A program made the translations under genes and the position numbers. DNA of 64,000 bases from Niabella agricola (GTDB lineage Bacteria; Bacteroidota; Bacteroidia; Chitinophagales; Chitinophagaceae), in contig NZ_JAJHIZ010000002.1 in the NCBI RefSeq assembly GCF_021538615.1, forward strand, positions 124,001 through 188,000. The letters are read 5' to 3'. Numbering within the stretch: the first letter of the stretch is position 1; each line of letters opens with the position of its first letter. Under the pieces are notes generated by a model that saw only the letters and a program-made list of their open reading frames with translations, was not told where the DNA came from and did no database searches. This document shows, in pieces, positions 1 through 64,000 of this stretch.

Positions 1-462
1 CTCTTGAGTAAAGCACAGTATGTGGTTCAAACAGATGCGGTCAAGCAGTACAAGATACCGGCTCTCAAAATTCCGCAGAATTTGGAGTTTCTGGCGTATG
101 CTGAGGAGGGCGATATATTGAATCTTGCCATGTGGGGATTTACGGCTAAGCAATGGAGGGAAGCCAATGTTGACTTGGCGGCAAAAGGGCACAATGTAAG
201 GGAATATGCAAGTATTAATGAGTTAATGGTGTTGTCCACTTTGGAAGGGATTAATGCATCATTGATCAAAGATGGGATCAGCTTCTCCAGCCGGTTAGTA
301 AAATTGAAAGAAATCGCGAAAGACCAACTGGCAACACTCGAGCGATCTAAGCCGGAGTACATGCTTCGTAAAGATGAATTAGGAGAGTTTACCCCATTTG
401 TCAGAAACGATGACAAAAGCATGTTCCCAGTTAGAAATAAGTTAATAAAGAAAGCCAGCTGA
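1..462 (+). CDS. KilA-N domain protein, C-terminal part (5' end outside window)
   Basis: The visible 152 residues match the C-terminal region that follows the KilA-N DNA-binding domain in phage and mobile-element proteins: an LSKxxYxxxTDAVK-like opening, then an LNLAMWGFTAKQWREAN-type block, then REYASINELMVLSTLEGINA. The reading frame is open to base 1 and the N-terminal KilA-N domain is absent, so the gene starts upstream and the TTG at base 4 is internal. KilA-N proteins are typical cargo of integrative elements, which agrees with the tRNA-end duplication 330 bases downstream. The exact role is unknown; DNA binding is inferred from the family. Confidence 0.7.
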   Translation, partial: LLSKAQYVVQTDAVKQYKIPALKIPQNLEFLAYAEEGDILNLAMWGFTAKQWREANVDLAAKGHNVREYASINELMVLSTLEGINASLIKDGISFSSRLVKLKEIAKDQLATLERSKPEYMLRKDELGEFTPFVRNDDKSMFPVRNKLIKKAS

Positions 463-478
463 ATAGTACATTTGCGCC

Positions 479-715
479 ATGCAATTAACCCCTGGACAAA
501 AAGCGAGAACTGATGTGTTGACACATTTTTTTGAGGACAATCCGCCTCAAAAGGTATTACAGCTATACCCTGGGACTACGCAGAATAATACCCCCGCGTT
601 CGTTTCGGAATACATTAAAATGCTAAATGATGGAGAACTGGGTGAACTCATGATTGAACTTACATTAGAGCGCCTGGACAGGATCCGGAAGGTGATGGAA
701 GATGTACACAAGTAG
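479..715 (+). CDS. Small hypothetical protein (78 aa)
   Basis: Short soluble protein with a charged helical C-terminus (LERLDRIRKVMEDVHK). No family recognised. It begins 16 bases after the KilA-N gene stops. A TACATTTG motif at 467-474 matches the Bacteroidota -7 consensus TAnnTTTG but lies only 4 bases before the ATG, so the transcript would be nearly leaderless or the match is chance. It lies inside the putative integrated element, left of the tRNA-end copy. No signal peptide or membrane segment is visible. Confidence 0.5.
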   Translation: MQLTPGQKARTDVLTHFFEDNPPQKVLQLYPGTTQNNTPAFVSEYIKMLNDGELGELMIELTLERLDRIRKVMEDVHK

Positions 716-792
716 TCTGAATTGTAAAATATTTAACTAAATGTTTTACCTATGTTTAACAATTTTGACGAATCTCACTATTTATGGTGATT

Positions 793-813
793 TTCGAATC
801 CTGTCTTCCCGAC
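793..813 (+). other. Attachment-site remnant: duplicated tRNA 3' end
   Basis: The sequence reads as a T-loop (TTCGAAT), the 3' arm of the T-stem (CCTGT) and the acceptor 3' strand (CTTCCCG) with discriminator A, but the bases upstream do not pair as the rest of a tRNA. A tRNA with C1-G72 and acceptor 5' strand CGGGAAG would fit tRNA-Pro; that identity is inferred. Integrases often recombine at tRNA 3' ends and leave such a fragment at the far end of the element, so the element should lie to the left. Confidence 0.6.
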
Positions 814-834
814 ATTTTGGATATTACATCCACT

Positions 835-873
835 AAAAGCCTTACAAATGTCTTGATTTGTAAGGCTTTTTTA
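835..873 (+). terminator. Rho-independent terminator, probably native to the interrupted tRNA
   Basis: A perfect 15-bp stem (835-849 with 856-870, six-base loop) ends in a run of T. It sits 22 bases after the tRNA 3'-end fragment, the position expected for a tRNA terminator. Confidence 0.85.
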
Positions 874-954
874 ATTTCAGCTTGTCAAATAATTTCAAAA
901 AACAACAAAATTCGAGTGAGTAAATCAGGATCAGGTTGAATATTTGGGGTAAAG

Positions 955-1155
955 GAACCAAGCATAAATATTAGCGAGTCTGAACAAGAAAAAAAGCGAT
1001 ATCCCTTACACCTCTGGCCGCAGCTTTAAAGGCCTTAATTTTAGTATTAAAAGATTCCGCTGCTGCATTATTGCCTCGGTTGTCAAAATAATTAAGTGTG
1101 CTTGTATGATGGGTCTCAATGGATTTAGCTACGGTACGGAGCACCCTTAATCTGT
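955..1155 (-). pseudogene. ISAon1-type transposase, C-terminal remnant (copy 1)
   Basis: On the minus strand broken frames spell the C-terminal signature of ISAon1-type transposases: VAKSIETHHTSTLNYFDNRG, then NNAAAESF, then a decayed ARGVRDIAFF/LFRLANIYA-like end. No start and no continuous frame remain; similarity stops near 1155. A second copy lies at 6850-7115 in the same orientation, and the homology of both begins at a shared CAGGTTGA about 30 bases before the coding end. 716-792 and 874-954 hold no gene. Confidence 0.7.
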
Positions 1156-1282
1156 AAAAGTCACGATTTGATCGGACAGTAAGGAATGATTTTTTTAAAT
1201 TTTCACAAGGGTTAGGATTAAAAATTTAAGCGGTGGATCCGATTCCCATATATTGTTGTATTTCCCGACACCATCCAACTAA

Positions 1283-2152
1283 TTAGCTTTTTTTTATATG
1301 TACCACGCGCTGGGGAAAGGGAATTTCTATCCCGTTATTATTAAAGGCATCGTATATTCTTTTTCTTAACTCTCCAGAAACAGCCCACTGTTTTCCTGGT
1401 TTAGTGTCTCCCCATACTTTTATCACTACTGAAGAATCGGCGAGGTCCTGAACCCGCAGGAACTGGGGTGGGGAAATAATATGATCTTTCCAGGAAGCAT
1501 CCGTTGCTAATTCATTACCGACATTATCTACTATCGTTTTTACCTGGTCTATATCCGAACCATATCCAACACCTATATCTAGGTTTACCCGGGCAAAGGC
1601 TTTTGATCCGTTAGACACCGTTTTTACTTCTCCATGTGGCACATGGTGTACATTGCCGTCCATATCGCGAAGTGTGGTAACACGCAAGGAGATCCGCTCC
1701 ACCGTTCCTGAAAGGTCCGCAATTGTTATAAAATCTCCAATCCGATATTGATTCTCCATAATAATAAATAATCCGGATATGAGGTCCTTGATCAAATATT
1801 GACCGCCGAATCCAAAGGCGAGGCCAATAACACCAGCGCTGGCAATCAATGGAGCAATTTTAATTCCGAATTCACTGGCGATCATCAAACCGGCAATAAG
1901 CACAGAAATAATTTTTAGCGTAATCCGAAAAATTTGAGATAGCGTTTTTTCTCTTTGTATTTCTCCTGCAATATCATGATCTTGTCCTGCTTTAACCGCA
2001 ACCTTTACAATCCGGTTGATGACCCGGAGTAGAATGAAATATACCACGATCGTTGCGATTATAATGGCAAGTATGCGCAGGCCGCTGGAAATCAGCCATG
2101 GGATGAGATTCTCCATCCATTTGTCTAACCCCGATGTGTACTTGTTTAACAT
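1283..2152 (-). CDS. MscS-family mechanosensitive ion channel
   Basis: Inner-membrane channel expected to open under membrane tension and release solutes on hypo-osmotic shock. Three membrane helices are visible (about residues 18-45, 72-93, 100-122); the pore helix carries the Gly/Ala-rich ASAGVIGLAFGFGGQYLIKD segment typical of MscS. A beta-domain (IGDFITIADLSGTVERI...RVTTLRDMDGNVHHVPHG) and a soluble C-terminal domain follow. At 289 aa it is the standard short MscS size. It stands alone on the minus strand, near other ion and stress genes, suggesting an osmotic-stress cluster. Membership is secure; gating is inferred from the family. Confidence 0.92.
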   Translation of the reverse strand: MLNKYTSGLDKWMENLIPWLISSGLRILAIIIATIVVYFILLRVINRIVKVAVKAGQDHDIAGEIQREKTLSQIFRITLKIISVLIAGLMIASEFGIKIAPLIASAGVIGLAFGFGGQYLIKDLISGLFIIMENQYRIGDFITIADLSGTVERISLRVTTLRDMDGNVHHVPHGEVKTVSNGSKAFARVNLDIGVGYGSDIDQVKTIVDNVGNELATDASWKDHIISPPQFLRVQDLADSSVVIKVWGDTKPGKQWAVSGELRKRIYDAFNNNGIEIPFPQRVVHIKKS

Positions 2153-2287
2153 AAAATCAAGTTTTTGTTTGCGGGGAATGTAGGCATTTAATAAGGGAAA
2201 ACCAACCGGTAGGCGTTTTGATTATTATCGACGACATAGTTCCCAGAGATTTAGCCGTATTGTGTATTCGTTTCCTGGGTTTTTACA

Positions 2288-2664
2288 ATGAAAGAAACTG
2301 AGCTACTTATTCAGTACCTAAAAGAGCATCCGGAAGTAAAAGATCTGCTATTTACGGGTGGGGATCCAATGATTATGAGCAACAAAATCTTCGCCGCCTA
2401 TGTTGATACTATTTAAATGCACAGATATTCCTCACCTAAAAACCGTTCGCATTGGCACAAAAGCATTTGGCTATTGGCCGTATAAGTTTCTTACTGATAC
2501 AGATGCAGCGGACACTTTGCAGACATTTAAAACGAATAACGTAAAAAGGGATAAATCTTTCAACAATGGCGCATATCAATCATTATAAAGAGATTGGATT
2601 TCGAAGCCGTAGAACTAGCAATCCAGGCCGTCTTGAACACAGGAGCACAAATTCGGACCCAGTC
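2288..2664 (+). pseudogene. Lysine 2,3-aminomutase-like (KamA) radical-SAM gene fragment
   Basis: Three successive frames carry pieces of one KamA-type protein. Frame one from ATG 2288 reads ETELLIQYLKEHPEVKDLLF then TGGDPMIMSNKIFAAYVD and stops at 2414. A second frame resumes with DIPHLKTVRIGTKAFGYWPY and KFLTDTDA. MAHINHYKE follows, and a last frame gives DFEAVELAIQAVLNTGAQI then RTQS. The CxxxCxxC iron-sulfur part is missing upstream and the C-terminal half is absent, so the product cannot function. Upstream (2153-2287) and downstream (2665-3018) nothing else is recognised. Confidence 0.8.
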
Positions 2665-3018
2665 ATTCCTTGTATTTCATTTTATCCTCTCTGCGTTCTA
2701 TGATGTAAGGTCTTTAATTTCTATTGTACGGTTTTTTTAGCATATCATTGCCAGTGAATTTTTTGTTTCTGATATGTTGTTATTTACCAAATCGTTGACT
2801 ACTCCATTCTGCGAAGCCACTGCAATGCTTGGCTCTTGCTCCGTCATGAGCTATAAGGAGCCGCTGTCGTAAATTTCAAAATGGAGTTGATGATGTTTGT
2901 TGAGGAAAACTTATACTATAGTAAGATGTCGTATAGTTCTTTATTGTTTAAAATGGATGTACTATAGTATGATCACTAATATTCTGAAATTTAATTTTTA
3001 GCTAATACAAATTGATCT

Positions 3019-4266
3019 ATGCAACTGTTTATTCTATTTTCTGCCCTCATTACGCTAGCAGCTTTTTTTTCCTATGTAAATGTGCGGTTGTTTAAATTTC
3101 CGTCTGGTATCAGTCTGATGCTGATGGGGGTACTGGCATCACTCGGCTTGATTGTATCCGGTTATTTTTCTTCGGGGTTCAAAGCAATGATCCAGCAAAA
3201 ACTGAAGCTGATCAATTTTTCTGAGTTCCTGCTCGGTATCTTGTTGAGTTTTTTGCTTTTTGCAGGCTCCATGCATGTGAAAGTACCCGAACTGCGTAAG
3301 GAGGCTAAAAGCATTCTTACATTTGCGACAATAGGAACGCTTATCTCCACTTTTTGTGTTGGGGCTATTATGTATGAGTTGGCACAATTATTTGCCGCAC
3401 CCGTCCCATTCATCTATTGTCTGCTGTTCGGAGCGCTGATCTCTCCCACAGACCCAATTGCGGTTATGAGTATTCTCAAAAAGGCGCGCACCCCGCAGAA
3501 AGTGGAAATCAACATTGTTGGAGAATCTCTTTTTAATGACGGTATTGGTGTAGTCATTTTTGCTACGCTGCTGGGCATAGCAGCGTGGGGCCCGGAACAG
3601 TTCGGTGTAATGGAAATTATTAAATTGTTTGGAAGAGAAGCACTGGGCGGCCTGGTAGCGGGTGCACTTATCGGCTTTACCGGCTACCGGATGATGAAAG
3701 CGATCGATCATTTTCAAACCGAGATCCTCATTTCCCTGGCAATGGTAATGGGCGGGTACAGCCTCTGTCATTACCTTCATGTATCTGGTCCTCTGGCGAT
3801 GGTGGTGGCCGGAATTATGACAGGCAACCGGGGAGCAGCAAAGGCTATGAGTGATGTGACCCGGGATTACATGGGAAAATTCTGGGAAGTAGTGGATGAA
3901 GTGCTGAATGCCATTCTTTTTATGTTGATCGGATTAGAAATTGTTATGGTAACTTTTAACCGGGAGATGATCCTTGCCGGATTAATTATTGCTCCACTGA
4001 TCGTGGTATCCCGCTTAATTTCTCTATACCTGCCTTCCTTAGTATTTGGGTTTAAAAGAAAATTGGGAATCAAAACGATCTATGTAATGACCTGGGGTGG
4101 TTTAAGAGGCGGTATCTCTATTGCACTGGCGTTATCCTTGCCAACCAGCTCCTATAAAGAGGTTATCGTTTCTATTACTTTTATAGTCGTGTTATTTTCT
4201 ATACTCGTTCAGGGCCTTTCTGTTGGAAAGCTGATCAGCAAATTAAAATTCTCTGGGGGGAAATAA
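3019..4266 (+). CDS. CPA1-family Na+/H+ antiporter (NhaP type)
   Basis: Polytopic inner-membrane cation/proton antiporter. About eleven to twelve hydrophobic segments span 415 aa. The ion-binding core shows the family pattern: [19 protein letters not shown] near residue 135-155, [18 protein letters not shown] near 168-187, and the late [16 protein letters not shown] near 359-375. It would exchange Na+ or K+ for H+ for pH and salt balance. It converges with the DUF389 gene (4 bases between stops). The upstream region is AT-rich with no clear TAnnTTTG box. Cation preference cannot be read from sequence. Confidence 0.92.
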
Positions 4267-4270
4267 CGAC

Positions 4271-5599
4271 TCATTGCACAATCAATCTTACCGAATCTGT
4301 CTGCAGGCGTTCTTTCAGCCATTGTTGCATTTTAAGACGTTCGTCGCGAGTGGGCGTCCTCAAAAAATTGGCAACAAATAAAGTAAGTGTATCTGTGGCA
4401 AGTGTATCTGTCCGGTAAACAATGGATCGCGATCCGGTATAGTAAGTTAGCCCGGGATATAATGCTTTCAGCTCGGCCCTGAGATCTGGTATATCCTGAG
4501 TGGATGTATGTGCTTCAACAGCAGAGTTCTGTACAGAATCCTTTTTAAATACATCTTCAAGTATGCTCGCTTTTATCTGGCTGAAGTCAATCTGTTGTTT
4601 CGCATCCAATCCCTGTCGTACAACAAGCTTCGCATCTTTCAAGCGGTACTGCTTTAGTTTTTGGGAAATAGTGTCGATAACGGGTCGCGGTAAGGTTTCC
4701 CCTATAAGCAGCAGGTCGATCTCACTGCTATCAGATCTGTAGCGAAATGTTTTATTGACCACCTGTGTGTTTTTAAACCGGAACTGATCGTTAACAAAGG
4801 TTTGTGCATTGGACTCAAAAATACTTTTATCCACTATTTTATACGCCAGGTAGATGCTTGGGATTACTGCTGCCGTAACAATAAGTAATATATAACGGGA
4901 CACTTTTTTACCGTAGGATTGGTTTTCAAACTGCACTTTGCGGAAATTCAAAAATCGTACGATCAGATAGGTACTAAGGCAAATGAATACGCTATTAATA
5001 AAATACAGGTAAATCGCCCCAAAAAAATAATAGAGGTTTCCCGAAGCCAGCCCGAAACCCGCCGTACAAAGCGGCGGCATTAGTGCCGTAGCGATGGCGA
5101 CCCCGGGAATTACATTACTTTTCTCTTTCCTGGTACTGGCTACAATGCCCGCCAGTCCTCCAAAAAATGCAATAAAAACATCCCATATAGAAGGTGTAGT
5201 ACGGGCCAGCAGTTCACTTTGTGCATCATGCAGTGGAGTGATCCAAAAATAGATTGCCGAAGTGGTAATACTGATCAGGGTCGCCGTTAACAGATTCCGG
5301 CTCCCTTTTTTTACAAGATCAATATCGATAACGGCAATGCCCAGGCCAATGCCCATGATGGGGCCCATAAGCGGAGAGATCAGCATGGCACCGATGATTA
5401 CGGCAGTCGAATTGACATTTAAGCCAATTGAAGCAATGAATATCGCAAAGATCAGCGTCCATAAATTTGGACCTCTGAATTCAACCCCTTTTTTAATGGA
5501 CAGGATTACGTCCGCTTCATTTGCCTTTTCGAGATGCAGGTTAAATAGCCGTGCAATTGTTAGCCGAATTCCTCTGAAAAACTTGTTTTGATTACCCAT
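4271..5599 (-). CDS. DUF389 (TIGR00341-type) membrane protein
   Basis: The N-terminal half carries the DUF389 membrane domain: SIGLNVNSTAVIIGAMLISP then LMGPIMGIGLGIAV near residues 58-91, and GVAIATALMPPLCTAGFGLA near 165-185, with about six membrane segments to residue 255. The last 180 residues are soluble and resemble a periplasmic or cytosolic alpha/beta domain. The biochemical role of DUF389 proteins is not established; transport or sensing is a guess. The start ATG at 5599 follows an AT-rich upstream region (5600-5700) without other features. Confidence 0.85.
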   Translation of the reverse strand: MGNQNKFFRGIRLTIARLFNLHLEKANEADVILSIKKGVEFRGPNLWTLIFAIFIASIGLNVNSTAVIIGAMLISPLMGPIMGIGLGIAVIDIDLVKKGSRNLLTATLISITTSAIYFWITPLHDAQSELLARTTPSIWDVFIAFFGGLAGIVASTRKEKSNVIPGVAIATALMPPLCTAGFGLASGNLYYFFGAIYLYFINSVFICLSTYLIVRFLNFRKVQFENQSYGKKVSRYILLIVTAAVIPSIYLAYKIVDKSIFESNAQTFVNDQFRFKNTQVVNKTFRYRSDSSEIDLLLIGETLPRPVIDTISQKLKQYRLKDAKLVVRQGLDAKQQIDFSQIKASILEDVFKKDSVQNSAVEAHTSTQDIPDLRAELKALYPGLTYYTGSRSIVYRTDTLATDTLTLFVANFLRTPTRDERLKMQQWLKERLQTDSVRLIVQ

Positions 5600-5705
5600 A
5601 ACCTAACAAAATAATGATTATCTTCTTCTGTTTAAAAATAGAAAACTTTATTGTTTGGGCAAAACCACAAATGATTTTGAGGAGTTTAATACCGCATTTA
5701 AAAGA

Positions 5706-6535
5706 TTAAAGAGTATCAGGCTGACTGTCTGATTCAAAAGGATGGGTAATTGACAAAACCGCGATATCGGCTTCTTTTAAGATGTGTTCCGTATAATTTT
5801 CACCGAAGACGTTATACCATTGTTTTTCGGAAGTGGCATTAATAACAATCATATCAGCCTGTCTTTCTTTTGCGGCTACAATCACTTCAGGAGCAACATT
5901 TTTTTTGAATCGGCATTATAATCCGAAACTGAAAATTGTATATGTTGGTTTTGGGCTAGTTTAATGACTTCATTTACCTTATAAGCATCTGGTTGCCCCA
6001 GGCAAATAATGTGCAGCTCCGAATTGTCTTTTTGGATAAAAGGCCGCGAATGAATGAGTTTTTCTTTAATACCTTCAACCTCACGAACCGGGAATAAAAT
6101 TTTGTAAAAATGCGTTTTTCTAAAACTAAACGGAATAGAGAGTACCGGGCACTCGATTTTCATGATAATTTCATAGGCCATCGACTCTTTGAAATATCGC
6201 TTCACTCCATTCTGTACGCCAATTAGCAAAAGGTCCGTTTTGTTTTCGGTGCAGTACTTATATATAAAAGCAACGGCATCGCCAACACGTGCAAAAACCT
6301 TGGCTTCTATGCCCAATTCATCTACAATCCCGTCGCGATACTTTTTCAAACGATCGTAGGCAGCCTGAACAAATTCCGCTTTTTTATTTCTTGATGCTAC
6401 CGGAGACACCGCGTGTATAATATCCAATTCAGCATTATGCTTTTTTGCGATTACTGCGGCCTGATATACCGCGTTATCTGATTCATTACTAAAATTTGTT
6501 GCAATTGCGATCTTACGGATATGATATGTTATCAT
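5706..6535 (-). pseudogene. Tandem universal stress protein (UspA fold), frameshifted
   Basis: The first frame (6535 to 5882) gives 217 aa: one complete Usp domain (IRKIAIATNFS...AVYQAAVIAKKH...DLLLIGVQNG...ECPVLSIPF) and most of a second. It ends in MLLLK immediately after an A8 run in the coding strand (T8 at 5899-5906). In the next frame the second domain finishes naturally: APEVIVAAKERQADMIVINA, then ILKEADIAVLSIT, stopping at 5706. The combined ~276 aa is normal for Bacteroidota tandem Usp proteins. The break is either a real homopolymer slip, possibly phase-variable, or a sequencing error. The family binds nucleotides under stress; that is not shown here. Confidence 0.85.
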
Positions 6536-6849
6536 TGATTAATTTTAAGCGCTTTAGCTGAGCATTATAGGTTTCAAAAATACCAATTTTGAACTAAGAT
6601 CGCTGCCTTATATTTCCGATGTATAGAATTAAAATTAGCATTCAGCTTGCTGTTAAATATCGGCCATAAACCTTCTACAACTGCGCAATAAAACTTTCTG
6701 GCTTAAATTTTCCCACATAAAGTTGGCTTATTTACCGTGGTGGCTTTGGGGAGCTTCAGATGTGTTTGTTTGAGCCTCCCAGGTGTAGTTTACTAAATAG
6801 ACCCTGAATTGTGAATGCGGCAAATAGAATAGGAACAGGTTGAAAATTT
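6536..6849. other. Intergenic region without recognised gene
   Basis: AT-rich stretch upstream of the stress-protein gene. No plausible coding frame, RNA or strong hairpin was seen. It should hold the promoter of the minus-strand gene, but no clear TAnnTTTG motif could be assigned. Confidence 0.5.
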
Positions 6850-7115
6850 GGGGCATTAATGGAATCAGGCATAAATATTACGAGTCTGAACAAAAAAAAA
6901 GTGATATCCGTACGCCTCTGGCCGCAGCTCTAAAGGCCTTAATTTTAGTATTAAAGATTCAGCTGCTGCATTATTGCCTCGGTTGCCAAAATAATTAAGT
7001 ATGCTTGTATGATGGGTCTCAATGGATTTAGCTACGGTACGGAGCACTTTTAATCCGGAGTCTTCAACTTCGTTATACCAGGGTGCCAGCTTTTTGAATA
7101 CTGTTATTTTGACGG
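6850..7115 (-). pseudogene. ISAon1-type transposase, C-terminal remnant (copy 2)
   Basis: The minus strand spells KLAPWYNEVEDSGLKVLRTV then AKSIETHHTSILNYFGNRGN and NAAAES, the conserved end of ISAon1-type transposases. A frameshift scrambles the last ~30 codons, and the N-terminal three quarters are absent. It is a longer relative of the remnant at 955-1155, with the same strand and the same breakpoint side. Together they bracket the 1.2-6.8 kb stress/ion-gene segment as direct repeats. Confidence 0.75.
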
Positions 7116-7704
7116 TAGATGCTACAGAGCAACGCGATCCGCAATGGGCTTAATACCCTCCGGGATTGAACTCAGCGGCGGACGGTTGCGTTTTCTGATA
7201 AACGGAACGGAAGCCTATAGCATGTCTCCGGCAAACGATGCTTCATTGGAGCGTGCTGGATTCCGTGTTGACCATAACCTGGCATTGTGCGCAGATTATT
7301 TTAAAGCCGTTCGGTGGTCCGATTGTGCAAAAATGCGGAATCAAGTTTTTATCTCTGGTCCGTCCGGCGGGAATTGCCGGTTTTGAATGGCCTTGCTTTG
7401 CCGCTACAATACCGGGGGGCTTTGCCGGTGTTATAGCTTTTAGCCGGTAGTGCAAGTTGGTCATATTTAAACAACAGCAGGTAGCAGGACTTGGTGCGGG
7501 AATGGTCATGACCCGATAACAGGCCTGTTCAACGTCATGTAGGATGAAATAGCTGAGCGCCCCGCGATATCCCGGATGAATAAAGGGGGATGGTAAAATA
7601 ATGTTGCTTTGTGTTAAGATAAGTATGGGGTAAGGCAGCTGTAAAGGATATCTTTGCTTTCTTTATTTCTTTAGAGAGATTGCAGGGGCTTGGAATTCTA
7701 TTAT
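7116..7704. other. Intergenic region without recognised gene
   Basis: Open frames exist here (for example 7144-7386 +, 80 aa, and 7243-7509 -, 88 aa) but neither resembles a known family and they overlap each other. The stretch may be decayed coding DNA next to the transposase remnant. The last part leads into the sigma-factor promoter. Confidence 0.4.
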
Positions 7705-7712
7705 TACATTTG
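7705..7712 (+). promoter_or_regulatory. Putative Bacteroidota -7 promoter element for the ECF sigma gene
   Basis: TACATTTG matches TAnnTTTG. A TTG lies 22 bases upstream (7680-7682), near the expected -33 position, and the ATG at 7741 is 28 bases downstream. This is a motif match only. Confidence 0.45.
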
Positions 7713-7740
7713 TCAGCTATAGATTACCGTATTGGAATGT

Positions 7741-8325
7741 ATGAATATGATGACCGGAGTTTTGTTGAGCCAGATTGGAAGGGATGATGAGCGTGCCTTC
7801 CGGCAATTGTATAACCAGTATCATCAGAAAATATATGCCATCGGGTTCTACCTGACCCGCTCCCGCACAGTGGCAGAGGATATTGTACAGGATGTATTCT
7901 TAAAAATATGGAATAAACGGGCCGATTTGCCGGAGGTCCGGCATTTTGAGGGCTGGCTCAAAGTGATTGTAAAAAACCACGCTCTCAATGTACTCGAAAA
8001 AGCGGCAAAAGAGCGCTTTACCTGCAAGGCGCAGTTCGAACAGGCCTGCGACGGGTTGGCTGATGCCCAGCTGGTGCCCAAGCTAGAACAAAAAGAGATC
8101 AACTATCTGATACAGAAAGCGATCGATCGCTTGCCGGCACAGCAGAAAAAAGCCTACCTGCTCAACAAACAGGAGGGTTTCAAGGTCGCGGAGATCGCGC
8201 AGATAATGGACCTGAGCATCCACACTGTAAAGAACCATTTGAAAGCAGCATCGGCATCCATCATCGCCTTTTGCAAACGAAATATTGAATTGATCATCAC
8301 GGCCATATTGCTTTTAAAAAAATAA
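7741..8325 (+). CDS. ECF RNA polymerase sigma factor (FecI-like)
   Basis: Region 2 is clear (ERAFRQLYNQYHQKIYAIGF...VAEDIVQDVFLKIW) and region 4 has the helix-turn-helix (LPAQQKKAYLLNKQEGFKVA, EIAQIMDLSIHTVKNHLKAA). A hydrophobic tail ends the protein, as in many Bacteroidota ECF factors. The ATG at 7741 is chosen over an in-frame TTG at 7732. The FecR anti-sigma gene follows 23 bases later, then an STN-bearing SusC. The set forms a trans-envelope relay in which substrate binding at the outer membrane frees this factor to transcribe the locus. The relay is known for the families; its use here is inferred from order. Confidence 0.93.
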   Translation: MNMMTGVLLSQIGRDDERAFRQLYNQYHQKIYAIGFYLTRSRTVAEDIVQDVFLKIWNKRADLPEVRHFEGWLKVIVKNHALNVLEKAAKERFTCKAQFEQACDGLADAQLVPKLEQKEINYLIQKAIDRLPAQQKKAYLLNKQEGFKVAEIAQIMDLSIHTVKNHLKAASASIIAFCKRNIELIITAILLLKK

Positions 8326-8348
8326 CTTTATTTCCACTAGCCCTTTTT

Positions 8349-9500
8349 GTGCTGCCGGCTGTCTTAGTATATAACACAGGGTATAAAAAAAGATCAGTAT
8401 TGCAGTTTACACCAGAAAAGAGGATTGAACGATTGCTTCATTTGCATGCAGAAGGTAGTGCCACACCGGCTGATACAGATGAATTGTACGGGTATTACCT
8501 GGACAGCCGTTATGCCGGCATCGTTGAAGCGCTGATCGATGCGCGCTGGGATCAGTCTTCCTTTGAAATGCTCCTGACGGGCCAGGAATCTGAGGCATTG
8601 TACCGGCGCATCAGCAGGCGGCTATCCCGCCGGCAACGGTGGTGGACTGGTCGCTGGGTGGCTGCGGCCTCCGTTATGCTTGTACTGGGGCTGGGTGGCT
8701 GGTTGTTCTGGCCCGGTGCCGGGAAAAAACAGCGTATCACCCTGCCTGTTATAACAGATGTGGCCCCACCGGCGGCATCAAATGCTGTACTTTTTTCGGA
8801 TAATGGTAGCAAGCAGTTATTGAAGAGCAACGAGGCGCTTGTGGAGGCGAGTACTGTGCGGCAGCGGGGTGCGTTCAACACTGTTTTTAACCCCCGTGGC
8901 AGTCAGCCAATAGCGGTGGTACTGGCCGATGGCACCCGGTTATGGCTAAATGCCGAAAGCTCCGTAAAGTATCCGCTGGAGTTTGCCGTCTCGGAGCGCA
9001 GGGTTCAGGTAAGTGGGGAAGCCTATTTTGAGGTAGCGCATGAGGAGGGCAAGCCCTTTGTTGTAGAAATCGGCAGCGCTAGGGTAAGAGTGCTGGGAAC
9101 ACATTTTAACATCAATACGTTTGATAATAAAACCAAAGTAACGCTGTTGCAGGGAATGGTGCAGGTCAGCAACCTGAAAGACTCCGGGCTCATCATGCCG
9201 GGGCAGTCTGCAGTTATTACGGAGAGGCTTAATATTGCAGTCTCAGATACTGTAAGTGCCGTGGCCTGGAAGAGTCACCTCTTTAATTTTAAAGAAACGC
9301 CCCTGAATGAGATCTTACAGGAGATTGGCCGCTGGTACGATGTGGAAGTGGTATATGAAGGAAGGGTTCCGGAAGTTACGCTGTCCGGCACCATCAACCG
9401 GAATATCAATGCCTCCAAAGTACTAGAAATGCTGCATCTCAGCAGTGGCCTGGGATTTGAGATCCGAGACCGGCATATTATTGTAAAACAAAATCCATAA
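8349..9500 (+). CDS. FecR-family anti-sigma factor
   Basis: An N-terminal cytoplasmic segment of ~100 residues should hold the sigma factor. One membrane helix (WVAAASVMLVLGLGGWLFW) follows, then a periplasmic FecR domain (VVLADGTRLWLNAESSVKYP; GEAYFEVAHEEGKPFVVEIG; VRVLGTHFNINTF) and a C-terminal DUF4974-like domain (FKETPLNEILQEIGRWYDVE, VVYEG). The frame opens at GTG 8349, but an in-frame TTG at 8400 would give an N-terminus (QFTPEKRIERLLHLHAEG) closer to typical FecR length, so the start is uncertain. It lies between the sigma gene and SusC and presumably contacts the SusC STN domain. Confidence 0.92.
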   Translation: MLPAVLVYNTGYKKRSVLQFTPEKRIERLLHLHAEGSATPADTDELYGYYLDSRYAGIVEALIDARWDQSSFEMLLTGQESEALYRRISRRLSRRQRWWTGRWVAAASVMLVLGLGGWLFWPGAGKKQRITLPVITDVAPPAASNAVLFSDNGSKQLLKSNEALVEASTVRQRGAFNTVFNPRGSQPIAVVLADGTRLWLNAESSVKYPLEFAVSERRVQVSGEAYFEVAHEEGKPFVVEIGSARVRVLGTHFNINTFDNKTKVTLLQGMVQVSNLKDSGLIMPGQSAVITERLNIAVSDTVSAVAWKSHLFNFKETPLNEILQEIGRWYDVEVVYEGRVPEVTLSGTINRNINASKVLEMLHLSSGLGFEIRDRHIIVKQNP

Positions 9501-9505
9501 TAAAA

Positions 9506-9602
9506 GGCGGAAAGTGTTGAAGCCACTTCCCGCCGTAAGGTTCAGTCAATAAAATTTTAAACCAATCTCTACTCACCAAACCTATCCCGATAGGAAATCG
9601 GG
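9506..9602 (+). promoter_or_regulatory. Two hairpins between FecR and SusC
   Basis: The first stem pairs 9506-9516 with 9524-9534 (one mismatch). The second, CCCGAT/ATCGGG, pairs 9586-9591 with 9597-9602 and ends 12 bases before the SusC ATG. The first lacks a T run, so it is more likely an mRNA-stability or attenuation structure than a full terminator. The second could occlude the initiation region. Confidence 0.4.
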
Positions 9603-9614
9603 ACACACAAAAGT

Positions 9615-12600
9615 ATGAATTTTACAGGGAACGATTGCGTTTTTCGCCGGCGGCGGAGGACGGCAGCCACATTTTTCTTGCGCATGAAGCTTTTAATGAT
9701 TTGTTTACTGGCAGCAACAATGTACGCTTCGGCGGCGGTCAATGGCCAAACGGTTTCTTTTTCAAAGAAGAATGCCAGTATCTCCGACATTTTTATTGAA
9801 ATCAAAAAACAGACGGGTTACAATTTTCTGTATAAAGATGCCCTGCTGCGCTGGAGCCGCCCGGTAAATATAGCGGTCAGCAATATGCCGTTGGGTAAAG
9901 CGCTGGATCTAGCATTTAAAGACCAGCCACTGACTTATAATATCGTAGATAAAACCATTATTGTAAAGGAAGATGCGTATAAAAAAATGTTACTGGGAGT
10001 ACCCATCGTTGTTACCGGTACGGTACTGGATGAACTGGGTAAGCCGCTTGCGGGAGCCAGTATCCTGGTGAGGGGGCAAACGCGCGGCACCAGCACCAAT
10101 GCCAATGGCGAGTTTACCATCGATGTGGCCCCGGATGCCATCCTGGAAGTTTCGTCTGTAGGATATGAGCCCCAGCAGGTGAACGTGGACAAACGGGAAA
10201 CCCTTACCATCGTATTAAAGGCTACACAAGGGAGCCTGGATGAGGTGATTGCCATCGGTTATGGCCGTACCACAAGAGGCAAGAATGTAACTTCTGTTTC
10301 CACCTTAAAACCGGACGCCATCACCAACCTGGGCGCCGCATCTGTGGGAGATGGACTGGCGGGCCGTGTTCCTGGTCTGATCGTTTCTGCAAGCGGCGGC
10401 GGCCCCGGGAAAAAACCGACAATCTCCATACGCGGTGGTGGCACGCCTATATATGTGATCGATAACATTATATCGAGCGAGGCGCAGTTCCAGACCCTGA
10501 ATATTAATGATATCGAAAACATTTCTTTTCTGAAGGACGGACCGGCAACTGCCATCTACGGGGTAGCCGCCGGCAACGGGCTGGTGCTGGTAACCACCAA
10601 AAGAGGCACAAAGGGAAAAATGAATGTCAATTATAATTTTACCCGTTCCATTTCCCAAAACACTTATTTGCCAGAAAAACTCAATGCGTATGAGTATGTA
10701 ACGTTGCAGAATCAGGTGGCGGCGGCTGAAGGAAGGGGGCCGGTGTACCAGGAAGCGGATGTGCAAAAATACCTGGACCAGAGCGATCCGTTGAATTTTC
10801 CCAATACAGACTGGCAGGCGCTTACACTAAAACGCTTTGCACCGCAGTCACAACACAATCTTTCCATGACCGGGGGCAATCAGCAAATGCAGTATTTTGC
10901 CTCGCTCGGATACCTGGATCAGGGGTCGCTGTATAAGTTCAACACAAAATGGTTAAAGCGCTATAACTACCGCCTGCATGTGACCGGTAATTTTGAAAAG
11001 ATCGGTCTTAAAACAACTATCGGCCTTTACGGGGTAAATGAGATCAACCGCGATGTATTGAGCGCCTATGCGCCCAGCCAGAACTATAATGTTTGGGGAC
11101 ATATACAGAATCAATCTCCTATTGGTAAAGCCTATGCAGACCTGGCACATACAAAGTATGCGAACACCGGCGACCACCCAATTGTGGAAATTGATCCCCG
11201 GAGCGGCTATTTAAAAAATGAAGGCCGCGATATTAATGGCCTGATGGAAGTGCAGTGGAGCGTGCCTGGTGTAAAAGGCCTTTCATTTAGGGGGAACGGG
11301 AACCTGCGCCAGAGTCAGACTTTTATAAAGGGATGGAATGTTACCGCACCCCAGTATGCGATCGGAAGCGATGTGCCCTCACAACCCGCTTCAGCACCCA
11401 GTTTGTCTGTAACGGCTGCTACCGGGTATAATTATGTATTGCAGGGTTTTGGGGATTATACCCGCAGTTTTGGAGATCATAGCCTGTCTGTAATGGGTGG
11501 GTATGAAGAAGCCTATGGCTTTGGTGAAAGTGTAAATGCTTCCCGCAATTCTTATGTATTCCTGATGGACCAGTTATTTGCCGGCCCCCTGGGTACCGCG
11601 CGTAACGACGGAGCATCTTCCGAAAATGTGCGGAACGCCTGGCTGGGAAGGCTGAACTACGATTTTAAGGGAAAATACTTTTTTGAAGGCGCATTCCGGT
11701 ACGATGGCAGCGATCTTTTTCCTAAAGGAAAGCAGAAAGGCTTTTTCCCGGGGGGAGCAATCGGCTGGGTGATCTCAAAGGAGCATTTTATGAAAGGGCT
11801 GGATAACAGCAATATCATCAACTATCTTAAAGCCAGGATCTCTTATGGATCGGTAGGCCAGATCGAACGTACCAGTACAGGAGACCCGGTGATCGGCTAT
11901 TTCAGCTATATCCCTGGTTATGGCTCTGGTAGTGGTTACGTGGTGGGTGGTGTGCTGCAACCCAGTTTAACGCCCCCCTCTATTCCCAGTCCAGACATTA
12001 CCTGGTATACGCAGCAATCGTTCAATACCGGGCTGGACTTTGCCACACTCAATAACCGGTTAAGCGGTTCCTTCGATTATTTTTACCTGCGTAATACGGG
12101 TTATCTCGCTTCGCTTTCAGCATCACTGTATACCGATCCGCTGGGTACGGCGCTTCCGTTCCGGATCTCGAATGGTGCATTCCGGAGAGCAGGGTTCGAT
12201 TTCGGTCTGAAGTATTCGGATCATGCCGGTAAGCTGAAATACAATGTAGGCGCCAACTTTACCCGGTTTGACCAGTTATGGGAGGTAAACGCCGGGGAGG
12301 ACAGTGCCACGCTGAAGAACCCGTATATGACCTCTTACCATCAGACTGGATTTTTAACCACGGGGCTGTATTCGGCAGGGCTGTATCAAAGTGTAGCAGA
12401 CATCATGAACAACCCCCGCAAAAGAAATACCACGCTGGCGCCCGGCGATATCATGTACCAGGATGTAAACGGCGATGGTAAGATCGATAACGACGACTAC
12501 CGGCGGATCGGGAAGAATGGCTTTCCCCGGGTGAACTACGGCTTTAACGCTGACCTGAGCTATGGCGGCTGGTTCTTTAACATGCTCTGGCAGGGCAGCG

Positions 12601-13013
12601 GTAAACGAAGCATCTACCTGGGCGATGTATTCCAGGGCAATAACGCCAGCAGTATCCGCTATGTATTTCAGACGGAAGACCGTTGGAGTATTTCAAATCC
12701 CGATGCTCAATATCCACGCTTACTGTCGAGCGGCGGGGTGAATGGGAGCAACAATGAAGGCAGCTCCGACTTTTGGGTGATCAATGCCGGGTACCTGCGT
12801 TTGAAAGCCCTTCAGCTGGGATACAACTTCAAAGACATCCTCGCAAAGCGCCTGCGTTTTGTTTCGGAGCTGCGTATTACGCTCAGCGGGACCAATGTAG
12901 TTACATTTTCCAAATTGCTGGATTACGGTTTGGATCCGGAAACCGGAAGTAATAATAACTACGACTACCCGGTTCAGCGGACCTTTGCCCTGTCCATTAA
13001 CCTGGGCTTTTAA
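9615..13013 (+). CDS. SusC/RagA TonB-dependent transporter with STN domain
   Basis: Outer-membrane beta-barrel that imports oligosaccharides with the adjacent SusD. The N-terminus MNFTGNDCVFRRR...MKLLMICLLAATMYASAAVN carries the extended signal peptide typical of Chitinophagaceae STN-SusC proteins. An STN domain (~residues 60-110; SISDIFIEIKKQTGYNFLYK) links it to the FecR/sigma pair. A carboxypeptidase-D-like domain (~132-205; GTVLDELGKPLAGASILVRG), the plug (IAIGYGRTTRGKNVTSVSTL ... YVIDNII ... ISFLKDGPATAIYGVAAGNG) and a 22-strand-type barrel to the final LSINLGF follow. At 1132 aa it is full length. Start 9615 gives the family-typical MNFT opening. Confidence 0.97.
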   Translation: MNFTGNDCVFRRRRRTAATFFLRMKLLMICLLAATMYASAAVNGQTVSFSKKNASISDIFIEIKKQTGYNFLYKDALLRWSRPVNIAVSNMPLGKALDLAFKDQPLTYNIVDKTIIVKEDAYKKMLLGVPIVVTGTVLDELGKPLAGASILVRGQTRGTSTNANGEFTIDVAPDAILEVSSVGYEPQQVNVDKRETLTIVLKATQGSLDEVIAIGYGRTTRGKNVTSVSTLKPDAITNLGAASVGDGLAGRVPGLIVSASGGGPGKKPTISIRGGGTPIYVIDNIISSEAQFQTLNINDIENISFLKDGPATAIYGVAAGNGLVLVTTKRGTKGKMNVNYNFTRSISQNTYLPEKLNAYEYVTLQNQVAAAEGRGPVYQEADVQKYLDQSDPLNFPNTDWQALTLKRFAPQSQHNLSMTGGNQQMQYFASLGYLDQGSLYKFNTKWLKRYNYRLHVTGNFEKIGLKTTIGLYGVNEINRDVLSAYAPSQNYNVWGHIQNQSPIGKAYADLAHTKYANTGDHPIVEIDPRSGYLKNEGRDINGLMEVQWSVPGVKGLSFRGNGNLRQSQTFIKGWNVTAPQYAIGSDVPSQPASAPSLSVTAATGYNYVLQGFGDYTRSFGDHSLSVMGGYEEAYGFGESVNASRNSYVFLMDQLFAGPLGTARNDGASSENVRNAWLGRLNYDFKGKYFFEGAFRYDGSDLFPKGKQKGFFPGGAIGWVISKEHFMKGLDNSNIINYLKARISYGSVGQIERTSTGDPVIGYFSYIPGYGSGSGYVVGGVLQPSLTPPSIPSPDITWYTQQSFNTGLDFATLNNRLSGSFDYFYLRNTGYLASLSASLYTDPLGTALPFRISNGAFRRAGFDFGLKYSDHAGKLKYNVGANFTRFDQLWEVNAGEDSATLKNPYMTSYHQTGFLTTGLYSAGLYQSVADIMNNPRKRNTTLAPGDIMYQDVNGDGKIDNDDYRRIGKNGFPRVNYGFNADLSYGGWFFNMLWQGSGKRSIYLGDVFQGNNASSIRYVFQTEDRWSISNPDAQYPRLLSSGGVNGSNNEGSSDFWVINAGYLRLKALQLGYNFKDILAKRLRFVSELRITLSGTNVVTFSKLLDYGLDPETGSNNNYDYPVQRTFALSINLGF

Positions 13014-13056
13014 CCGGCAAACACTTTACGGGAACAATTAATGAAAAAAGAAAACA

Positions 13057-14841
13057 ATGAAAAAAAATATACGCATTTTTATATACACCTTGATCATTTT
13101 AACGGGCATTGTATGGTCCTGCAAAAAGCTGGGAGACTCACGGCCCCGCGACCGGTTTGCGGAAGAAGATGTATGGGCTTCCAAAAGTAATGCTATGGGA
13201 TTTGTGTATGGTACCTACGGGGGGATACTTCAGGGACTCTATACCAGCCAGATCGGCACAGAACGGTGGACTAATAACCTGATAGCCACTGCAGGAACGG
13301 CGTTTACAAGGGAGGAGATCTCCAGGGATGATGATTATGGATTTAACCAGTTCGGTTATATCCGCCGGTGCAATATGATCATTGAAAAATCGGCGGCCTC
13401 GGCTACTATCCCGGATGCGGATAAAGCCGAGCTGCAGGCACACGGTAAATTTTTGAGAGCAATGACCTATTACTGGCTGGCACGTCGCTTTGGCCGGGTG
13501 GTCTTTGTAGATAAGGTGCTTACTGAAAATGAAACGGATTATGCATTACCTCAGACAGCAACAATCGCAGAAACCTATACCCTCATCATGAAGGATATTG
13601 ATGCGGCAATCGCCGGTCTGCCCGTTACAGCCCCCTCGGGCCTTGCTTCCAAATGGACCGCGTATGCGCTCAAGTCGGAAGTGGCCCTGCAAGCGGCGGC
13701 CTATACAGGCGATAACAGTTATTATCAAAAGGCCCTGGATGCGGCAGATTCGGTGATCCAGAAGGGCGGATTCTCCCTGGAAACTGACTATGAAGGATTA
13801 TTCAATGAAAAGAAGCGTACCTCGCCGGAGATCATTCTAGCTTTTTACCGGGATAAGAGCAATACTACCTGCGATAATACAGATATGCAGCAGATCATCC
13901 CCAATACCAATAATGATAATGTACGGTTAAGAGGAGCCACACCTGAATTTAAGGTAGATAAGATGTTTGAAGCCTGGGCACAATATTCGCCTACACAAAG
14001 CATCATGGATGCTTACCTGGCCATTGATGCTGCCGACCCTACCAAGGCCGTTCGATGGGACCAGAGCTCGCAATACCTCGCCAATATCACCAAGCGTGCT
14101 TCTGGATTTGCCGACAGCGCCGTGGTAACCGGTGCCGGTAGTATAAATAGTATTATCTACAATAATCGTGATAAAAGACTGGCCGCCTCAATCGTGTATG
14201 ATTCAGTACAATGGTATGGAGAAACCGTAACAACCAACCGTAACGGGAACCTGCACCGACTCATCAACGGAAGCCTATCCTCCGGCTGCTGTATGCCGGT
14301 AACCAATTGTTTTGTCCGCAAAGGCACGTATAGCGTATCGCCCCGGCCTTTTGTGGGTATTCCTACTGACTATCACTGGGTGATCTTAAGACTGGGGAGG
14401 GTTTACCTCAACAAGGCAGAAGCTTTGCTGCGCCTGAACCGGGTCTCCGAAGCTGTGGCGGCGTTTAATATGACCCGCGTTACCCACGGAGGACTGCCTC
14501 CTTCTACAGCGGCTACGGCCACCGCAGCCTGGACTGATTACAAAAGGGAGCGGAGGGTAGATCTGTTTGAAGAGCAGGATTATTACTGGAGCCTGCTTCG
14601 CTGGGGCAAATACGGTGGTGCTGCCAACAGCGGTATTGCAGCGGGTGGTACCATTCCTGAACTGGAAGAAGCGCCAACCTATCTGGAGATCAACCGCGAC
14701 AGGAATGGATACCGGATCGAAGTGCTTAACTGGACACAGAACCAGATTAGGGTATTTGATGAATCGCGCAGATACCTGCTCCCGATCCAGAATGCACAGA
14801 TCATACGGCATGGAAGTCTGGAACAAAACCCTAACTGGTAA
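13057..14841 (+). CDS. SusD/RagB surface glycan-binding lipoprotein
   Basis: Lid partner of the preceding SusC. The signal peptide ends in a lipobox-like IVWSCKK, giving a lipidated Cys near residue 22. TPR-like helical blocks (AELQAHGKFLRAMTYYWLAR; RLGRVYLNKAEALLRLNRVS) and the SusD C-terminal RagB region (KRERRVDLFEEQDYYWSLLR; LPIQNAQI...NPNW) are present. The length of 594 aa is normal. It begins 43 bases after SusC and shares its direction, so co-transcription is likely. Ligand specificity cannot be read from sequence. Confidence 0.96.
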   Translation: MKKNIRIFIYTLIILTGIVWSCKKLGDSRPRDRFAEEDVWASKSNAMGFVYGTYGGILQGLYTSQIGTERWTNNLIATAGTAFTREEISRDDDYGFNQFGYIRRCNMIIEKSAASATIPDADKAELQAHGKFLRAMTYYWLARRFGRVVFVDKVLTENETDYALPQTATIAETYTLIMKDIDAAIAGLPVTAPSGLASKWTAYALKSEVALQAAAYTGDNSYYQKALDAADSVIQKGGFSLETDYEGLFNEKKRTSPEIILAFYRDKSNTTCDNTDMQQIIPNTNNDNVRLRGATPEFKVDKMFEAWAQYSPTQSIMDAYLAIDAADPTKAVRWDQSSQYLANITKRASGFADSAVVTGAGSINSIIYNNRDKRLAASIVYDSVQWYGETVTTNRNGNLHRLINGSLSSGCCMPVTNCFVRKGTYSVSPRPFVGIPTDYHWVILRLGRVYLNKAEALLRLNRVSEAVAAFNMTRVTHGGLPPSTAATATAAWTDYKRERRVDLFEEQDYYWSLLRWGKYGGAANSGIAAGGTIPELEEAPTYLEINRDRNGYRIEVLNWTQNQIRVFDESRRYLLPIQNAQIIRHGSLEQNPNW

Positions 14842-14955
14842 CCTATTTGACTGAAATGAAACGTTCATGACAAAATCTTCATTGTATCCCCGCAGGGAGC
14901 TGAAAGTTTTATCATGGTAAGTTCCGATCGATAACTAAAAAATAAAAATATACGA

Positions 14956-15444
14956 ATGAAAAAAATAACTTATATATTATGGATGAGCTGGATTGTTATG
15001 GGCACATCCTCCTGCTTAAAAGCCGGGCTGGACGAGGACTTGCCAAAGTTCAGGGATGCATTGATGTCTGATGTTTTTATGGAATACGTATATGAGACTG
15101 CCGGTACAGGTGCCAGCCCGGTGGTAAAAGCGGTATCCATGAATCTTTCCGGGAAAGCATTTAAGAAAAGGGAGGACACCGGTGCTGCTGTTGATTCGGC
15201 AGTATTTACGGTTTCCGTGCCTGGAGCCTCGGGTACTTTTACTGCAGAAGAGCGGGCAAAAGTGACCACGGCAAATCTTTCTTTTATGTGCAATATATCC
15301 ACCGCGGCTACTATGGAGCCGGTTGATGGCGCACCTCGGCCTGGCGTACCGGGCGATTTCAGTCAGCCCAGGAAATACCGGATCACCGCAGCTGATGGCA
15401 GCAGCCGGGAGTGGGTGGTACGCATAGCAAGCTTCATAAAATAG
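14956..15444 (+). CDS. Small lipoprotein of the SusCD operon (DUF5018-like)
   Basis: 162 aa with a lipoprotein signal (WIVMGTSSC) followed by a beta-rich domain ending in KYRITAADGSSREWVVRIAS, the pattern of DUF5018-like surface lipoproteins that follow SusD genes. It likely lies at the cell surface as an accessory glycan-binding protein. A strong terminator follows, so it is the last gene of the SusCD transcript. The family assignment is moderate; no ligand residues can be named. Confidence 0.7.
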   Translation: MKKITYILWMSWIVMGTSSCLKAGLDEDLPKFRDALMSDVFMEYVYETAGTGASPVVKAVSMNLSGKAFKKREDTGAAVDSAVFTVSVPGASGTFTAEERAKVTTANLSFMCNISTAATMEPVDGAPRPGVPGDFSQPRKYRITAADGSSREWVVRIASFIK

Positions 15445-15453
15445 CAATAAAGA

Positions 15454-15499
15454 AAAATATCACCCTGTCTTAACAGTCGCTGGGGCAGGGTGATATTTT
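15454..15499 (+). terminator. Terminator ending the SusCD operon
   Basis: A perfect 14-bp stem (15454-15467 with 15486-15499) ends in TTTT. A second palindrome, GCCGTTTCAAACGGC (15505-15519), lies just before the GH97 gene and may shape its leader. The enzymes downstream would need read-through or their own promoter. Confidence 0.75.
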
Positions 15500-15542
15500 G
15501 ATCTGCCGTTTCAAACGGCCGTCTATTTAAAAATAAATACAG

Positions 15543-17501
15543 ATGAGGAAGTGCATTTATGGGGTTATTGTGTTGCTCCTGCATCTCTGTGCAGAAGCGC
15601 AGGAGTACAGGTTACAATCGCCGGGCGGGCAGCTGACGGTAATGGTGGGCATTGATAAAAACAGTATGCGCATCCGGCTTACAAAGCAAACGGAAGAACT
15701 GGTTACACTGCATAACCCGGGTATGAACATACAGAACCATAAAATAGATTTTAATGACCGGCAGGTAAAGAGCATTCGTCGCCGTTCGGTAAACGAAATG
15801 GTGCAGCCGGTGATCCGGGAAAAAAGCGGGGCATATGCCAACCAGTACAATGAACTGGTCATTGATTTCAAGGGCTCTTACACCTTAGCATTGCGCCTTT
15901 TCAATGAAGGACTGGCATACCGGTTCCTGACGGCCGCCAAAGACAGCCTTGTGGTATTGCATGAGCAACTGTCACTTCAGTTTGCCGCTGGTGATACGGC
16001 GCGCTTCCAGGCGTCAGAGTCCATCAGTTCTGCCTATGAAACGCCGTACGAAATGCAGCCGCTATCCGGCATCGCACCCGGCCGGCTATGTAATTTTCCC
16101 TTCCTGGTACAGAAAAAAGACGGTCGTTTTTTAATGTTGACGGAGAGTGATCTTTATGATTACCCGGGGCTGTGGTTAACCGGCACCGGTACCAACAGGC
16201 TGGAGGTAACCAATCCCGCCTATCCGCAAACCCTTGACTATAGCGGCAGTATATACAACCACGGGCAGGTAAAAACACGGTCCGGTTTTATTGCACGGGT
16301 AAGCGGTACCCGGAGCTTTCCCTGGCGGATCATTGCGGTCGCCGACCAGGAAGCGGACCTCATTCAGAACAATATGGTGTACCTGCTGGCATCATCACAG
16401 ACACCGGCGGCCGATTTTTCATGGGTAAAGCCGGGCGTGGTGTTGTTCGACTGGTGGGCTAAGAATAATATTTATGGAGTGGATTTCAAATCCGGGATCA
16501 ACACGGCTACGGCTAAATATTTTATTGATTTTTGTGCAGCACGTGGGTTCCGGTATTTCCTGTTTGATGATGGCTGGTGTCCAAAGGAAAATATCTTAAA
16601 GGAAGTGCCGGAGCTGGATATGGCAGCAGTGGTGGCCTATGCAAAAACAAAGGGTGTGGACATCCTGCTTTGGGTGATCTGGAGCTCGATGGAAAAACAA
16701 ATGGATGCGGCATTTGATCTTTACGAAAAATGGGGAATCCGCGGTATCAAAATAGATTTTATGAACCGGGATGATCAGCAGATGGTTGCCTTTTATGAAA
16801 CGGTAGCCCGTAAAGCCGCCGAAAAAAAGATGCTGGTCAATTTTCATGGGGCCTATAAACCCTGCGGGCTACGGAGAAAATATCCCAATGTGCTTACCCG
16901 TGAAGCGCTGATCGAATTTGAATACAATGGCTGGACCCGGCTGGATAATCCCGTACATCATAATCTGCTGCCCTATATCCGGATGTTTACCGGGCCGATG
17001 GACTATATACCCGGCACCATGCGGAATGCCACACACGAAAATTTTCGCACGTTTGGCGACTACCCGATGATGGAAGGCACGCGGGCACATTCCATGGCAT
17101 TGTTCGTGATCCTCAACAGTCCCATGACCATGTTGCCGGATGCGCCTTCTGATTATGAGCGCGAAAAAGAATGCACGGATTTTCTTGCCGGCATACCGGT
17201 TACCTGGGATGAAACGCGATTGCTTTCCGGGAAGATCGGTAAGTACACGGTACTGGCCAGACGTAATGGCGACAACTGGTTTGTGGGCGCTGTTACAGAT
17301 ACATTGGCACGCACGCTGGAATTAAAAACAGACTTTCTGAAACCGGGCAACTACAAGATCACCATGATCAAAGACGGGATCAACGCGGATAAACGGGCCG
17401 AGGACTATGTGCGTGCCGAAATGCCTGTTAAAGCAGGAGATGTCCTTAAAATGAATCTGGCTCCCGGCGGAGGCTGGGTGGCCCGGATCACCCCTTTATA
17501 A
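15543..17501 (+). CDS. GH97 glycosidase, retaining alpha-galactosidase type
   Basis: Secreted glycosidase (signal peptide ending near AEAQEY). The beta-sandwich N-domain starts at YRLQSPGGQLTVMV, the TIM barrel spans about residues 290-560, and a C-terminal domain ends in APGGGWVARI, all typical of GH97. Retaining GH97 enzymes use an Asp nucleophile; here it sits in GIKIDFMNRDDQ (about D405), with a candidate acid/base Glu in IEFEYNGW (E458 or E460). The inverting SusB-type Glu arrangement is not evident, so alpha-galactosidase activity is favoured. The GH101-like gene starts 16 bases later. A second GH97 lies at 34562-36499. Confidence 0.93.
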   Translation: MRKCIYGVIVLLLHLCAEAQEYRLQSPGGQLTVMVGIDKNSMRIRLTKQTEELVTLHNPGMNIQNHKIDFNDRQVKSIRRRSVNEMVQPVIREKSGAYANQYNELVIDFKGSYTLALRLFNEGLAYRFLTAAKDSLVVLHEQLSLQFAAGDTARFQASESISSAYETPYEMQPLSGIAPGRLCNFPFLVQKKDGRFLMLTESDLYDYPGLWLTGTGTNRLEVTNPAYPQTLDYSGSIYNHGQVKTRSGFIARVSGTRSFPWRIIAVADQEADLIQNNMVYLLASSQTPAADFSWVKPGVVLFDWWAKNNIYGVDFKSGINTATAKYFIDFCAARGFRYFLFDDGWCPKENILKEVPELDMAAVVAYAKTKGVDILLWVIWSSMEKQMDAAFDLYEKWGIRGIKIDFMNRDDQQMVAFYETVARKAAEKKMLVNFHGAYKPCGLRRKYPNVLTREALIEFEYNGWTRLDNPVHHNLLPYIRMFTGPMDYIPGTMRNATHENFRTFGDYPMMEGTRAHSMALFVILNSPMTMLPDAPSDYEREKECTDFLAGIPVTWDETRLLSGKIGKYTVLARRNGDNWFVGAVTDTLARTLELKTDFLKPGNYKITMIKDGINADKRAEDYVRAEMPVKAGDVLKMNLAPGGGWVARITPL

Positions 17502-17517
17502 AAGCATATAATTGTCA

Positions 17518-18912
17518 ATGAGCAAAAAGCAAACGATAGCACTGATTTATTTTTTATTAGTCGGAAAGCTGGTGGAGGCAATGGCACCGGCACCGGATTC
17601 ATTACCCCGTTTCCGGCATGATTATGCCCATACACTGGTTATGAAAATGTTCCTGGCCAAACCCGATGGGAATGGAGGCAGTATGGTTAACATCAATTTT
17701 GAAACGGCCTTGTCGCTGATAAAACAGGTAGATGCGCTAACCCTCCAATATCCCAAGATCATTTACCTGGTTGGGGCTACCTATAATGGGCATGATGACC
17801 AGTACCCGGCGTTTTTTGAGATCAATAAAAAGCTGAAACGGCCACAGGATACCGGCGCAGCGCAAAGCCTGGCGTGGCTGATGCGGGAGGCCCGGAAATA
17901 CCATACCACGGTAAGCCTGCACATTAATATGACCGAAGCCTATGACAATAGCCCATTGTGGAATACCTATGTGAAGGAAGGGCTGATCTCCCGGAATGCC
18001 GATGGCAGCATGATGGTAACGGGTAATTATAACAACCATAAGGCGTACCAGATCAATTACAGGAATGAGTGGAACAAAGGATACGCTAAGATGCGGATCG
18101 ATTCTCTGTTAAAAGTAGTACCGGAACTGAAAAATGCAGGCACCATTCATATTGACGCCTGGATTGCCCGGGAAAATAAAGGCGCTTATGAAACGGTGGT
18201 CACGGAGGCCGCCTATCAAAAAAAGATCGCTCAATACTGGATCAGCAGGGGTATCGATCCTACCAGCGAATGGGCCATGGATTATATGACGGGATTGGTT
18301 CCTTACTACTGGCACTTTAATCATCGTACCCAGGAAGATTTTTTAAACACCCCCGCAGGCCTGGTTACCGGCGGACATTTTAACCCGGATCTTAAACAAA
18401 GCGATTTCGGGCTTGAATTTTTGTTTGGTACCAGTATGTATGGAGAAAACCTGTTTCCCGGGGCCATTAACAATAACCGGGAAGGTAACTGGCAGGCGGC
18501 CTTTTGTAAGGATTTTTACCTCAATACGGTACAGTACAATTTTCTGAACGGTTTAAAGCGGCTGCGTGTAGAAGGTGCAGGCAGCAGCCGGGTGGCATAC
18601 TTTTCAAACGGGGTACAGGTATCGCTTAGGGACAGTACCGTATATGAAGGCAGCCGGCAGTTGCGCAGCGGAAACAGGGCCTGCTTTCCGGCAGCCTGGC
18701 GCAACGACAACAGCCTGGTCGCGTTTAGCCTTAATGATGCACCGTTCAATTACCAGGTACCCGACAGCTGGAAGGGAGTACATTCGGCCAATGTATTTAT
18801 CGTGGAAGGAACCGGGTTGAAAAAGTGGAAGACGGTTCCTGTAACAGCACAGCAATTTTCTTTACAACTAAAACCAGGTATGCCGGTGCTGCTGGTGCCG
18901 GGAAAAAGATAG
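17518..18912 (+). CDS. Secreted GH101-like (endo-alpha-N-acetylgalactosaminidase-related) protein, copy 1
   Basis: Signal peptide MSKKQTIALIYFLLVGKLVE. The barrel-type core carries motifs recalling the GH101 catalytic domain: TVSLHINMTEAYDNSPLW, then AGTIHIDAW with a candidate nucleophile Asp (about D213), then a Glu in GIDPTSEWA (about E251). At 465 aa it is far shorter than characterised multi-domain GH101 enzymes and keeps essentially only the barrel and a C-terminal beta domain. The substrate is unknown; an alpha-linked galactoside at a glycan core is plausible from the GH97/GH110 context. The ATG at 17518 is preferred to TTG 17512. A paralogue lies at 20635-22098. Confidence 0.65.
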   Translation: MSKKQTIALIYFLLVGKLVEAMAPAPDSLPRFRHDYAHTLVMKMFLAKPDGNGGSMVNINFETALSLIKQVDALTLQYPKIIYLVGATYNGHDDQYPAFFEINKKLKRPQDTGAAQSLAWLMREARKYHTTVSLHINMTEAYDNSPLWNTYVKEGLISRNADGSMMVTGNYNNHKAYQINYRNEWNKGYAKMRIDSLLKVVPELKNAGTIHIDAWIARENKGAYETVVTEAAYQKKIAQYWISRGIDPTSEWAMDYMTGLVPYYWHFNHRTQEDFLNTPAGLVTGGHFNPDLKQSDFGLEFLFGTSMYGENLFPGAINNNREGNWQAAFCKDFYLNTVQYNFLNGLKRLRVEGAGSSRVAYFSNGVQVSLRDSTVYEGSRQLRSGNRACFPAAWRNDNSLVAFSLNDAPFNYQVPDSWKGVHSANVFIVEGTGLKKWKTVPVTAQQFSLQLKPGMPVLLVPGKR

Positions 18913-18914
18913 CA

Positions 18915-20651
18915 ATGAAAAAAGCGAGGGATTATATACGGTTACTGTTTGCGCTGTTTATACTGATACCGGGCTTACGGCTGCAGGCACAGCGGGTGAT
19001 CTCGGCTGCCGATTTTGGGGCCTTGCCCAATGATATGGTCAATGACCGTGCTGCCCTGCAAAAGGCCATTGATTTTTGTAAACAGAAAAAGATACATACC
19101 CTCCGGATCCCGCCGGGCAGGTACCGTATTGCAGATACGGTTGCCACAAGGCTGATGAAGGATGCACTCAGTGGCAGGCTGGGCCGCAATCCGCAGGATG
19201 TGGTCTTTAAACCCTATTTTCCCTATATAAGCGGGTTACAGTTTAAACGTATAGAGGGGCTTACGGTTGAGGCCGACGGCGTTTTTCTGATGGCAGAAGG
19301 CTGGATGGAACCGGTAACGATAGAAGACTGTCAGCATATTACGATCAGGGGACTTACGATCGATTATTCGGATTCGCCTCATAGTGAGGGTGGGATCATT
19401 AAGACCGGGTTCGGCTTTTTTGATATAAAACTGCCGGGAGGATATGATACAACAAAGCCATTACTGATCACGCGCATCATGTATTGGGATTCCGTTCGGA
19501 ACAGGCTTTTGGGAAACCCGCTGTATTTCCCGGAACGGCAGCAATGGATGCCGGAAAATGTATTAAGGATCAGCACTGGTGCCACCGGCCCACTGCCGGG
19601 AAATATAGCGCTGATAAATCATGGCATGCATTTTCGCCCGGCCATCCTCATCCAGTCGGCAGTCAATACGTTGTTGGAACGGGTGACTATACATGCGCAG
19701 CCCGGTATGGGCATTGTAGGCAACCGTTCGGAAAATATTATCATGAACGGTCTACGGATCGTACCCCGCGCCGGCAATTATCAGTCTACCAATACAGATG
19801 CCACGCATTTTACTGCCTGTAAGGGCCTGATCCGTTTTAACGGATGTTCCTTTGAGGGGCAGGGTGATGACGCCACCAACGTACATGGCTATTATCATGA
19901 TATTACAGCGCAGGTGGCACCGAATACCTATACCATTCAGCTGGATAAGGAATTTACTACGCACGCCGCGGTGCTCGATTACCCGGATGCCGGTGATACC
20001 CTCGAGCTCGTGTCAAAGCGCTCATTACAGGTGGCAGGAAGTTACCGGGTGATAAGAACGGATACTTTTCCCGGGCTTTGGAAATCGCATGTTCAGTTGG
20101 ACAAGGCTTTGCCGGAAGCGATCGGTAACTATTACCTGATCAATATAAGCCGTTTGCCTCGACTGGAATTTGTGAATTCTAACGTGAGCAGCCACCTGGC
20201 GCGGGCGGTGCTGGTAAAAACAAGAAACGTTCTGATAGAGAATAATATCTTTCGTGAAACAACCGGTACTGCGGTGCATATAGGAGCAGAAGGCGATTGG
20301 AGGGAAGGTCCGGGCTCGGCCGGGATCGTTATCCGCAACAACCGGTTTATCCGTTGCGGGCGGGGCGATGGGGCTAACGGTGCTGCCACGGCCATTGCCA
20401 TTAATGTAAAAGCGCCGGATGCTACGGTTCCGGGCATCCATAAGAACATAATAATTGAAGGAAACATTATAGAGGGAGAGCCGGGATATTCAGTATATGG
20501 GATTGCTGTTGCCGGAGCGCAGGGGGTTGAAGTGCGGAACAACGAGTTTGCAGATTGCAGGTATCCCTGGCAGGTACACTACTCAAAACAGGTATATTTC
20601 CGCAACAATTATCAAAAAGCAGAAAGGATAAAGGATGAAACATTGGAGTAG
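18915..20651 (+). CDS. GH110-like right-handed beta-helix enzyme (alpha-1,3-galactosidase related)
   Basis: Signal peptide (LLFALFILIPGLRLQAQ), then a pectate-lyase-like opening (ISAADFGALPNDMVNDRAAL) and repeated beta-helix rungs (VLIENNIFRE; IVIRNNRFIRCG; IIIEGNIIEG). A block NTDATHFTACKG followed by FEGQGDDATNVHG gives three Asp (about D295, D318, D319) with the same 23-residue spacing as in the clearer GH110 at 22284. This supports a GH110-type active site despite weak overall similarity. The start is ATG 18915; the frame stays open further upstream inside the previous gene. It overlaps the next gene by 17 bases, suggesting translational coupling. Confidence 0.72.
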   Translation: MKKARDYIRLLFALFILIPGLRLQAQRVISAADFGALPNDMVNDRAALQKAIDFCKQKKIHTLRIPPGRYRIADTVATRLMKDALSGRLGRNPQDVVFKPYFPYISGLQFKRIEGLTVEADGVFLMAEGWMEPVTIEDCQHITIRGLTIDYSDSPHSEGGIIKTGFGFFDIKLPGGYDTTKPLLITRIMYWDSVRNRLLGNPLYFPERQQWMPENVLRISTGATGPLPGNIALINHGMHFRPAILIQSAVNTLLERVTIHAQPGMGIVGNRSENIIMNGLRIVPRAGNYQSTNTDATHFTACKGLIRFNGCSFEGQGDDATNVHGYYHDITAQVAPNTYTIQLDKEFTTHAAVLDYPDAGDTLELVSKRSLQVAGSYRVIRTDTFPGLWKSHVQLDKALPEAIGNYYLINISRLPRLEFVNSNVSSHLARAVLVKTRNVLIENNIFRETTGTAVHIGAEGDWREGPGSAGIVIRNNRFIRCGRGDGANGAATAIAINVKAPDATVPGIHKNIIIEGNIIEGEPGYSVYGIAVAGAQGVEVRNNEFADCRYPWQVHYSKQVYFRNNYQKAERIKDETLE

Positions 20652-22098
20652 TATAGCAGTGCTGTTATTTTTTGCCGGGTCTTTTTTGCCGGTCCGCAGC
20701 CAGGATATTCCGGATACCCTGCAGATCGTTCACAAGCCGGTGCAGCAACAGATCCGGTGGCATTACCGGTACGATCAGACACTGGTGATGAAGCTCATGC
20801 TATCGCAGGCACTGTTTGACGGCCGGTATAAAAGAAAAGACAACGGGAAAAGTGAAGTATTCCTGGATTTTGCCGAGACGCTGGAAGTGATCAAACGTAT
20901 GGACCGGCTAACGCTGGGAATGCCCAAGATCATTTACCTCACCGGCTGGCAATATAACGGGCACGATAGCAAGTACCCAGCCTGGTTTGAAGTAAATCCC
21001 CGGCTGAAACGGCAGCAGGACCCGGATGCGCTTACCAGTCTTAAATGGCTGATGCACGAAGCCGGGAAGTATCATACAACAGTGAGTATTCATATCAATA
21101 TGTTTGATGCCTATGAAGACAGCCCGCTGTGGGACGAATACGTACAAAAAGATATCATCGCCAAACACAAGAACGGAACGATCCTCAAGGGAGAGTGGGG
21201 CAGTCCCGTTAGCTATACACGGGAATGGGAGCTGGGACTGGCTCAACAGCGGATCGACCGGCTTTGCCGGATGCTGCCTTTACAAAAGGCGGGCACCATA
21301 CATATTGATGCTTTTCATACGAGCCCCCCGCTGCCCGAGACGGATGCGGACGGTAAAACCCGGATCAACCTGGACTTGAAACCCATCAGTCCCTATTTAT
21401 CCTTTACAGTAGCGGACGAAGCAGAAACGCAAAAGAAACTATTCCGGTACTGGGCGGGTAAAGGGATTGACGTGACCAGCGAGGGCGTCGACTTTTTGCG
21501 TCCCATGTCTTTTGAAGGATATCAGCCGATGGCCTGGTGGGTGGGCCGGGGGGTGTCGTTTTATACAGACTGGCCTTCGTCTCTTTATACGGGCGGCGTA
21601 GACCGGAGTGAATGGGGCAGGTTATTTGGCACCAGCATGCACGGAGAGGATATCGTTAGAAAAGATAAAACGCGTCTGGCTGGGTTTAAGGAGGATTTCT
21701 GTACGCGTACACTGGTATGGTATTATTTAAACCGCCTGCAGCGGCAAAAACTGATCCGGAGCAATGCCAAAAAAGAGGTACAGTTTTCAGGCGGGGTGCG
21801 TACAGTGCTGGAGCAGGACAGGTTCCGCCTGACAAAGAATGGCAACACCCTTGTAGATAATGGCGATGTGTTGCTGCCTGCGTTGTGGACCGGAAAAAAT
21901 ATCTGGATTGCTTACAGCCGGGATGGATACCAACGCCGTGAGTGGGCGCTGCCGCCGGGGTTCAGCAATTCCGGTGCGGTAAAGGTATACTCGGTGTTGG
22001 CCGATGGCAAAGAAAAGGAGCCGCCGGTTCCTGTGCGGTCCGGCAAACTGGTACTTTCACTTAAAAAAGATCAGATGCTCGTGCTTGCTCCTTTGTAG
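20635..22098 (+). CDS. Secreted GH101-like protein, copy 2
   Basis: Paralogue of the gene at 17518, sharing PKIIYL..YNGHD..YPAWFE, LKWLMHEAGKYHTTVSIHIN, DAYEDSPLWDEYV, AGTIHIDAFHT (about D225) and GIDVTSEGVDF (about E283). The signal peptide ends near LPVRSQD. It is 487 aa and starts inside the end of the GH110-like gene. The conserved Asp and Glu in both copies argue that each is active; the loops between them differ, so they may act on different linkages or aglycones. Assignment to GH101 is by motif only; a separate uncharacterised family is possible. Confidence 0.65.
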   Translation: MKHWSSIAVLLFFAGSFLPVRSQDIPDTLQIVHKPVQQQIRWHYRYDQTLVMKLMLSQALFDGRYKRKDNGKSEVFLDFAETLEVIKRMDRLTLGMPKIIYLTGWQYNGHDSKYPAWFEVNPRLKRQQDPDALTSLKWLMHEAGKYHTTVSIHINMFDAYEDSPLWDEYVQKDIIAKHKNGTILKGEWGSPVSYTREWELGLAQQRIDRLCRMLPLQKAGTIHIDAFHTSPPLPETDADGKTRINLDLKPISPYLSFTVADEAETQKKLFRYWAGKGIDVTSEGVDFLRPMSFEGYQPMAWWVGRGVSFYTDWPSSLYTGGVDRSEWGRLFGTSMHGEDIVRKDKTRLAGFKEDFCTRTLVWYYLNRLQRQKLIRSNAKKEVQFSGGVRTVLEQDRFRLTKNGNTLVDNGDVLLPALWTGKNIWIAYSRDGYQRREWALPPGFSNSGAVKVYSVLADGKEKEPPVPVRSGKLVLSLKKDQMLVLAPL

Positions 22099-22114
22099 GG
22101 TTCTGCATGTTATG

Positions 22115-22262
22115 TTTACCCTTCTTCAGGCTCAGGGTGACAGCATGTGCTGTTATGGTGAAGTGTGGGAATGCAGCGCTGAAGGTTTCGGAGATATGGT
22201 AAGCCTGTTCGATGTCCGGTTGAAGATCCGGGATGTCATGGTGAACCTGTCAAACCATGATT
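22115..22262. repeat. REP-like intergenic palindromic repeat
   Basis: Contains CCCTTCTTCAGGCTCAGGGT (the inverse of the CACCCTGAGCC...AAGGG repeat common in this genome) and a paired GTCATGGTGAACCTG...CAAACCATGA arm. It separates two enzyme blocks and has no gene. Confidence 0.6.
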
Positions 22263-22283
22263 CCGCAAAAAGTAAATAATTAG

Positions 22284-24134
22284 ATGAAAATGATCAGGAA
22301 AAATAGGTGCCGCTTTGTGTTATGCTGCACGTGTGTTTTAATGTTAGCGCTATACGGTAATGCCGATGCCGCAGTGCCGGACAGCCCGGTGGTTTATCTC
22401 GCCGATTACGGGGCCCGTTCCAACAGTTTTGAAAATGCAAGTCCGGCTGTGGTAAAGGCCCTGGAAGCCTGCCGCGGCAAACGGCAGCCCACCCTGGTGC
22501 TCCCGGGTGGCCGCATCGATCTGTGGCCGGATGGGGCCTTTAAAAAGGAATTATACATATCCAACGATACCGAGTCGGACAGTGCATCCAAGGTTAAAAA
22601 TATAGGCTTCTTGCTGGACAGCATGGAGGGGCTTACTATTGAGGGCCACAATACCCTGGTGGTACTGCATGGCAAAATGATCTCCTTTGCATTGATCAAC
22701 AGCCGGAAGATCACGCTGCGCAATATCGCGTTCGATTATGAGCGGCCAACCATGAGTGAAGCCACCGTAGCTTCGGTGAGTGATAGCGCTGCGGTGTTAG
22801 CGGTTCATCCGGATAGCCGGTACCAGGTTCGCAATGGTCAGGTAACGTTTTATGGAGAAGGTTGGAAGAGCAACCGGCTTCATGCCATCCGGTTTAATCC
22901 TGCCACTTCCTTTATGCATTACAGTTCGTTTCAGCCTTTTTTAAAAGCAGGTGCAAGTGAGCTGGCTCCTTTTCAGCTGGCATTTGCCGGCGATTTCAGC
23001 AAACGGGATTTCAGCAAAGGCGATATACTTACATTCCGCGATCCGTATCGCGACAACAGTGGGGGCTTTATCTGGCTAAGCAAAAACATCCGGCTGGAAG
23101 GGGTTCAAATGCACTATATGCACGGGCTGGGCATCGTGTCGCAGTTTTCGGAGAACATCAGCTTCCGGCGGGTGAGCGTAAAGCCCCGCGAAACCTCCGG
23201 AAGGGTCATTGCAGCGTTCGCTGATGCATTTCATTTCTCCGGCTGCAAAGGCACCATTGTGATCGACAGTTGTGAAACATCGGGTTTGCACGATGATCCT
23301 GTAAATGTACACGGCACACACCTGAAGATAACAGAGCAGACGGACGATACGCATGTGAAACTGCAGTTCATGCATCACCAGACCTACGGGTTTCCGGCAT
23401 TTTTCAGTGGAGACAGTGTCGCGCTCATCGATCCGGAAACCCTGCAGGAGGTAGGGTACGCACGGGTCAGAAATGCAACGCTTGTAAACAAAAAGGAAAT
23501 GGTGGTGGAGATGGATCGTCCCATTCCTGGAACGATCCGGCCGGGGCTTTGCATGGAAAATCTTACCTGGACGCCGTCCGTGGAGATTCGGAATTCGCTG
23601 TTTGAGCGTACCAATACCCGGGGAATGCTTATTACTACCCGGAAAAAAGTAGTGATCGAACACAATGTATTCAAACGCACCGGCATGCATGCCATCCTTA
23701 TCGCTGATGATGCCGCCAGCTGGTACGAGTCTGGTCCCGTAAGAGACGTGACCATCCGAAATAATACTTTTGAATCCTGTGGGTATAACCAGGCGCCCGG
23801 CTCTTATGTGATTGCAATATTGCCTGAAAATCATAAGAAAGTCCCAGGTTATTATGTACATCGCAATATCAGCATTACCGGGAATGTATTTACGATTTTT
23901 GATGCGCCCGTGCTCATCGCTAAAAGTGTGGATGGTTTAATGGTTCATTCCAATACAATAAAAAAAGCCGACAGGTTAAATGGCCTGCAGAAACGGCCTG
24001 CATTTGAATTGCGTGATTGCAGGAACATATCCATAAAAAAGAATACAACTGACGTGCCCTGGCCGGTTCGTGTGCATTTGGCAAACACCGACCGTAGTGC
24101 AGTACAGACCGATCTAAATATTGTTACACCATGA
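22284..24134 (+). CDS. GH110 alpha-1,3-galactosidase
   Basis: Secreted beta-helix glycosidase predicted to release terminal alpha-1,3-linked galactose by inversion. Family blocks are clear: LYISNDTESDSASKVKNIGF, LVVLHGKMISFALINSRKIT, FDYERPTMSEA, GFIWLSKNIRLEGVQMHYMH, FADAFHFSGCKG and GLHDDPVNVHGTH. The putative catalytic Asp are about D314, D337 and D338. The signal peptide is MLALYGNADAA-type. At 616 aa it is full length. Its stop overlaps the next start (ATGA), so the two are translationally coupled. Activity on blood-group-B-like or linear alpha-Gal structures is known for the family; the plant or microbial substrate here is open. Confidence 0.93.
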   Translation: MKMIRKNRCRFVLCCTCVLMLALYGNADAAVPDSPVVYLADYGARSNSFENASPAVVKALEACRGKRQPTLVLPGGRIDLWPDGAFKKELYISNDTESDSASKVKNIGFLLDSMEGLTIEGHNTLVVLHGKMISFALINSRKITLRNIAFDYERPTMSEATVASVSDSAAVLAVHPDSRYQVRNGQVTFYGEGWKSNRLHAIRFNPATSFMHYSSFQPFLKAGASELAPFQLAFAGDFSKRDFSKGDILTFRDPYRDNSGGFIWLSKNIRLEGVQMHYMHGLGIVSQFSENISFRRVSVKPRETSGRVIAAFADAFHFSGCKGTIVIDSCETSGLHDDPVNVHGTHLKITEQTDDTHVKLQFMHHQTYGFPAFFSGDSVALIDPETLQEVGYARVRNATLVNKKEMVVEMDRPIPGTIRPGLCMENLTWTPSVEIRNSLFERTNTRGMLITTRKKVVIEHNVFKRTGMHAILIADDAASWYESGPVRDVTIRNNTFESCGYNQAPGSYVIAILPENHKKVPGYYVHRNISITGNVFTIFDAPVLIAKSVDGLMVHSNTIKKADRLNGLQKRPAFELRDCRNISIKKNTTDVPWPVRVHLANTDRSAVQTDLNIVTP

Positions 24135-27055
24135 TAAAAAAGTTCCTGCTTTTCATTGCGCTGCTGCCACTGGCGATAGTCGTATACGGCCAGGTGCATG
24201 CTTACAGCGTGGCACAAACGCCCTGGCCGGAAACCCTGGGCAACCACCGGGCTGTTGTGGAATGCACGGCACAGGCACCGGCACATGTAAAACTTTTCTG
24301 GCGGCGGCATGATGTGGCCCCGGAACAAAAACGATTGCTGATCCTGGCTGCAAACGGGGACACGGTACGCAATATTTATCGTGTTGCAGTAAATGATGAA
24401 ACAGCAGAATTTGTATTTGAACCGGTAAGCGGAAAAGGGACTTATTATGTATACTACCTGGCTTGGAAGGGACATAAAGGGAACGGCTCGTTTACAGGAG
24501 ATTATTTAAAACCGGAAGCTGCACCCGACCCTGCCTGGATGCAGGAGCAGGGGCTGCCGGCATCGGCCGCACGGCTGCAGCTGTCGAAGGTAACCGGCCT
24601 GCAGGCGCGTACGCACTTTGATAGCTTTTATCCCATGGAGGTAACTGCAACAACAGCCGAAACGGGACAGCTGATGGCGCGGCATAACAAAAAGATGCTC
24701 CTGTTCCCTGAGGACCGGAGGAACCCTATAAGGATGCAAACCCATCTTCCCTATAAATGGATCCGGTCGGGCCCCGTGGCTTCGTTTTCCGGAACGGCCT
24801 TGCGTAATGAATACTATACGTTCCAGGTAGGCGTATTTGCGGCGGGAACACCCCTGAAGGATCTAAAAGTGCGTTTTGGAAAAACGCCGTTCCCGGTTAC
24901 CTGTTTTAATACCGGAGGTTACAATTCAAAAGGCAGGGTCTTTACCAAAACTGTGGATGTGGAGCAGGGAAGGATACAGCCCCTGTGGTTTGGTGTGGAT
25001 ATTCCGGAAATGGCAAAACCAGGACGATATGGTTTTACGGTTGCCATTGCCGCTGAGGGGATCCCGGAACAGCAAGTTCAGGTAGTGCTGCAGGTAAACA
25101 ATAAGCGCATAGCTGAGCGGGGTGATCATGAATTGTGGCGGCATAGCCGGTTGCGATGGCTCAATTCAAACCTGGGTATTGATGATGCGGTGGTAGCTCC
25201 CTATACCAGTCTGCAGCGGAAACAAAACACCATCACCGGCAGCACCACGGCAATCATTATTGGCGCCATGGGATTGCCGGGGTCGATCCGGCCTTTCGGT
25301 AATGAATTATTGGCGTCCCCCATGGCCTTTATTGTCGAAACCGATGGGGGTATTGAAAAATGGTCCGCTGGTCCGCCGGAATTTGTAAATGAATCGGGCA
25401 GCCTTATCCGCTGGAAGACCCGGGCAGAAAACAAGCGGCTATCCCTGGTGTGCACCGGAACCATGGAAGCCGATGGCTATATGCGTTTTTACATAGATCT
25501 GTCGGGTCGTACATCTGTAATGATAAAAGATATCCGGTTGCAGTTGCCATTGCAAAAGGACTTCAGTAAATATTTTATGGGAATGGGCCTGCCCGGAGGT
25601 GAAACGCCTGCAACATACAACTGGAAATGGAAGGGCCCACAGGATGCGTTCTGGACCGGTAATGTACATGCCGGCCTCTTTTGCGAATTACGGGGCACAT
25701 CTTACAGCGGCCCGTTGCTCAACCTGTATCGTCCGCTTCCGCCGCCTGTCTGGTATAACCAGGATAAGGGCGGCTTTTCGTTACAGGGGCAGGATGCGGT
25801 GCTGTACGTAACCGCCTACAGTGGCGGACGGATGCTGAATGCAGCGGATACCCTGCAATATGAATTTGCATTGCTTTCCACCCCGGTGAAACAAACAGAT
25901 ACCCGGTCACAATTCACAGACCGCTATTATCATAATGGCAGCGATCCGCTGCCTGAAGAAGCCGATCTTAAAACGGGGATCCGAATATTCAATGTGCACC
26001 ATGCCAATGCCATCAATCCCTATATCAATTACCCGTTCATTACCACCGATACCATCCGTGCGGTAGCGGATGCCTGGCATAAAAAGGGGATGAAAATGAA
26101 ATTGTATTATACCACCCGGGAGCTGACCAACCAGGTGCCGGAGCTATGGGCGTTAAGAAGCCTGGGGAATGAAGTACTGGCCGATGGCAAGGGTGGTGGC
26201 TATGTGTGGTTGCGGGAGCACCTCGTGGATCATTACGATCCGCAATGGTTTACGACCATCGGGGGCTACGAGCGTTCAGATGCCGCCCTGCTTACCAGCG
26301 GCGATAGCCGTTGGTACAACTATTATATCGAAGGACTGCGCTGGCTGGTACAATACACCGGAGTCGACGGGCTGTACCTGGATGATGTATCCTACGACCG
26401 GGATATGCTCAAACGTATGCGTAAGGTAATGGACCAGGTAAAACCCGGCTGTGTCATCGATCTGCATTCCAATACCGGGTTTTCAAAAGGGCCGGCTACG
26501 CAATACACGGAGTTTTTTCCGTATATCAATAAATTATGGTTTGGCGAAAGTTTTCAATACAACAAAATGATTCCGGCTAATTGGCTGGTAGAGGTTTCGG
26601 GGCTGCCGTTCGGGCTTATGGGTGATATGTTGCATGGTGGCGGTAATCCCTGGCGGGGGATGGTGTATGGGATGACGGTACGGTATCCCTGGTATACAGA
26701 AGGCGTAAACTGTGATCCCCGGGATATCTGGAAGGTGTGGGACGGGTTTGGCATTGCGGATGCGAAAATGGAAGGGTACTGGGAGTACGCTCCTGTGATT
26801 ACAACCGATAATCCACAGGTGTTGGCGACCGCCTATATACGCAACGACCGGTTACTGATCGCCATGGCCAGTTGGGCGGAGGACACGGTGGCTGTAAAGC
26901 TGCACGTGAACTGGCAGAAGATCGGCTGGACTCCCCGGAATGATCTTTTAAGAGCGACCGGCATCCGGAACTTTCAGCCGCAGCAGCAGTTTAGCCTGGA
27001 GCAGCGTATCCCGGTGGCTCCGCAAAAAGGCTGGCTACTGATTATTGATAAGTAA
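24131..27055 (+). CDS. Large secreted glycosidase-like protein (DUF6067/GH123_N-like)
   Basis: 974 aa with signal peptide (LLFIALLPLAIVVYGQ). An N-terminal beta region precedes a DUF6067-type block (QTHLPYKWIRSGPVASFSG; NEYYTFQVGVFAA; LSRLRWLNSNLGIDD-like). A C-terminal TIM-barrel region has candidate catalytic acids in GLYLDDVSYDRD (about D751/D752) and KLWFGESFQYN (about E806). Proteins of this type are annotated as glycoside hydrolases, but I know of no firm activity to assign. Coupling to the GH110 gene suggests it acts on the same glycan, perhaps after terminal galactose removal. Confidence 0.7.
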   Translation: MIKKFLLFIALLPLAIVVYGQVHAYSVAQTPWPETLGNHRAVVECTAQAPAHVKLFWRRHDVAPEQKRLLILAANGDTVRNIYRVAVNDETAEFVFEPVSGKGTYYVYYLAWKGHKGNGSFTGDYLKPEAAPDPAWMQEQGLPASAARLQLSKVTGLQARTHFDSFYPMEVTATTAETGQLMARHNKKMLLFPEDRRNPIRMQTHLPYKWIRSGPVASFSGTALRNEYYTFQVGVFAAGTPLKDLKVRFGKTPFPVTCFNTGGYNSKGRVFTKTVDVEQGRIQPLWFGVDIPEMAKPGRYGFTVAIAAEGIPEQQVQVVLQVNNKRIAERGDHELWRHSRLRWLNSNLGIDDAVVAPYTSLQRKQNTITGSTTAIIIGAMGLPGSIRPFGNELLASPMAFIVETDGGIEKWSAGPPEFVNESGSLIRWKTRAENKRLSLVCTGTMEADGYMRFYIDLSGRTSVMIKDIRLQLPLQKDFSKYFMGMGLPGGETPATYNWKWKGPQDAFWTGNVHAGLFCELRGTSYSGPLLNLYRPLPPPVWYNQDKGGFSLQGQDAVLYVTAYSGGRMLNAADTLQYEFALLSTPVKQTDTRSQFTDRYYHNGSDPLPEEADLKTGIRIFNVHHANAINPYINYPFITTDTIRAVADAWHKKGMKMKLYYTTRELTNQVPELWALRSLGNEVLADGKGGGYVWLREHLVDHYDPQWFTTIGGYERSDAALLTSGDSRWYNYYIEGLRWLVQYTGVDGLYLDDVSYDRDMLKRMRKVMDQVKPGCVIDLHSNTGFSKGPATQYTEFFPYINKLWFGESFQYNKMIPANWLVEVSGLPFGLMGDMLHGGGNPWRGMVYGMTVRYPWYTEGVNCDPRDIWKVWDGFGIADAKMEGYWEYAPVITTDNPQVLATAYIRNDRLLIAMASWAEDTVAVKLHVNWQKIGWTPRNDLLRATGIRNFQPQQQFSLEQRIPVAPQKGWLLIIDK

Positions 27056-27142
27056 CCGGGTTACTAAATGTAAAAGCCAGCGGGAAATGCGGCAATCGCA
27101 GAAACGTTTAATAACCTCATACAACTAAATAAACAGAACCAG

Positions 27143-29353
27143 GTGAAAAAGTATTTTTTGTTAGCAACGTTTTTCATTTTTCCGTCTGCGGGAGTATCGT
27201 GCGCTCAGGAGCAGGTATATGAGATCGATGCATCGCAGGTGGCGGGCCGGGAACCGCAGCTGATCCCCTTCTCCGGCATTAATCCGCAGGGAGTAAAACT
27301 TTCGGCCAATAACCGGTTTTTCTTAAAAAATGATCAGCCCTGGTTTCCGCTGATGGGCGAGCTGCATTATAATCGTGTGCCGCCGCAGGATTGGGAATCC
27401 GGTATTTTGAAAATGAAAAGCGCCGGGCTCGCTATTATTGCCACCTATGTCTTCTGGAACGAGCATGAAATTGCACCGGGCGTATGGGACTGGAAGGCCA
27501 ACCGGGATCTGAGAAAGTTTGTGGAGCTCTGCAGTAAACATCATATGTATGTATGGCTGCGTATTGGCCCCTGGGCACACGGTGAGCAGCTCCATGGAGG
27601 CCACCCAGATTGGATCGCAACAATGCCCGGGAAACGCAGTAATGACCCCGCATATATTGCAGCTGCTGCAAAATTGTTCAACCAGATAGGAGCGCAGGTA
27701 AGAGGACTCTTCTTTAAAGCGGGAGGACCTGTCATCGGTATACAGTTGGAGAATGAATATGCAGGCGGACAGGCAGCACATATTTCCAAACTGAAGGAAA
27801 TGGCACAGGCGTCCGGTATGCAGCCGGTGTTTTGGTCTGTTACAGCCAATACCGTTTTTGACCAGGATAAAATGGAAGTAATTCCCTTACAGGGCTCTTA
27901 TTGTTACCGGGGCTGGGAGCCTGGCGGTGGCGGACCTACGGCCGATTTCCTGTATGGAGATGATCAATGGATCATGGGCGATGCGCTGGGGAAACTTTTT
28001 TATAACCCGGCATTGTTCCCGCGTGGTCTTTGCGAGCAGGGCGCCGGCAGCCAGATGACCTATCAAAACCGTTTTGTTGTGGAGCCGCAGGTAGAAGCGG
28101 CGCACCTGCAAAACCAGGTGGGCCGTGGTATGAACATGATCGGGTACTATATGTTCCACGGGGGCACTCAAACACCGGGTTTAAAAGAACCGGGGCTGCC
28201 TGAAAGCTACGACTTTCAGGCGCCCATCGGCGAGTTTGGGATCATCCGTCCTTCATACCAACAGCTGAAAATATTGCACCATTTTATCAATGATTTTGGA
28301 AGCATGTTAGCGGCTATGCCACAGGTGGAACCAGGGCACCCTGTACGCGATGTTCGCAATACGAAAGACCTGCGTTTTATAGCAAGGGTGAAGGATAACA
28401 GTGGTTTTTTATTTTTAATGAATACCCAGGTACGCATTCCCATGCCGGATAAAAAGGTTGCCGTAAGTGTAAAGCTGGAGCATGAAACCATCCGTTTTCC
28501 ATCTGTTACGTTAAAAGGACAAACCAGCCTGGTATTGCCGTTTAATTTGCGGGTAGGGAATCTGTTGGTTAAATACGCTACAGCACAGCCATTGGCAAAG
28601 ATCCATACTGGCAATACAACAACTTTATTCCTGGTAAAGCCGGAAGGTGTCGACCCTGAGATAGTCGTTGCAAAAAGTGACGGCAGCTTGATAAAGGCCC
28701 CGTTGCTGGTGAATAAGCCCATTGTATTTGCCGGGGTACTGCATCAGCAGCTCAGGGTGGTGCTGCTCTCCCGGCAGGATGCTGAGAATAGCTGGCGTAC
28801 CACCATTAATGGAAAGGAAGTGTTGCTGGTTACGGCGGCCGATCTTATCAATGATGGTAAAAGTCTGCAGTTGCAGCAGCTTGCTGATCGTTTATTTAAT
28901 CTTAAAGTATATCCCAAAGACGCTATAGATCTTAAAAAAAACAATAACATTCATACCGGGGTGTCCGGCATTTATACCTATTATAGCATTTCCGTGGCTG
29001 CTTACCGACCTGATGTTTACCCCAGGCTGAAGAAAGATCGGGCCGTTGTTTCATTGCCGGCATCCCTGCCGGAAAGGGTAAATGATCTGCTGCTGAAGAT
29101 CAGTTACCTCGGTGGCAGTGCTGCAGCAAGCCAGGAGGGGCGATTGCTGACCGACAACCTGTTTAACGGAACCCCCTGGTGGTTCAGCACAGGAAGATAT
29201 TGCGGAAAAGGGGATCTTCACTTTGATGTGCGAAAATGGCAAGATGAAATTATAGGAGTAGATCTGGATCGCATGCAGAGGGCAAAGGTAAAAGGTGCGG
29301 TGATCGAAAAGATAACAGTTATTCCGCAGTATAAAATCAATATCCGGTTATAG
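27143..29353 (+). CDS. GH35 beta-galactosidase
   Basis: Secreted or periplasmic beta-galactosidase. The start is GTG 27143, giving a signal peptide (KKYFLLATFFIFPSAGVSCA) that may be a lipoprotein signal. The GH35 barrel is clear: MGELHYNRVPPQDWESGILK, ATYVFWNEHE, WLRIGPWAHGE, GGPVIGIQLENEYAGG (acid/base about E205) and RGLCEQGAGSQMTY (candidate nucleophile about E298). A jelly-roll C-terminal part brings it to 736 aa. Removal of beta-galactose from (arabino)galactan-type chains is the likely task. It follows the DUF6067-type gene after 87 bases and is the last intact gene of the galactoside block. Confidence 0.92.
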   Translation: MKKYFLLATFFIFPSAGVSCAQEQVYEIDASQVAGREPQLIPFSGINPQGVKLSANNRFFLKNDQPWFPLMGELHYNRVPPQDWESGILKMKSAGLAIIATYVFWNEHEIAPGVWDWKANRDLRKFVELCSKHHMYVWLRIGPWAHGEQLHGGHPDWIATMPGKRSNDPAYIAAAAKLFNQIGAQVRGLFFKAGGPVIGIQLENEYAGGQAAHISKLKEMAQASGMQPVFWSVTANTVFDQDKMEVIPLQGSYCYRGWEPGGGGPTADFLYGDDQWIMGDALGKLFYNPALFPRGLCEQGAGSQMTYQNRFVVEPQVEAAHLQNQVGRGMNMIGYYMFHGGTQTPGLKEPGLPESYDFQAPIGEFGIIRPSYQQLKILHHFINDFGSMLAAMPQVEPGHPVRDVRNTKDLRFIARVKDNSGFLFLMNTQVRIPMPDKKVAVSVKLEHETIRFPSVTLKGQTSLVLPFNLRVGNLLVKYATAQPLAKIHTGNTTTLFLVKPEGVDPEIVVAKSDGSLIKAPLLVNKPIVFAGVLHQQLRVVLLSRQDAENSWRTTINGKEVLLVTAADLINDGKSLQLQQLADRLFNLKVYPKDAIDLKKNNNIHTGVSGIYTYYSISVAAYRPDVYPRLKKDRAVVSLPASLPERVNDLLLKISYLGGSAAASQEGRLLTDNLFNGTPWWFSTGRYCGKGDLHFDVRKWQDEIIGVDLDRMQRAKVKGAVIEKITVIPQYKINIRL

Positions 29354-29422
29354 TTCAGTGGCAATAAGGCGAGCGGATGTGGGGGTAATGCTTAGCGTTC
29401 CTAGGGTTAAAACAAAATCACG

Positions 29423-29768
29423 ATGTGCATAAACCCCGCTGCCAAAAATTACCTGCCACCGGTACGTGATGCGCTGTTTAATGAGGACTATAAAAAAAGC
29501 GGATTCGCTTGTGCGGCGGACGCAGGGACCTTTTACCGAATCCTATGCGCCGCTGGGCAACTTTATCTGGTAGGTGGCGCTGGAGTGCAGCAGGGCGCTG
29601 GGCCTTCGGCGTGCCATTGCAAAAATAACCTATACCGTAAATGGTACGGTTTACATACGCGAGGTATTTGCTTCATGCCCCGACCAGGTGATCGTGATCC
29701 GGCTAACTGCAAAAGGAAAAGATAAGCTCAATTTCACCTGTCGCTTCGATAGTAAAAAAAACCCGTAG
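29423..29768 (+). pseudogene. GH95 alpha-L-fucosidase fragment
   Basis: Shifting frames carry the start region of a GH95 enzyme: AAKNYLPPVRDALFNEDYKK, then KKADSLVRRTQGPFTESYAP and LGNFIW in a second frame, then ITYTVNGTVYIREVFASCPD, QVIVIRLTAKGKDKLNFTCR, FDS in a third. The catalytic barrel is missing. The locus has therefore lost a fucose-removing step it once held. The rest to 30083 has no recognised gene. Confidence 0.8.
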
Positions 29769-30083
29769 TGCCATACAAAACGGACTGCCTGTGGAAATTG
29801 AGCGGCTGGTCCTTCCGCCGTTATTTTGTAATCTACATTGGCTTCAATAAAGCTTTGCGCTTCCTTTGTGCGGATGGAATGATTATTGTAGGATGCTTCA
29901 TGGAACGCTTTAACGAAGATAAATATTTGACAAGTCTAAATTGCCCTGCTGCAAAGTCTGTTTATATAACATCAGGTACGTGAAACTATATGAACGTTGA
30001 TAAAGCAGATTCATTTCAGAAAATGATACCGGTGAAATGGTTAGCGTATATTCATTTTGTTCTTCACTAAATAAATAAAAATC

Positions 30084-30464
30084 ATGAAGCTCAGTACACT
30101 TTTAAGCATTGCCTCCATTTATATGGTTTTAGCCGGGCTTGGATTTATTTTATTTCCGCAGGCATTTGGCCGAGGAGCGGTACCCTCAGATGCTTCCCCG
30201 GCTCTGATTGCCTATCTGCGACTCATAGGGAGCCCTATGTTAGGGATCGCAGTTCTCAATTGGATGGCCAGAAAGGAAGGCCCGTCTACAGCCCGTAACG
30301 CAATTATAATAGGCAATACGGTAGGCTTCGCAGTGATAGCCGCCCTGGATATTTGGGGGCTGTTTAATGATGCAAGGCCCGCTACTAAAGTGTTTGTGGT
30401 TATACATCTGCTCTTCACGCTTGCCTTTCTCATCCTGGGCCGAAAGAACATGTTAAAGGGGTAA
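30084..30464 (+). CDS. Small four-helix membrane protein, unknown function
   Basis: 126 aa with four hydrophobic segments (about residues 5-27, 40-60, 70-92, 98-118), almost entirely membrane embedded. The ending KNMLKG is short and basic. No family is assigned. It is an intact gene between two decayed ones (GH95 fragment and the remnant at 30585), on the same strand as the PUL but not obviously part of it. An AT-rich leader precedes ATG 30084. Confidence 0.75.
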   Translation: MKLSTLLSIASIYMVLAGLGFILFPQAFGRGAVPSDASPALIAYLRLIGSPMLGIAVLNWMARKEGPSTARNAIIIGNTVGFAVIAALDIWGLFNDARPATKVFVVIHLLFTLAFLILGRKNMLKG

Positions 30465-30584
30465 GCGAGACAAGAAAAGCATAACGATGTTCCGATGATT
30501 TTTAGGGCTTCTTACAGTGGTTATATAAAGCTGGAAACTGAAAGAATATAAAAGTGAAAGGTGCGGTTTTTTGAAAGTCCGAAA

Positions 30585-30869
30585 CTGTGCCATCCATCAT
30601 CAGCTGGCATTCATTCAATCTGATGATGGATGAGGGCAACGTGTTGCCGGAGGCCGATCGTGGCCGTTACTATGAAAACCAGTTAAAAATGCCAGGGAGG
30701 CAGCGGTATATATGGCAGCAAATTATAAAGAGCCATGCGGTCTTACCCTGCCTTGGAAAGACACCAGGTATGATTTCACCTTGCCGAACTGGTTCCTGGA
30801 CCGTACGTTTGTGAATATTTTAAGTCTCCGGACCGGTGCATCCTTAAAGATTGTGATTGGCGCCTGATA
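30585..30869 (+). pseudogene. Decayed gene fragment of unrecognised family
   Basis: Frame one reads WHSFNLMMDEGNVLPEADRG and RYYENQLK, then a shift gives AAVYMAANYKEPCGLTLPWK, DTRYDFTLPNWFLD, then a stop. The composition is like a real enzyme, but no family was identified and no start or end remains. 30870-31180 holds nothing recognisable; its last part is AT-rich. Confidence 0.4.
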
Positions 30870-31180
30870 TGCGTTGCGGGCACAGCGATCGGTAATATCG
30901 AAAAGTACCTGTACCCACGCAGCAGGCGGCCTTGTTATGCGTGCTGTACCGGGTACGCATTTCCCGGGGTAGAAATGCGCCATGGACCCCCCAGGAGCTT
31001 TAAAAGATTGCCAGCTTTTTAACTTTCGGTTCATAGATGGATTTGAATATTCAATATTTTCATAAAAAAATATTTTAATTGTCATTTTTACAATTTATCT
31101 TTATGCTTCCATAACCTGCCGGGGTGGCTTGCCAGCCTCCGGACAGCTTTATGATTGCTTGATAGTTAAACCATTCAACA

Positions 31181-31387
31181 ATGCAGCAGTTTCGCCATCA
31201 ACAAAACAGATTGATCCGACAGGCCGGGCTATTGCAGCGGTTGAGGCTGGGACCGCGATCCTGGTTTCAACAGGCGTTCATCGATGCCGGCATAATAACA
31301 AAACTGGAGAAGCGCTGTAAAAACCGCGGATTACGAAGCCGGGCCGGCATGGAACAATGGGTGTATATACCGGTTCCAAAGTTTTGA
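31181..31387 (+). CDS. Possible small basic ORF (68 aa), uncertain
   Basis: Arg/Lys-rich frame ending in GLRSRAGMEQWVYIPVPKF just before the arabinoside block. The C-terminus looks protein-like, but no family is recognised and the N-terminal third overlaps another open frame. It may be the tail of a decayed gene. Confidence 0.25.
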   Translation: MQQFRHQQNRLIRQAGLLQRLRLGPRSWFQQAFIDAGIITKLEKRCKNRGLRSRAGMEQWVYIPVPKF

Positions 31388-31409
31388 CAGGTTGATCTAA
31401 ATGTGTTTT

Positions 31410-33374
31410 ATGAAAAAAATATGGTCTTTATTTTTTATTGTATCGGCTACTTGCACAGCCGGTAACGCGCAAACAAAAACCTTCCGGGTGGATGTAAGCC
31501 GGCCGGTAGCGGCGGTATCGCCCACCATGTATGGCGTCTTTTTTGAAGACATTAATTTTGGGGCCGATGGCGGCATTTATGCCGAGCTGGTAAAGAACCG
31601 CTCCTTTGAGTTCTTTAAACCACTAATGGGGTGGAAGGTGGAACAAACTCCGTTTCGTGAAGGAGCTGTTACGGTACTGAACCGGAAAGGGCCAAATCCC
31701 CGTTTCCTGAGGGTGGTGCTCAATCCTGCAGCTGACCGCGGGTTTTCCTTAATGAACGAGGGATTCCGTGGTATGGGTATTAAGCAGGGCCTGCGCTATG
31801 ATGCTTCTTTTATGTATGCAACCTCTGATCCCGGCATCCGCGTTCATTTTGAATTACTGGATACGGCTAATCGGGTCATCGGCTCGGGGTTGGTAACGCC
31901 CGCTGCTACAAACGGCGCCTGGAAAAAACAGGAGTTTTCATTTGTAGCCGGCCAAACAGAAGAAAAAGGAAGACTGCGGATCTCCCTGGAGGGATCCGGA
32001 ACCATCGACCTGGACATGATCTCGCTTTTCCCCTCCGATACCTGGAAGGGCCGTAAAGGCGGCATGCGGGCCGACATGGTGCAGATGCTGGCTGATATGA
32101 AGCCGGGCTTTATCCGTTTTCCCGGGGGCTGTATTGTAGAAGGCTTTGATCTTTCGCAGCGGTATCAATGGAAAAAAACGATTGGCCCGGTAGAAGAGCG
32201 GCAGTTGCTCATCAACCGCTGGAACTTTGAATTTCCACACCGCGCCGCCCCGGATTATTTCCAAACCTTCGGCCTGGGCTTTTTTGAATACTTCCAGCTG
32301 GCGGAAGACGTTGGCGCGGAGCCTCTGCCCATCCTGAATTGTGGTATGGCCTGCCAGTTTAATTCGGCCGAGCTGGTACCGCTTGATGCGCTGGATCCTT
32401 ATATCCAGGATGCCCTGGATTTGATTGAGTTTGCCAATGGTCCTGTTACTTCCAAATGGGGAAAGATCCGGGCAGATATGGGGCACCCGGAACCGTTTCA
32501 TTTAAAGATGATGGGAGTTGGCAATGAGAACTGGGGCCCGCAATACCTGGAACGCTTACAGCTGTTTCAAAAAGCCATCAACGCAAAATATTCCAACTTT
32601 AAGATCGTGGCCAGTTCGGGCACGGACCCGGATGGCCCGCGTTTTGACCTGCTGAACAAGGCACTCCGCGCATCAAACATTGCATTTATCGATGAACATT
32701 ATTACCGGCCACCGCAGTGGTTTTTCGGCAATGCGAAGCGGTACGACTCCTATCCCCGTAGCGGTACAAAGGTCTTTGCCGGGGAATATGCATCGCACCC
32801 TGCCGGTGTGGCACCCGAAAAAAAGAACAACTGGTTGGCAGCGTTATCGGTGGCTGCCTTCCTCACTGGTGTGGAGCGGAATGCAGCGGTGGTGGAGATG
32901 GCCTCCTACGCTCCGCTGTTTGCCCATACCGAGGGATGGCAATGGGCTCCGGACCTGATCTGGGTAAACAACCTGAAAGTGTTTGGGACCCCGGATTATT
33001 ATGTGCAAAAAATGTATGCATTAAATAAAGGTACCAAAGTGCTTGCTCTTACCATGAACAAAGAGCCTGTAGCCGGGCAGGATAGTTTATATGCTTCCGC
33101 TGTAATAGATGCTGATGCCAAAGTGCTTGTGGTCAAAATAGTAAACGCCGCGCCGCGGGAACAGCAGGTGCAGCTGGCCGTTGATGGTGTTAAAAAGCTG
33201 GGCAGCTCTGCAAAGCAGATGTTGCTGCGAAGCGATGATCTTAACAGCATCAACTCCCTGGCACAACCGGAAAAGATCGTTCAGAAGGAAACGGATATTG
33301 TAATAAAGGGGAAGAGCCCGTTGATAGAGGTTGCGCCCTATTCATTTTACATCCTCCGTATTCCTTATTTATAA
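31410..33374 (+). CDS. GH51 alpha-L-arabinofuranosidase
   Basis: Signal peptide KKIWSLFFIVSATCTAGNAQ, then the GH51 opening (SPTMYGVFFEDINFGADGGI; YAELVKNRSFEF), a carbohydrate-binding-like insert, the barrel (IRFPGGCIVEG) with acid/base Glu in GVGNENWGP (about E373) and nucleophile Glu in VFAGEYASH (about E459), and the C-terminal beta domain. It releases terminal alpha-L-arabinofuranose. The start at 31410 is chosen for the MKK signal; ATG 31401 is in frame. Its stop overlaps the GH43 start (TAATG), so the two are coupled. Confidence 0.94.
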   Translation: MKKIWSLFFIVSATCTAGNAQTKTFRVDVSRPVAAVSPTMYGVFFEDINFGADGGIYAELVKNRSFEFFKPLMGWKVEQTPFREGAVTVLNRKGPNPRFLRVVLNPAADRGFSLMNEGFRGMGIKQGLRYDASFMYATSDPGIRVHFELLDTANRVIGSGLVTPAATNGAWKKQEFSFVAGQTEEKGRLRISLEGSGTIDLDMISLFPSDTWKGRKGGMRADMVQMLADMKPGFIRFPGGCIVEGFDLSQRYQWKKTIGPVEERQLLINRWNFEFPHRAAPDYFQTFGLGFFEYFQLAEDVGAEPLPILNCGMACQFNSAELVPLDALDPYIQDALDLIEFANGPVTSKWGKIRADMGHPEPFHLKMMGVGNENWGPQYLERLQLFQKAINAKYSNFKIVASSGTDPDGPRFDLLNKALRASNIAFIDEHYYRPPQWFFGNAKRYDSYPRSGTKVFAGEYASHPAGVAPEKKNNWLAALSVAAFLTGVERNAAVVEMASYAPLFAHTEGWQWAPDLIWVNNLKVFGTPDYYVQKMYALNKGTKVLALTMNKEPVAGQDSLYASAVIDADAKVLVVKIVNAAPREQQVQLAVDGVKKLGSSAKQMLLRSDDLNSINSLAQPEKIVQKETDIVIKGKSPLIEVAPYSFYILRIPYL

Positions 33375-34381
33375 TGAAAAGATGGATAACGGTTTTAGCG
33401 ATTGCGTGGATGAGCGCCCCGCTGCAGGTTTGGCCGCAGGCGATAAAGACGGGCATGACGTTCAGTACCCGCCAAACACCGGTTCATGACCCTGTGCTGA
33501 TAAAGCAGGGCCATACCTATTATCTTTTTGGAACGGGCAGGGGCATCAGTGTTTTTTCGTCAAAGGATCTCCAAACCTGGAAAAAGGAAAAACCGGTTTT
33601 TGAACAACCGCCTGCCTGGGCAGCAGCAGCCGTACCCGGATACGAGGGGCATGCCTGGGCGCCGGATATCAGTTATTATAAAGGACTTTATTATTTGTTG
33701 TATTCGGTTTCCACCTTTGGGAAAAACAATTCCTGTGTTGGTATGGCGGTAAATACCACCCTGGATCCTACAGATCCCGCGTTTGAATGGGAAGACAAGG
33801 GTATGATCATCCGGTCCGTTGCCGGCAGCGACCATTGGAATGCGATCGATCCCAACCTCGTGTTGCACGAAAAGGGAAAACCCTGGCTCTGCTTCGGTTC
33901 ATTTTGGAATGGCATTCAGCTGGTGGCGTTGGCCTCCGATCTGAAGCCGGCCGGAGGTGTAAAGACCATTGCAAGCCGCTGCACAGGGCAGCCTGGCGCG
34001 GATTCAGTGACAGCAGGCGGCGCAATAGAAGCGCCATTTGTATTCCGGAAGAACGGCTATTACTATCTTTTTGTTTCCTGGGATTATTGCTGCAAAGGCC
34101 GTGATAGCAATTATAAGGTTGTGGTAGGACGGAGCCGGAAGATTACGGGCCCTTATGTAGATAAAAAAGGGCAGCCCATGGCGCAGAACGGCGGCTCTCT
34201 TTTGATCGGGGGAAATGGCAGCGAATGGATGGGCATCGGGCACAACGCTGTTTTTACCGATACCGACGGGACCGATTATTTTGTGGCACATGGATACGAT
34301 GAAGGGGAGTCTAAACTATGGATCCGGAAACTTCGATGGGCGACAGATGGATGGCCGCTGCTGGAAGGTGTTTCGCTGTAG
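33374..34381 (+). CDS. GH43 arabinanase-type glycosidase
   Basis: 335-aa secreted five-bladed propeller. The catalytic triad is visible as Asp in PVHDPVLIK, Asp in NAIDPNLVL and Glu in GAIEAPFVF. The layout (SSKDLQTWKKEKPVFEQPPA; GHAWAPDISYYKGLYYLLYS; DSNYKVVVGRSRKITGPYVD) resembles endo-alpha-1,5-arabinanase-like GH43 members. Translation is coupled to GH51. It could cut arabinan or side chains, producing substrates for the neighbouring arabinofuranosidases. Endo versus exo mode is not decidable here. 34382-34561 has no gene. Confidence 0.9.
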   Translation: MKRWITVLAIAWMSAPLQVWPQAIKTGMTFSTRQTPVHDPVLIKQGHTYYLFGTGRGISVFSSKDLQTWKKEKPVFEQPPAWAAAAVPGYEGHAWAPDISYYKGLYYLLYSVSTFGKNNSCVGMAVNTTLDPTDPAFEWEDKGMIIRSVAGSDHWNAIDPNLVLHEKGKPWLCFGSFWNGIQLVALASDLKPAGGVKTIASRCTGQPGADSVTAGGAIEAPFVFRKNGYYYLFVSWDYCCKGRDSNYKVVVGRSRKITGPYVDKKGQPMAQNGGSLLIGGNGSEWMGIGHNAVFTDTDGTDYFVAHGYDEGESKLWIRKLRWATDGWPLLEGVSL

Positions 34382-34561
34382 GGCCGGCCCGGCGCCATTA
34401 AAGCGATCTTTAAAGACATGCCAGGCAATGGCTGGCATTATTCGGGCGGTATCATGATAATTGTTGATCAGACATTTTATTTTTTAATTTGGCAGGAGCG
34501 CTTCCTGTCCGCAGCAGGAGGGTACAAAAGATAAATATTGAAATCAATGGGAAATCAGCAG

Positions 34562-36499
34562 ATGAAACGATGGTTTTTAGCAATGTTCTGTTTTACAGCC
34601 GCGCTTGCTCCGCGGGCACAGGAACTACATGTAAAGGGTCCGGATGGGCGGCTGGATGTGGTGCTTTCCGTGGCAGAGGGCCGGCCGGCTTATGAAGTAC
34701 GTTACAACGGGAAGGTGTTTCTTGAAAAATCGCCGTTGGGGCTGAACACTACGATAGGCGATTTTAGCTGCGGCCTGAAGCTCATGGATCACCGTATAAA
34801 AATGATTACCGAGGATTATACGCTTAACCGGTCCAAACATTCGCAGGTGCATTATGAAGCCAGCGAGCTGGTGGCCACTTTTGCCAATACGGAAAAGCAG
34901 GCGATGGATATTATATTCAGGGTAAGCAATCATGATGTGGCATTTTGCTATGCCCTGCCCCGGCAGGGCGGCAGGGCAGCGCTGGCTGTTCAGCAGGAAT
35001 ATACGGGATTCCGGTTCCCTTTGCAGACTACTACGTTCTTAACGCCACAAAGCCGGGCCATGACCGGCTGGAAGCGCACCAAACCTAGTTATGAAGAACC
35101 TTATAAAGCAGATATGCCCATGGATGCGCCATCTGCCTATGGTAATGGTTACACTTTTCCCGGTTTATTTCGCATCGGCCGGGAAGGATGGGTATTGGTC
35201 AGCGAAACCGGTGTGGATAGCCGTTATTGCGCATCCCGTTTAAGTGAATATCAATCCGGCGGTTTATACCAGATCGCGTTCCCCATGGCGGCAGAAAATG
35301 ATGGAAATGGCACAGTAGCCCCGGCCTTTGCGTTGCCGGGACGCACACCCTGGCGCACCCTGACGGTGGGTGAAACACTGAAGCCTGTTGTAGAAACCAC
35401 CGTGCCCTGGGATGTGGTAAAACCCTTGTATGAAACCCGCCACAGGTACCACTGGGGCAGGGGTACCTGGAGCTGGATCCTTTGGCAGGACCAAAGCATC
35501 AATTATAACGACCAGGTAGCCTATATCGATCTGGCAGCCGCAATGGGGTATGAGTATGTATTGGTCGATAACTGGTGGGATCAAAACATCGGCCGTCAAC
35601 GGATGGCTTCGCTGGTAAAATACGCCCAAAGCAGAAAAGTGGATGTCTTTCTTTGGTACAGTTCCAGCGGGTATTGGAACGATATTGAGCAGGGCCCGGT
35701 AAACCGTATGGATAATCCCATTGTGCGCAAACGGGAAATGCAGTGGTTGCAAAGCCTGGGCGTAAAGGGAATTAAGGTAGATTTTTTCGGAGGCGATAAA
35801 CAGGAGACGATGCGCCTGTATGAGGCCATTCTCAGTGATGCGGATGATCATGGGCTAATGGTCATCTTTCATGGAGCAACCTTGCCGCGGGGCTGGGAGC
35901 GCATGTATCCCAACTATGCAGGCAGCGAAGCCGTGCTGGCTTCAGAGAACATGGTTTTTACACAGGCTGCCTGCGACCAGGAGGCATTCAATGCCTGTCT
36001 CCATCCGTTTATCCGCAACACAGTGGGATGTATGGAGTTTGGCGGCAGCTTCCTGAACAAACGGTTGAACCGTGGCAATAATGGCGGATCCGAACGGCGT
36101 AGTTCTGATGCCTTCCAGCTTGCGGTTGCGGTACTGTTTCAAAACCCGGTACAGTTCTTCGCCCTGGCACCCAATAACCTTACTGATGCGGCGCCGGTGA
36201 GCCTTGGCTTTATGAAAGAAGTGCCTAGCACCTGGGATGAAACCCGGTATATAGACGGATACCCGGGTAAATATGTGGTGCTGGCCCGCCGGCAGGGCAG
36301 TCGCTGGTATATAGCCGGTATCAATGCCCGGCAGCAGGCAGTACAGTTAAAATTGGATCTTTCCCTGCTGGCCGGGCAACGGGTGGAACTGATCACTGAT
36401 GGTCCGCAAAAGGCGCCGGCAGCTCATCGCACCACGATCAGCAAAAACGGGATTTTTGAAATTACCCTGCAACCGGGGGGAGGATTTGTTATAAGATAA
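34562..36499 (+). CDS. GH97 glycosidase, second copy (retaining type)
   Basis: Signal peptide MKRWFLAMFCFTAALAPRAQ (start 34562; in-frame ATG 34547 and TTG 34538 are alternatives). It has the GH97 N-domain (VKGPDGRLDVVLSV), the barrel with Asp in GIKVDFFGGDKQ (about D407, retaining nucleophile position), a following NYAGSEAVLASENM segment, and the C-terminal QPGGGFVIR. It differs strongly from the first GH97 in the N-domain and active-site surroundings, so a different alpha-galactoside linkage is likely. It is followed by GH127/146 after 14 bases. Confidence 0.93.
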   Translation: MKRWFLAMFCFTAALAPRAQELHVKGPDGRLDVVLSVAEGRPAYEVRYNGKVFLEKSPLGLNTTIGDFSCGLKLMDHRIKMITEDYTLNRSKHSQVHYEASELVATFANTEKQAMDIIFRVSNHDVAFCYALPRQGGRAALAVQQEYTGFRFPLQTTTFLTPQSRAMTGWKRTKPSYEEPYKADMPMDAPSAYGNGYTFPGLFRIGREGWVLVSETGVDSRYCASRLSEYQSGGLYQIAFPMAAENDGNGTVAPAFALPGRTPWRTLTVGETLKPVVETTVPWDVVKPLYETRHRYHWGRGTWSWILWQDQSINYNDQVAYIDLAAAMGYEYVLVDNWWDQNIGRQRMASLVKYAQSRKVDVFLWYSSSGYWNDIEQGPVNRMDNPIVRKREMQWLQSLGVKGIKVDFFGGDKQETMRLYEAILSDADDHGLMVIFHGATLPRGWERMYPNYAGSEAVLASENMVFTQAACDQEAFNACLHPFIRNTVGCMEFGGSFLNKRLNRGNNGGSERRSSDAFQLAVAVLFQNPVQFFALAPNNLTDAAPVSLGFMKEVPSTWDETRYIDGYPGKYVVLARRQGSRWYIAGINARQQAVQLKLDLSLLAGQRVELITDGPQKAPAAHRTTISKNGIFEITLQPGGGFVIR

Positions 36500-36513
36500 A
36501 CAAAACAAACAGT

Positions 36514-38862
36514 ATGATCAGGAAGGTTATTACAGGCCTTTTGGCTTTTGCGGTCTTTTCAACTGTGGCAAGGGCGCAGGATACTTCATTGCTGAACTAT
36601 TTCCGGTTGCAGGAGGTGACGCTGTTGCCGGGTCCGTTCAGGCATGCACAGGACCTCAATAAAAAGTACCTGCTGGAGCTGGATGCAGACCGGTTGCTGG
36701 CGCCATTTCGCCGCGAAGCGGGGCTGCCGGTTCAGGTGCAAAGCTATACCAATTGGGAAAATACCGGCTTGGATGGTCATATCGGCGGTCATTACCTCTC
36801 CGGGCTGTCGCTAATGTATGCATCCACAGGCGATACCCTTATCGGGAACCGGCTGCAGTATATGCTGCGCGAATTGAAAAAATGCCAGGATGCCAACGGC
36901 GATGGCTATATCGGCGGTGTGCCCGGCGGGAAAAAAATCTGGAATGAAATTAACGGCGGCCAGATCAAAGCCGGCGCATTTAGTTTGAATGATAAATGGG
37001 TGCCTTTATATAATATTCATAAAACCTATGCCGGTTTAAGAGACGCCTGGTTGCTGACCGGAAACACGGAGGCCCGGGAAATGCTGATCAACATGGCCGA
37101 TTGGGCGATACGGCTGGTCTCTCGTTTATCGGACGCTCAGATACAGGAGATGCTGCGCAGCGAACACGGTGGATTAAACGAAGTGTTTGCAGACGTGGCG
37201 GTGATTACCGGCGATAAAAAATACCTGCAACTGGCCCGCCGGTTCTCACACCGGGCGGTTCTGGATCCCCTCCTGCACCATGAAGATCAGTTAACTGGTA
37301 TGCATGCCAATACCCAGATACCAAAAGTGCTGGGCTTTAAACGTATTTCCGAGGTTAAAGGAAATGCTTCCTGGGGAGAGGCGGCCCGTTTTTTCTGGGA
37401 ACGGGTGGTGGAGCATCGTTCCGTTTGTATTGGCGGCAACAGCACATCCGAGCATTTTAATGCGCTGGATGATTTTTCAAAAATGATCCGGGGTGTTGAA
37501 GGCCCTGAAACCTGCAACACCTATAATATGCTTCGCCTTACAAAGATGCTGTACCAAAGCTCCGGGGAACAGCAATACATCGATTATTACGAAAAAGCGT
37601 TGTACAATCACATGCTTTCTACACAGGATCCCAATACGGGCGGACTGGTGTATTTTACCCCGATGCGGCCGGGGCATTACCGCGTCTATTCCCAACCGCA
37701 AACCAGCATGTGGTGTTGCGTAGGCTCGGGGCTCGAAAGTCATTCCAAATACGCCGAAATGATCTATGCCTATAAAAAGAATGACCTCTATCTGAACCTG
37801 TTTATCCCTTCGCGCCTGCACTGGAAAGAAAAAGGCGTGACCCTGGTTCAGGAAAATGATTTTCCGGATCATCCGCAAACCCGGCTAACGGTCTACGTAA
37901 AGCAAAAGACCCCGTTCACCCTGCAGCTGCGCTACCCCGCATGGGTTGCCTCCGGCACTTTGCAAATTTTGGTGAACGGTAAAAAATATCCGGCAAAGCC
38001 GGTTAATGGCTATGTGCCCATCAACCGGGAATGGAAAAATGGCGACCGGCTTACAGTTGAGATGCCCATGCATATGCGCGTAGAATCGTTACCGGGCGCT
38101 GAGGGGTATTACGCTTTTTTATATGGCCCGGTAGTACTGGCCGCCAAAACAGATACTCTTGGCCAGTCCGGCCTGTTTGCCGATGATTCAAGGGGTGGTC
38201 ATATAGCGCGGGGCCCGCAAATTCCGTTGAAAGAAATGCCCGTAATAGTAAGTATGCCCGGCCGTTTGGCCAACCTGCCGCAGCCGGTGAAGACCAAACC
38301 ATTAACGTTTAAGCTTAAGCATCTCTTTCCCGCCCAATATCCCGGTGGTATGGAACTGATTCCCTTTTTTCGCTTGCATGAATCGCGCTATATCATTTAC
38401 TGGCCGCAGGCAACGCCTGAAGCTGTAAAGAAAATGCAGGAAAAAATGGCAGTGGCCGAGGAGGAAATGATCAAATGGGATGCCCTGACCATTGACAAAG
38501 TAGTTTGCGGCGAGCAGCAGCCCGAGTCGGACCATTTTATACAACAGGAAGATTCATGGACGGGCTTTATAGAAGATGTACACTGGCGGGAAGCGCGGGG
38601 CTGGTTCAGTTACCGGTTAAGGAGCCAGGGGCAAACTTCCCGGCGATTGTACCTGAAATATTTTGACCCGGTACGGTTTGATGTGCTGATCAATGGCAAA
38701 AAACTGGTTACGCTGAAACCCGGTGATAGCAATGGGCTGCAGACCCGCATCGTCCCCCTGCCTCCGGGATCTTCGGATGAAGCTGTAACGGAAGTAACCA
38801 TAAAGGCGGCAGATAACTTCACAACAGGGAAAATAGCGGAACTCCGCCTATTGAAGGAATGA
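36514..38862 (+). CDS. GH127/GH146 beta-L-arabinofuranosidase
   Basis: Signal peptide (LLAFAVFSTVARAQ) and an (alpha/alpha)6 barrel with the family zinc-thiolate site: Glu and Cys in GPETCNTYNM (about E332, C334) and the Cys pair in SMWCCVGSGLES (about C401, C402), one of which is the nucleophile. The 782-aa length with an extra C-terminal beta domain resembles GH146 more than the shorter GH127 type; I cannot settle this by eye. It removes beta-L-arabinofuranose, found on hydroxyproline-linked arabino-oligosaccharides and on some RG-I side chains. Its pairing with alpha-arabinofuranosidases shows the target carries both anomers. Confidence 0.93.
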   Translation: MIRKVITGLLAFAVFSTVARAQDTSLLNYFRLQEVTLLPGPFRHAQDLNKKYLLELDADRLLAPFRREAGLPVQVQSYTNWENTGLDGHIGGHYLSGLSLMYASTGDTLIGNRLQYMLRELKKCQDANGDGYIGGVPGGKKIWNEINGGQIKAGAFSLNDKWVPLYNIHKTYAGLRDAWLLTGNTEAREMLINMADWAIRLVSRLSDAQIQEMLRSEHGGLNEVFADVAVITGDKKYLQLARRFSHRAVLDPLLHHEDQLTGMHANTQIPKVLGFKRISEVKGNASWGEAARFFWERVVEHRSVCIGGNSTSEHFNALDDFSKMIRGVEGPETCNTYNMLRLTKMLYQSSGEQQYIDYYEKALYNHMLSTQDPNTGGLVYFTPMRPGHYRVYSQPQTSMWCCVGSGLESHSKYAEMIYAYKKNDLYLNLFIPSRLHWKEKGVTLVQENDFPDHPQTRLTVYVKQKTPFTLQLRYPAWVASGTLQILVNGKKYPAKPVNGYVPINREWKNGDRLTVEMPMHMRVESLPGAEGYYAFLYGPVVLAAKTDTLGQSGLFADDSRGGHIARGPQIPLKEMPVIVSMPGRLANLPQPVKTKPLTFKLKHLFPAQYPGGMELIPFFRLHESRYIIYWPQATPEAVKKMQEKMAVAEEEMIKWDALTIDKVVCGEQQPESDHFIQQEDSWTGFIEDVHWREARGWFSYRLRSQGQTSRRLYLKYFDPVRFDVLINGKKLVTLKPGDSNGLQTRIVPLPPGSSDEAVTEVTIKAADNFTTGKIAELRLLKE

Positions 38863-39005
38863 AGAATGAAGATTTTAATAAAGAGACGGGTAATATTCCT
38901 GAGCTGATTGCGGGCCGGACCTTAAAAATGAGGTGCCCGTGCAAGCGGCCGCTTTTGTAAATAGATGTATGACACGTTAAAAAATAAAATGAAAAGATCC
39001 GGTCA

Positions 39006-41189
39006 ATGAAGAATAGAACATTAATTGTAAAAGCAAACAGCAGGAATGCAGTAGTCATCGTTATTTTTTTTATGCTGTCCATGTTTCAAAGCCAGGGGCA
39101 GCAAAAACTGCAGCAGAAGGGTTATACAGCCTATCTGTTTACCTATTTTACCGGTAATCAAAAGCAGGAAGAAGCCATCCGTTTTGCCATCAGTGCCGAT
39201 GGGTATCATTATTGGGCCCTGAATGGGAACCAGCCGGTTCTTGCTTCGGAAGCCATCAGTACCACCGGCGGTGTACGGGATCCGCATATCCTGCGCGGGG
39301 CAGATCAAAAAACCTTTTACATGGTGGCAACCGATATGGTGTCGGCCAACGGCTGGAACTCCAACCGCGCCATGGTGCTGATGCGGTCAACGGACCTGAT
39401 AAACTGGTCGTCTTCGGTAGTAAACATTCCCAAAACCTTTAAGGCTTTTGAAAATGTAAACCGGGTTTGGGCCCCGCAAACCATTTACGACCCTGTAAAG
39501 AAAAAATACATGATCTATTGGTCGATGCGGGCGGGCGATGAACCCGATGTGATCTACTATGCATATGCCAATAAAGATTTTACTGCTTTGGAAACGGCAC
39601 CCCTTGTATTGTTTCATAACCCGCATGGTACGGCCTGCATTGATGGGGATATTGTTTTTAAAGACGGGAAGTATTATCTCTTTTTTAAAACGGAGGGCAG
39701 CGGCAACGGGATCAAGATCGCAGTTTCGGACCAGCTTACCACCGGTTATACACTACGCGACCAATATGTACAGCAGACCAGCGATCCTGTTGAAGGGGCA
39801 GGCGTATTTAAGCTCAATGATGGCAGCGGCTATATCTTAATGTATGATGTATATACCCGGGGCCGCTACCAGTTTACAAAAACCAGCAACTTTAAAAATT
39901 TTAAAGTGGTGGATGCGGACATCTCCATGAACTTTCATCCCCGGCACGGAACGGTATTGCCCATTACCACACAGGAAGCAGAACAACTGGCCGGTAAATG
40001 GCTGCAGCCCCGGGATCTGTTCACATCGGTGCAGTCGAAGCAGATCCGGAAGAACAATATCGTGTTCGATACATCCCGTAAAAAGTTGTACCTCCCTGTG
40101 CTGCCGGGTACGCCATTGCGGCACTTTGATCCTGGGTTTACAAAACTTCCCGGAGTATCCATTGCACCGGCAGGACCGGCTGATTTTTCAAAGGGCCCTG
40201 TACGTTATGCCATTAAGGTTAAGGGCCACCAGGCAGCGGAAGTGGAGGTGCATATTGTGCAGGATCACAACCCCGTTCTCAACGGTTATTATGCGGACCC
40301 GGAAATATTGTATGCCGGGAAAACAAAACGATTCTATATCTATCCGACAAGCGATGGATTTACCGGCTGGAGCGGTAATCAATTCAAAGCTTTTTCTTCG
40401 CCCGACCTGCTGCATTGGAAAGATGAAGGTGTGATCCTGGACCTGCCCAAACAGGTAAGCTGGGCCGGCCGCAATGCCTGGGCACCCTGTATCATAGAAA
40501 AGAAAACCGAAGGGCGGTATCAATATTTTTACTATTTCACTGCAGCGCAAAAAATAGGAGTAGCGGTTGCTGATCATCCCACGGGCCCGTTTACCGACCT
40601 GGGCAAACCCCTGGTTGCAGAAAAACCACCCGGCGTAAAGGGTGGGCAGGAAATAGATCCCGATGTATTTACAGATCCGCAAACCAGTAAAAGTTATTTG
40701 TATTGGGGTAACGGGTATATGGCGGTGGCCGAGCTGAATGCAGATATGGTTTCGTTAAAGCCGGGAACCACCAGGATTCTTACGCCCGACCGCACATTCC
40801 GGGAGGGAACCTATGTATTTTACCGGAAGGGGGTTTATTATTTTATGTGGAGCGAGAATGATACCCGTAGCCCGGACTACAGGGTGCGTTATGGTACGGC
40901 AACCACACCGCTCGGTCCCATCCATGTGCCGGAAAATAATGTGGTGCTGCAAAAAAAAGCTGCCGCGGGCATTTATGGTACCGGGCATCATTCGGTATTA
41001 CAATTGCCGGGCACCGATCGCTGGTACATCGTTTATCACCGGTTTACCTATCCCAATGGTATGGCTATGGGAGAAGCGGCCGGTTATCACCGGGAAGTAT
41101 GCATCGATACGCTGGAATTTAATGCCGATGGAAACATCCGGGAAGTAAAGCCTTCGCATCTCGGCGTTGGCCCGGTGCATTTAAAATAG
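39006..41189 (+). CDS. Double-domain GH43 glycosidase
   Basis: 727 aa with a signal anchor or peptide at residues ~14-32. Two GH43 propellers lie in tandem. The N-domain has Asp in GGVRDPHIL (about D92), Asp in ACIDGDIVF and Glu in PVEGAGVF. The C-domain has Asp in GYYADPEIL (about D431), Asp in QEIDPDVF and Glu in FREGTYVFY. Both triads look intact, so the protein may hydrolyse two linkages or one linkage processively. 38863-39005 upstream has no gene. The next gene follows after 32 bases. Confidence 0.9.
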   Translation: MKNRTLIVKANSRNAVVIVIFFMLSMFQSQGQQKLQQKGYTAYLFTYFTGNQKQEEAIRFAISADGYHYWALNGNQPVLASEAISTTGGVRDPHILRGADQKTFYMVATDMVSANGWNSNRAMVLMRSTDLINWSSSVVNIPKTFKAFENVNRVWAPQTIYDPVKKKYMIYWSMRAGDEPDVIYYAYANKDFTALETAPLVLFHNPHGTACIDGDIVFKDGKYYLFFKTEGSGNGIKIAVSDQLTTGYTLRDQYVQQTSDPVEGAGVFKLNDGSGYILMYDVYTRGRYQFTKTSNFKNFKVVDADISMNFHPRHGTVLPITTQEAEQLAGKWLQPRDLFTSVQSKQIRKNNIVFDTSRKKLYLPVLPGTPLRHFDPGFTKLPGVSIAPAGPADFSKGPVRYAIKVKGHQAAEVEVHIVQDHNPVLNGYYADPEILYAGKTKRFYIYPTSDGFTGWSGNQFKAFSSPDLLHWKDEGVILDLPKQVSWAGRNAWAPCIIEKKTEGRYQYFYYFTAAQKIGVAVADHPTGPFTDLGKPLVAEKPPGVKGGQEIDPDVFTDPQTSKSYLYWGNGYMAVAELNADMVSLKPGTTRILTPDRTFREGTYVFYRKGVYYFMWSENDTRSPDYRVRYGTATTPLGPIHVPENNVVLQKKAAAGIYGTGHHSVLQLPGTDRWYIVYHRFTYPNGMAMGEAAGYHREVCIDTLEFNADGNIREVKPSHLGVGPVHLK

Positions 41190-41221
41190 GATTGCTTAAC
41201 CTCTAAAACGGATCTTAAATC

Positions 41222-43699
41222 ATGATAAAACGGATTGTATTCTTACTGGTAATCGTTGCTGTATGCAGCCGCGCTCTGGCAGGTGCTCCCGATTCGGTCT
41301 GGCTTTTTGCCTACGCAAAAGTGCAACACGAAGGAAGGGATGGGCTGCATTTTGCCTGGAGCAACGACGGGAAAAGCTGGCATGCCATTGGCCAGGAGTT
41401 TGGTTTTGTAAGATCGGACTATGGGCGCTGGGGCAGCGAGAAGCGCATGATTCAACCGGTGCTGTTTCCCGGTACAGGGGGAACCTGGCATTGTGTATGG
41501 AACCTTACCGGCGATACCGGACCGGTTGCCTATACGGCTTCGCAGGATCTGGTGCGTTGGATCCCGCAATCTTACTATGCAGACCTGGAAACGGTGCAAC
41601 CCGTATCTGCACCACAGGTGGAGGATGCCAGGAAGCGGCAAACAGAGGTGTTGGTGCTGGGCGTACCGCGAAAGGGAAGCCGGCTAAAAGTATCCTGGAC
41701 CCTGGTGGATGGCCTGTTGAAAAAAGAACAGCTTACGGGGTACCGGAACCAGCTATGGGGTGAAACTACCCACGAAGACAGCGCGCGGTTTGCGACCCTG
41801 AAGCCGGTAATGGTATCCATCCGCCCGGAAATAGCGCGTTCAAAAAAGATCGGCAATATGTTGATGGGCGTGTTCTTTGAAGATATCAACTATGCTGCAG
41901 ATGGCGGGCTCTACGCCGAGCTGGTGCAGAACCGGGGATTTGAATATGATCCAGCTGACAAAGAAAACCGCGATCCGGACTGGAATGCAAAAAAAGCCTG
42001 GAGTGTTTCCGGGAAGGGGCTGGATTTTGCCATTGCTTCAGTTGATCCCATCCATTCCAACAATAAGCATTATGCAGTACTGCGTACGGATGGTACCGGA
42101 GGTGCGCTGGTTAATGAAGGCTTTGACGGCATGGTTATAAAAGCAGGGGAGCGGTACGATCTTTCCCTGTTCGCCCGGTCGCTTTCCGGAAAAAATAACA
42201 AACTCGCCGTTCGGCTTAAAACAAAAGATGGTACGGTGGTCGCAGCTTCCGTGATTAACGGGTTAACACCGGTCTGGAAAAAGCAAAGCCTGGTGCTGGT
42301 GGCAAAGGAAACCGTAACCGATGCAAGACTGGAACTCATTCCGCAGGCGGAAGGTGCCCTCGCGCTGGATATGATCTCGTTGTTTCCGCGTAACACGTTT
42401 AAAGGCCGTAAGAACGGGCTGCGTGCAGATCTGGCGCAGCATATTGCAGACCTGCATCCCCGGTTTATCCGCTTCCCGGGCGGTTGTGTGGCGCATGGCG
42501 ATGGCATCGAAAATATTTATAACTGGAAAAATACGATCGGTCCGCTGGAGGCCCGCAAGCCACAACGCAATTTATGGGGCTATCATCAAAGCATGGGGCT
42601 CGGTTATTTTGAATACTTCCGGTTTTGTGAAGACATCGGTGCGGAGCCGGTTCCCGTAGTGGCGGCTGGCGTGCCCTGCCAGAATTCGGCGCAGCACGGA
42701 CATCCGTTGGGCGGACAGCAATGCGGCATCCCGTTAAAAGATATGAACCGTTACATACAGGATGTGCTGGACCTGGTGGAATGGGCCAACGGCGATGTGC
42801 ATACCCAATGGGGGAGGCAGCGTGCCGCAGCTGGTCACCCGGAGCCCTTTCATTTAAAGTATATCGGGATCGGTAATGAAGACCTGATATCGGATGTGTT
42901 TACAGAGCGGTTCATCATGATCTATAATGCCGTTAAGAAGAAATATCCGGACGTTACAGTGATTGGAACCGTGGGGCCTTTTTTTGAAGGGTCGGATTAT
43001 GATGCAGGCTGGAAGCTGGCATCCCGGCTGCAGGTGCCCATGGTGGACGAGCATTACTATGTACCGCCGGGCTGGTTTATTTATAACCAGGATTTTTATG
43101 ATCAATACGATCGCAACGGGCCTAAAGTATACCTGGGCGAATATGCCGCACATCTGCCGGGCAGGCCCAATAACCTCGAAACTGCATTGGCGGAGGCGCT
43201 CCACCTGACTGCACTCGAGCGCAACGGCGATGTGGTGCGGATGGCATCCTACGCGCCCCTGCTTGCGAAAGAAGGCCATACGCAATGGAGCCCGGATCTC
43301 ATTTATTTCAATAACAGCATGGTAAAACCTACCACCGGCTATTATGTGCAGCAGCTGTTTGGGCAAAATGCGGGCGAGACCTATATTCCGGCCAAGGCTG
43401 TTTTTTCAAATAACAATGAAAAAATAAAAGCCCGCGTAGCCTGGTCGATCGTGAAGGATGCAAAAACAGGAGACGTGATCCTGAAGCTGGTGAACCTGTT
43501 GCCGGTAGCTGCCCAGGCCAGATTAGACGTCAGTGCTTTGGGCCTGCATGCTGCACCTGTAACGAAAATGGTATTGACCGGGCGGCCCGATGAAAAAAAT
43601 CTTAAGCCGGTAAAAACAACGGTTTCATTAAATGAACTGGAAAAAACAGAGATGCCTCCTTATTCCATTACTGTATTGCGGGCAGGAGGACCAAAATAA
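41222..43699 (+). CDS. GH51 alpha-L-arabinofuranosidase with N-terminal propeller-like extension
   Basis: 825 aa, secreted (VAVCSRALAGAPD). The first ~190 residues (LFAYAKVQHEGRDGLHFAWS; AYTASQDLVRWIPQ) resemble part of a GH43-like propeller, with no complete triad visible, fused to a full GH51 from SIRPEIARSKKIGNMLMGVF. GH51 acid/base is in IGIGNEDL (about E553) and the nucleophile in YLGEYAAH (about E640). It differs from the first GH51 mainly by this extension, which may bind substrate. It is the last gene of the PUL; no terminator is evident before the repeat array. Confidence 0.9.
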   Translation: MIKRIVFLLVIVAVCSRALAGAPDSVWLFAYAKVQHEGRDGLHFAWSNDGKSWHAIGQEFGFVRSDYGRWGSEKRMIQPVLFPGTGGTWHCVWNLTGDTGPVAYTASQDLVRWIPQSYYADLETVQPVSAPQVEDARKRQTEVLVLGVPRKGSRLKVSWTLVDGLLKKEQLTGYRNQLWGETTHEDSARFATLKPVMVSIRPEIARSKKIGNMLMGVFFEDINYAADGGLYAELVQNRGFEYDPADKENRDPDWNAKKAWSVSGKGLDFAIASVDPIHSNNKHYAVLRTDGTGGALVNEGFDGMVIKAGERYDLSLFARSLSGKNNKLAVRLKTKDGTVVAASVINGLTPVWKKQSLVLVAKETVTDARLELIPQAEGALALDMISLFPRNTFKGRKNGLRADLAQHIADLHPRFIRFPGGCVAHGDGIENIYNWKNTIGPLEARKPQRNLWGYHQSMGLGYFEYFRFCEDIGAEPVPVVAAGVPCQNSAQHGHPLGGQQCGIPLKDMNRYIQDVLDLVEWANGDVHTQWGRQRAAAGHPEPFHLKYIGIGNEDLISDVFTERFIMIYNAVKKKYPDVTVIGTVGPFFEGSDYDAGWKLASRLQVPMVDEHYYVPPGWFIYNQDFYDQYDRNGPKVYLGEYAAHLPGRPNNLETALAEALHLTALERNGDVVRMASYAPLLAKEGHTQWSPDLIYFNNSMVKPTTGYYVQQLFGQNAGETYIPAKAVFSNNNEKIKARVAWSIVKDAKTGDVILKLVNLLPVAAQARLDVSALGLHAAPVTKMVLTGRPDEKNLKPVKTTVSLNELEKTEMPPYSITVLRAGGPK

Positions 43700-43802
43700 A
43701 AGGGGGGATTTCAAATTTTCGCTATCGCTGCGCCGATCCGCGGCGGCGGAAGGCATCTGCTAAAACAGGGAGACTTCTTGATTGCACTCGAAGCGACAGT
43801 AT

Positions 43803-44700
43803 AATTGATCTTCTCTACCCGGTGTAATCGGTCATCAGCAAGCCAATAATATGATACGCTTTCGTCACCATGAGCGCAACAAAGTGGAGCCGAAGGGTCT
43901 TCGGACGGTCCGGTATCACAGGGATGCTTCGGCTGTGCTCAGCATGACGGAAGTATGATTGATCTTCTGTATCCGGTGTAATCGGTGATCAGCAGGCCAA
44001 TGATATGATACGCTTTCGTCACCCTGAGCGAAACAAAGTGGAGCCGAAGGGTCTCCTGGCGGTCGGACAGTCCGGTATTACAGGGATGCTTCGGCTTCGC
44101 TGCGCTCCGCTCAGCATGACGGAAGTATGATTGATCTTCTCTACCCGGTGTAATTGGTCATCAGCAAGCCAATAATATGATACGCTTTCGTCACCCTGAG
44201 CGCAACAAAGTGGAGCCGAAGGGTCTCTTGACCGTCGGACGGTCCGGTATTACAGGGATGCTTCGGCTTCGCTGCGCTCCGCTCAGCATGACGGAAGTAT
44301 GATTGATCTTCTCTACCCGGTGTAATTGGTCATCAGCAAGCCAATAATATGATACGCTTTCGTCACCCTGAGCGCAACAAAGTGGAGCCGAAGGGTCTCT
44401 TGACCGTCGGACGGTCCGGTATCACAGGGATGCTTCGGCTGTGCTCAGCATGACGGTAGCATGATTGATCTTCTCTACCCGGTGTAATCGATGATCAGCA
44501 AGCTAATGATATGATACGCTTTCGTCACCCTGAGCGCAACAAAGTGGAGCCGAAGGGTCTCCTGGCGGTCGGACAGTCCGGTATCACAGGGATGCTTCGG
44601 CTTCGCTCCGCTCAGCACGACGATAGTATAATTGATCTTCTCTACCCGGTGTAATCGGTCATCAGCAAGCCAATAATATGATACGCTTTCGTCACCCTGA
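43803..44700. repeat. Tandem array of palindromic intergenic repeats (left part)
   Basis: Units of about 153-172 bp begin near 43804, 43959, 44129, 44302, 44463 and 44630. Each has arms CGTCACCCTGAGCG...GTGGAGCCGAAG and CTTCGGC...GCTCAGCATGACGG that pair with each other, so every unit can fold into a long imperfect hairpin. The sixth unit is cut at CACCCTGA by the IS110 element and resumes after it. 43700-43802 is the decayed edge. Confidence 0.9.
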
Positions 44701-44758
44701 GTTAACCATTAGCGGATCAAAATTATTGGGGTCTATGACGTGGATTATCTTTGATTAA

Positions 44759-44921
44759 AGCAGGCTACAGCAGTGTAGCAGTAACATCGGTTAGTGTCTA
44801 AGTACCTGTCCCTGAGTTTTGCTTCAAAGAACGGTCCATTATTGTTTGGTGATACTGTTGAGGCAGTATTCCCGTTTGGCAGCTTGCCTTTTTTCAGAAC
44901 CTCTTTGAGCTGTAGCCTGCT
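44759..44921 (+). ncRNA. Putative bridge RNA (seekRNA) of the IS110 element
   Basis: A perfect 13-bp inverted repeat (44759-44771 with 44909-44921) closes a ~163-nt region upstream of the recombinase. A short alternative 5' hairpin pairs GCTACA with TGTAGC (44764-44779). Inside, CCCTGAG (44810-44816) equals the left target and core; the next bases GTTTTGCT (44816-44823) pair with AGCGAAAC of the right target, with one G-U pair. TTGGCAG (44876-44882), inside a loop closed by AGGCA/TGCCT, equals the element's right end and core. A right-donor guide is less clear (GGTTAGT at 44789, two G-U pairs). Size and position agree with known IS110 bridge RNAs. Confidence 0.65.
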
Positions 44922-44948
44922 ATTTTCTAACTTTTAAAGATAATAGTT

Positions 44949-46271
44949 ATGTCAAAGGTAATTGAGTTTGAGCAACAAAATGCAAATGCAGCCGCCATAG
45001 ATATTGGCTCAAAAAAGATCTTTGTTTGCTGGGATGGGATTACCGTAAAAAGTTATGAGACTTTTACGGGCAGCTATAAGCAATGTATCGATGAGCTTAG
45101 GGCTAACGGTGTACAGCGGGTGTGTATGGAGGCCACAGGCATCTACTGGATAGCCCTGCACCAGATGCTGGAAGAAGCGGGCATGGAAGTATGCCTGGTT
45201 AATCCCAAAGAAGTAAAGCAGGTAAAGGGTAGAAAGACAGATGTAAAAGATGCCTGTTGGATACAAAAAATGTTTAGTGCCGGTCTGGTGCGCCAGAGTT
45301 ATATTCCTGCCGGCAAGTTAAAAGAGTTACGAATGATGATTCGGGAGCGGGAAGATATTATTGGTATGGGAAGTACCTATGTGAATAAGATGCAAAAGGC
45401 ATTGGAGTTAATGAATATTAAACTCACAGAAGTAATCTGTCAAATTAATGGTGCCAGCGGTATACGGATGATAGAGGCGATCATCAATGGAGAGCGTAAT
45501 AAAGAAAAATTACTGGCACTTTGCCATGTAAGCATCCGGGAAAAGAAGGCAGATGCGGTTTTAAACGCACTTGAAGGGCATTACAATGAAAGTTGGTTAT
45601 TCCTGCTGGAACAAAATTTAATTCTTTGGAAGGTGCACCAAAAACAACTCCTGCGTATTGATAAGCGTATTGAAGCATTGCTAGGTGATTTGGAGCAGGG
45701 TAGACAGTTTGTAGCAAGTGAGTATAAAGCCAAACCGGTACGGCATCATAAACCCATGATAACCGATTTGCACCAGAAATTACTAAATATTTATGGCGTA
45801 GATGCCAATTGCATTCCTGGCATCACTGATTATACACTACTAAAGCTACTGGGAGAAGTGGGGGCAGATATGAGCCGGTTTCCAACGGTAAAGCATTTTG
45901 TGAGCTGGTGCGGTCTTTGTCCCGGTCATAACCAGAGCGGTTCTAAAAGCAGGAAGTCGAAAATGAAGAATCACTCCAATGCAGGCCAAACCTTCCGCGA
46001 AGTAGCTCAGGCCTTGCTTAATAGTAAGTATATAGCTATTGGAGCCTTTATCAGGAAACTAAAGAGTAGAAAAGAGGCGCGCATAGCAATAAAAGCCGGG
46101 GCAAGAAAAATAGCTACTGCATTCTATAATTTATTAACAAAAGGAGCTCAATATATAGAGCAAGGCATTCATAAGTATGAACAACAACTCAAAGAAAGAG
46201 AACAGAAATATTTACAAAAAATGGCTTTAAAATATGGAATGAAGTTCGTTGAAATACAATCGCTTAAATAA
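44949..46271 (+). CDS. IS110-family RNA-guided recombinase (transposase)
   Basis: 440 aa. The N-terminal RuvC-like DEDD domain shows D18 (AAIDIGSK), E61 (CMEATGIYW), D98 and D101 (GRKTDVKDACW). A coiled-coil middle (~residues 180-260) follows. The C-terminal Tnp_20 domain (VDANCIPGITDYTLLKLLGE; FVSWCGLCPGHNQSGSKSRK) supplies the catalytic Ser. All catalytic positions look intact, so the element may be active. It is the only gene of the IS and lies 28 bases after the putative bridge RNA. It would recombine donor and target DNA through guide pairing; that mechanism is known for the family. Confidence 0.95.
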   Translation: MSKVIEFEQQNANAAAIDIGSKKIFVCWDGITVKSYETFTGSYKQCIDELRANGVQRVCMEATGIYWIALHQMLEEAGMEVCLVNPKEVKQVKGRKTDVKDACWIQKMFSAGLVRQSYIPAGKLKELRMMIREREDIIGMGSTYVNKMQKALELMNIKLTEVICQINGASGIRMIEAIINGERNKEKLLALCHVSIREKKADAVLNALEGHYNESWLFLLEQNLILWKVHQKQLLRIDKRIEALLGDLEQGRQFVASEYKAKPVRHHKPMITDLHQKLLNIYGVDANCIPGITDYTLLKLLGEVGADMSRFPTVKHFVSWCGLCPGHNQSGSKSRKSKMKNHSNAGQTFREVAQALLNSKYIAIGAFIRKLKSRKEARIAIKAGARKIATAFYNLLTKGAQYIEQGIHKYEQQLKEREQKYLQKMALKYGMKFVEIQSLK

Positions 46272-46285
46272 TACGTCATTGGCAG

Positions 46286-46545
46286 CGAAACAAAGTGGAG
46301 CCGAAGGGTCTTCGGACGGTCCGGTATCATAGGGATGCTTCGGCTGCGCTGCACTCCGCTCAGCATGACGGTAGTATGATTGATCTTCTCTACCTGGTGT
46401 AATCGATGATCAGCAAGCCAATGATATGATACGCTTTCGTCACCTTGAGCGCAACAAAGTGGAGCCGAAGGGTCTCACGGTCTTCGGGCGGTCCGGTATC
46501 GCAGGGATGCTTCGGCTGCGCTCAGCATGACGGAAGTATAATTGA
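46286..46545. repeat. Tandem palindromic repeat array (right part)
   Basis: Continues the unit split by the IS (GCGAAACAAAGTGGAGCCGA onward) and adds one more full unit with the gatacgctttcgtcac start near 46428. Removing the IS restores a unit of ~163 bp, the same period as the others. 46546-46666 holds no gene. Confidence 0.85.
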
Positions 46546-46666
46546 TGGGTTTCTTTTTCGCTATGCGCTCCATTACTCGCACAGGCATAAAAAAAGAAAG
46601 ATCATTTTTGCATAAAATACCCGGCAACCGCAGTTCCTGTTATTTCCGGATCAGGTAAAAGTGATC

Positions 46667-46740
46667 AAAGGCGCAGCGCGCCGGTGCTCCCTGTAGCTGA
46701 AAGCAACAAACGACATTCCCAGCCGCAGCGCGGCGGTAAT
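46667..46740. repeat. Inverted-pair repeat, copy A
   Basis: A ~74-bp GC-rich palindromic segment (AAAGGCGCAGCGCGCCGGTG...AGCCGCAGCGCGGCGGTAAT). Its reverse complement recurs at 54757-54831, so an inverted pair brackets the 47-54 kb cargo. Confidence 0.75.
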
Positions 46741-46811
46741 CATGAGTATTCGATTTAGGTTGCCTGCCCTCCGGGAACCGGGTAAAATCAATGTGCGTAT
46801 AGCATTATATG

Positions 46812-47171
46812 CTTTCGTCACCCTGAGCGAAACAACGTGGAGCCGAAGAGCGGTCTTCGGGCAGTTCGTTAATTTCCTCTTCCACTTTTTCTTGGCAAAA
46901 AGTGGAGCAAAAGCCAAGGTCATCCGCCGCGGCGGACCGCCGTTTGACCGGCCACGCACTGCAGACCCGGATCGAAAAGCAACCGCCTCTTTTCCCCGGA
47001 GGAATCAGTTGAAGCGCTTGCTGCCTGCTTGTTGTACAACCCTTACTGCGCTGCTTTTTTACGGGCTGGATTTTTCTTTGGAACGTACATCCGCCACGTA
47101 AAAAAGAGGCGCTGTATCACTTGCTGATGGCCGTAGTTGCTATTCCGTTCCAGGGCAATCATAGAAAGAAC
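46812..47171. repeat. ~360-bp direct repeat flanking accessory cargo, left copy
   Basis: Nearly identical to 53794-54154. Shared features are a CACCCTGAGCG start, a CCACTTTTT/AAAAAGTGG hairpin, GTTTGACCGGCCACGCACTG, a long AT/GC block ending TCCGCCACGTAAAAAAGAGG, and a final AAAGAAC. The open frame inside is also open in the other copy but has no protein-like features, so I do not call a gene. 47172-47508 carries only the dyad listed below. Confidence 0.85.
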
Positions 47172-47299
47172 ATATCTTGTGCAGGCCTCCCGGAGTTGTT
47201 TATATATACCGGCCGATGTGTCTTTTATAAGTAATCATAAGAATTCTTCTAAAAAAAGCGAGCAGAGGGGGAGACGCATCGCGTCGCGCTCATGTACCA

Positions 47300-47320
47300 A
47301 CAACGAACCCGGTTCGTTGT
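47300..47320. promoter_or_regulatory. Perfect 10-bp dyad, operator-like
   Basis: ACAACGAACC, one C, then GGTTCGTTGT: 10-bp arms with a one-base centre, about 190 bases before the DUF4236-like gene. The short centre makes an RNA hairpin unlikely, so a binding site for a dimeric regulator is possible. Confidence 0.4.
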
Positions 47321-47508
47321 AAAAACCTGTAATGGAGACAGAAGAACCATAGGTTCGGGTCATATGAAGGCTATGGCGGGGAAGGGAGTCAGGGTGTCTG
47401 CTATCCATACGACTACAGTGTATTACGGTTTTCCATAAAAATGGTCTTTGGCAACGCAATACATTTGGAGGGAAGAATAAAAGAATATAAACTACCAACG
47501 TTTTAGTT

Positions 47509-48576
47509 ATGAATTGGAAATACCGACCAGACTTTCAGGCCTTCCCCGGTGTAAAGCTTTCCTACGGAAAACAAGGCATTAAAACGGACATTATTCCGGC
47601 TGTAAGTACCACTGATGAGGATGCCGCCATAAGTAAGGAAAAACTGATGAACCGGCTTTATAAGCCCTACGATCCGCAACATGAAATAAAAAGTGGCGCT
47701 ACCCATTCGCTCACCTCCGGTAATTTAAAGGAATTTAAAAACTTACTGATAAACGCTTCGGGTGTACGGGAGGAAACGGCTGCTTTATTGAAAGAAAAAG
47801 AGCGTGCTTACAGTACTGTATCTGGCAAGCTGAGTAAACTCCAAAAAAGCCTTTTTAAATCTTTTTATAAAAAACGGATTGCCCGTTTTGAAGAAGAGTC
47901 GGGTATATTGAATGAACAAAAAGAGGAGTTAGCCGAGCAGCTCCGTTTGTCCGCTATTAACCTGGAGATTGATTCGGAAGATATTTATTTTGACTTGTAT
48001 CAGAATATAAAGGATGCGTTTCAGCTCCTGAAGCGGTCTAAAAAGAAATGGGATTTTACCAGCTCACGTGCTACTAACAGGGTTGCGGAGCGCACTTCTG
48101 CTGCCAATACCATTACAAGATCAGCAATAGAATTAACAGAACGGACATTACCTATATTGAATGCGGATGAGGCGGCTTTTTGTATTCATAACGTAAATGG
48201 CGGGGATATTTATTTTTTCCCGGCATTTATGATTGTGTATGAATCCAAAGAAAATTTTGCACTCATTGATTACACGGATATGGCGATTGAATTTTTGATT
48301 ACCCGGTTTATTGAGGACGAACAGGTGCCGGATGATTCTGAAATTGTGGGTCGCACCTGGTTTAAGGTAAATAAGGATGGCTCTCCTGACAGGCGGTTTG
48401 CCAATAACTACCAGATACCGATCGTGGAATATGGCCAGTTGCGTATTCAGTCAACCACGGGCGTTAATGAGCTGTATTGCTTTAGCAACAAGGAATATAC
48501 TTCCTTGTTTTATAAAGCGGTCTTTGATTATATAGATAGTTTAAAGACGGCAAAGAAGTTATTAGAGAACTTTTAG
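47509..48576 (+). CDS. DUF4236-like N-terminal protein, unknown function
   Basis: The first ~30 residues (MNWKYRPDFQAFPGVKLSYG) resemble the DUF4236 motif, W-x-[FY]-R...PGV-x-L/N...G. Residues ~95-150 form a charged helical, probably coiled-coil, segment (SGKLSKLQKSLFKSFYKKRI; EEESGILNEQKEELAEQLRL-like). The rest is an alpha/beta region (GGDIYFFPAFMIVYESKENF) without a known family. No signal peptide, so cytosolic. It lies first in the repeat-bracketed cargo. No function is assigned. Confidence 0.75.
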   Translation: MNWKYRPDFQAFPGVKLSYGKQGIKTDIIPAVSTTDEDAAISKEKLMNRLYKPYDPQHEIKSGATHSLTSGNLKEFKNLLINASGVREETAALLKEKERAYSTVSGKLSKLQKSLFKSFYKKRIARFEEESGILNEQKEELAEQLRLSAINLEIDSEDIYFDLYQNIKDAFQLLKRSKKKWDFTSSRATNRVAERTSAANTITRSAIELTERTLPILNADEAAFCIHNVNGGDIYFFPAFMIVYESKENFALIDYTDMAIEFLITRFIEDEQVPDDSEIVGRTWFKVNKDGSPDRRFANNYQIPIVEYGQLRIQSTTGVNELYCFSNKEYTSLFYKAVFDYIDSLKTAKKLLENF

Positions 48577-48778
48577 ATAAAGTTTTCTGATAAAGGGATA
48601 TCTTGATTTATATTTTTGTGTATCGGGTGCATGCCAATACCTTATAGAAGTCTATGTTGACATAAACCTTGGTGCCGATTTTTAGAAATATTTATCTGAG
48701 GCATTTGCAAACTATTTGCGGAAATAGTATACTGATCCGTAGGTTATTATTAATACAAATTTTAAAAAACAATCAATT

Positions 48779-48919
48779 ATGAGCAAAGTTGAGGCTATTA
48801 AACCAGGGCCAAAACCTAAAAAGGACAACGGTGAATTAGATAAAAGAAGAAGGGTGACGCCTGAAAAAAAACCGAGTTATCCACCGTTGAAACCTCACAA
48901 GCATAAGCCTAAGGACTAA
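48779..48919 (+). CDS. Small basic proline/lysine-rich protein (46 aa)
   Basis: Complete frame from ATG 48779 to TAA 48919. The protein is strongly basic and Pro-rich (KPGPKPKKDNGELDKRRR; PSYPPLKPHKHKPKD), with no hydrophobic core, likely disordered. It follows an AT-rich leader 200 bases after the DUF4236-like gene. It could bind nucleic acid or be non-functional. 48920-49167 has no other gene. Confidence 0.4.
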   Translation: MSKVEAIKPGPKPKKDNGELDKRRRVTPEKKPSYPPLKPHKHKPKD

Positions 48920-49167
48920 CACGTGGTTGGGCCTAACAGATAAATTGTAAATACCCCAATAAGGCCGATTAATTTTAATAGAGGCTTTGTTGTTAATATG
49001 CAAGAGTGCTGGGTGTACTCCTACTTGCATTAATTAATACAAGGCTACGTATTTTTCTTTCGATTTGAGGTTGCAATTTGTGATCTCAAATCGTTTTCTC
49101 TGTGATGCGTTGGGAAATAAAAGGGACATAACATTAGCTGCGATCTAATAGACCTATAGATTTGGTA

Positions 49168-49716
49168 TTATTCCTTTTTGCCTAATTTCTTCATGGCTTT
49201 GGCAACGCTCAGTGTAGTCTTATCATATTCTTCGTGCCCGTAACCATGTCGCTCATTCAACTCATAAAATTCCCGATAAATATCAAAGGGATTTTGCGAC
49301 TCTGCTACCCATTTTATTATAATATCCAGGATCTCATTCATAACAGGCTGATAGGTCATCCTGCCATCTGACTTCCTGATGCCGTTGTTGTCAGACTTTC
49401 GCTTACCCAGGTTTAAAAAGATGTTCTTCTCATCATAAATGATGTCGCGTACCTCTTTAAACTCTGCACCTTTGGGTAGATAGTCCATCAACAACTTTCT
49501 TATGCCACGATAGTAGATGTTGTATTTTTCTTCTGGGTTTTCGAACTCTTTACCAATAACCTGTTTCAGCTCGTCGATTTCATGAAGTGTTCCCTCTTCA
49601 GTATTAATACTCAGTTGTCGGCCTACTTTTTCATTGGCCTTCTGCAGCAGTTCTAATCGTTCAATATCTGCTTCCGAAAGCTCTTCCTGCTTTTTGGTGT
49701 TTTTGTTGCTTGCCAT
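49168..49716 (-). CDS. Hypothetical partner of the ImmA/IrrE-type peptidase (182 aa)
   Basis: Soluble, charged protein (ELSEADIERLELLQKANEKV at the start; KTTLSVAKAMKKLGKKE at the end). No family recognised. It starts 11 bases after the peptidase gene stops, on the same strand, so the two form an operon. By analogy with ImmA/IrrE systems, a cognate partner could be a substrate or a regulator, but no helix-turn-helix is seen here. Function unknown. Confidence 0.7.
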   Translation of the reverse strand: MASNKNTKKQEELSEADIERLELLQKANEKVGRQLSINTEEGTLHEIDELKQVIGKEFENPEEKYNIYYRGIRKLLMDYLPKGAEFKEVRDIIYDEKNIFLNLGKRKSDNNGIRKSDGRMTYQPVMNEILDIIIKWVAESQNPFDIYREFYELNERHGYGHEEYDKTTLSVAKAMKKLGKKE

Positions 49717-49727
49717 AATAATAGGGG

Positions 49728-50921
49728 TTATTTAATTTCTAAAATTTCTTTAATTCTTTCGCTGGTTACTTTTATGCTTTCCTCGTCCCACGATACAGGG
49801 TTTAGCTTTTTCAAAGAATTGCTATAAGCCGGTAAAAATTCTTTAAACGCAGCATGATATTTTTTGCCATATAGCTCATCCTGGTACCAGATGTAAAAGG
49901 AATACACGATGGATTCGTGCACTTCATTTTCCCTTGCAAATTTTGAGACCAGGTAAGGGTTGTGAATATACTTTTTGATATACTGAAACTTCTCTTCCGG
50001 AAGGAAAAAATCTCTTGCAAATGAGTTGGCTTTCTCTTCAATCAGGAATAAATCATCATCTCCAGTTAAATGAAAACGATTTGTTTCTATAAACTCAAAA
50101 TCAAACAATACATGGTGCAGTTCATGCAGCAGGGTAAACCAGATTGTGGGATATTTTTTGTTGAAATCTGTTAATACAATACACGGTTTGCCATTAATAA
50201 TAAATGTACCCCCCCTTACTTGTGTAGTTGACAAATAATCCTGGAAAATCACCGTTACACCCACATTGTATAAGGCCCTGCATACGATAAAGAGCCCATT
50301 ATCTACGTCCTGCGAATAAGGCTTGATTTTTACGATCAAATCTTTTAGCCGATTTCTATCGTAATCATTAGGATTATTGATCACTTTAAAAGTTTGGTAA
50401 GCCGACTTGATCCAAAAGTCTTTCATCTTATCCGAAAAATTTCTTTTGGTACGGCTATACAAAGGCTCTTCCAGTTGCTCTTCAAAATCCTGTATTGAGG
50501 AGAAGCCAAAAAAGGTAAGTACTTTTTTAACTAAAGCATCTAAATTATCATTACTTTGAAAAAAGCCAAGCTTGGTCAGTGTTTTTACATCAAAGTTTTT
50601 TAGTAAAAAGGTGGTTTTTCGTGCACTATCAATCGATGCTATATTATCTACACTTTGATTGTTGAGTACAACCTTAATAAAACTATTAATATCAATCTCA
50701 AGAAATTCGGCCAACTTAACTACATGAATTAAATTCGGCTGTTTTGCGGTGCCGGTAACAATCTCCTCAAAAACATCCTTGTCTATGCTTAATAGCTTTA
50801 GCGCCTTAGTTTTGGCAATGCCATATTCCTCCAGCTTGCTATCAAACAACGCCTTTATATTGGGTACAGGTCGGTCTTCAAAAACCGATTTAAGTAAAGA
50901 ATTTATATTTAGGCTATCCAC
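49728..50921 (-). CDS. ImmA/IrrE-family metallopeptidase with N-terminal HTH-like region
   Basis: The zinc site is clear: HELHH in WFTLLHELHHVLFDFE (about residue 270), followed by a downstream Glu in LIEEKANSFARDFFLPEE, the COG2856 pattern. Residues ~30-90 (IAKTKALKLLSIDKDVFEEI; HVVKLAEFLEIDINSFIKVV) look like an XRE-type helical DNA-binding module. The family cleaves repressors to induce mobile-element or stress responses. The start is taken as GTG 50921, which places a TATTTTTG -7 motif ~20 bases upstream; TTG 50942 is in frame. First gene of a two-gene operon. Confidence 0.85.
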   Translation of the reverse strand: MDSLNINSLLKSVFEDRPVPNIKALFDSKLEEYGIAKTKALKLLSIDKDVFEEIVTGTAKQPNLIHVVKLAEFLEIDINSFIKVVLNNQSVDNIASIDSARKTTFLLKNFDVKTLTKLGFFQSNDNLDALVKKVLTFFGFSSIQDFEEQLEEPLYSRTKRNFSDKMKDFWIKSAYQTFKVINNPNDYDRNRLKDLIVKIKPYSQDVDNGLFIVCRALYNVGVTVIFQDYLSTTQVRGGTFIINGKPCIVLTDFNKKYPTIWFTLLHELHHVLFDFEFIETNRFHLTGDDDLFLIEEKANSFARDFFLPEEKFQYIKKYIHNPYLVSKFARENEVHESIVYSFYIWYQDELYGKKYHAAFKEFLPAYSNSLKKLNPVSWDEESIKVTSERIKEILEIK

Positions 50922-50939
50922 AAAAAGGGTATTTACCCT

Positions 50940-50947
50940 CAAAAATA
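50940..50947 (-). promoter_or_regulatory. Putative -7 element of the peptidase operon
   Basis: The minus strand reads TATTTTTG, matching TAnnTTTG, 18-25 bases before GTG 50921. This supports the shorter start. Confidence 0.4.
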
Positions 50948-50971
50948 TGTATAAATATATTATAAAACAAA

Positions 50972-50997
50972 AAAAAGAGGGAGATTGCCCTCTTTTT
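50972..50997 (-). terminator. Terminator of the XRE-HNH operon
   Basis: A perfect 10-bp stem (50972-50981 with 50988-50997, six-base loop) has T runs on the minus-strand exit. It lies between the HNH gene stop and the peptidase operon start. Confidence 0.8.
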
Positions 50998-51055
50998 GTA
51001 TTCTATTTGACTGTCCCTGCTTATTTCCAATAGTGAGCTATTTCATCTATGTAAA

Positions 51056-52195
51056 TTACTCATCTTCTTCATCAAAAAAATCGTCAAACTGATCTCTATG
51101 CGCAATCGAAGGAGTTCTATCCTTTCGTTCTTTAGGAAGCCCAAAACAATATGGTCGTATATCAACTACAATTTGATCTTTCCCTTCAATAGATTCAATA
51201 TTTACATTTCGAATCTTTCCAAAAATGATATAAACTCCTCTATGTAACGTCCGCCACTTTGCAGAGCTTGAACAAAAATACTTTGGATCAACTAGCCATT
51301 CGACTACAAATGGTTTTCGTTTGAAATAGAATTTCATAAATTCTGAAGAATCGGTAATTGGATCAGGTAATTTTTTACTATACAACCCTCCAATGTAAAA
51401 ACAATATTCCCCTACAATACCAGTTTTCAAAGATTTTTTGTTTAGCAAGTGGTCTAAATCAATAAAGTTTAAGTGGTTTAATACGGCCTTAAATATTTCA
51501 TAGTAGTGATGCTTTAACATTGAAGAACCATAAGATGCGAAAAATATTAATGGAGTTTCGGGGTTTTTATTCACCTCTCTAATTTTATGATCATTTAAAG
51601 CTCCACTTTTCAGAATTAGATCATTAGAGTACAATTCATCGCTATATTGTGTGTGGGGGATATTTCCGAATAGTCCTGTACAAAGTTCAAGTATCCGGGG
51701 TATGTTCAAAAAGTCGACCTCCGTAATATTACCATTTCTGCAAGCCTTCTCTAAATTTCGCTCATTTACTAGCTTCTCCCATTTCTGTTTAGCTTTGTGA
51801 ATATTCGATTCTGTAAGCTGTAGGCTTAGCGTTTTGCCTTTTTGGTGAGCCAGATCATGGTCATTAGGGCAAAGAACCGCCAAATTAAAATAACTATTAT
51901 CTTGACTTATTGAATACTCCTTTATATGGTGGATGATGTAAGAACTACCCTTTGTTCCTTTACAAATACAGCAAGTATAATTTGAATTATATAACAACAC
52001 TTCAACAGTATCCTTGTTTATAGGTTTCCTTTGGATTAGCTCATTTACTGTGTTGACTTCATTCTCGGATAAGCCATACCTTTCCTTAAGATTCTTTTTA
52101 GATGTTTTTTCAAAGGTTGTTTTTGGTAGACCAAGCCTAGCTAATTTTTGCGCCAAATCGCTTGAAATACCATATTGGAGATATGTATCAATCAT
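51056..52195 (-). CDS. HNH endonuclease-like protein
   Basis: 379 aa. The N-terminal ~55 residues form a helical, possibly helix-hairpin-helix, region (ISSDLAQKLARLGLPKTTFE; LKERYGLSENEVNTVNELI). An HNH core follows at ~65-120: CCICKG, IIHHIKEYS, NSYFNLAVLCPNDHDLAHQK, with Cys pairs and His expected to bind zinc and metal. The long C-terminal half is unassigned, and the tail DQFDDFFDEEDE is acidic. It starts 11 bases after the XRE regulator, so they are one operon. A DNA-targeting, perhaps defensive, role is inferred from the nuclease fold and context. Confidence 0.85.
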   Translation of the reverse strand: MIDTYLQYGISSDLAQKLARLGLPKTTFEKTSKKNLKERYGLSENEVNTVNELIQRKPINKDTVEVLLYNSNYTCCICKGTKGSSYIIHHIKEYSISQDNSYFNLAVLCPNDHDLAHQKGKTLSLQLTESNIHKAKQKWEKLVNERNLEKACRNGNITEVDFLNIPRILELCTGLFGNIPHTQYSDELYSNDLILKSGALNDHKIREVNKNPETPLIFFASYGSSMLKHHYYEIFKAVLNHLNFIDLDHLLNKKSLKTGIVGEYCFYIGGLYSKKLPDPITDSSEFMKFYFKRKPFVVEWLVDPKYFCSSSAKWRTLHRGVYIIFGKIRNVNIESIEGKDQIVVDIRPYCFGLPKERKDRTPSIAHRDQFDDFFDEEDE

Positions 52196-52206
52196 AGGGT
52201 TGAGGA

Positions 52207-52602
52207 TTATTTCATCTTCTCCAAAATCTCCTTCATCAGTTCCACCTTTTCACGCTCGCTGGCAAGCAGGCGTTCAAATAATTCCATCACTTTATCAAGA
52301 GGATTGAAGGTACATTGAATATTTTCAGCAGTAGCGTTTGCTATTGATCCTTCATTAAAAGTATTCGCAATAATATTCACCGCCTGTTCCTCATCAAAAT
52401 TCTGTATCGCCTCCACCGGTATTTTCAGTGCCGCAGAAATCTGTTGGAGCAAGGGCGCATCAATCGTCTCCTTGGCCTCTAACAGGGATATTTTCTTTTG
52501 GTTCCAGTCATCGCCCAGTTCATAAGCCAGGGTTTCCTGTTTCATGCCCAGCATTTCGCGGAAACGCTTTACATTCCGGCCTTCGTGTATCTTTTTCTCC
52601 AT
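52207..52602 (-). CDS. XRE-family transcriptional regulator
   Basis: 131 aa from ATG 52602; an in-frame upstream start at 52620 is less likely because EKKIHEGRNVKRFREMLGMK is the family-typical opening. The helix-turn-helix spans ~residues 10-65 (MKQETLAYELGDDWNQKKIS; LLQQISAALKIPVEAIQNFD). The C-terminal part is a helical oligomerisation tail (FNPLDKVMELFERLLASERE). It probably represses its own operon with the HNH gene; a pair of TAAAATATCC repeats lies 70-105 bases upstream. Confidence 0.93.
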   Translation of the reverse strand: MEKKIHEGRNVKRFREMLGMKQETLAYELGDDWNQKKISLLEAKETIDAPLLQQISAALKIPVEAIQNFDEEQAVNIIANTFNEGSIANATAENIQCTFNPLDKVMELFERLLASEREKVELMKEILEKMK

Positions 52603-52671
52603 AATTGCTGTATTTATCAATGGTTCAAATTTAGGGCTTTATAAGCAGTCAGCCGCTGGTATAAAGATAGC

Positions 52672-52706
52672 TAAAATATCCCGCAAAAAAGTATAAAATA
52701 TCCGGC
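52672..52706. promoter_or_regulatory. Direct repeats between divergent genes, candidate XRE operator
   Basis: TAAAATATCC occurs at 52672 and at 52694, exactly 22 bp (two helical turns) apart, each followed by a C/G-rich trinucleotide ending in C. They sit between the minus-strand XRE gene and the plus-strand gene at 52783. Confidence 0.5.
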
Positions 52707-52782
52707 GGATAACTTTCATATGCCTGCCCGGCGCCGGTACTTTGTGGTGTTCTTATGATTCCAAAACACTAAAACCAGAACC

Positions 52783-53400
52783 ATGAAAAACAACGATCCT
52801 TTTTGCATAACGGGCTGGGGCAGGGAAGGCATTACAGACCCCATGGAAGCAGTTGCCGAAATTTTTTCTTATATGGATATGGGCGGCTGGCGAAGGCTCA
52901 TTACAAAAATGGCAGCGCATGCATTGTCCGGTAAAATATACCACCGGCGGGCACCCGGCGATGTATTGGTGGCTATGAAAGTGGTACGGTCTGCACTGAT
53001 GGCGGCCTATGCACTGCAGGACGCTGCCGGCAAAGATATCGCCGTTACCAGGCAGGAGCCCTGGCAGTATGGTATGGGCCTGGGCACATGCAACCACTGG
53101 GACGATTTCCCGCGTGTGGTATCGTTTAAAGAATACTGCCGGCCCTGCAGTGTATTTAAAAAGCGGTTCAAAAAACGCCCACTAAGCCAGTGGATCAACG
53201 ATTGGGAGCAACTGGTAGAAGCCGCCCTGAGCCCCTGCAACCTGGACGGGGAACGATGGGTACTGCGCACCCGCACCGGTTTATTAAAACTGCTGGAAGC
53301 CGCGCATCTGGTGTGGATGCGGGATGGCGGTGGCGGATCTGCAAAACAAGGTACCACCCATGAACCCGGCGGACAACATAAAACAGCACCCACTTCTTAA
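52783..53400 (+). CDS. Conserved hypothetical protein upstream of SymE-like toxin (205 aa)
   Basis: Soluble protein with a short conserved-looking core (DPMEAVAEIFSYMDMGGWRR; EYCRPCSVFKKRFKKRPLSQ) and a low-complexity Gly/Ser/Pro tail. A CRPC motif may bind metal. No family is named. It lies 19 bases before the SymE-like gene on the same strand and is likely co-transcribed with it, so it may be a partner or antidote; this is inference. It is transcribed divergently from the XRE regulator. Confidence 0.65.
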   Translation: MKNNDPFCITGWGREGITDPMEAVAEIFSYMDMGGWRRLITKMAAHALSGKIYHRRAPGDVLVAMKVVRSALMAAYALQDAAGKDIAVTRQEPWQYGMGLGTCNHWDDFPRVVSFKEYCRPCSVFKKRFKKRPLSQWINDWEQLVEAALSPCNLDGERWVLRTRTGLLKLLEAAHLVWMRDGGGGSAKQGTTHEPGGQHKTAPTS

Positions 53401-53419
53401 GCCTTCTAAAACGACGATT

Positions 53420-53686
53420 ATGGCCATTATTGCAACCATGAAGGGCAGTCCGGCCCTGCCTAAACTGCGCCGGTTAAAAGTGTATGAAAAGATCATCATC
53501 TACAATGCCGGGTACATGCGCAACACCATATCCCGCCACCCGGAAATACGATTGATGGGCAAATGGCTGGCGGATAGCGGCTTTACGCCGGGCGATGCAA
53601 TACGGGTTTCCGTAGCAGCCGGAAAGCTGGTGATTACGCGGGATGCGGGCGGGGAGGAGGGGATAACGGAAGCGCCTGCGGGCTGA
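53420..53686 (+). CDS. SymE-like toxin-family protein
   Basis: 88 aa from ATG 53420. Residues ~20-70 carry the SymE signature (RLKVYEKIIIYNAGYMRN; PEIRLMGKWLADSGFTPGDA; IRVSVAAGKLVITRD), an AbrB-like beta fold. SymE is an SOS-induced type I toxin in E. coli thought to act on RNA or the nucleoid. The many Bacteroidota relatives are mostly untested. An antisense RNA would be expected on the opposite strand; none can be identified here. The frame is open upstream but those codons overlap the preceding gene. Confidence 0.8.
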   Translation: MAIIATMKGSPALPKLRRLKVYEKIIIYNAGYMRNTISRHPEIRLMGKWLADSGFTPGDAIRVSVAAGKLVITRDAGGEEGITEAPAG

Positions 53687-53793
53687 TCAAAGGTCTCCTG
53701 TATTATGCAAGGGGCATTTGCGTAGTAAACAATGATGCGTTGGCATGATATGCTTTCGTCATTCTGGCCATCAGCAAGCGAATGATAGATTAT

Positions 53794-54154
53794 TCTTTCG
53801 TCACCCTGAGCGCAACAAAGTGGAGCCGAAGGATCTCCTGATCTTCGGGCGGTCCGTTAATTTCTTTTTCCACTTTTGCTTGACCAAAAGTGGAGCAAAA
53901 GTCAAGGTCAAACGAATGCTCCGCCGTTTGACCGGCCACGCACTGCACACCCGGATCGAAAAGCAATAGCCTCTTTTCCCCGAAGAAATCAGTTGAAGCG
54001 CTTGCTGCCTGCTTGTTGTACAACCCTTACTGCGCTGCTTTTTTACGGGCTGGATTTTTCTTTTGAACGTACATCCGCCACGTAAAAAAGAGGCGCTGCG
54101 TCACTTGCTGATGGCCGTAGTTACGATTCCGTTCCGGAGTAATTATCGAAAGAA
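53794..54154. repeat. ~360-bp direct repeat flanking accessory cargo, right copy
   Basis: Direct copy of 46812-47171 with a CCACTTTTG/CAAAAGTGG hairpin at 53870-53893. The two copies enclose a 6.6-kb cargo. 53687-53793 is a decayed REP-like edge. Confidence 0.85.
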
Positions 54155-54756
54155 CCGGCCCGATGAAAGTGAAACAAAAAAGGTGGACGTGTTCTTTCTT
54201 AGAAGGCAGTCCGCCGGGCAGTGAAAAGGGAAAACAAGCGGAACGGCGGCGATGGATGGCCCAGGCAGGTGCATAGCCCATCGCCAAAGCCTGCAGCGCC
54301 GGTTTCTCTGGTCCCGCCCCCTGGCGAAGAACAGACAGGCGGGATTCACCTCCTGGCGGACGAGATTTTTATTCGCCTGTTCATTATTTTTTTTATGGAT
54401 CTCATGAGCTCCCTTCGGTCGGTTGCTCCACTTTTCATTCCCGATTTATCGGGAGAAAAGTGGAAAGAAAAGAAACACGACCTTGAAATGTTCTGATTTT
54501 TCGAGGGCGCATCTCCGCATTAAGCCTGCTATCAAAAACTCAGCATTACGGCAGCATGATTGATCTCCTATACCTGATGTAATCTGTAAATTTCCTCATC
54601 CACTTTTGGTCAAGCAAAAGTGGAAGAGAAAAGAATACAATTGATCAATCACGTTTTTTTGTTTTCCAGTTTTTATCCCGTAAGGATAATCTTCACCTGT
54701 TGGAAAGCTGCAGCGCACCGGTAATAGCGTAACGTTTACGCCGCCCAGGCATATCG
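54155..54756. other. Gene-free repeat-derived region
   Basis: No credible protein. It contains another CCACTTTTG/CAAAAGTGG hairpin (54600-54623) and a TCCACTTTTC...GAAAAGTGGA hairpin with an inner CCCGATTTATCGGG (about 54428-54463), relatives of the hairpin in the 360-bp repeats. Confidence 0.5.
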
Positions 54757-54831
54757 ATTACCGCCGCGCTGCGGCTGGAAATGCCGTTTGTTGCTTCAAG
54801 CTATAAGGAGCACCGGCGCGCTGCGCCTTTA
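54757..54831. repeat. Inverted-pair repeat, copy B
   Basis: Reverse complement of 46667-46740 over ~74 bp. 54832-55152 has no recognised gene. Confidence 0.75.
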
Positions 54832-55152
54832 GCCATTTTTTAATTGGAGCCGATACCGGGGTGTTTTATGCGGGAATCGTCTTTCTTTTCTTTATGCCTG
54901 TGCGATTGGCGGGGAGAAAAAAGCAAAGGAAGAAACCACACTTTAAAATATTCCGTACTTGGCATACCCTCATTGATTTTGTGTTTACAAATGGAAACCT
55001 CAGCCGATTATTCTTCGCTACCTGACGTGATCCGTCACGGGCAATTTCGGCATCCGACAAAAAGCTTGTCGGTCAATAGCTGCTGATCCGCCCCGGCGGA
55101 CCGATCACCCGTTTTAACAAGGCTGATCCCGGTCCGGCAGCATACCCTAACC

Positions 55153-55300
55153 GATACAGAAAGGATATACGAGCGATACAGCCAGGATACAGCCAGGATA
55201 TAGAAAGGATACAGAAACGATATACAAAGAGGTCAGAAGGGATCAGAAGGGATCAGAAGCGGTCACAAGTGATCAGAAGGGATCACAAGAGATCAAAAAG
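55153..55300. repeat. Compound minisatellite: 7 x 11 bp then 7 x 10 bp
   Basis: 55153-55229 splits exactly into seven 11-mers of the type GATACAGAAAG, GATATACGAGC, GATACAGCCAG. After one base, 55231-55300 splits into seven 10-mers of the type GATCAGAAGG, GGTCACAAGT. All copies are phased and purine-rich. There are no spacers, so it is not a CRISPR array. Confidence 0.95.
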
Positions 55301-55564
55301 ATAAACCGGCGCATAAAATGGCCAACTTTATGGCTGCAATATTAGAGGCTGACTTCCCGCTGACCGGGCAGATCCGGTACACCGCAGCTTGATGGTCGGC
55401 GAACATCCGAGCAAAAGATCAGCGGAAACCTGGTGGCAGGCAGGTCTGCAGGAAATAGGGATCCTGTTTAAAAATAAGATGATCAGCAGACTGCGTATTT
55501 GCCGGTTATCCCAGGCCATCTGCGGCCGGCAAGGATGCGCGTATATGTAGGAACATATAATAAT

Positions 55565-55608
55565 GGCCCGGTTTGAACCAGCCCAGTGCCGGCAGGACGG
55601 GCCTTTTT
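55565..55608 (+). terminator. Possible terminator of unknown transcript
   Basis: GGCCCG (55565) pairs with CGGGCC (55598), followed by TTTTT; the loop is long. No gene is recognised between 55301 and 55564, so any transcript would be non-coding. 55609-55901 is AT-rich leader for the SusC gene. Confidence 0.35.
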
Positions 55609-55901
55609 ATTCGGTTTTTTATAATTGTCTGTTTTATAACTATTTATAGGTTTTCATCAATGATGTGTCTTCCGTATGCGGCAACAACTGCTGCCGGCTT
55701 AGCGGCATGAGCATATATAAAGCATACATATGGCATACATATATCGAACCGGGTATAGTTGTCGTTCTAGTGTTTATATGTTTGTAAATTATTGATAATC
55801 AAATATGAAAATTTATTTATAAAAAAAATTTTGTTCCAGAATAAAATAATATGTATCTATGTATGTACAATTGATTTTTTATTTAACCTTGCCGGTCATT
55901 T

Positions 55902-58900
55902 ATGAACAAAAACTTACTGAGCTTGCTGAAGAAAAAGTATGTGTATGCCTGTATGCTCCTGCTGCTGGGAAACGCATCCGCGGGGCAGGAGGCCCTCAAA
56001 GTCACGGGAAAAGTATCCGATACAAAAGGTCAGGTCATTCCCGGGGCCAACATTACCATTAAGCACACGCAAACGGGAACCGTTACCGCTGCCAATGGTA
56101 CCTATGCCATTGATATCCGGAACGGGATGGATACCCTGGTGTTTTCCTACGTGGGCTACCTGCCCAGGGAGGAACCCGTAAACGGGCGACCGGTGCTGGA
56201 CGTGGTATTAACGGAAGATAAGGGCGACCTGGATGATGTGGTGGTGGTGGCCTATGGGCAGCAAAAAAAAGAGAGTATGGTGAGCTCCATTACCGCCATC
56301 AATCCGAAAGAACTGAAGGGGCCTACCAGTAACCTTACCACCATGCTGGCCGGCCGCATTTCCGGGCTGATCTCTTACCAGCGCAGCGGTGAACCGGGTG
56401 CGGATAACGCCGCCTTTTTTATCCGGGGTATTTCTTCGTTCGGCTCCGGTAAACTGGATCCGCTGATCCTGATCGATGGTATGGAATCCAGCGGCACGGA
56501 ACTGGCCCGCGTGCAGCCGGATGATATTGCGGGTTTCTCCGTTTTAAAAGATGCGGCCGCGGCATCCCTTTATGGTGCACGGGGGGCCAACGGGGTGATA
56601 CTGGTTACCACCAAATCGGGTAAAACCGGCGCCACCCGGATGAACATCCGGTTTGAAAACTCCACTTCCTCCAATACCCGCAACTTCCGGATGGCAGATA
56701 ATATCACCTATATGCAGCTGGCCAATGAAGCGGCGTTGACGCGTAACCCCCTCAACCCCTTGCCGTATGATCAGAACAAGATCGACCATACCATTGCGGG
56801 CGATAATCCGTATCTCTACCCCAGCAATAACTGGATCGACGCACTGATAAAAAAATATACCAACAATCAGCGCCTGAACCTGAACCTGACCGGCGGCAGC
56901 CAGCGGGCACAGTATTATGTGGGCGCTACCGCCAACCAGGACAACGGTGTATTGAAACGGCAGGCGGGCACAAACGTAAACAATAACATCCAGCTGCGCA
57001 GTTACGAGGTACGGTCCAACATCAACCTGAAGTTAACGTCTACTACAGAAGCCATTATCCGTACCTCCGGTAATTTTGATGACTACAACGGTCCCATCGG
57101 CGGCGGTGCGGCTATTTTTTCAAGTGCTTTAAATGCCAACCCCGTTCTTTTCCCGGCCATCTTCCCGGCTTCGGACCTGCCCCTGGTAAAGCATCCGCTG
57201 TTTGGTAATGCCGCAAGGGGATTAAATGGTGAGGTATATGCCAACCCCTACGCATCCATGGTTTCGGGCTTTCAGCAATACAATACCTCTACCCTGAACG
57301 TTCAGGCAGAGGTAAAGCAGGACCTGAAGTTTGTAACACCGGGTTTATCCGCACGGGTAATGATCTATACCAAACGGTATTCTTATTTTAGCCTGAGCCG
57401 CCAATACAATCCCTTCTTTTATGCGGCCAGTCCTACGGTGATCGATCCCAATGCTTACCGGCTGACCTTGCTGAATGAAAATACGGCCACCGAATACCTG
57501 AACTACAATGCAGGGCCGAAGATCGTAAATACCACAACCTATGCGGAAGCGGCCGTTAACTATAACCGCACGTTTAATAACGTACACAATATTGGCGGAT
57601 TGCTGATCGGCATCCGCCGCAATTACCTCAATGGCAACGCCGGCGATCTGCAAGCTTCCCTTCCGTTCCGCAACCAGGGTGTATCCGGAAGGTTTACCTA
57701 CGGGTATGATAACCGCTACCTGTTTGAGGCCAACTTCGGGTATAACGGTTCGGAACGTTTTGCAAAGAACAACCGCTATGGCTTCTTTCCCTCGGTAGGG
57801 GTGGCCTGGAATATCAGCAATGAAAAATTCTTTGAAGACCTGGTGTCCGTGGTTTCCAAACTGAAATTACGCGCCACCTACGGGTTGGTGGGGAATGACC
57901 AGATCGGCAATGCCAACGACCGCTTCTTTTACCTGTCTAACGTAAACCTGAATGATAACAACCTGCGGTATTATTTTGGTGAAAACTATGCGCAGTCGCG
58001 CCCGGGTGTATCCATTTCCCGGTATCCCAATGAAGGCATCACCTGGGAAAAATCAAAGAAAGTAAATATCGGTATGGACCTGGGGTTATGGAATGCGCTC
58101 AATGTAACGGTAGATGCCTATAAGGAGCGCCGGAGCAATATCCTGATGGTGCGGTCCTATATTCCCACCACCATGGGCCTGGGGCCGAATGTAAGTGCAA
58201 ACGTAGGTGTGGCGGAAGGCCTGGGTGTGGATGTGGCCATGGATTATAACAAAACATTCGGCAGATCCTGGTTACAGGCACGGGGTACGTTTACCTATGC
58301 GGCCAGCAAGCTGCTGGTAAATGAAGAACCGGAGTACCCGGCAAACATGCAGTACCTATCCCGTGTGGGCCAGTCGCTGGGCCAGGTATACGGGCTGGTT
58401 GCCGAGCGGCTGTTTGTAGACGACGAAGATGTAAAAAATTCACCCAAACAGAACTTTGGAGAGGTAAGAGGGGGCGATATCAAATACCGCGATCTGAACG
58501 GTGACGGCCAGATCACGAACCTGGACATGATCAACGGCCTGGGATACCCGGTTACGCCTGAAATCATTTATGGGTTTGGTTTCTCCTTTGGCTTCCACAA
58601 TTTTGATATCAGCACCTTCTTCCAGGGCTCGGCGCGCTCTTCGCTTTTTATTGATCCCGAAGCCATTTCTCCCTTTGTAGCTGATGGCGCTAACCAGCAC
58701 GGCTTGCTGAAAGTGATCGCCGATGACCATTGGTCTGAGGACAACCGCAACCTGTATGCCTTTTGGCCAAGGCTGGGGCTTACACAAAACAGCAACAACA
58801 ACCAACCCTCCAACTGGTGGATGCGCAACGGTGCCTTCCTGAGAATGAAAAGCGCGGAGATCGGCTACAACATCGGCAACAAAGGGCTGAAGAAATACCG

Positions 58901-59045
58901 GATAGCCGGACTGCGGCTCTACGCCAATGGCAGCAACCTGTTCCTGATCAGTGCCTTTAAGCTCTGGGATCCCGAGCAGGGTGGCAACGGATTGGGCTAC
59001 CCCATTCAGCGCGTATTCAATTTCGGTATCAACGTTCAGCTATAA
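55902..59045 (+). CDS. SusC/RagA TonB-dependent transporter (no STN domain)
   Basis: 1047-aa outer-membrane barrel. The signal peptide (YACMLLLLGNASAGQ) leads directly to a carboxypeptidase-D-like domain (VTGKVSDTKGQVIPGANITI), then the plug (VVVAYGQQKKESMVSSITAI; ILIDGMES; FSVLKDAAAASLYGARGANG) and the barrel, ending VFNFGINVQL. The STN domain of the first SusC is missing and no sigma/anti-sigma genes are adjacent, so regulation must differ, perhaps by a hybrid two-component or other regulator outside the window. SusD follows 19 bases later. Confidence 0.97.
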   Translation: MNKNLLSLLKKKYVYACMLLLLGNASAGQEALKVTGKVSDTKGQVIPGANITIKHTQTGTVTAANGTYAIDIRNGMDTLVFSYVGYLPREEPVNGRPVLDVVLTEDKGDLDDVVVVAYGQQKKESMVSSITAINPKELKGPTSNLTTMLAGRISGLISYQRSGEPGADNAAFFIRGISSFGSGKLDPLILIDGMESSGTELARVQPDDIAGFSVLKDAAAASLYGARGANGVILVTTKSGKTGATRMNIRFENSTSSNTRNFRMADNITYMQLANEAALTRNPLNPLPYDQNKIDHTIAGDNPYLYPSNNWIDALIKKYTNNQRLNLNLTGGSQRAQYYVGATANQDNGVLKRQAGTNVNNNIQLRSYEVRSNINLKLTSTTEAIIRTSGNFDDYNGPIGGGAAIFSSALNANPVLFPAIFPASDLPLVKHPLFGNAARGLNGEVYANPYASMVSGFQQYNTSTLNVQAEVKQDLKFVTPGLSARVMIYTKRYSYFSLSRQYNPFFYAASPTVIDPNAYRLTLLNENTATEYLNYNAGPKIVNTTTYAEAAVNYNRTFNNVHNIGGLLIGIRRNYLNGNAGDLQASLPFRNQGVSGRFTYGYDNRYLFEANFGYNGSERFAKNNRYGFFPSVGVAWNISNEKFFEDLVSVVSKLKLRATYGLVGNDQIGNANDRFFYLSNVNLNDNNLRYYFGENYAQSRPGVSISRYPNEGITWEKSKKVNIGMDLGLWNALNVTVDAYKERRSNILMVRSYIPTTMGLGPNVSANVGVAEGLGVDVAMDYNKTFGRSWLQARGTFTYAASKLLVNEEPEYPANMQYLSRVGQSLGQVYGLVAERLFVDDEDVKNSPKQNFGEVRGGDIKYRDLNGDGQITNLDMINGLGYPVTPEIIYGFGFSFGFHNFDISTFFQGSARSSLFIDPEAISPFVADGANQHGLLKVIADDHWSEDNRNLYAFWPRLGLTQNSNNNQPSNWWMRNGAFLRMKSAEIGYNIGNKGLKKYRIAGLRLYANGSNLFLISAFKLWDPEQGGNGLGYPIQRVFNFGINVQL

Positions 59046-59064
59046 CAGAAAAAACTAAAAATAT

Positions 59065-61005
59065 ATGTACGCAATCGATCGTCATTTATCATTTATAAAA
59101 AATACCCGCCGGGGGCTATGCCTCCTTAGCCTGTGCGGGGTACTGGCCGTACTGGCCTCCTGCAAAAAAGGCTTCCTGGATCTTGTTCCGGATAATGTGC
59201 CCACGCTGGATCACGCATTTTCCAATCGCCTGGAGGCTGAAAAATATTTATATACCTGCTATGCCTATCTGCCGCAGGAAGGGCATCCGGATAAAAACCC
59301 GGCCTTCAGTGGCGGAGATGAGGCCTGGACCTATTGGCCCATGATCGAAGATTTTTTTTACCGCGATCCCTATCAGATTGCCCGCGGCGAGCAACGGCAA
59401 ACCGACCCCTTTATGAATTACTGGGATGGGTATGACGGTAAGTCGCTCTGGCAGGGAATCCGCAACTGCAATATCTTTCTTGAAAGCATCGACCGGGTAG
59501 CGGATCTGCAGCCCTATGAAAAAGTACGGTGGATTGCCGAGGCAAAATTCCTGAAGGCCTATTTTCACTGGTACCTGTTCCGCATGTATGGTCCCATTCC
59601 GCTGATGGATAAAAACCTGCCCATCACCGCATCGCCCGCCGAAGTAAAAGTGTACCGGCAGCCGGTAGACTCCGTGGTAAATTATATTGCCGCACTAATC
59701 GATGATGCTGCCGCGGGGGATAATAATACCGGGTTGCCGTTAACGATTACCAGTACCGCAACCGAACTCGGACGCATTACCAAGGTAGCGGCGCTGGCCA
59801 TAAAAGCACGGCTGCTGGTAACGGCAGCAAGTCCGCTGTTTAACGGCAATAATGATTTTACTGGCTTTAAAAATAACAACGGCCAGGTGTTGTTCAATCC
59901 GCAATATGATGCCGGTAAGTGGACGCGCGCCCGGGAAGCCTGTAAGGCGGCGATTGACGCGGCACAGACCGCCGGCTTAAAACTATACTATTTTAATCCA
60001 TCCATTATTAATGTTGATCATGCCACCCGTGTTGAAATGAATATCCGCAATGCCGTGTGTGAAAAATGGAACAGTGAGCTGATCTGGGGACTCACCACGG
60101 GCGGTGATCCTACCTTTTGGCTGCAAACCTATGCCTGCCCGCAGCTGGACCCCAACCAGTTTAACATTAACCTGAAAGGCAAACTGGCGCCTCCCATGAA
60201 AATGGCAGAGCTGTTCTATACCAAAAACGGTGTACCCATAGAAGAAGATAAAACCTGGGACTATGCCAACCGGTTTCATTTGCGGACGGCTACCGGGAAG
60301 GATACCGGTATCCAGGAAGGCTATAAGACCGTTGGACTGCATTTTGACCGCGAGCCCCGGTTTTATGCGGATATGGGCTTTGACGGTTCAAAATGGTTTA
60401 TGCGGAACGGCAACTACAATATACAAAGTAAACTGGGCGAGTACTCCGGTAAAAAACAAAGCCGGATCTATTCGGTAACGGGGTATTTTACCAAGAAGAT
60501 CGTAAACTGGAACCTGGTTTACAACAACACCTCCTTACAGGTAGAATCCTATCCCTGGCCGGTCATGCGGCTGAGTGATCTGTACCTGCTGTATGCCGAG
60601 GCGCTGAATGAATCGGGCAGCCCCGCAGAAGCCTTGTCGTATCTCAACCAGATCCGTGCAAGAGCCGGGTTGCAGTCGGTAGAGCAATCCTGGTCTATGT
60701 ACTCCAACCGCGCATCCAAATACCAGTCGGCAGAAGGCCTGCGGGACATCATCCGGCAGGAGCGGGGTATCGAGATGGCCTTTGAAGGCAGCCGCTTCTG
60801 GGACCTGCGCCGTTGGAAAACCGCTCCGCAAACCTTAAGCAGCGCCATTTATGGATGGGATATCCTGCAAACAACGTATGAAGATTACAATCGCCGGGTG
60901 CTGCTGTACAGCCCGCAGTTTATTGCGCCCCGCGATTATTTCTGGCCGGTACGGGAATACAACCTGCAGATCAATCCCAACCTGGTACAAAACCCCGGCT
61001 GGTAG
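59065..61005 (+). CDS. SusD/RagB surface glycan-binding lipoprotein
   Basis: 646 aa with lipobox LAVLASCKK (lipidated Cys ~33). SusD features: KVRWIAEAKFLKAYFHWYLF, RLSDLYLLYAEALNESGSPA, IRQERGIEMAFEGSRFWDLR and the end VREYNLQINPNLVQNPGW. It pairs with the SusC just upstream. The length exceeds the first SusD (594 aa) through a longer middle section. Ligand unknown. Confidence 0.96.
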   Translation: MYAIDRHLSFIKNTRRGLCLLSLCGVLAVLASCKKGFLDLVPDNVPTLDHAFSNRLEAEKYLYTCYAYLPQEGHPDKNPAFSGGDEAWTYWPMIEDFFYRDPYQIARGEQRQTDPFMNYWDGYDGKSLWQGIRNCNIFLESIDRVADLQPYEKVRWIAEAKFLKAYFHWYLFRMYGPIPLMDKNLPITASPAEVKVYRQPVDSVVNYIAALIDDAAAGDNNTGLPLTITSTATELGRITKVAALAIKARLLVTAASPLFNGNNDFTGFKNNNGQVLFNPQYDAGKWTRAREACKAAIDAAQTAGLKLYYFNPSIINVDHATRVEMNIRNAVCEKWNSELIWGLTTGGDPTFWLQTYACPQLDPNQFNINLKGKLAPPMKMAELFYTKNGVPIEEDKTWDYANRFHLRTATGKDTGIQEGYKTVGLHFDREPRFYADMGFDGSKWFMRNGNYNIQSKLGEYSGKKQSRIYSVTGYFTKKIVNWNLVYNNTSLQVESYPWPVMRLSDLYLLYAEALNESGSPAEALSYLNQIRARAGLQSVEQSWSMYSNRASKYQSAEGLRDIIRQERGIEMAFEGSRFWDLRRWKTAPQTLSSAIYGWDILQTTYEDYNRRVLLYSPQFIAPRDYFWPVREYNLQINPNLVQNPGW

Positions 61006-61048
61006 CCACAGGAGTATTTAATTACCAACGATGCTTAAATGTATTGAA

Positions 61049-62218
61049 ATGAAAAAATGTATTTGTTATTATAGTCTTTTTTGTTTTTTGCTGGTAACGA
61101 TGGCCTGCAAACGGGAAGTGGCCGGTCCGGCGGTAAAGGATGATCGCGTACCGGAGCCCCTGCGTGATGTAACAATCGAGAACCTGAACGGTGCTGCCCG
61201 CATCAGTTACGAGCTGCCGGAGGATCCGGACCTGCTGTATGTAAAGGCACGGTACACCACCCGGCGGGGTACAGTGCGGGAAACAAAAGTGAGCCGTTAT
61301 AACCGCAGTATCCTGGTAGACGGGTTTGGAGATACCAGCGACTACAAGGTATCACTCTATGCCGTAGATAAAAGTGAGAACAGCTCCGCGGCTGTGGATG
61401 TAACCGTGCGCCCGCTGGAGCCGCCGATCTGGATCGTGCGCCGGCAACTGAAGCTGGCTCCTGATTTCGGAGGCGTGAATGTAAAGTACACCAATCCCGG
61501 GGAACAGGACCTGGCCATTGTAGTACTGGCCGATGATTCGCTGGGACGGTTTGCACCGCAGACCACGAAATACACGAACCTGAAAACCGGCGATTTCTCT
61601 ACCCGCAATATGCCCGATGTGCCTACAAAGTTTGGGGTGTATATAAGGGATCGCTGGGGCAATATTTCAGACACGCTCATTACACAACTGACGCCGCTGT
61701 TTGAAGCATTGCTGGATCGTACAAAGATGAAGGGACTTGCGCTGCCCACGGATGCACCGCTGGGGCATGGTGGCAATATTGCCGGGCTTTTTGACGGAAG
61801 CACCACCGCCGGGTTTTACCATTCTTCGGATGCTGCACGGATGCCGCAATGGTTTACCTACGACATGGGCGTAACAGCCAAATTAAGCCGCCTGGTATGG
61901 TTTATGCGCCCGGGCTTTTACTACACGCTGCACAATCCTAAAGAAGTAGAAATATGGGGATCGAACAACCCCAATCCCGATGGAAGTTTTGATGATAGCT
62001 GGACCCTGCTGACCACCGCTACACAAACAAAGCCCTCCGGGCTTCCCGAGGGGCAGCTTTCGCAGGCGGATATTGATGCGGCACTGGCCGGGTATACCGT
62101 AGTGTTTCCGCTGAATACGCCCAAGGTGCGGTACATCCGTTTTAAAACCCTGAAGAACTGGTCGAACGGAACCTATGTGAATTTTTATGAGATCATGATG
62201 TGGGGCGATACTAAATAA
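61049..62218 (+). CDS. Surface lipoprotein, DUF4959/DUF5126/DUF5000-like
   Basis: Lipoprotein signal FLLVTMAC with start at ATG 61049 (61031 is in frame). Two fibronectin-like beta domains (RDVTIENLNGAARISYELPE; IWIVRRQLKLAPDFGGVNVK) are followed by a C-terminal F5/8-like domain of the DUF5000 type (HGGNIAGLFDGSTTAGFYHS; VEIWGSNNPNPDGSFDDSWT; RYIRFKTLKNWSNGTYVNFY). Such proteins sit downstream of SusD and are thought to capture glycans at the surface. Not enzymatic by appearance. Confidence 0.85.
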   Translation: MKKCICYYSLFCFLLVTMACKREVAGPAVKDDRVPEPLRDVTIENLNGAARISYELPEDPDLLYVKARYTTRRGTVRETKVSRYNRSILVDGFGDTSDYKVSLYAVDKSENSSAAVDVTVRPLEPPIWIVRRQLKLAPDFGGVNVKYTNPGEQDLAIVVLADDSLGRFAPQTTKYTNLKTGDFSTRNMPDVPTKFGVYIRDRWGNISDTLITQLTPLFEALLDRTKMKGLALPTDAPLGHGGNIAGLFDGSTTAGFYHSSDAARMPQWFTYDMGVTAKLSRLVWFMRPGFYYTLHNPKEVEIWGSNNPNPDGSFDDSWTLLTTATQTKPSGLPEGQLSQADIDAALAGYTVVFPLNTPKVRYIRFKTLKNWSNGTYVNFYEIMMWGDTK

Positions 62219-62246
62219 TTCATCTGTTAACAAGAAATACGAATAC

Positions 62247-63452
62247 ATGAAACGGATCAATAGTGTAATAGTTTTAGGGATGCTGCTGGTGGCCGCTATG
62301 CAGTCCTGTACCAAAACCAGCGGCGATGCCTATCGCCGGTACCTGGAAAGCGGCGAGATCACCTACCCGGGACGGCTGGATACGGTGATTGTGCGGCCCG
62401 GGCATAACCGCATACAGCTTGCTGTCGTGCTGGGCAATGATCCGCTGGTAACCCGGTTGAGCATCCACTGGAACAACGGCCGCGATTCGATGGAGGTGCC
62501 CGTAAAACGCACAAAGGGAAGAGACACCCTTAACATATTGGTACCCGACCTCAGGGAAGGGAACTATAATTTCACCCTTTATACCTACGACAAAGAAAAT
62601 CATCAATCGGTAGTGGTCAATGCCTTTGGTGTGGCCTACGGTCAGAATTATACGGGGTCACTGGTGAACCGTACCCTGAGATCGGTGGAGCAATCGGAAG
62701 ACGGAAATAACCTGGTGCTGAACTGGGGCGAACCGGCCGGCGGTGAGCTGGGTGTTGATGTGGATTATACCGGGGCAAACGGAAGCGCCCAAAAGGTGGT
62801 GGTAGCGCCAACGGAAACGCGTACTGTACTGCCGGACTACCAGGGCAAATCGGTGCTCAGCTACCGGTCTAAATACAAACCGGATTCCACTGCTTTTGAA
62901 TTTTTTTACCCCGAAGCTTCCACCGTTACACTGCCGGCATTTGAGCGCCGTTTGCCTAAGTCGGGTTTTAAGGTGCTGGAGCTGCCAACCGATGTAAAAG
63001 ACGGCGGGTACGGCTGGCTGTTGCCTTATTTATGGGATGAAAAATATGATCCGCCGGGCTTTGCTACACAATCCATCATTCCCTGTTGGTTTACGATCGA
63101 CTGCGGATCTGCAGCAGCGCTCAGCCGCTTTAAAGTATGGCAGGCCAACGACCGGTTATACCAGCTGGAGAGCGTAAAAACATTCGAATTGTATGGAAGC
63201 AATAACCCGGCAGCGGATGGCAGCTGGGCCAGCTGGACGAAGATCGGTTCCTATCAATCCATTAAACCTTCCGGACTCCCGGTAGGGAATAATACGCAGG
63301 CGGATATCGATTATGCAAAAGCCGGTGAGGAGTTTTCCGTACCGGAGGGAACCGGGAAGTTCCGGTACTACCGGCTTAAATTGCTGTCGAACTGGGGCGG
63401 CAGCCATTTTATGACCCTGGAAGAAATAACCTTTTATACGCATGACCGGTAA
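62247..63452 (+). CDS. Surface lipoprotein, DUF4998/DUF5000-like
   Basis: Lipoprotein signal LVAAMQSC. The N-terminal DUF4998-like domain (YRRYLESGEITYPGRLDTVI; IHWNNGRDSMEVPVKR) is followed by a C-terminal F5/8-like domain like that of the preceding protein (WFTIDCGSAAALSRFKVWQA; ELYGSNNPAADGSWASWTKI; ADIDYAKAGEEFSVPEG). The two C-terminal domains are clearly related (both share KPSGLP and a following ADID), suggesting duplication with divergence of the N-domain. Probable surface glycan binding. Confidence 0.85.
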   Translation: MKRINSVIVLGMLLVAAMQSCTKTSGDAYRRYLESGEITYPGRLDTVIVRPGHNRIQLAVVLGNDPLVTRLSIHWNNGRDSMEVPVKRTKGRDTLNILVPDLREGNYNFTLYTYDKENHQSVVVNAFGVAYGQNYTGSLVNRTLRSVEQSEDGNNLVLNWGEPAGGELGVDVDYTGANGSAQKVVVAPTETRTVLPDYQGKSVLSYRSKYKPDSTAFEFFYPEASTVTLPAFERRLPKSGFKVLELPTDVKDGGYGWLLPYLWDEKYDPPGFATQSIIPCWFTIDCGSAAALSRFKVWQANDRLYQLESVKTFELYGSNNPAADGSWASWTKIGSYQSIKPSGLPVGNNTQADIDYAKAGEEFSVPEGTGKFRYYRLKLLSNWGGSHFMTLEEITFYTHDR

Positions 63453-63455
63453 TCG

Positions 63456-63917
63456 TTTTTCCCGCAGACTTACGCCGATTTTTTGCGCTGATCTTCGCAG
63501 AAAATCAATCCGCGGAAATCAGCGGTGTATGCAATCTGCGCCCATTAGCGGGAAAGCCGAAGGCCTCAATTTTTTTGGAAAAGCTTGAACGACTTAAAAT
63601 GAAGCGATTTGAATGTTTGGATGTGGTGGTATTTCCCGCAGATCTTCGCAGATTTTTTGCGCTAATCTTCGCAGAAAACCAATCAGCGGAAATCAGCGGT
63701 GTATTCAATCTGGCCCATCAGCGGGAAAGCCGAATGCCTCAATTTTTTTGGAAAAGCTTGAACGACTTAAAATGAAGCGATTTGAATGTTTGGATGTGGT
63801 GGTATTTCCCGCAAATCTTCGCCGATTTTTTGCGCAAATCTTCGCAGAAAATCAATCCGCAGAAATCAGCGGTGTATGCAATCTGCGCCCATCAGCGGGA
63901 AAGCCGAATGCCTCAAA
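63456..63917. repeat. ~173-bp tandem repeat (about 2.7 copies)
   Basis: The motif TTTCCCGCAGAtCTTCGC...AAATCAGCGGTGTAT...CAGCGGGAAAGCCGAA recurs at about 63458, 63632 and 63805 (period 173-174 bp), with identical spacer blocks such as AAAAGCTTGAACGACTTAAA. It is rich in CGCAGA/TCTGCG words. Open frames across it are a by-product of the repeat. Confidence 0.9.
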
Positions 63918-63942
63918 GAATACTTCAATCTTAAAATAAAAA

Positions 63943-64000
63943 ATGCAATTGAAATTTTATAAGAAAACCCCGTTGCTCCTGGTCCCGGTTTTGCTTTGTA
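63943..64000 (+). CDS. Secreted protein, N-terminus only (cut by window end)
   Basis: ATG 63943 opens MQLKFYKKTPLLLVPVLLC, a basic start followed by a hydrophobic stretch that looks like a signal peptide, possibly with a lipobox Cys. It is probably the next gene of the second PUL. No more can be said. Confidence 0.5.
   Translation, partial: MQLKFYKKTPLLLVPVLLC

Follow-up and report, generated by a model that had tools for sequence, protein, structure and literature searches.

A predicted bridge RNA in an IS110-family element of Niabella agricola, probably with guides on the loop sides opposite to those of IS621

Does the non-coding stretch between the left end of an IS110-family element and its recombinase gene encode a bridge RNA whose guides can be read against the actual insertion site, and on which sides of its loops do these guides lie? 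The question was raised by a locus in Niabella agricola, for which an RNA had been proposed with CCCTGAG and the neighbouring GTTTTGCT as left- and right-target guides and TTGGCAG as left-donor guide, in a layout possibly different from that of IS621. Here we followed this original prediction through the window, that is, the whole stretch of 64,000 nucleotides that was analysed, and through relatives of the element. Our data indicate that the predicted bridge RNA itself is well supported and that two of the three claimed guides stand and one falls, and they make it probable that the locus is an RNA-guided IS110 transposon whose bridge RNA carries its guides on the loop sides opposite to those of IS621.

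The element, its insertion sites and its relatives

The window holds one complete IS110-family element, at 44700-46285 including both cores, with the following features.

44690-44701, + strand: left target half-site CGTCACCCTGAG including the AG core, lying in the final repeat of an array of 172-bp units
44702-44758, + strand: left end of the element, carrying the left subterminal repeat and a TAnnTTTG box
44735-44741, + strand: left subterminal repeat ATGACGT, 33 nt inside the core
44949-46271, + strand: recombinase of the IS110 family, 440 aa, with the Pfam domains DEDD_Tnp_IS110 and Transposase_20
46273-46279, + strand: right subterminal repeat ACGTCAT, the inverse of 44735-44741
46279-46285, + strand: right end with core, TTGGCAG, the right flank starting at 46286 (CGAAAC)

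The recombinase scores 204 bits against a cut-off of 140 for the NCBIfam model transpos_IS110 (IS110 family RNA-guided transposase), matches the solved structures of IS621 (8wt6, E 1.4e-8) and ISCro4 (9t56), and aligns with IS621 over the EATG, KTDxxDA and SG motifs; it thereby shows the family trait of a DEDD recombinase with a C-terminal Transposase_20 domain and SG motif. Upstream of its gene lies the non-coding region (44702-44948) with the RNA inside it. Subterminal inverted repeats recur in the relatives described below, the longest averaging 7.76 bp against 5.47 bp permuted (z 12.7, 45 types). Rfam gave nothing at gathering scores anywhere in the window. Further along, a 404-aa protein (49728-50942, - strand) partly matches the spr1629-type repressor/antitoxin model (27.6 bits against a cut-off of 335), and its gene is followed by that of a 182-aa protein (49168-49716, - strand) without an NCBIfam match.

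The element occupies the last unit of a tandem array (43798-44701) that comprises 5.5 copies of a 172-bp unit. Because the neighbouring units carry CGTCACCCTGAGCGCAAC uninterrupted, the junctions in the window are directly readable and AG is recognized as the shared core, present at both junctions (44700-44701 and 46284-46285) just as originally proposed. The 172-bp units contain REP-like palindromes, and the array is interrupted by the element. CGTCAYCCTGAGCG occurs ten times in the genome: five times within 3 kb around the element, once 7 kb further and four times at one other place. The genome carries four full copies of the element and one remnant; compared over 44691-46300, the copies differ at one internal base (45143, in locus L004), all other differences lying in the flanks and the RNA being identical in all four. 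All four are inserted at CAYCYTGAG sites, and their left targets are alike (CACCCTGAG in the window, CATCCTGAG twice and CACCTTGAG); their right flanks, CGAAAC, CGCATC, CGTAGA and GGAAGC, have little in common. An IS110 remnant, L005 (G000:C3:582510-582911), adjoins tandem repeats that by eye resemble tRNA genes.

Protein searches of genomes, contigs and plasmids, together with IS621 controls, yielded 158 loci, several of them the same place fetched twice, and from these the ends of 59 insertions, representing 45 element types, were read by hand. For the 59 insertions, left flank and RNA come from 59 loci, and two of the right ends were read at L096 and L080 in addition. Excluded from the set are copies that are truncated or broken, among them L005, L047, L049, L050 and L081 (the last was used in the structure alignment only); loci without flank or RNA (L008, L055, L094 and L132); L095, which repeats the right end of L096, and L086, one of a rearranged tandem pair; loci with ends unreadable or not worked out (L056, L089, L133, L137, L138, L143-L145, L147 and L151); and other distant relatives and fragments, which were uncurated. 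Thirty 'main' types remain when ten o-clade types and five types without the stem-loop anchor are taken away, and the 16 clades of the one-type-per-clade test were assigned by hand. Searching genome contigs with one protein found at least one relative, searching viral contigs with one protein found no relative, and an alignment-based search found 14 distant relatives, none of which entered the counts. Locus L035, from a Chitinophagaceae genome, has a recombinase 70% identical to that of the window and equals the same-genus locus L006.

Several arrangements were seen among the relatives. Tandem neighbouring copies of one element occur at L096/L114, L080/L084 and L085/L086, an arrangement that insertion of a circle next to a resident copy would give. 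TCCACAA is the left end of the three related elements L088, L131 and L134, whose left targets all end in TTGAG and whose right flanks differ. Eight o-clade elements (L149, L150, L152, L153, L154, L102, L103 and L115) stand at a left target ending in TAAAAAAC, with flanks resembling what we take to be the orfA/orfB junction of IS3-family elements.

A two-loop RNA and its left guides

The predicted RNA and its parts are laid out as follows, with the share of alignment cells that are paired and the pairs with changes on both sides.

44759-44921, + strand: predicted bridge RNA of about 163 nt (fold z -3.2 against shuffles; covariation)
44759-44771 and 44909-44921, + strand: terminal stem, perfect 13 bp (helix 1; 83.2% paired, both-side changes at 6 of 8 pairs)
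44777-44781 and 44819-44823, + strand: stem closing the target loop, AGCAG/UUGCU (helix 2; 95.4% paired, both-side changes at 3 of 5 pairs)
44782-44791, + strand: 5' side of the target loop, where the family has its right-target guide, pairing with the top strand
44792-44808, + strand: stem-loop of the target loop, UAGUGU...UACCUG (helix 3; 96.9% paired, both-side changes at 2 of 5 pairs)
44809-44816, + strand: left-target guide with core, UCCCUGAG, on the 3' side of the target loop, pairing with the bottom strand
44824-44830 and 44902-44908, + strand: donor-loop stem (helix 4; 92.3% paired, both-side changes at 7 of 7 pairs)
44848-44873, + strand: stem-loop of the donor loop, GGUG...UCCC (helix 5; 100% paired)
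44875-44882, + strand: left-donor guide with core, UUUGGCAG, matching the right end of the element

The structure alignment contains 13 RNAs whose recombinases are 42-100% identical, and its RNAalifold consensus comprises the terminal stem, the AGCAG/UUGCU stem that closes a target loop, the UAGUGU/UACCUG stem-loop inside this loop, the donor-loop stem and a GG.GA/UCCC stem-loop. In this consensus 92.5% of cells are paired, against 78.6% in shuffled alignments and 39.5-54.4% in slid versions, over which it is favoured by having been derived from the alignment on which it was scored. Both-side changes were counted in 63 cells against 19.4 when shuffled, and 0 of 500 shuffles came as high on any of five covariation measures. 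The perfect 13-bp terminal stem of the original prediction is exact in its position, and covariance folding across homologues, which had been put forward as a check, yields a two-loop RNA with compensatory changes over the 13 RNAs; a structured RNA in the non-coding end, with one loop for the target and one for the donor, is a trait of the IS110 family. A TAnnTTTG box, TATCTTTG (44746-44753), begins 12 nt ahead of the aligned RNA; 7 of the 13 aligned RNAs, including that of the window, have a box of this type no more than 45 nt upstream. TAnnTTTG is the promoter consensus of Bacteroidota, and the RNA may be transcribed.

Two segments of this RNA are identical to DNA at the junctions: CCCTGAG (44810-44816) equals the left target plus core (44695-44701), and TTGGCAG (44876-44882) equals the right end plus core (46279-46285), both exactly as claimed. 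Since 1.3% of the 7-mers of the window (both strands) occur in the RNA, this rate and the fold z of -3.2 make the two segments jointly unlikely by chance, as had been supposed. The four copies in the genome match guide plus core at 7, 6, 6 and 6 of 7 bases. Across the 45 types, the left target (7 bases before the core) matches the RNA at 5.26 bases against 2.09 permuted (z 13.6), and the right end (5 bases) at 4.87 against 2.41 (z 14.5), figures to be read with the bias that guide matches helped to locate some element ends and, for the right end, with both partners belonging to the element and sharing descent. Individually, the left target matches at 3, 4, 5, 6 and 7 of 7 bases in 3, 16, 20, 13 and 7 of the 59 insertions, and the right end at all 5 bases in 51 and at 4 in 8. 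A register scan over 28 types peaks at z 11.1 for the left target and 10.7 for the right end, the next registers reaching 2.5 and 3.8, and the 13 types nearest to that of the window give z 5.5 and 4.8. Moreover, the structure alignment, which was made without the targets, places both guides in the same columns.

The core behaves in the same way. In sub-family c (a same-genus genome, recombinase 74% identical) the core is AC rather than AG, and AC stands in both guides and at both junctions in all six copies; in 58 of the 59 insertions both junctions have A as their first core base, and the second base varies. The matching of RNA and DNA over 45 types thus supports a bridge RNA with a left-target guide, a left-donor guide and a common core, as is the trait of the family, and in relatives the CCCTGAG segment changes with its target instead of being kept across differing sites. 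One base after each 3'-side guide also matches the opposite partner above permuted levels (p 0.023 and 0.004), and a handshake-type test with two bases gave p 0.017 and 0.17, the second failing.

For the right donor, no guide was found at the predicted 5' side of the donor loop (2.18 against 2.49, z -2.3). A donor scan over all registers returned many z values of 3 to 5.8 in unrelated places and was set aside, since RNA and DNA are here both parts of the element and have a common descent. GGUUAG (44789-44794) was also considered as the right-donor guide of the window and rejected, sub-families b, c and d being by eye without such complementarity there.

The right target and the alternative explanations

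The comparison of guides with flanks in relatives, under which CCCTGAG and TTGGCAG track the DNA, gave a different outcome for GTTTTGCT, which does not track right targets. According to the original prediction, CCCTGAG and then GTTTTGCT form adjacent left- and right-target guides in one loop. The pairing on which this was built is real: GTTTTGCT (44816-44823) pairs with AGCGAAAC of the right flank in the window, with one G-U. Its role as a guide found no support, for its UUGCU forms the 3' half of the stem closing the target loop, in which G-C becomes A-U in four RNAs and C-G becomes U-A in two of the 13-RNA alignment, and its UUG part stays much the same where targets differ. Right-target pairing in this register is 2.68 against 2.51 of 6 bases in the 30 main types (z 1.3, p 0.10), the sub-family of the window gives p 0.13, and the three other right flanks of the element (CGCATC, CGTAGA and GGAAGC) fail to pair along it. 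A z of 3.9 does appear in the 40-type set that adds the ten o-clade types, a value which we read as reflecting the common RNA and common target of that clade. As GTTTTGCT is largely a conserved stem strand, largely kept at differing sites, the adjacency of left and right target guides is not borne out, and we consider this layout very improbable.

Instead, an RNA-wide scan shows right-target complementarity with its peak on the 5' side of the target loop, 3-5 bases ahead of the stem-loop. Pairing there is 3.69 against 2.86 of 6 bases in the 30 types (z 5.5, with 0 of 20,000 permutations as high), the three shifts of this test having been picked after viewing cases, and z is 4.6 without two poly-U types. 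In eight of the 30 types (e, i88, j101, k10, k84, n134, n148 and n155) the own target comes out on top, and in others it ranks poorly (b 12, c 9, f 28, g77 21, i93 27, j97 25, l13 30 and n146 29). The window element itself pairs at 3 of 6 bases and places its own target 20th of 30. The right-target guide on the 5' side, and with it the swapped layout, is supported for the targets of the family; by extension from the family, the window element would carry its right-target guide at the same place.

An explanation that we find unlikely, and yet the strongest of the alternatives, accepts the bridge RNA and its 3'-side guides but ascribes the 5'-side signal to descent or to REP-like targets, which would leave the guide order relative to IS621 unsettled. 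It draws on the weakness of this signal in the sub-family of the window (p 0.03, marginal), on its absence for the donor, and on right targets often beginning with CG. What speaks against it is that one type per clade (16 clades) keeps a mean z of 3.3 (lowest 2.2, median p 0.001), above 121 control positions, the best of which reached z 2.73 when tested per clade with fewer replicates; that the own target comes first in the eight types named above; and that the identity guides lie 3' of the stem-loop regardless, against 5' in IS621. A more radical explanation would make the structured stretch a cis-acting leader that controls the recombinase gene or the end of the element, its guide-like matches having some other cause. 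The stretch is indeed located in the leader of that gene, but guide and flank change together over 45 types, the core included, and the flank lies outside the element; we hold this to be more improbable still than the adjacent guides.

We therefore favour a bridge RNA with swapped guide sides. In this reading, the RNA from the left end of the element folds into two loops, one for the target and one for the donor. The donor loop would pair through its 3' side (UUUGGCAG) with the right end where the two ends meet in a circular intermediate, and the recombinase would exchange strands at the core.

Comparison with known systems

The element resembles IS621, as described in the available parts of PMC11208160 and PMC11208158, in having its RNA upstream of the recombinase and two loops each with a stem-loop, and likewise in a related recombinase and in one loop guide matching the target plus core and the other an element end plus core. 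It differs in the sides of the guides. In two IS621 copies (L156 and L157), AUCGGGCCU precedes the stem-loop and agrees with the left target and core in 8 of 9 bases, and the segment GUAG, complementary to the core and right target, comes after the stem-loop; IS621 thus has its left-target guide 5' and its right-target guide 3' of the stem-loop, whereas the left guide is 3' of it here. The IS621 core is CT on the coding strand, its T almost invariant according to the accessible text of PMC11208158, whereas it is A-N here, or N-T on the other strand. Further differences are subterminal repeats of 7 bp, against the short repeats of 2-3 bp given for IS110 in the accessible text of PMC11208160, and a recombinase of 440 aa against about 326 aa. 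In IS621 the handshake bases follow the 3'-side guides, and the matching bases of the window family after its 3'-side guides are weak. The expectation of a layout unlike that of IS621 thus appears right as to the reversed guide sides and found no support as to adjacent target guides.

The opposite guide sides and the constant T of the core on the non-coding strand suggest that the chemistry is probably as in IS621, with the cassette of RNA and recombinase reversed with respect to it. Guide sides, the N-T core on the other strand and the handshake-type bases likewise suggest that the left guides of the original prediction correspond in place to the right guides of IS621, the element being turned round. 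Two features offer direct tests of how far the recombination frame can be reversed: the core that has changed jointly, in nature, in target, donor and the two guides, and a set of guides in which it is chiefly the left target that is read, from the 3' side of the loop. The swapped layout was not found in literature titles and the starts of abstracts, in which preprints and subscription papers are sparsely covered; the six diverse bridge RNAs shown in Durrant Fig. 6d and Extended Data Fig. 10c (PMC11208160) are represented there by their legend only.

We see about an even chance that these properties mark a broad IS110 lineage with long recombinases and upstream RNAs, in which the guide sides are swapped, the core lies on the other strand, the cassette is inverted relative to the reaction and the subterminal repeats are long; it was sampled in the phylum of the window and on plasmids of Pseudomonadota and Cyanobacteriota. 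If this is true, the place of the RNA, the guide order and the repeats, which are jointly used to split IS110 from IS1111, do not travel as a package. Bridge recombinases are under development as programmable insertion tools, and a reading by the IS621 layout would mis-assign guides in this lineage.

The traits by which the two groups are told apart are indeed mixed in this element. It shares with the IS110 group the long non-coding region and the RNA upstream of the gene, and departs from it in that the left (bottom-strand) guide lies 3' of the stem-loop and, by the order supported for the family, probably not 5' of the right guide as in IS621 and ISEc21. With IS1111 elements it shares subterminal inverted repeats of at least 7 bp (7 bp here) and probably, as in the seekRNAs of ISEc11, ISPa11 and ISKpn4, a top-strand match 5' of the bottom-strand match, as far as these are described in the available text of PMC11187229; it departs from them in that its RNA is not downstream of the gene, as is usual in IS1111 elements, and in its recombinase of 440 aa against 330-350 aa (same parts of PMC11187229). 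From that text, ISEc21 also has its RNA upstream of the gene, but places the bottom-strand match 5', opposite to the order proposed here, and the 440 aa fall within the 395-455 aa of the long-transposase IS110 subgroup that includes IS110 itself. Insertion into repeated extragenic palindromes recalls the REP-targeting ISPpu9 and ISPpu10, which, in the portion of PMC1525189 available, concern other hosts and repeats and are likened here by insertion sites. Taken against these systems, the element is ordinary as a member of the IS110 family, and its layout is a variant.
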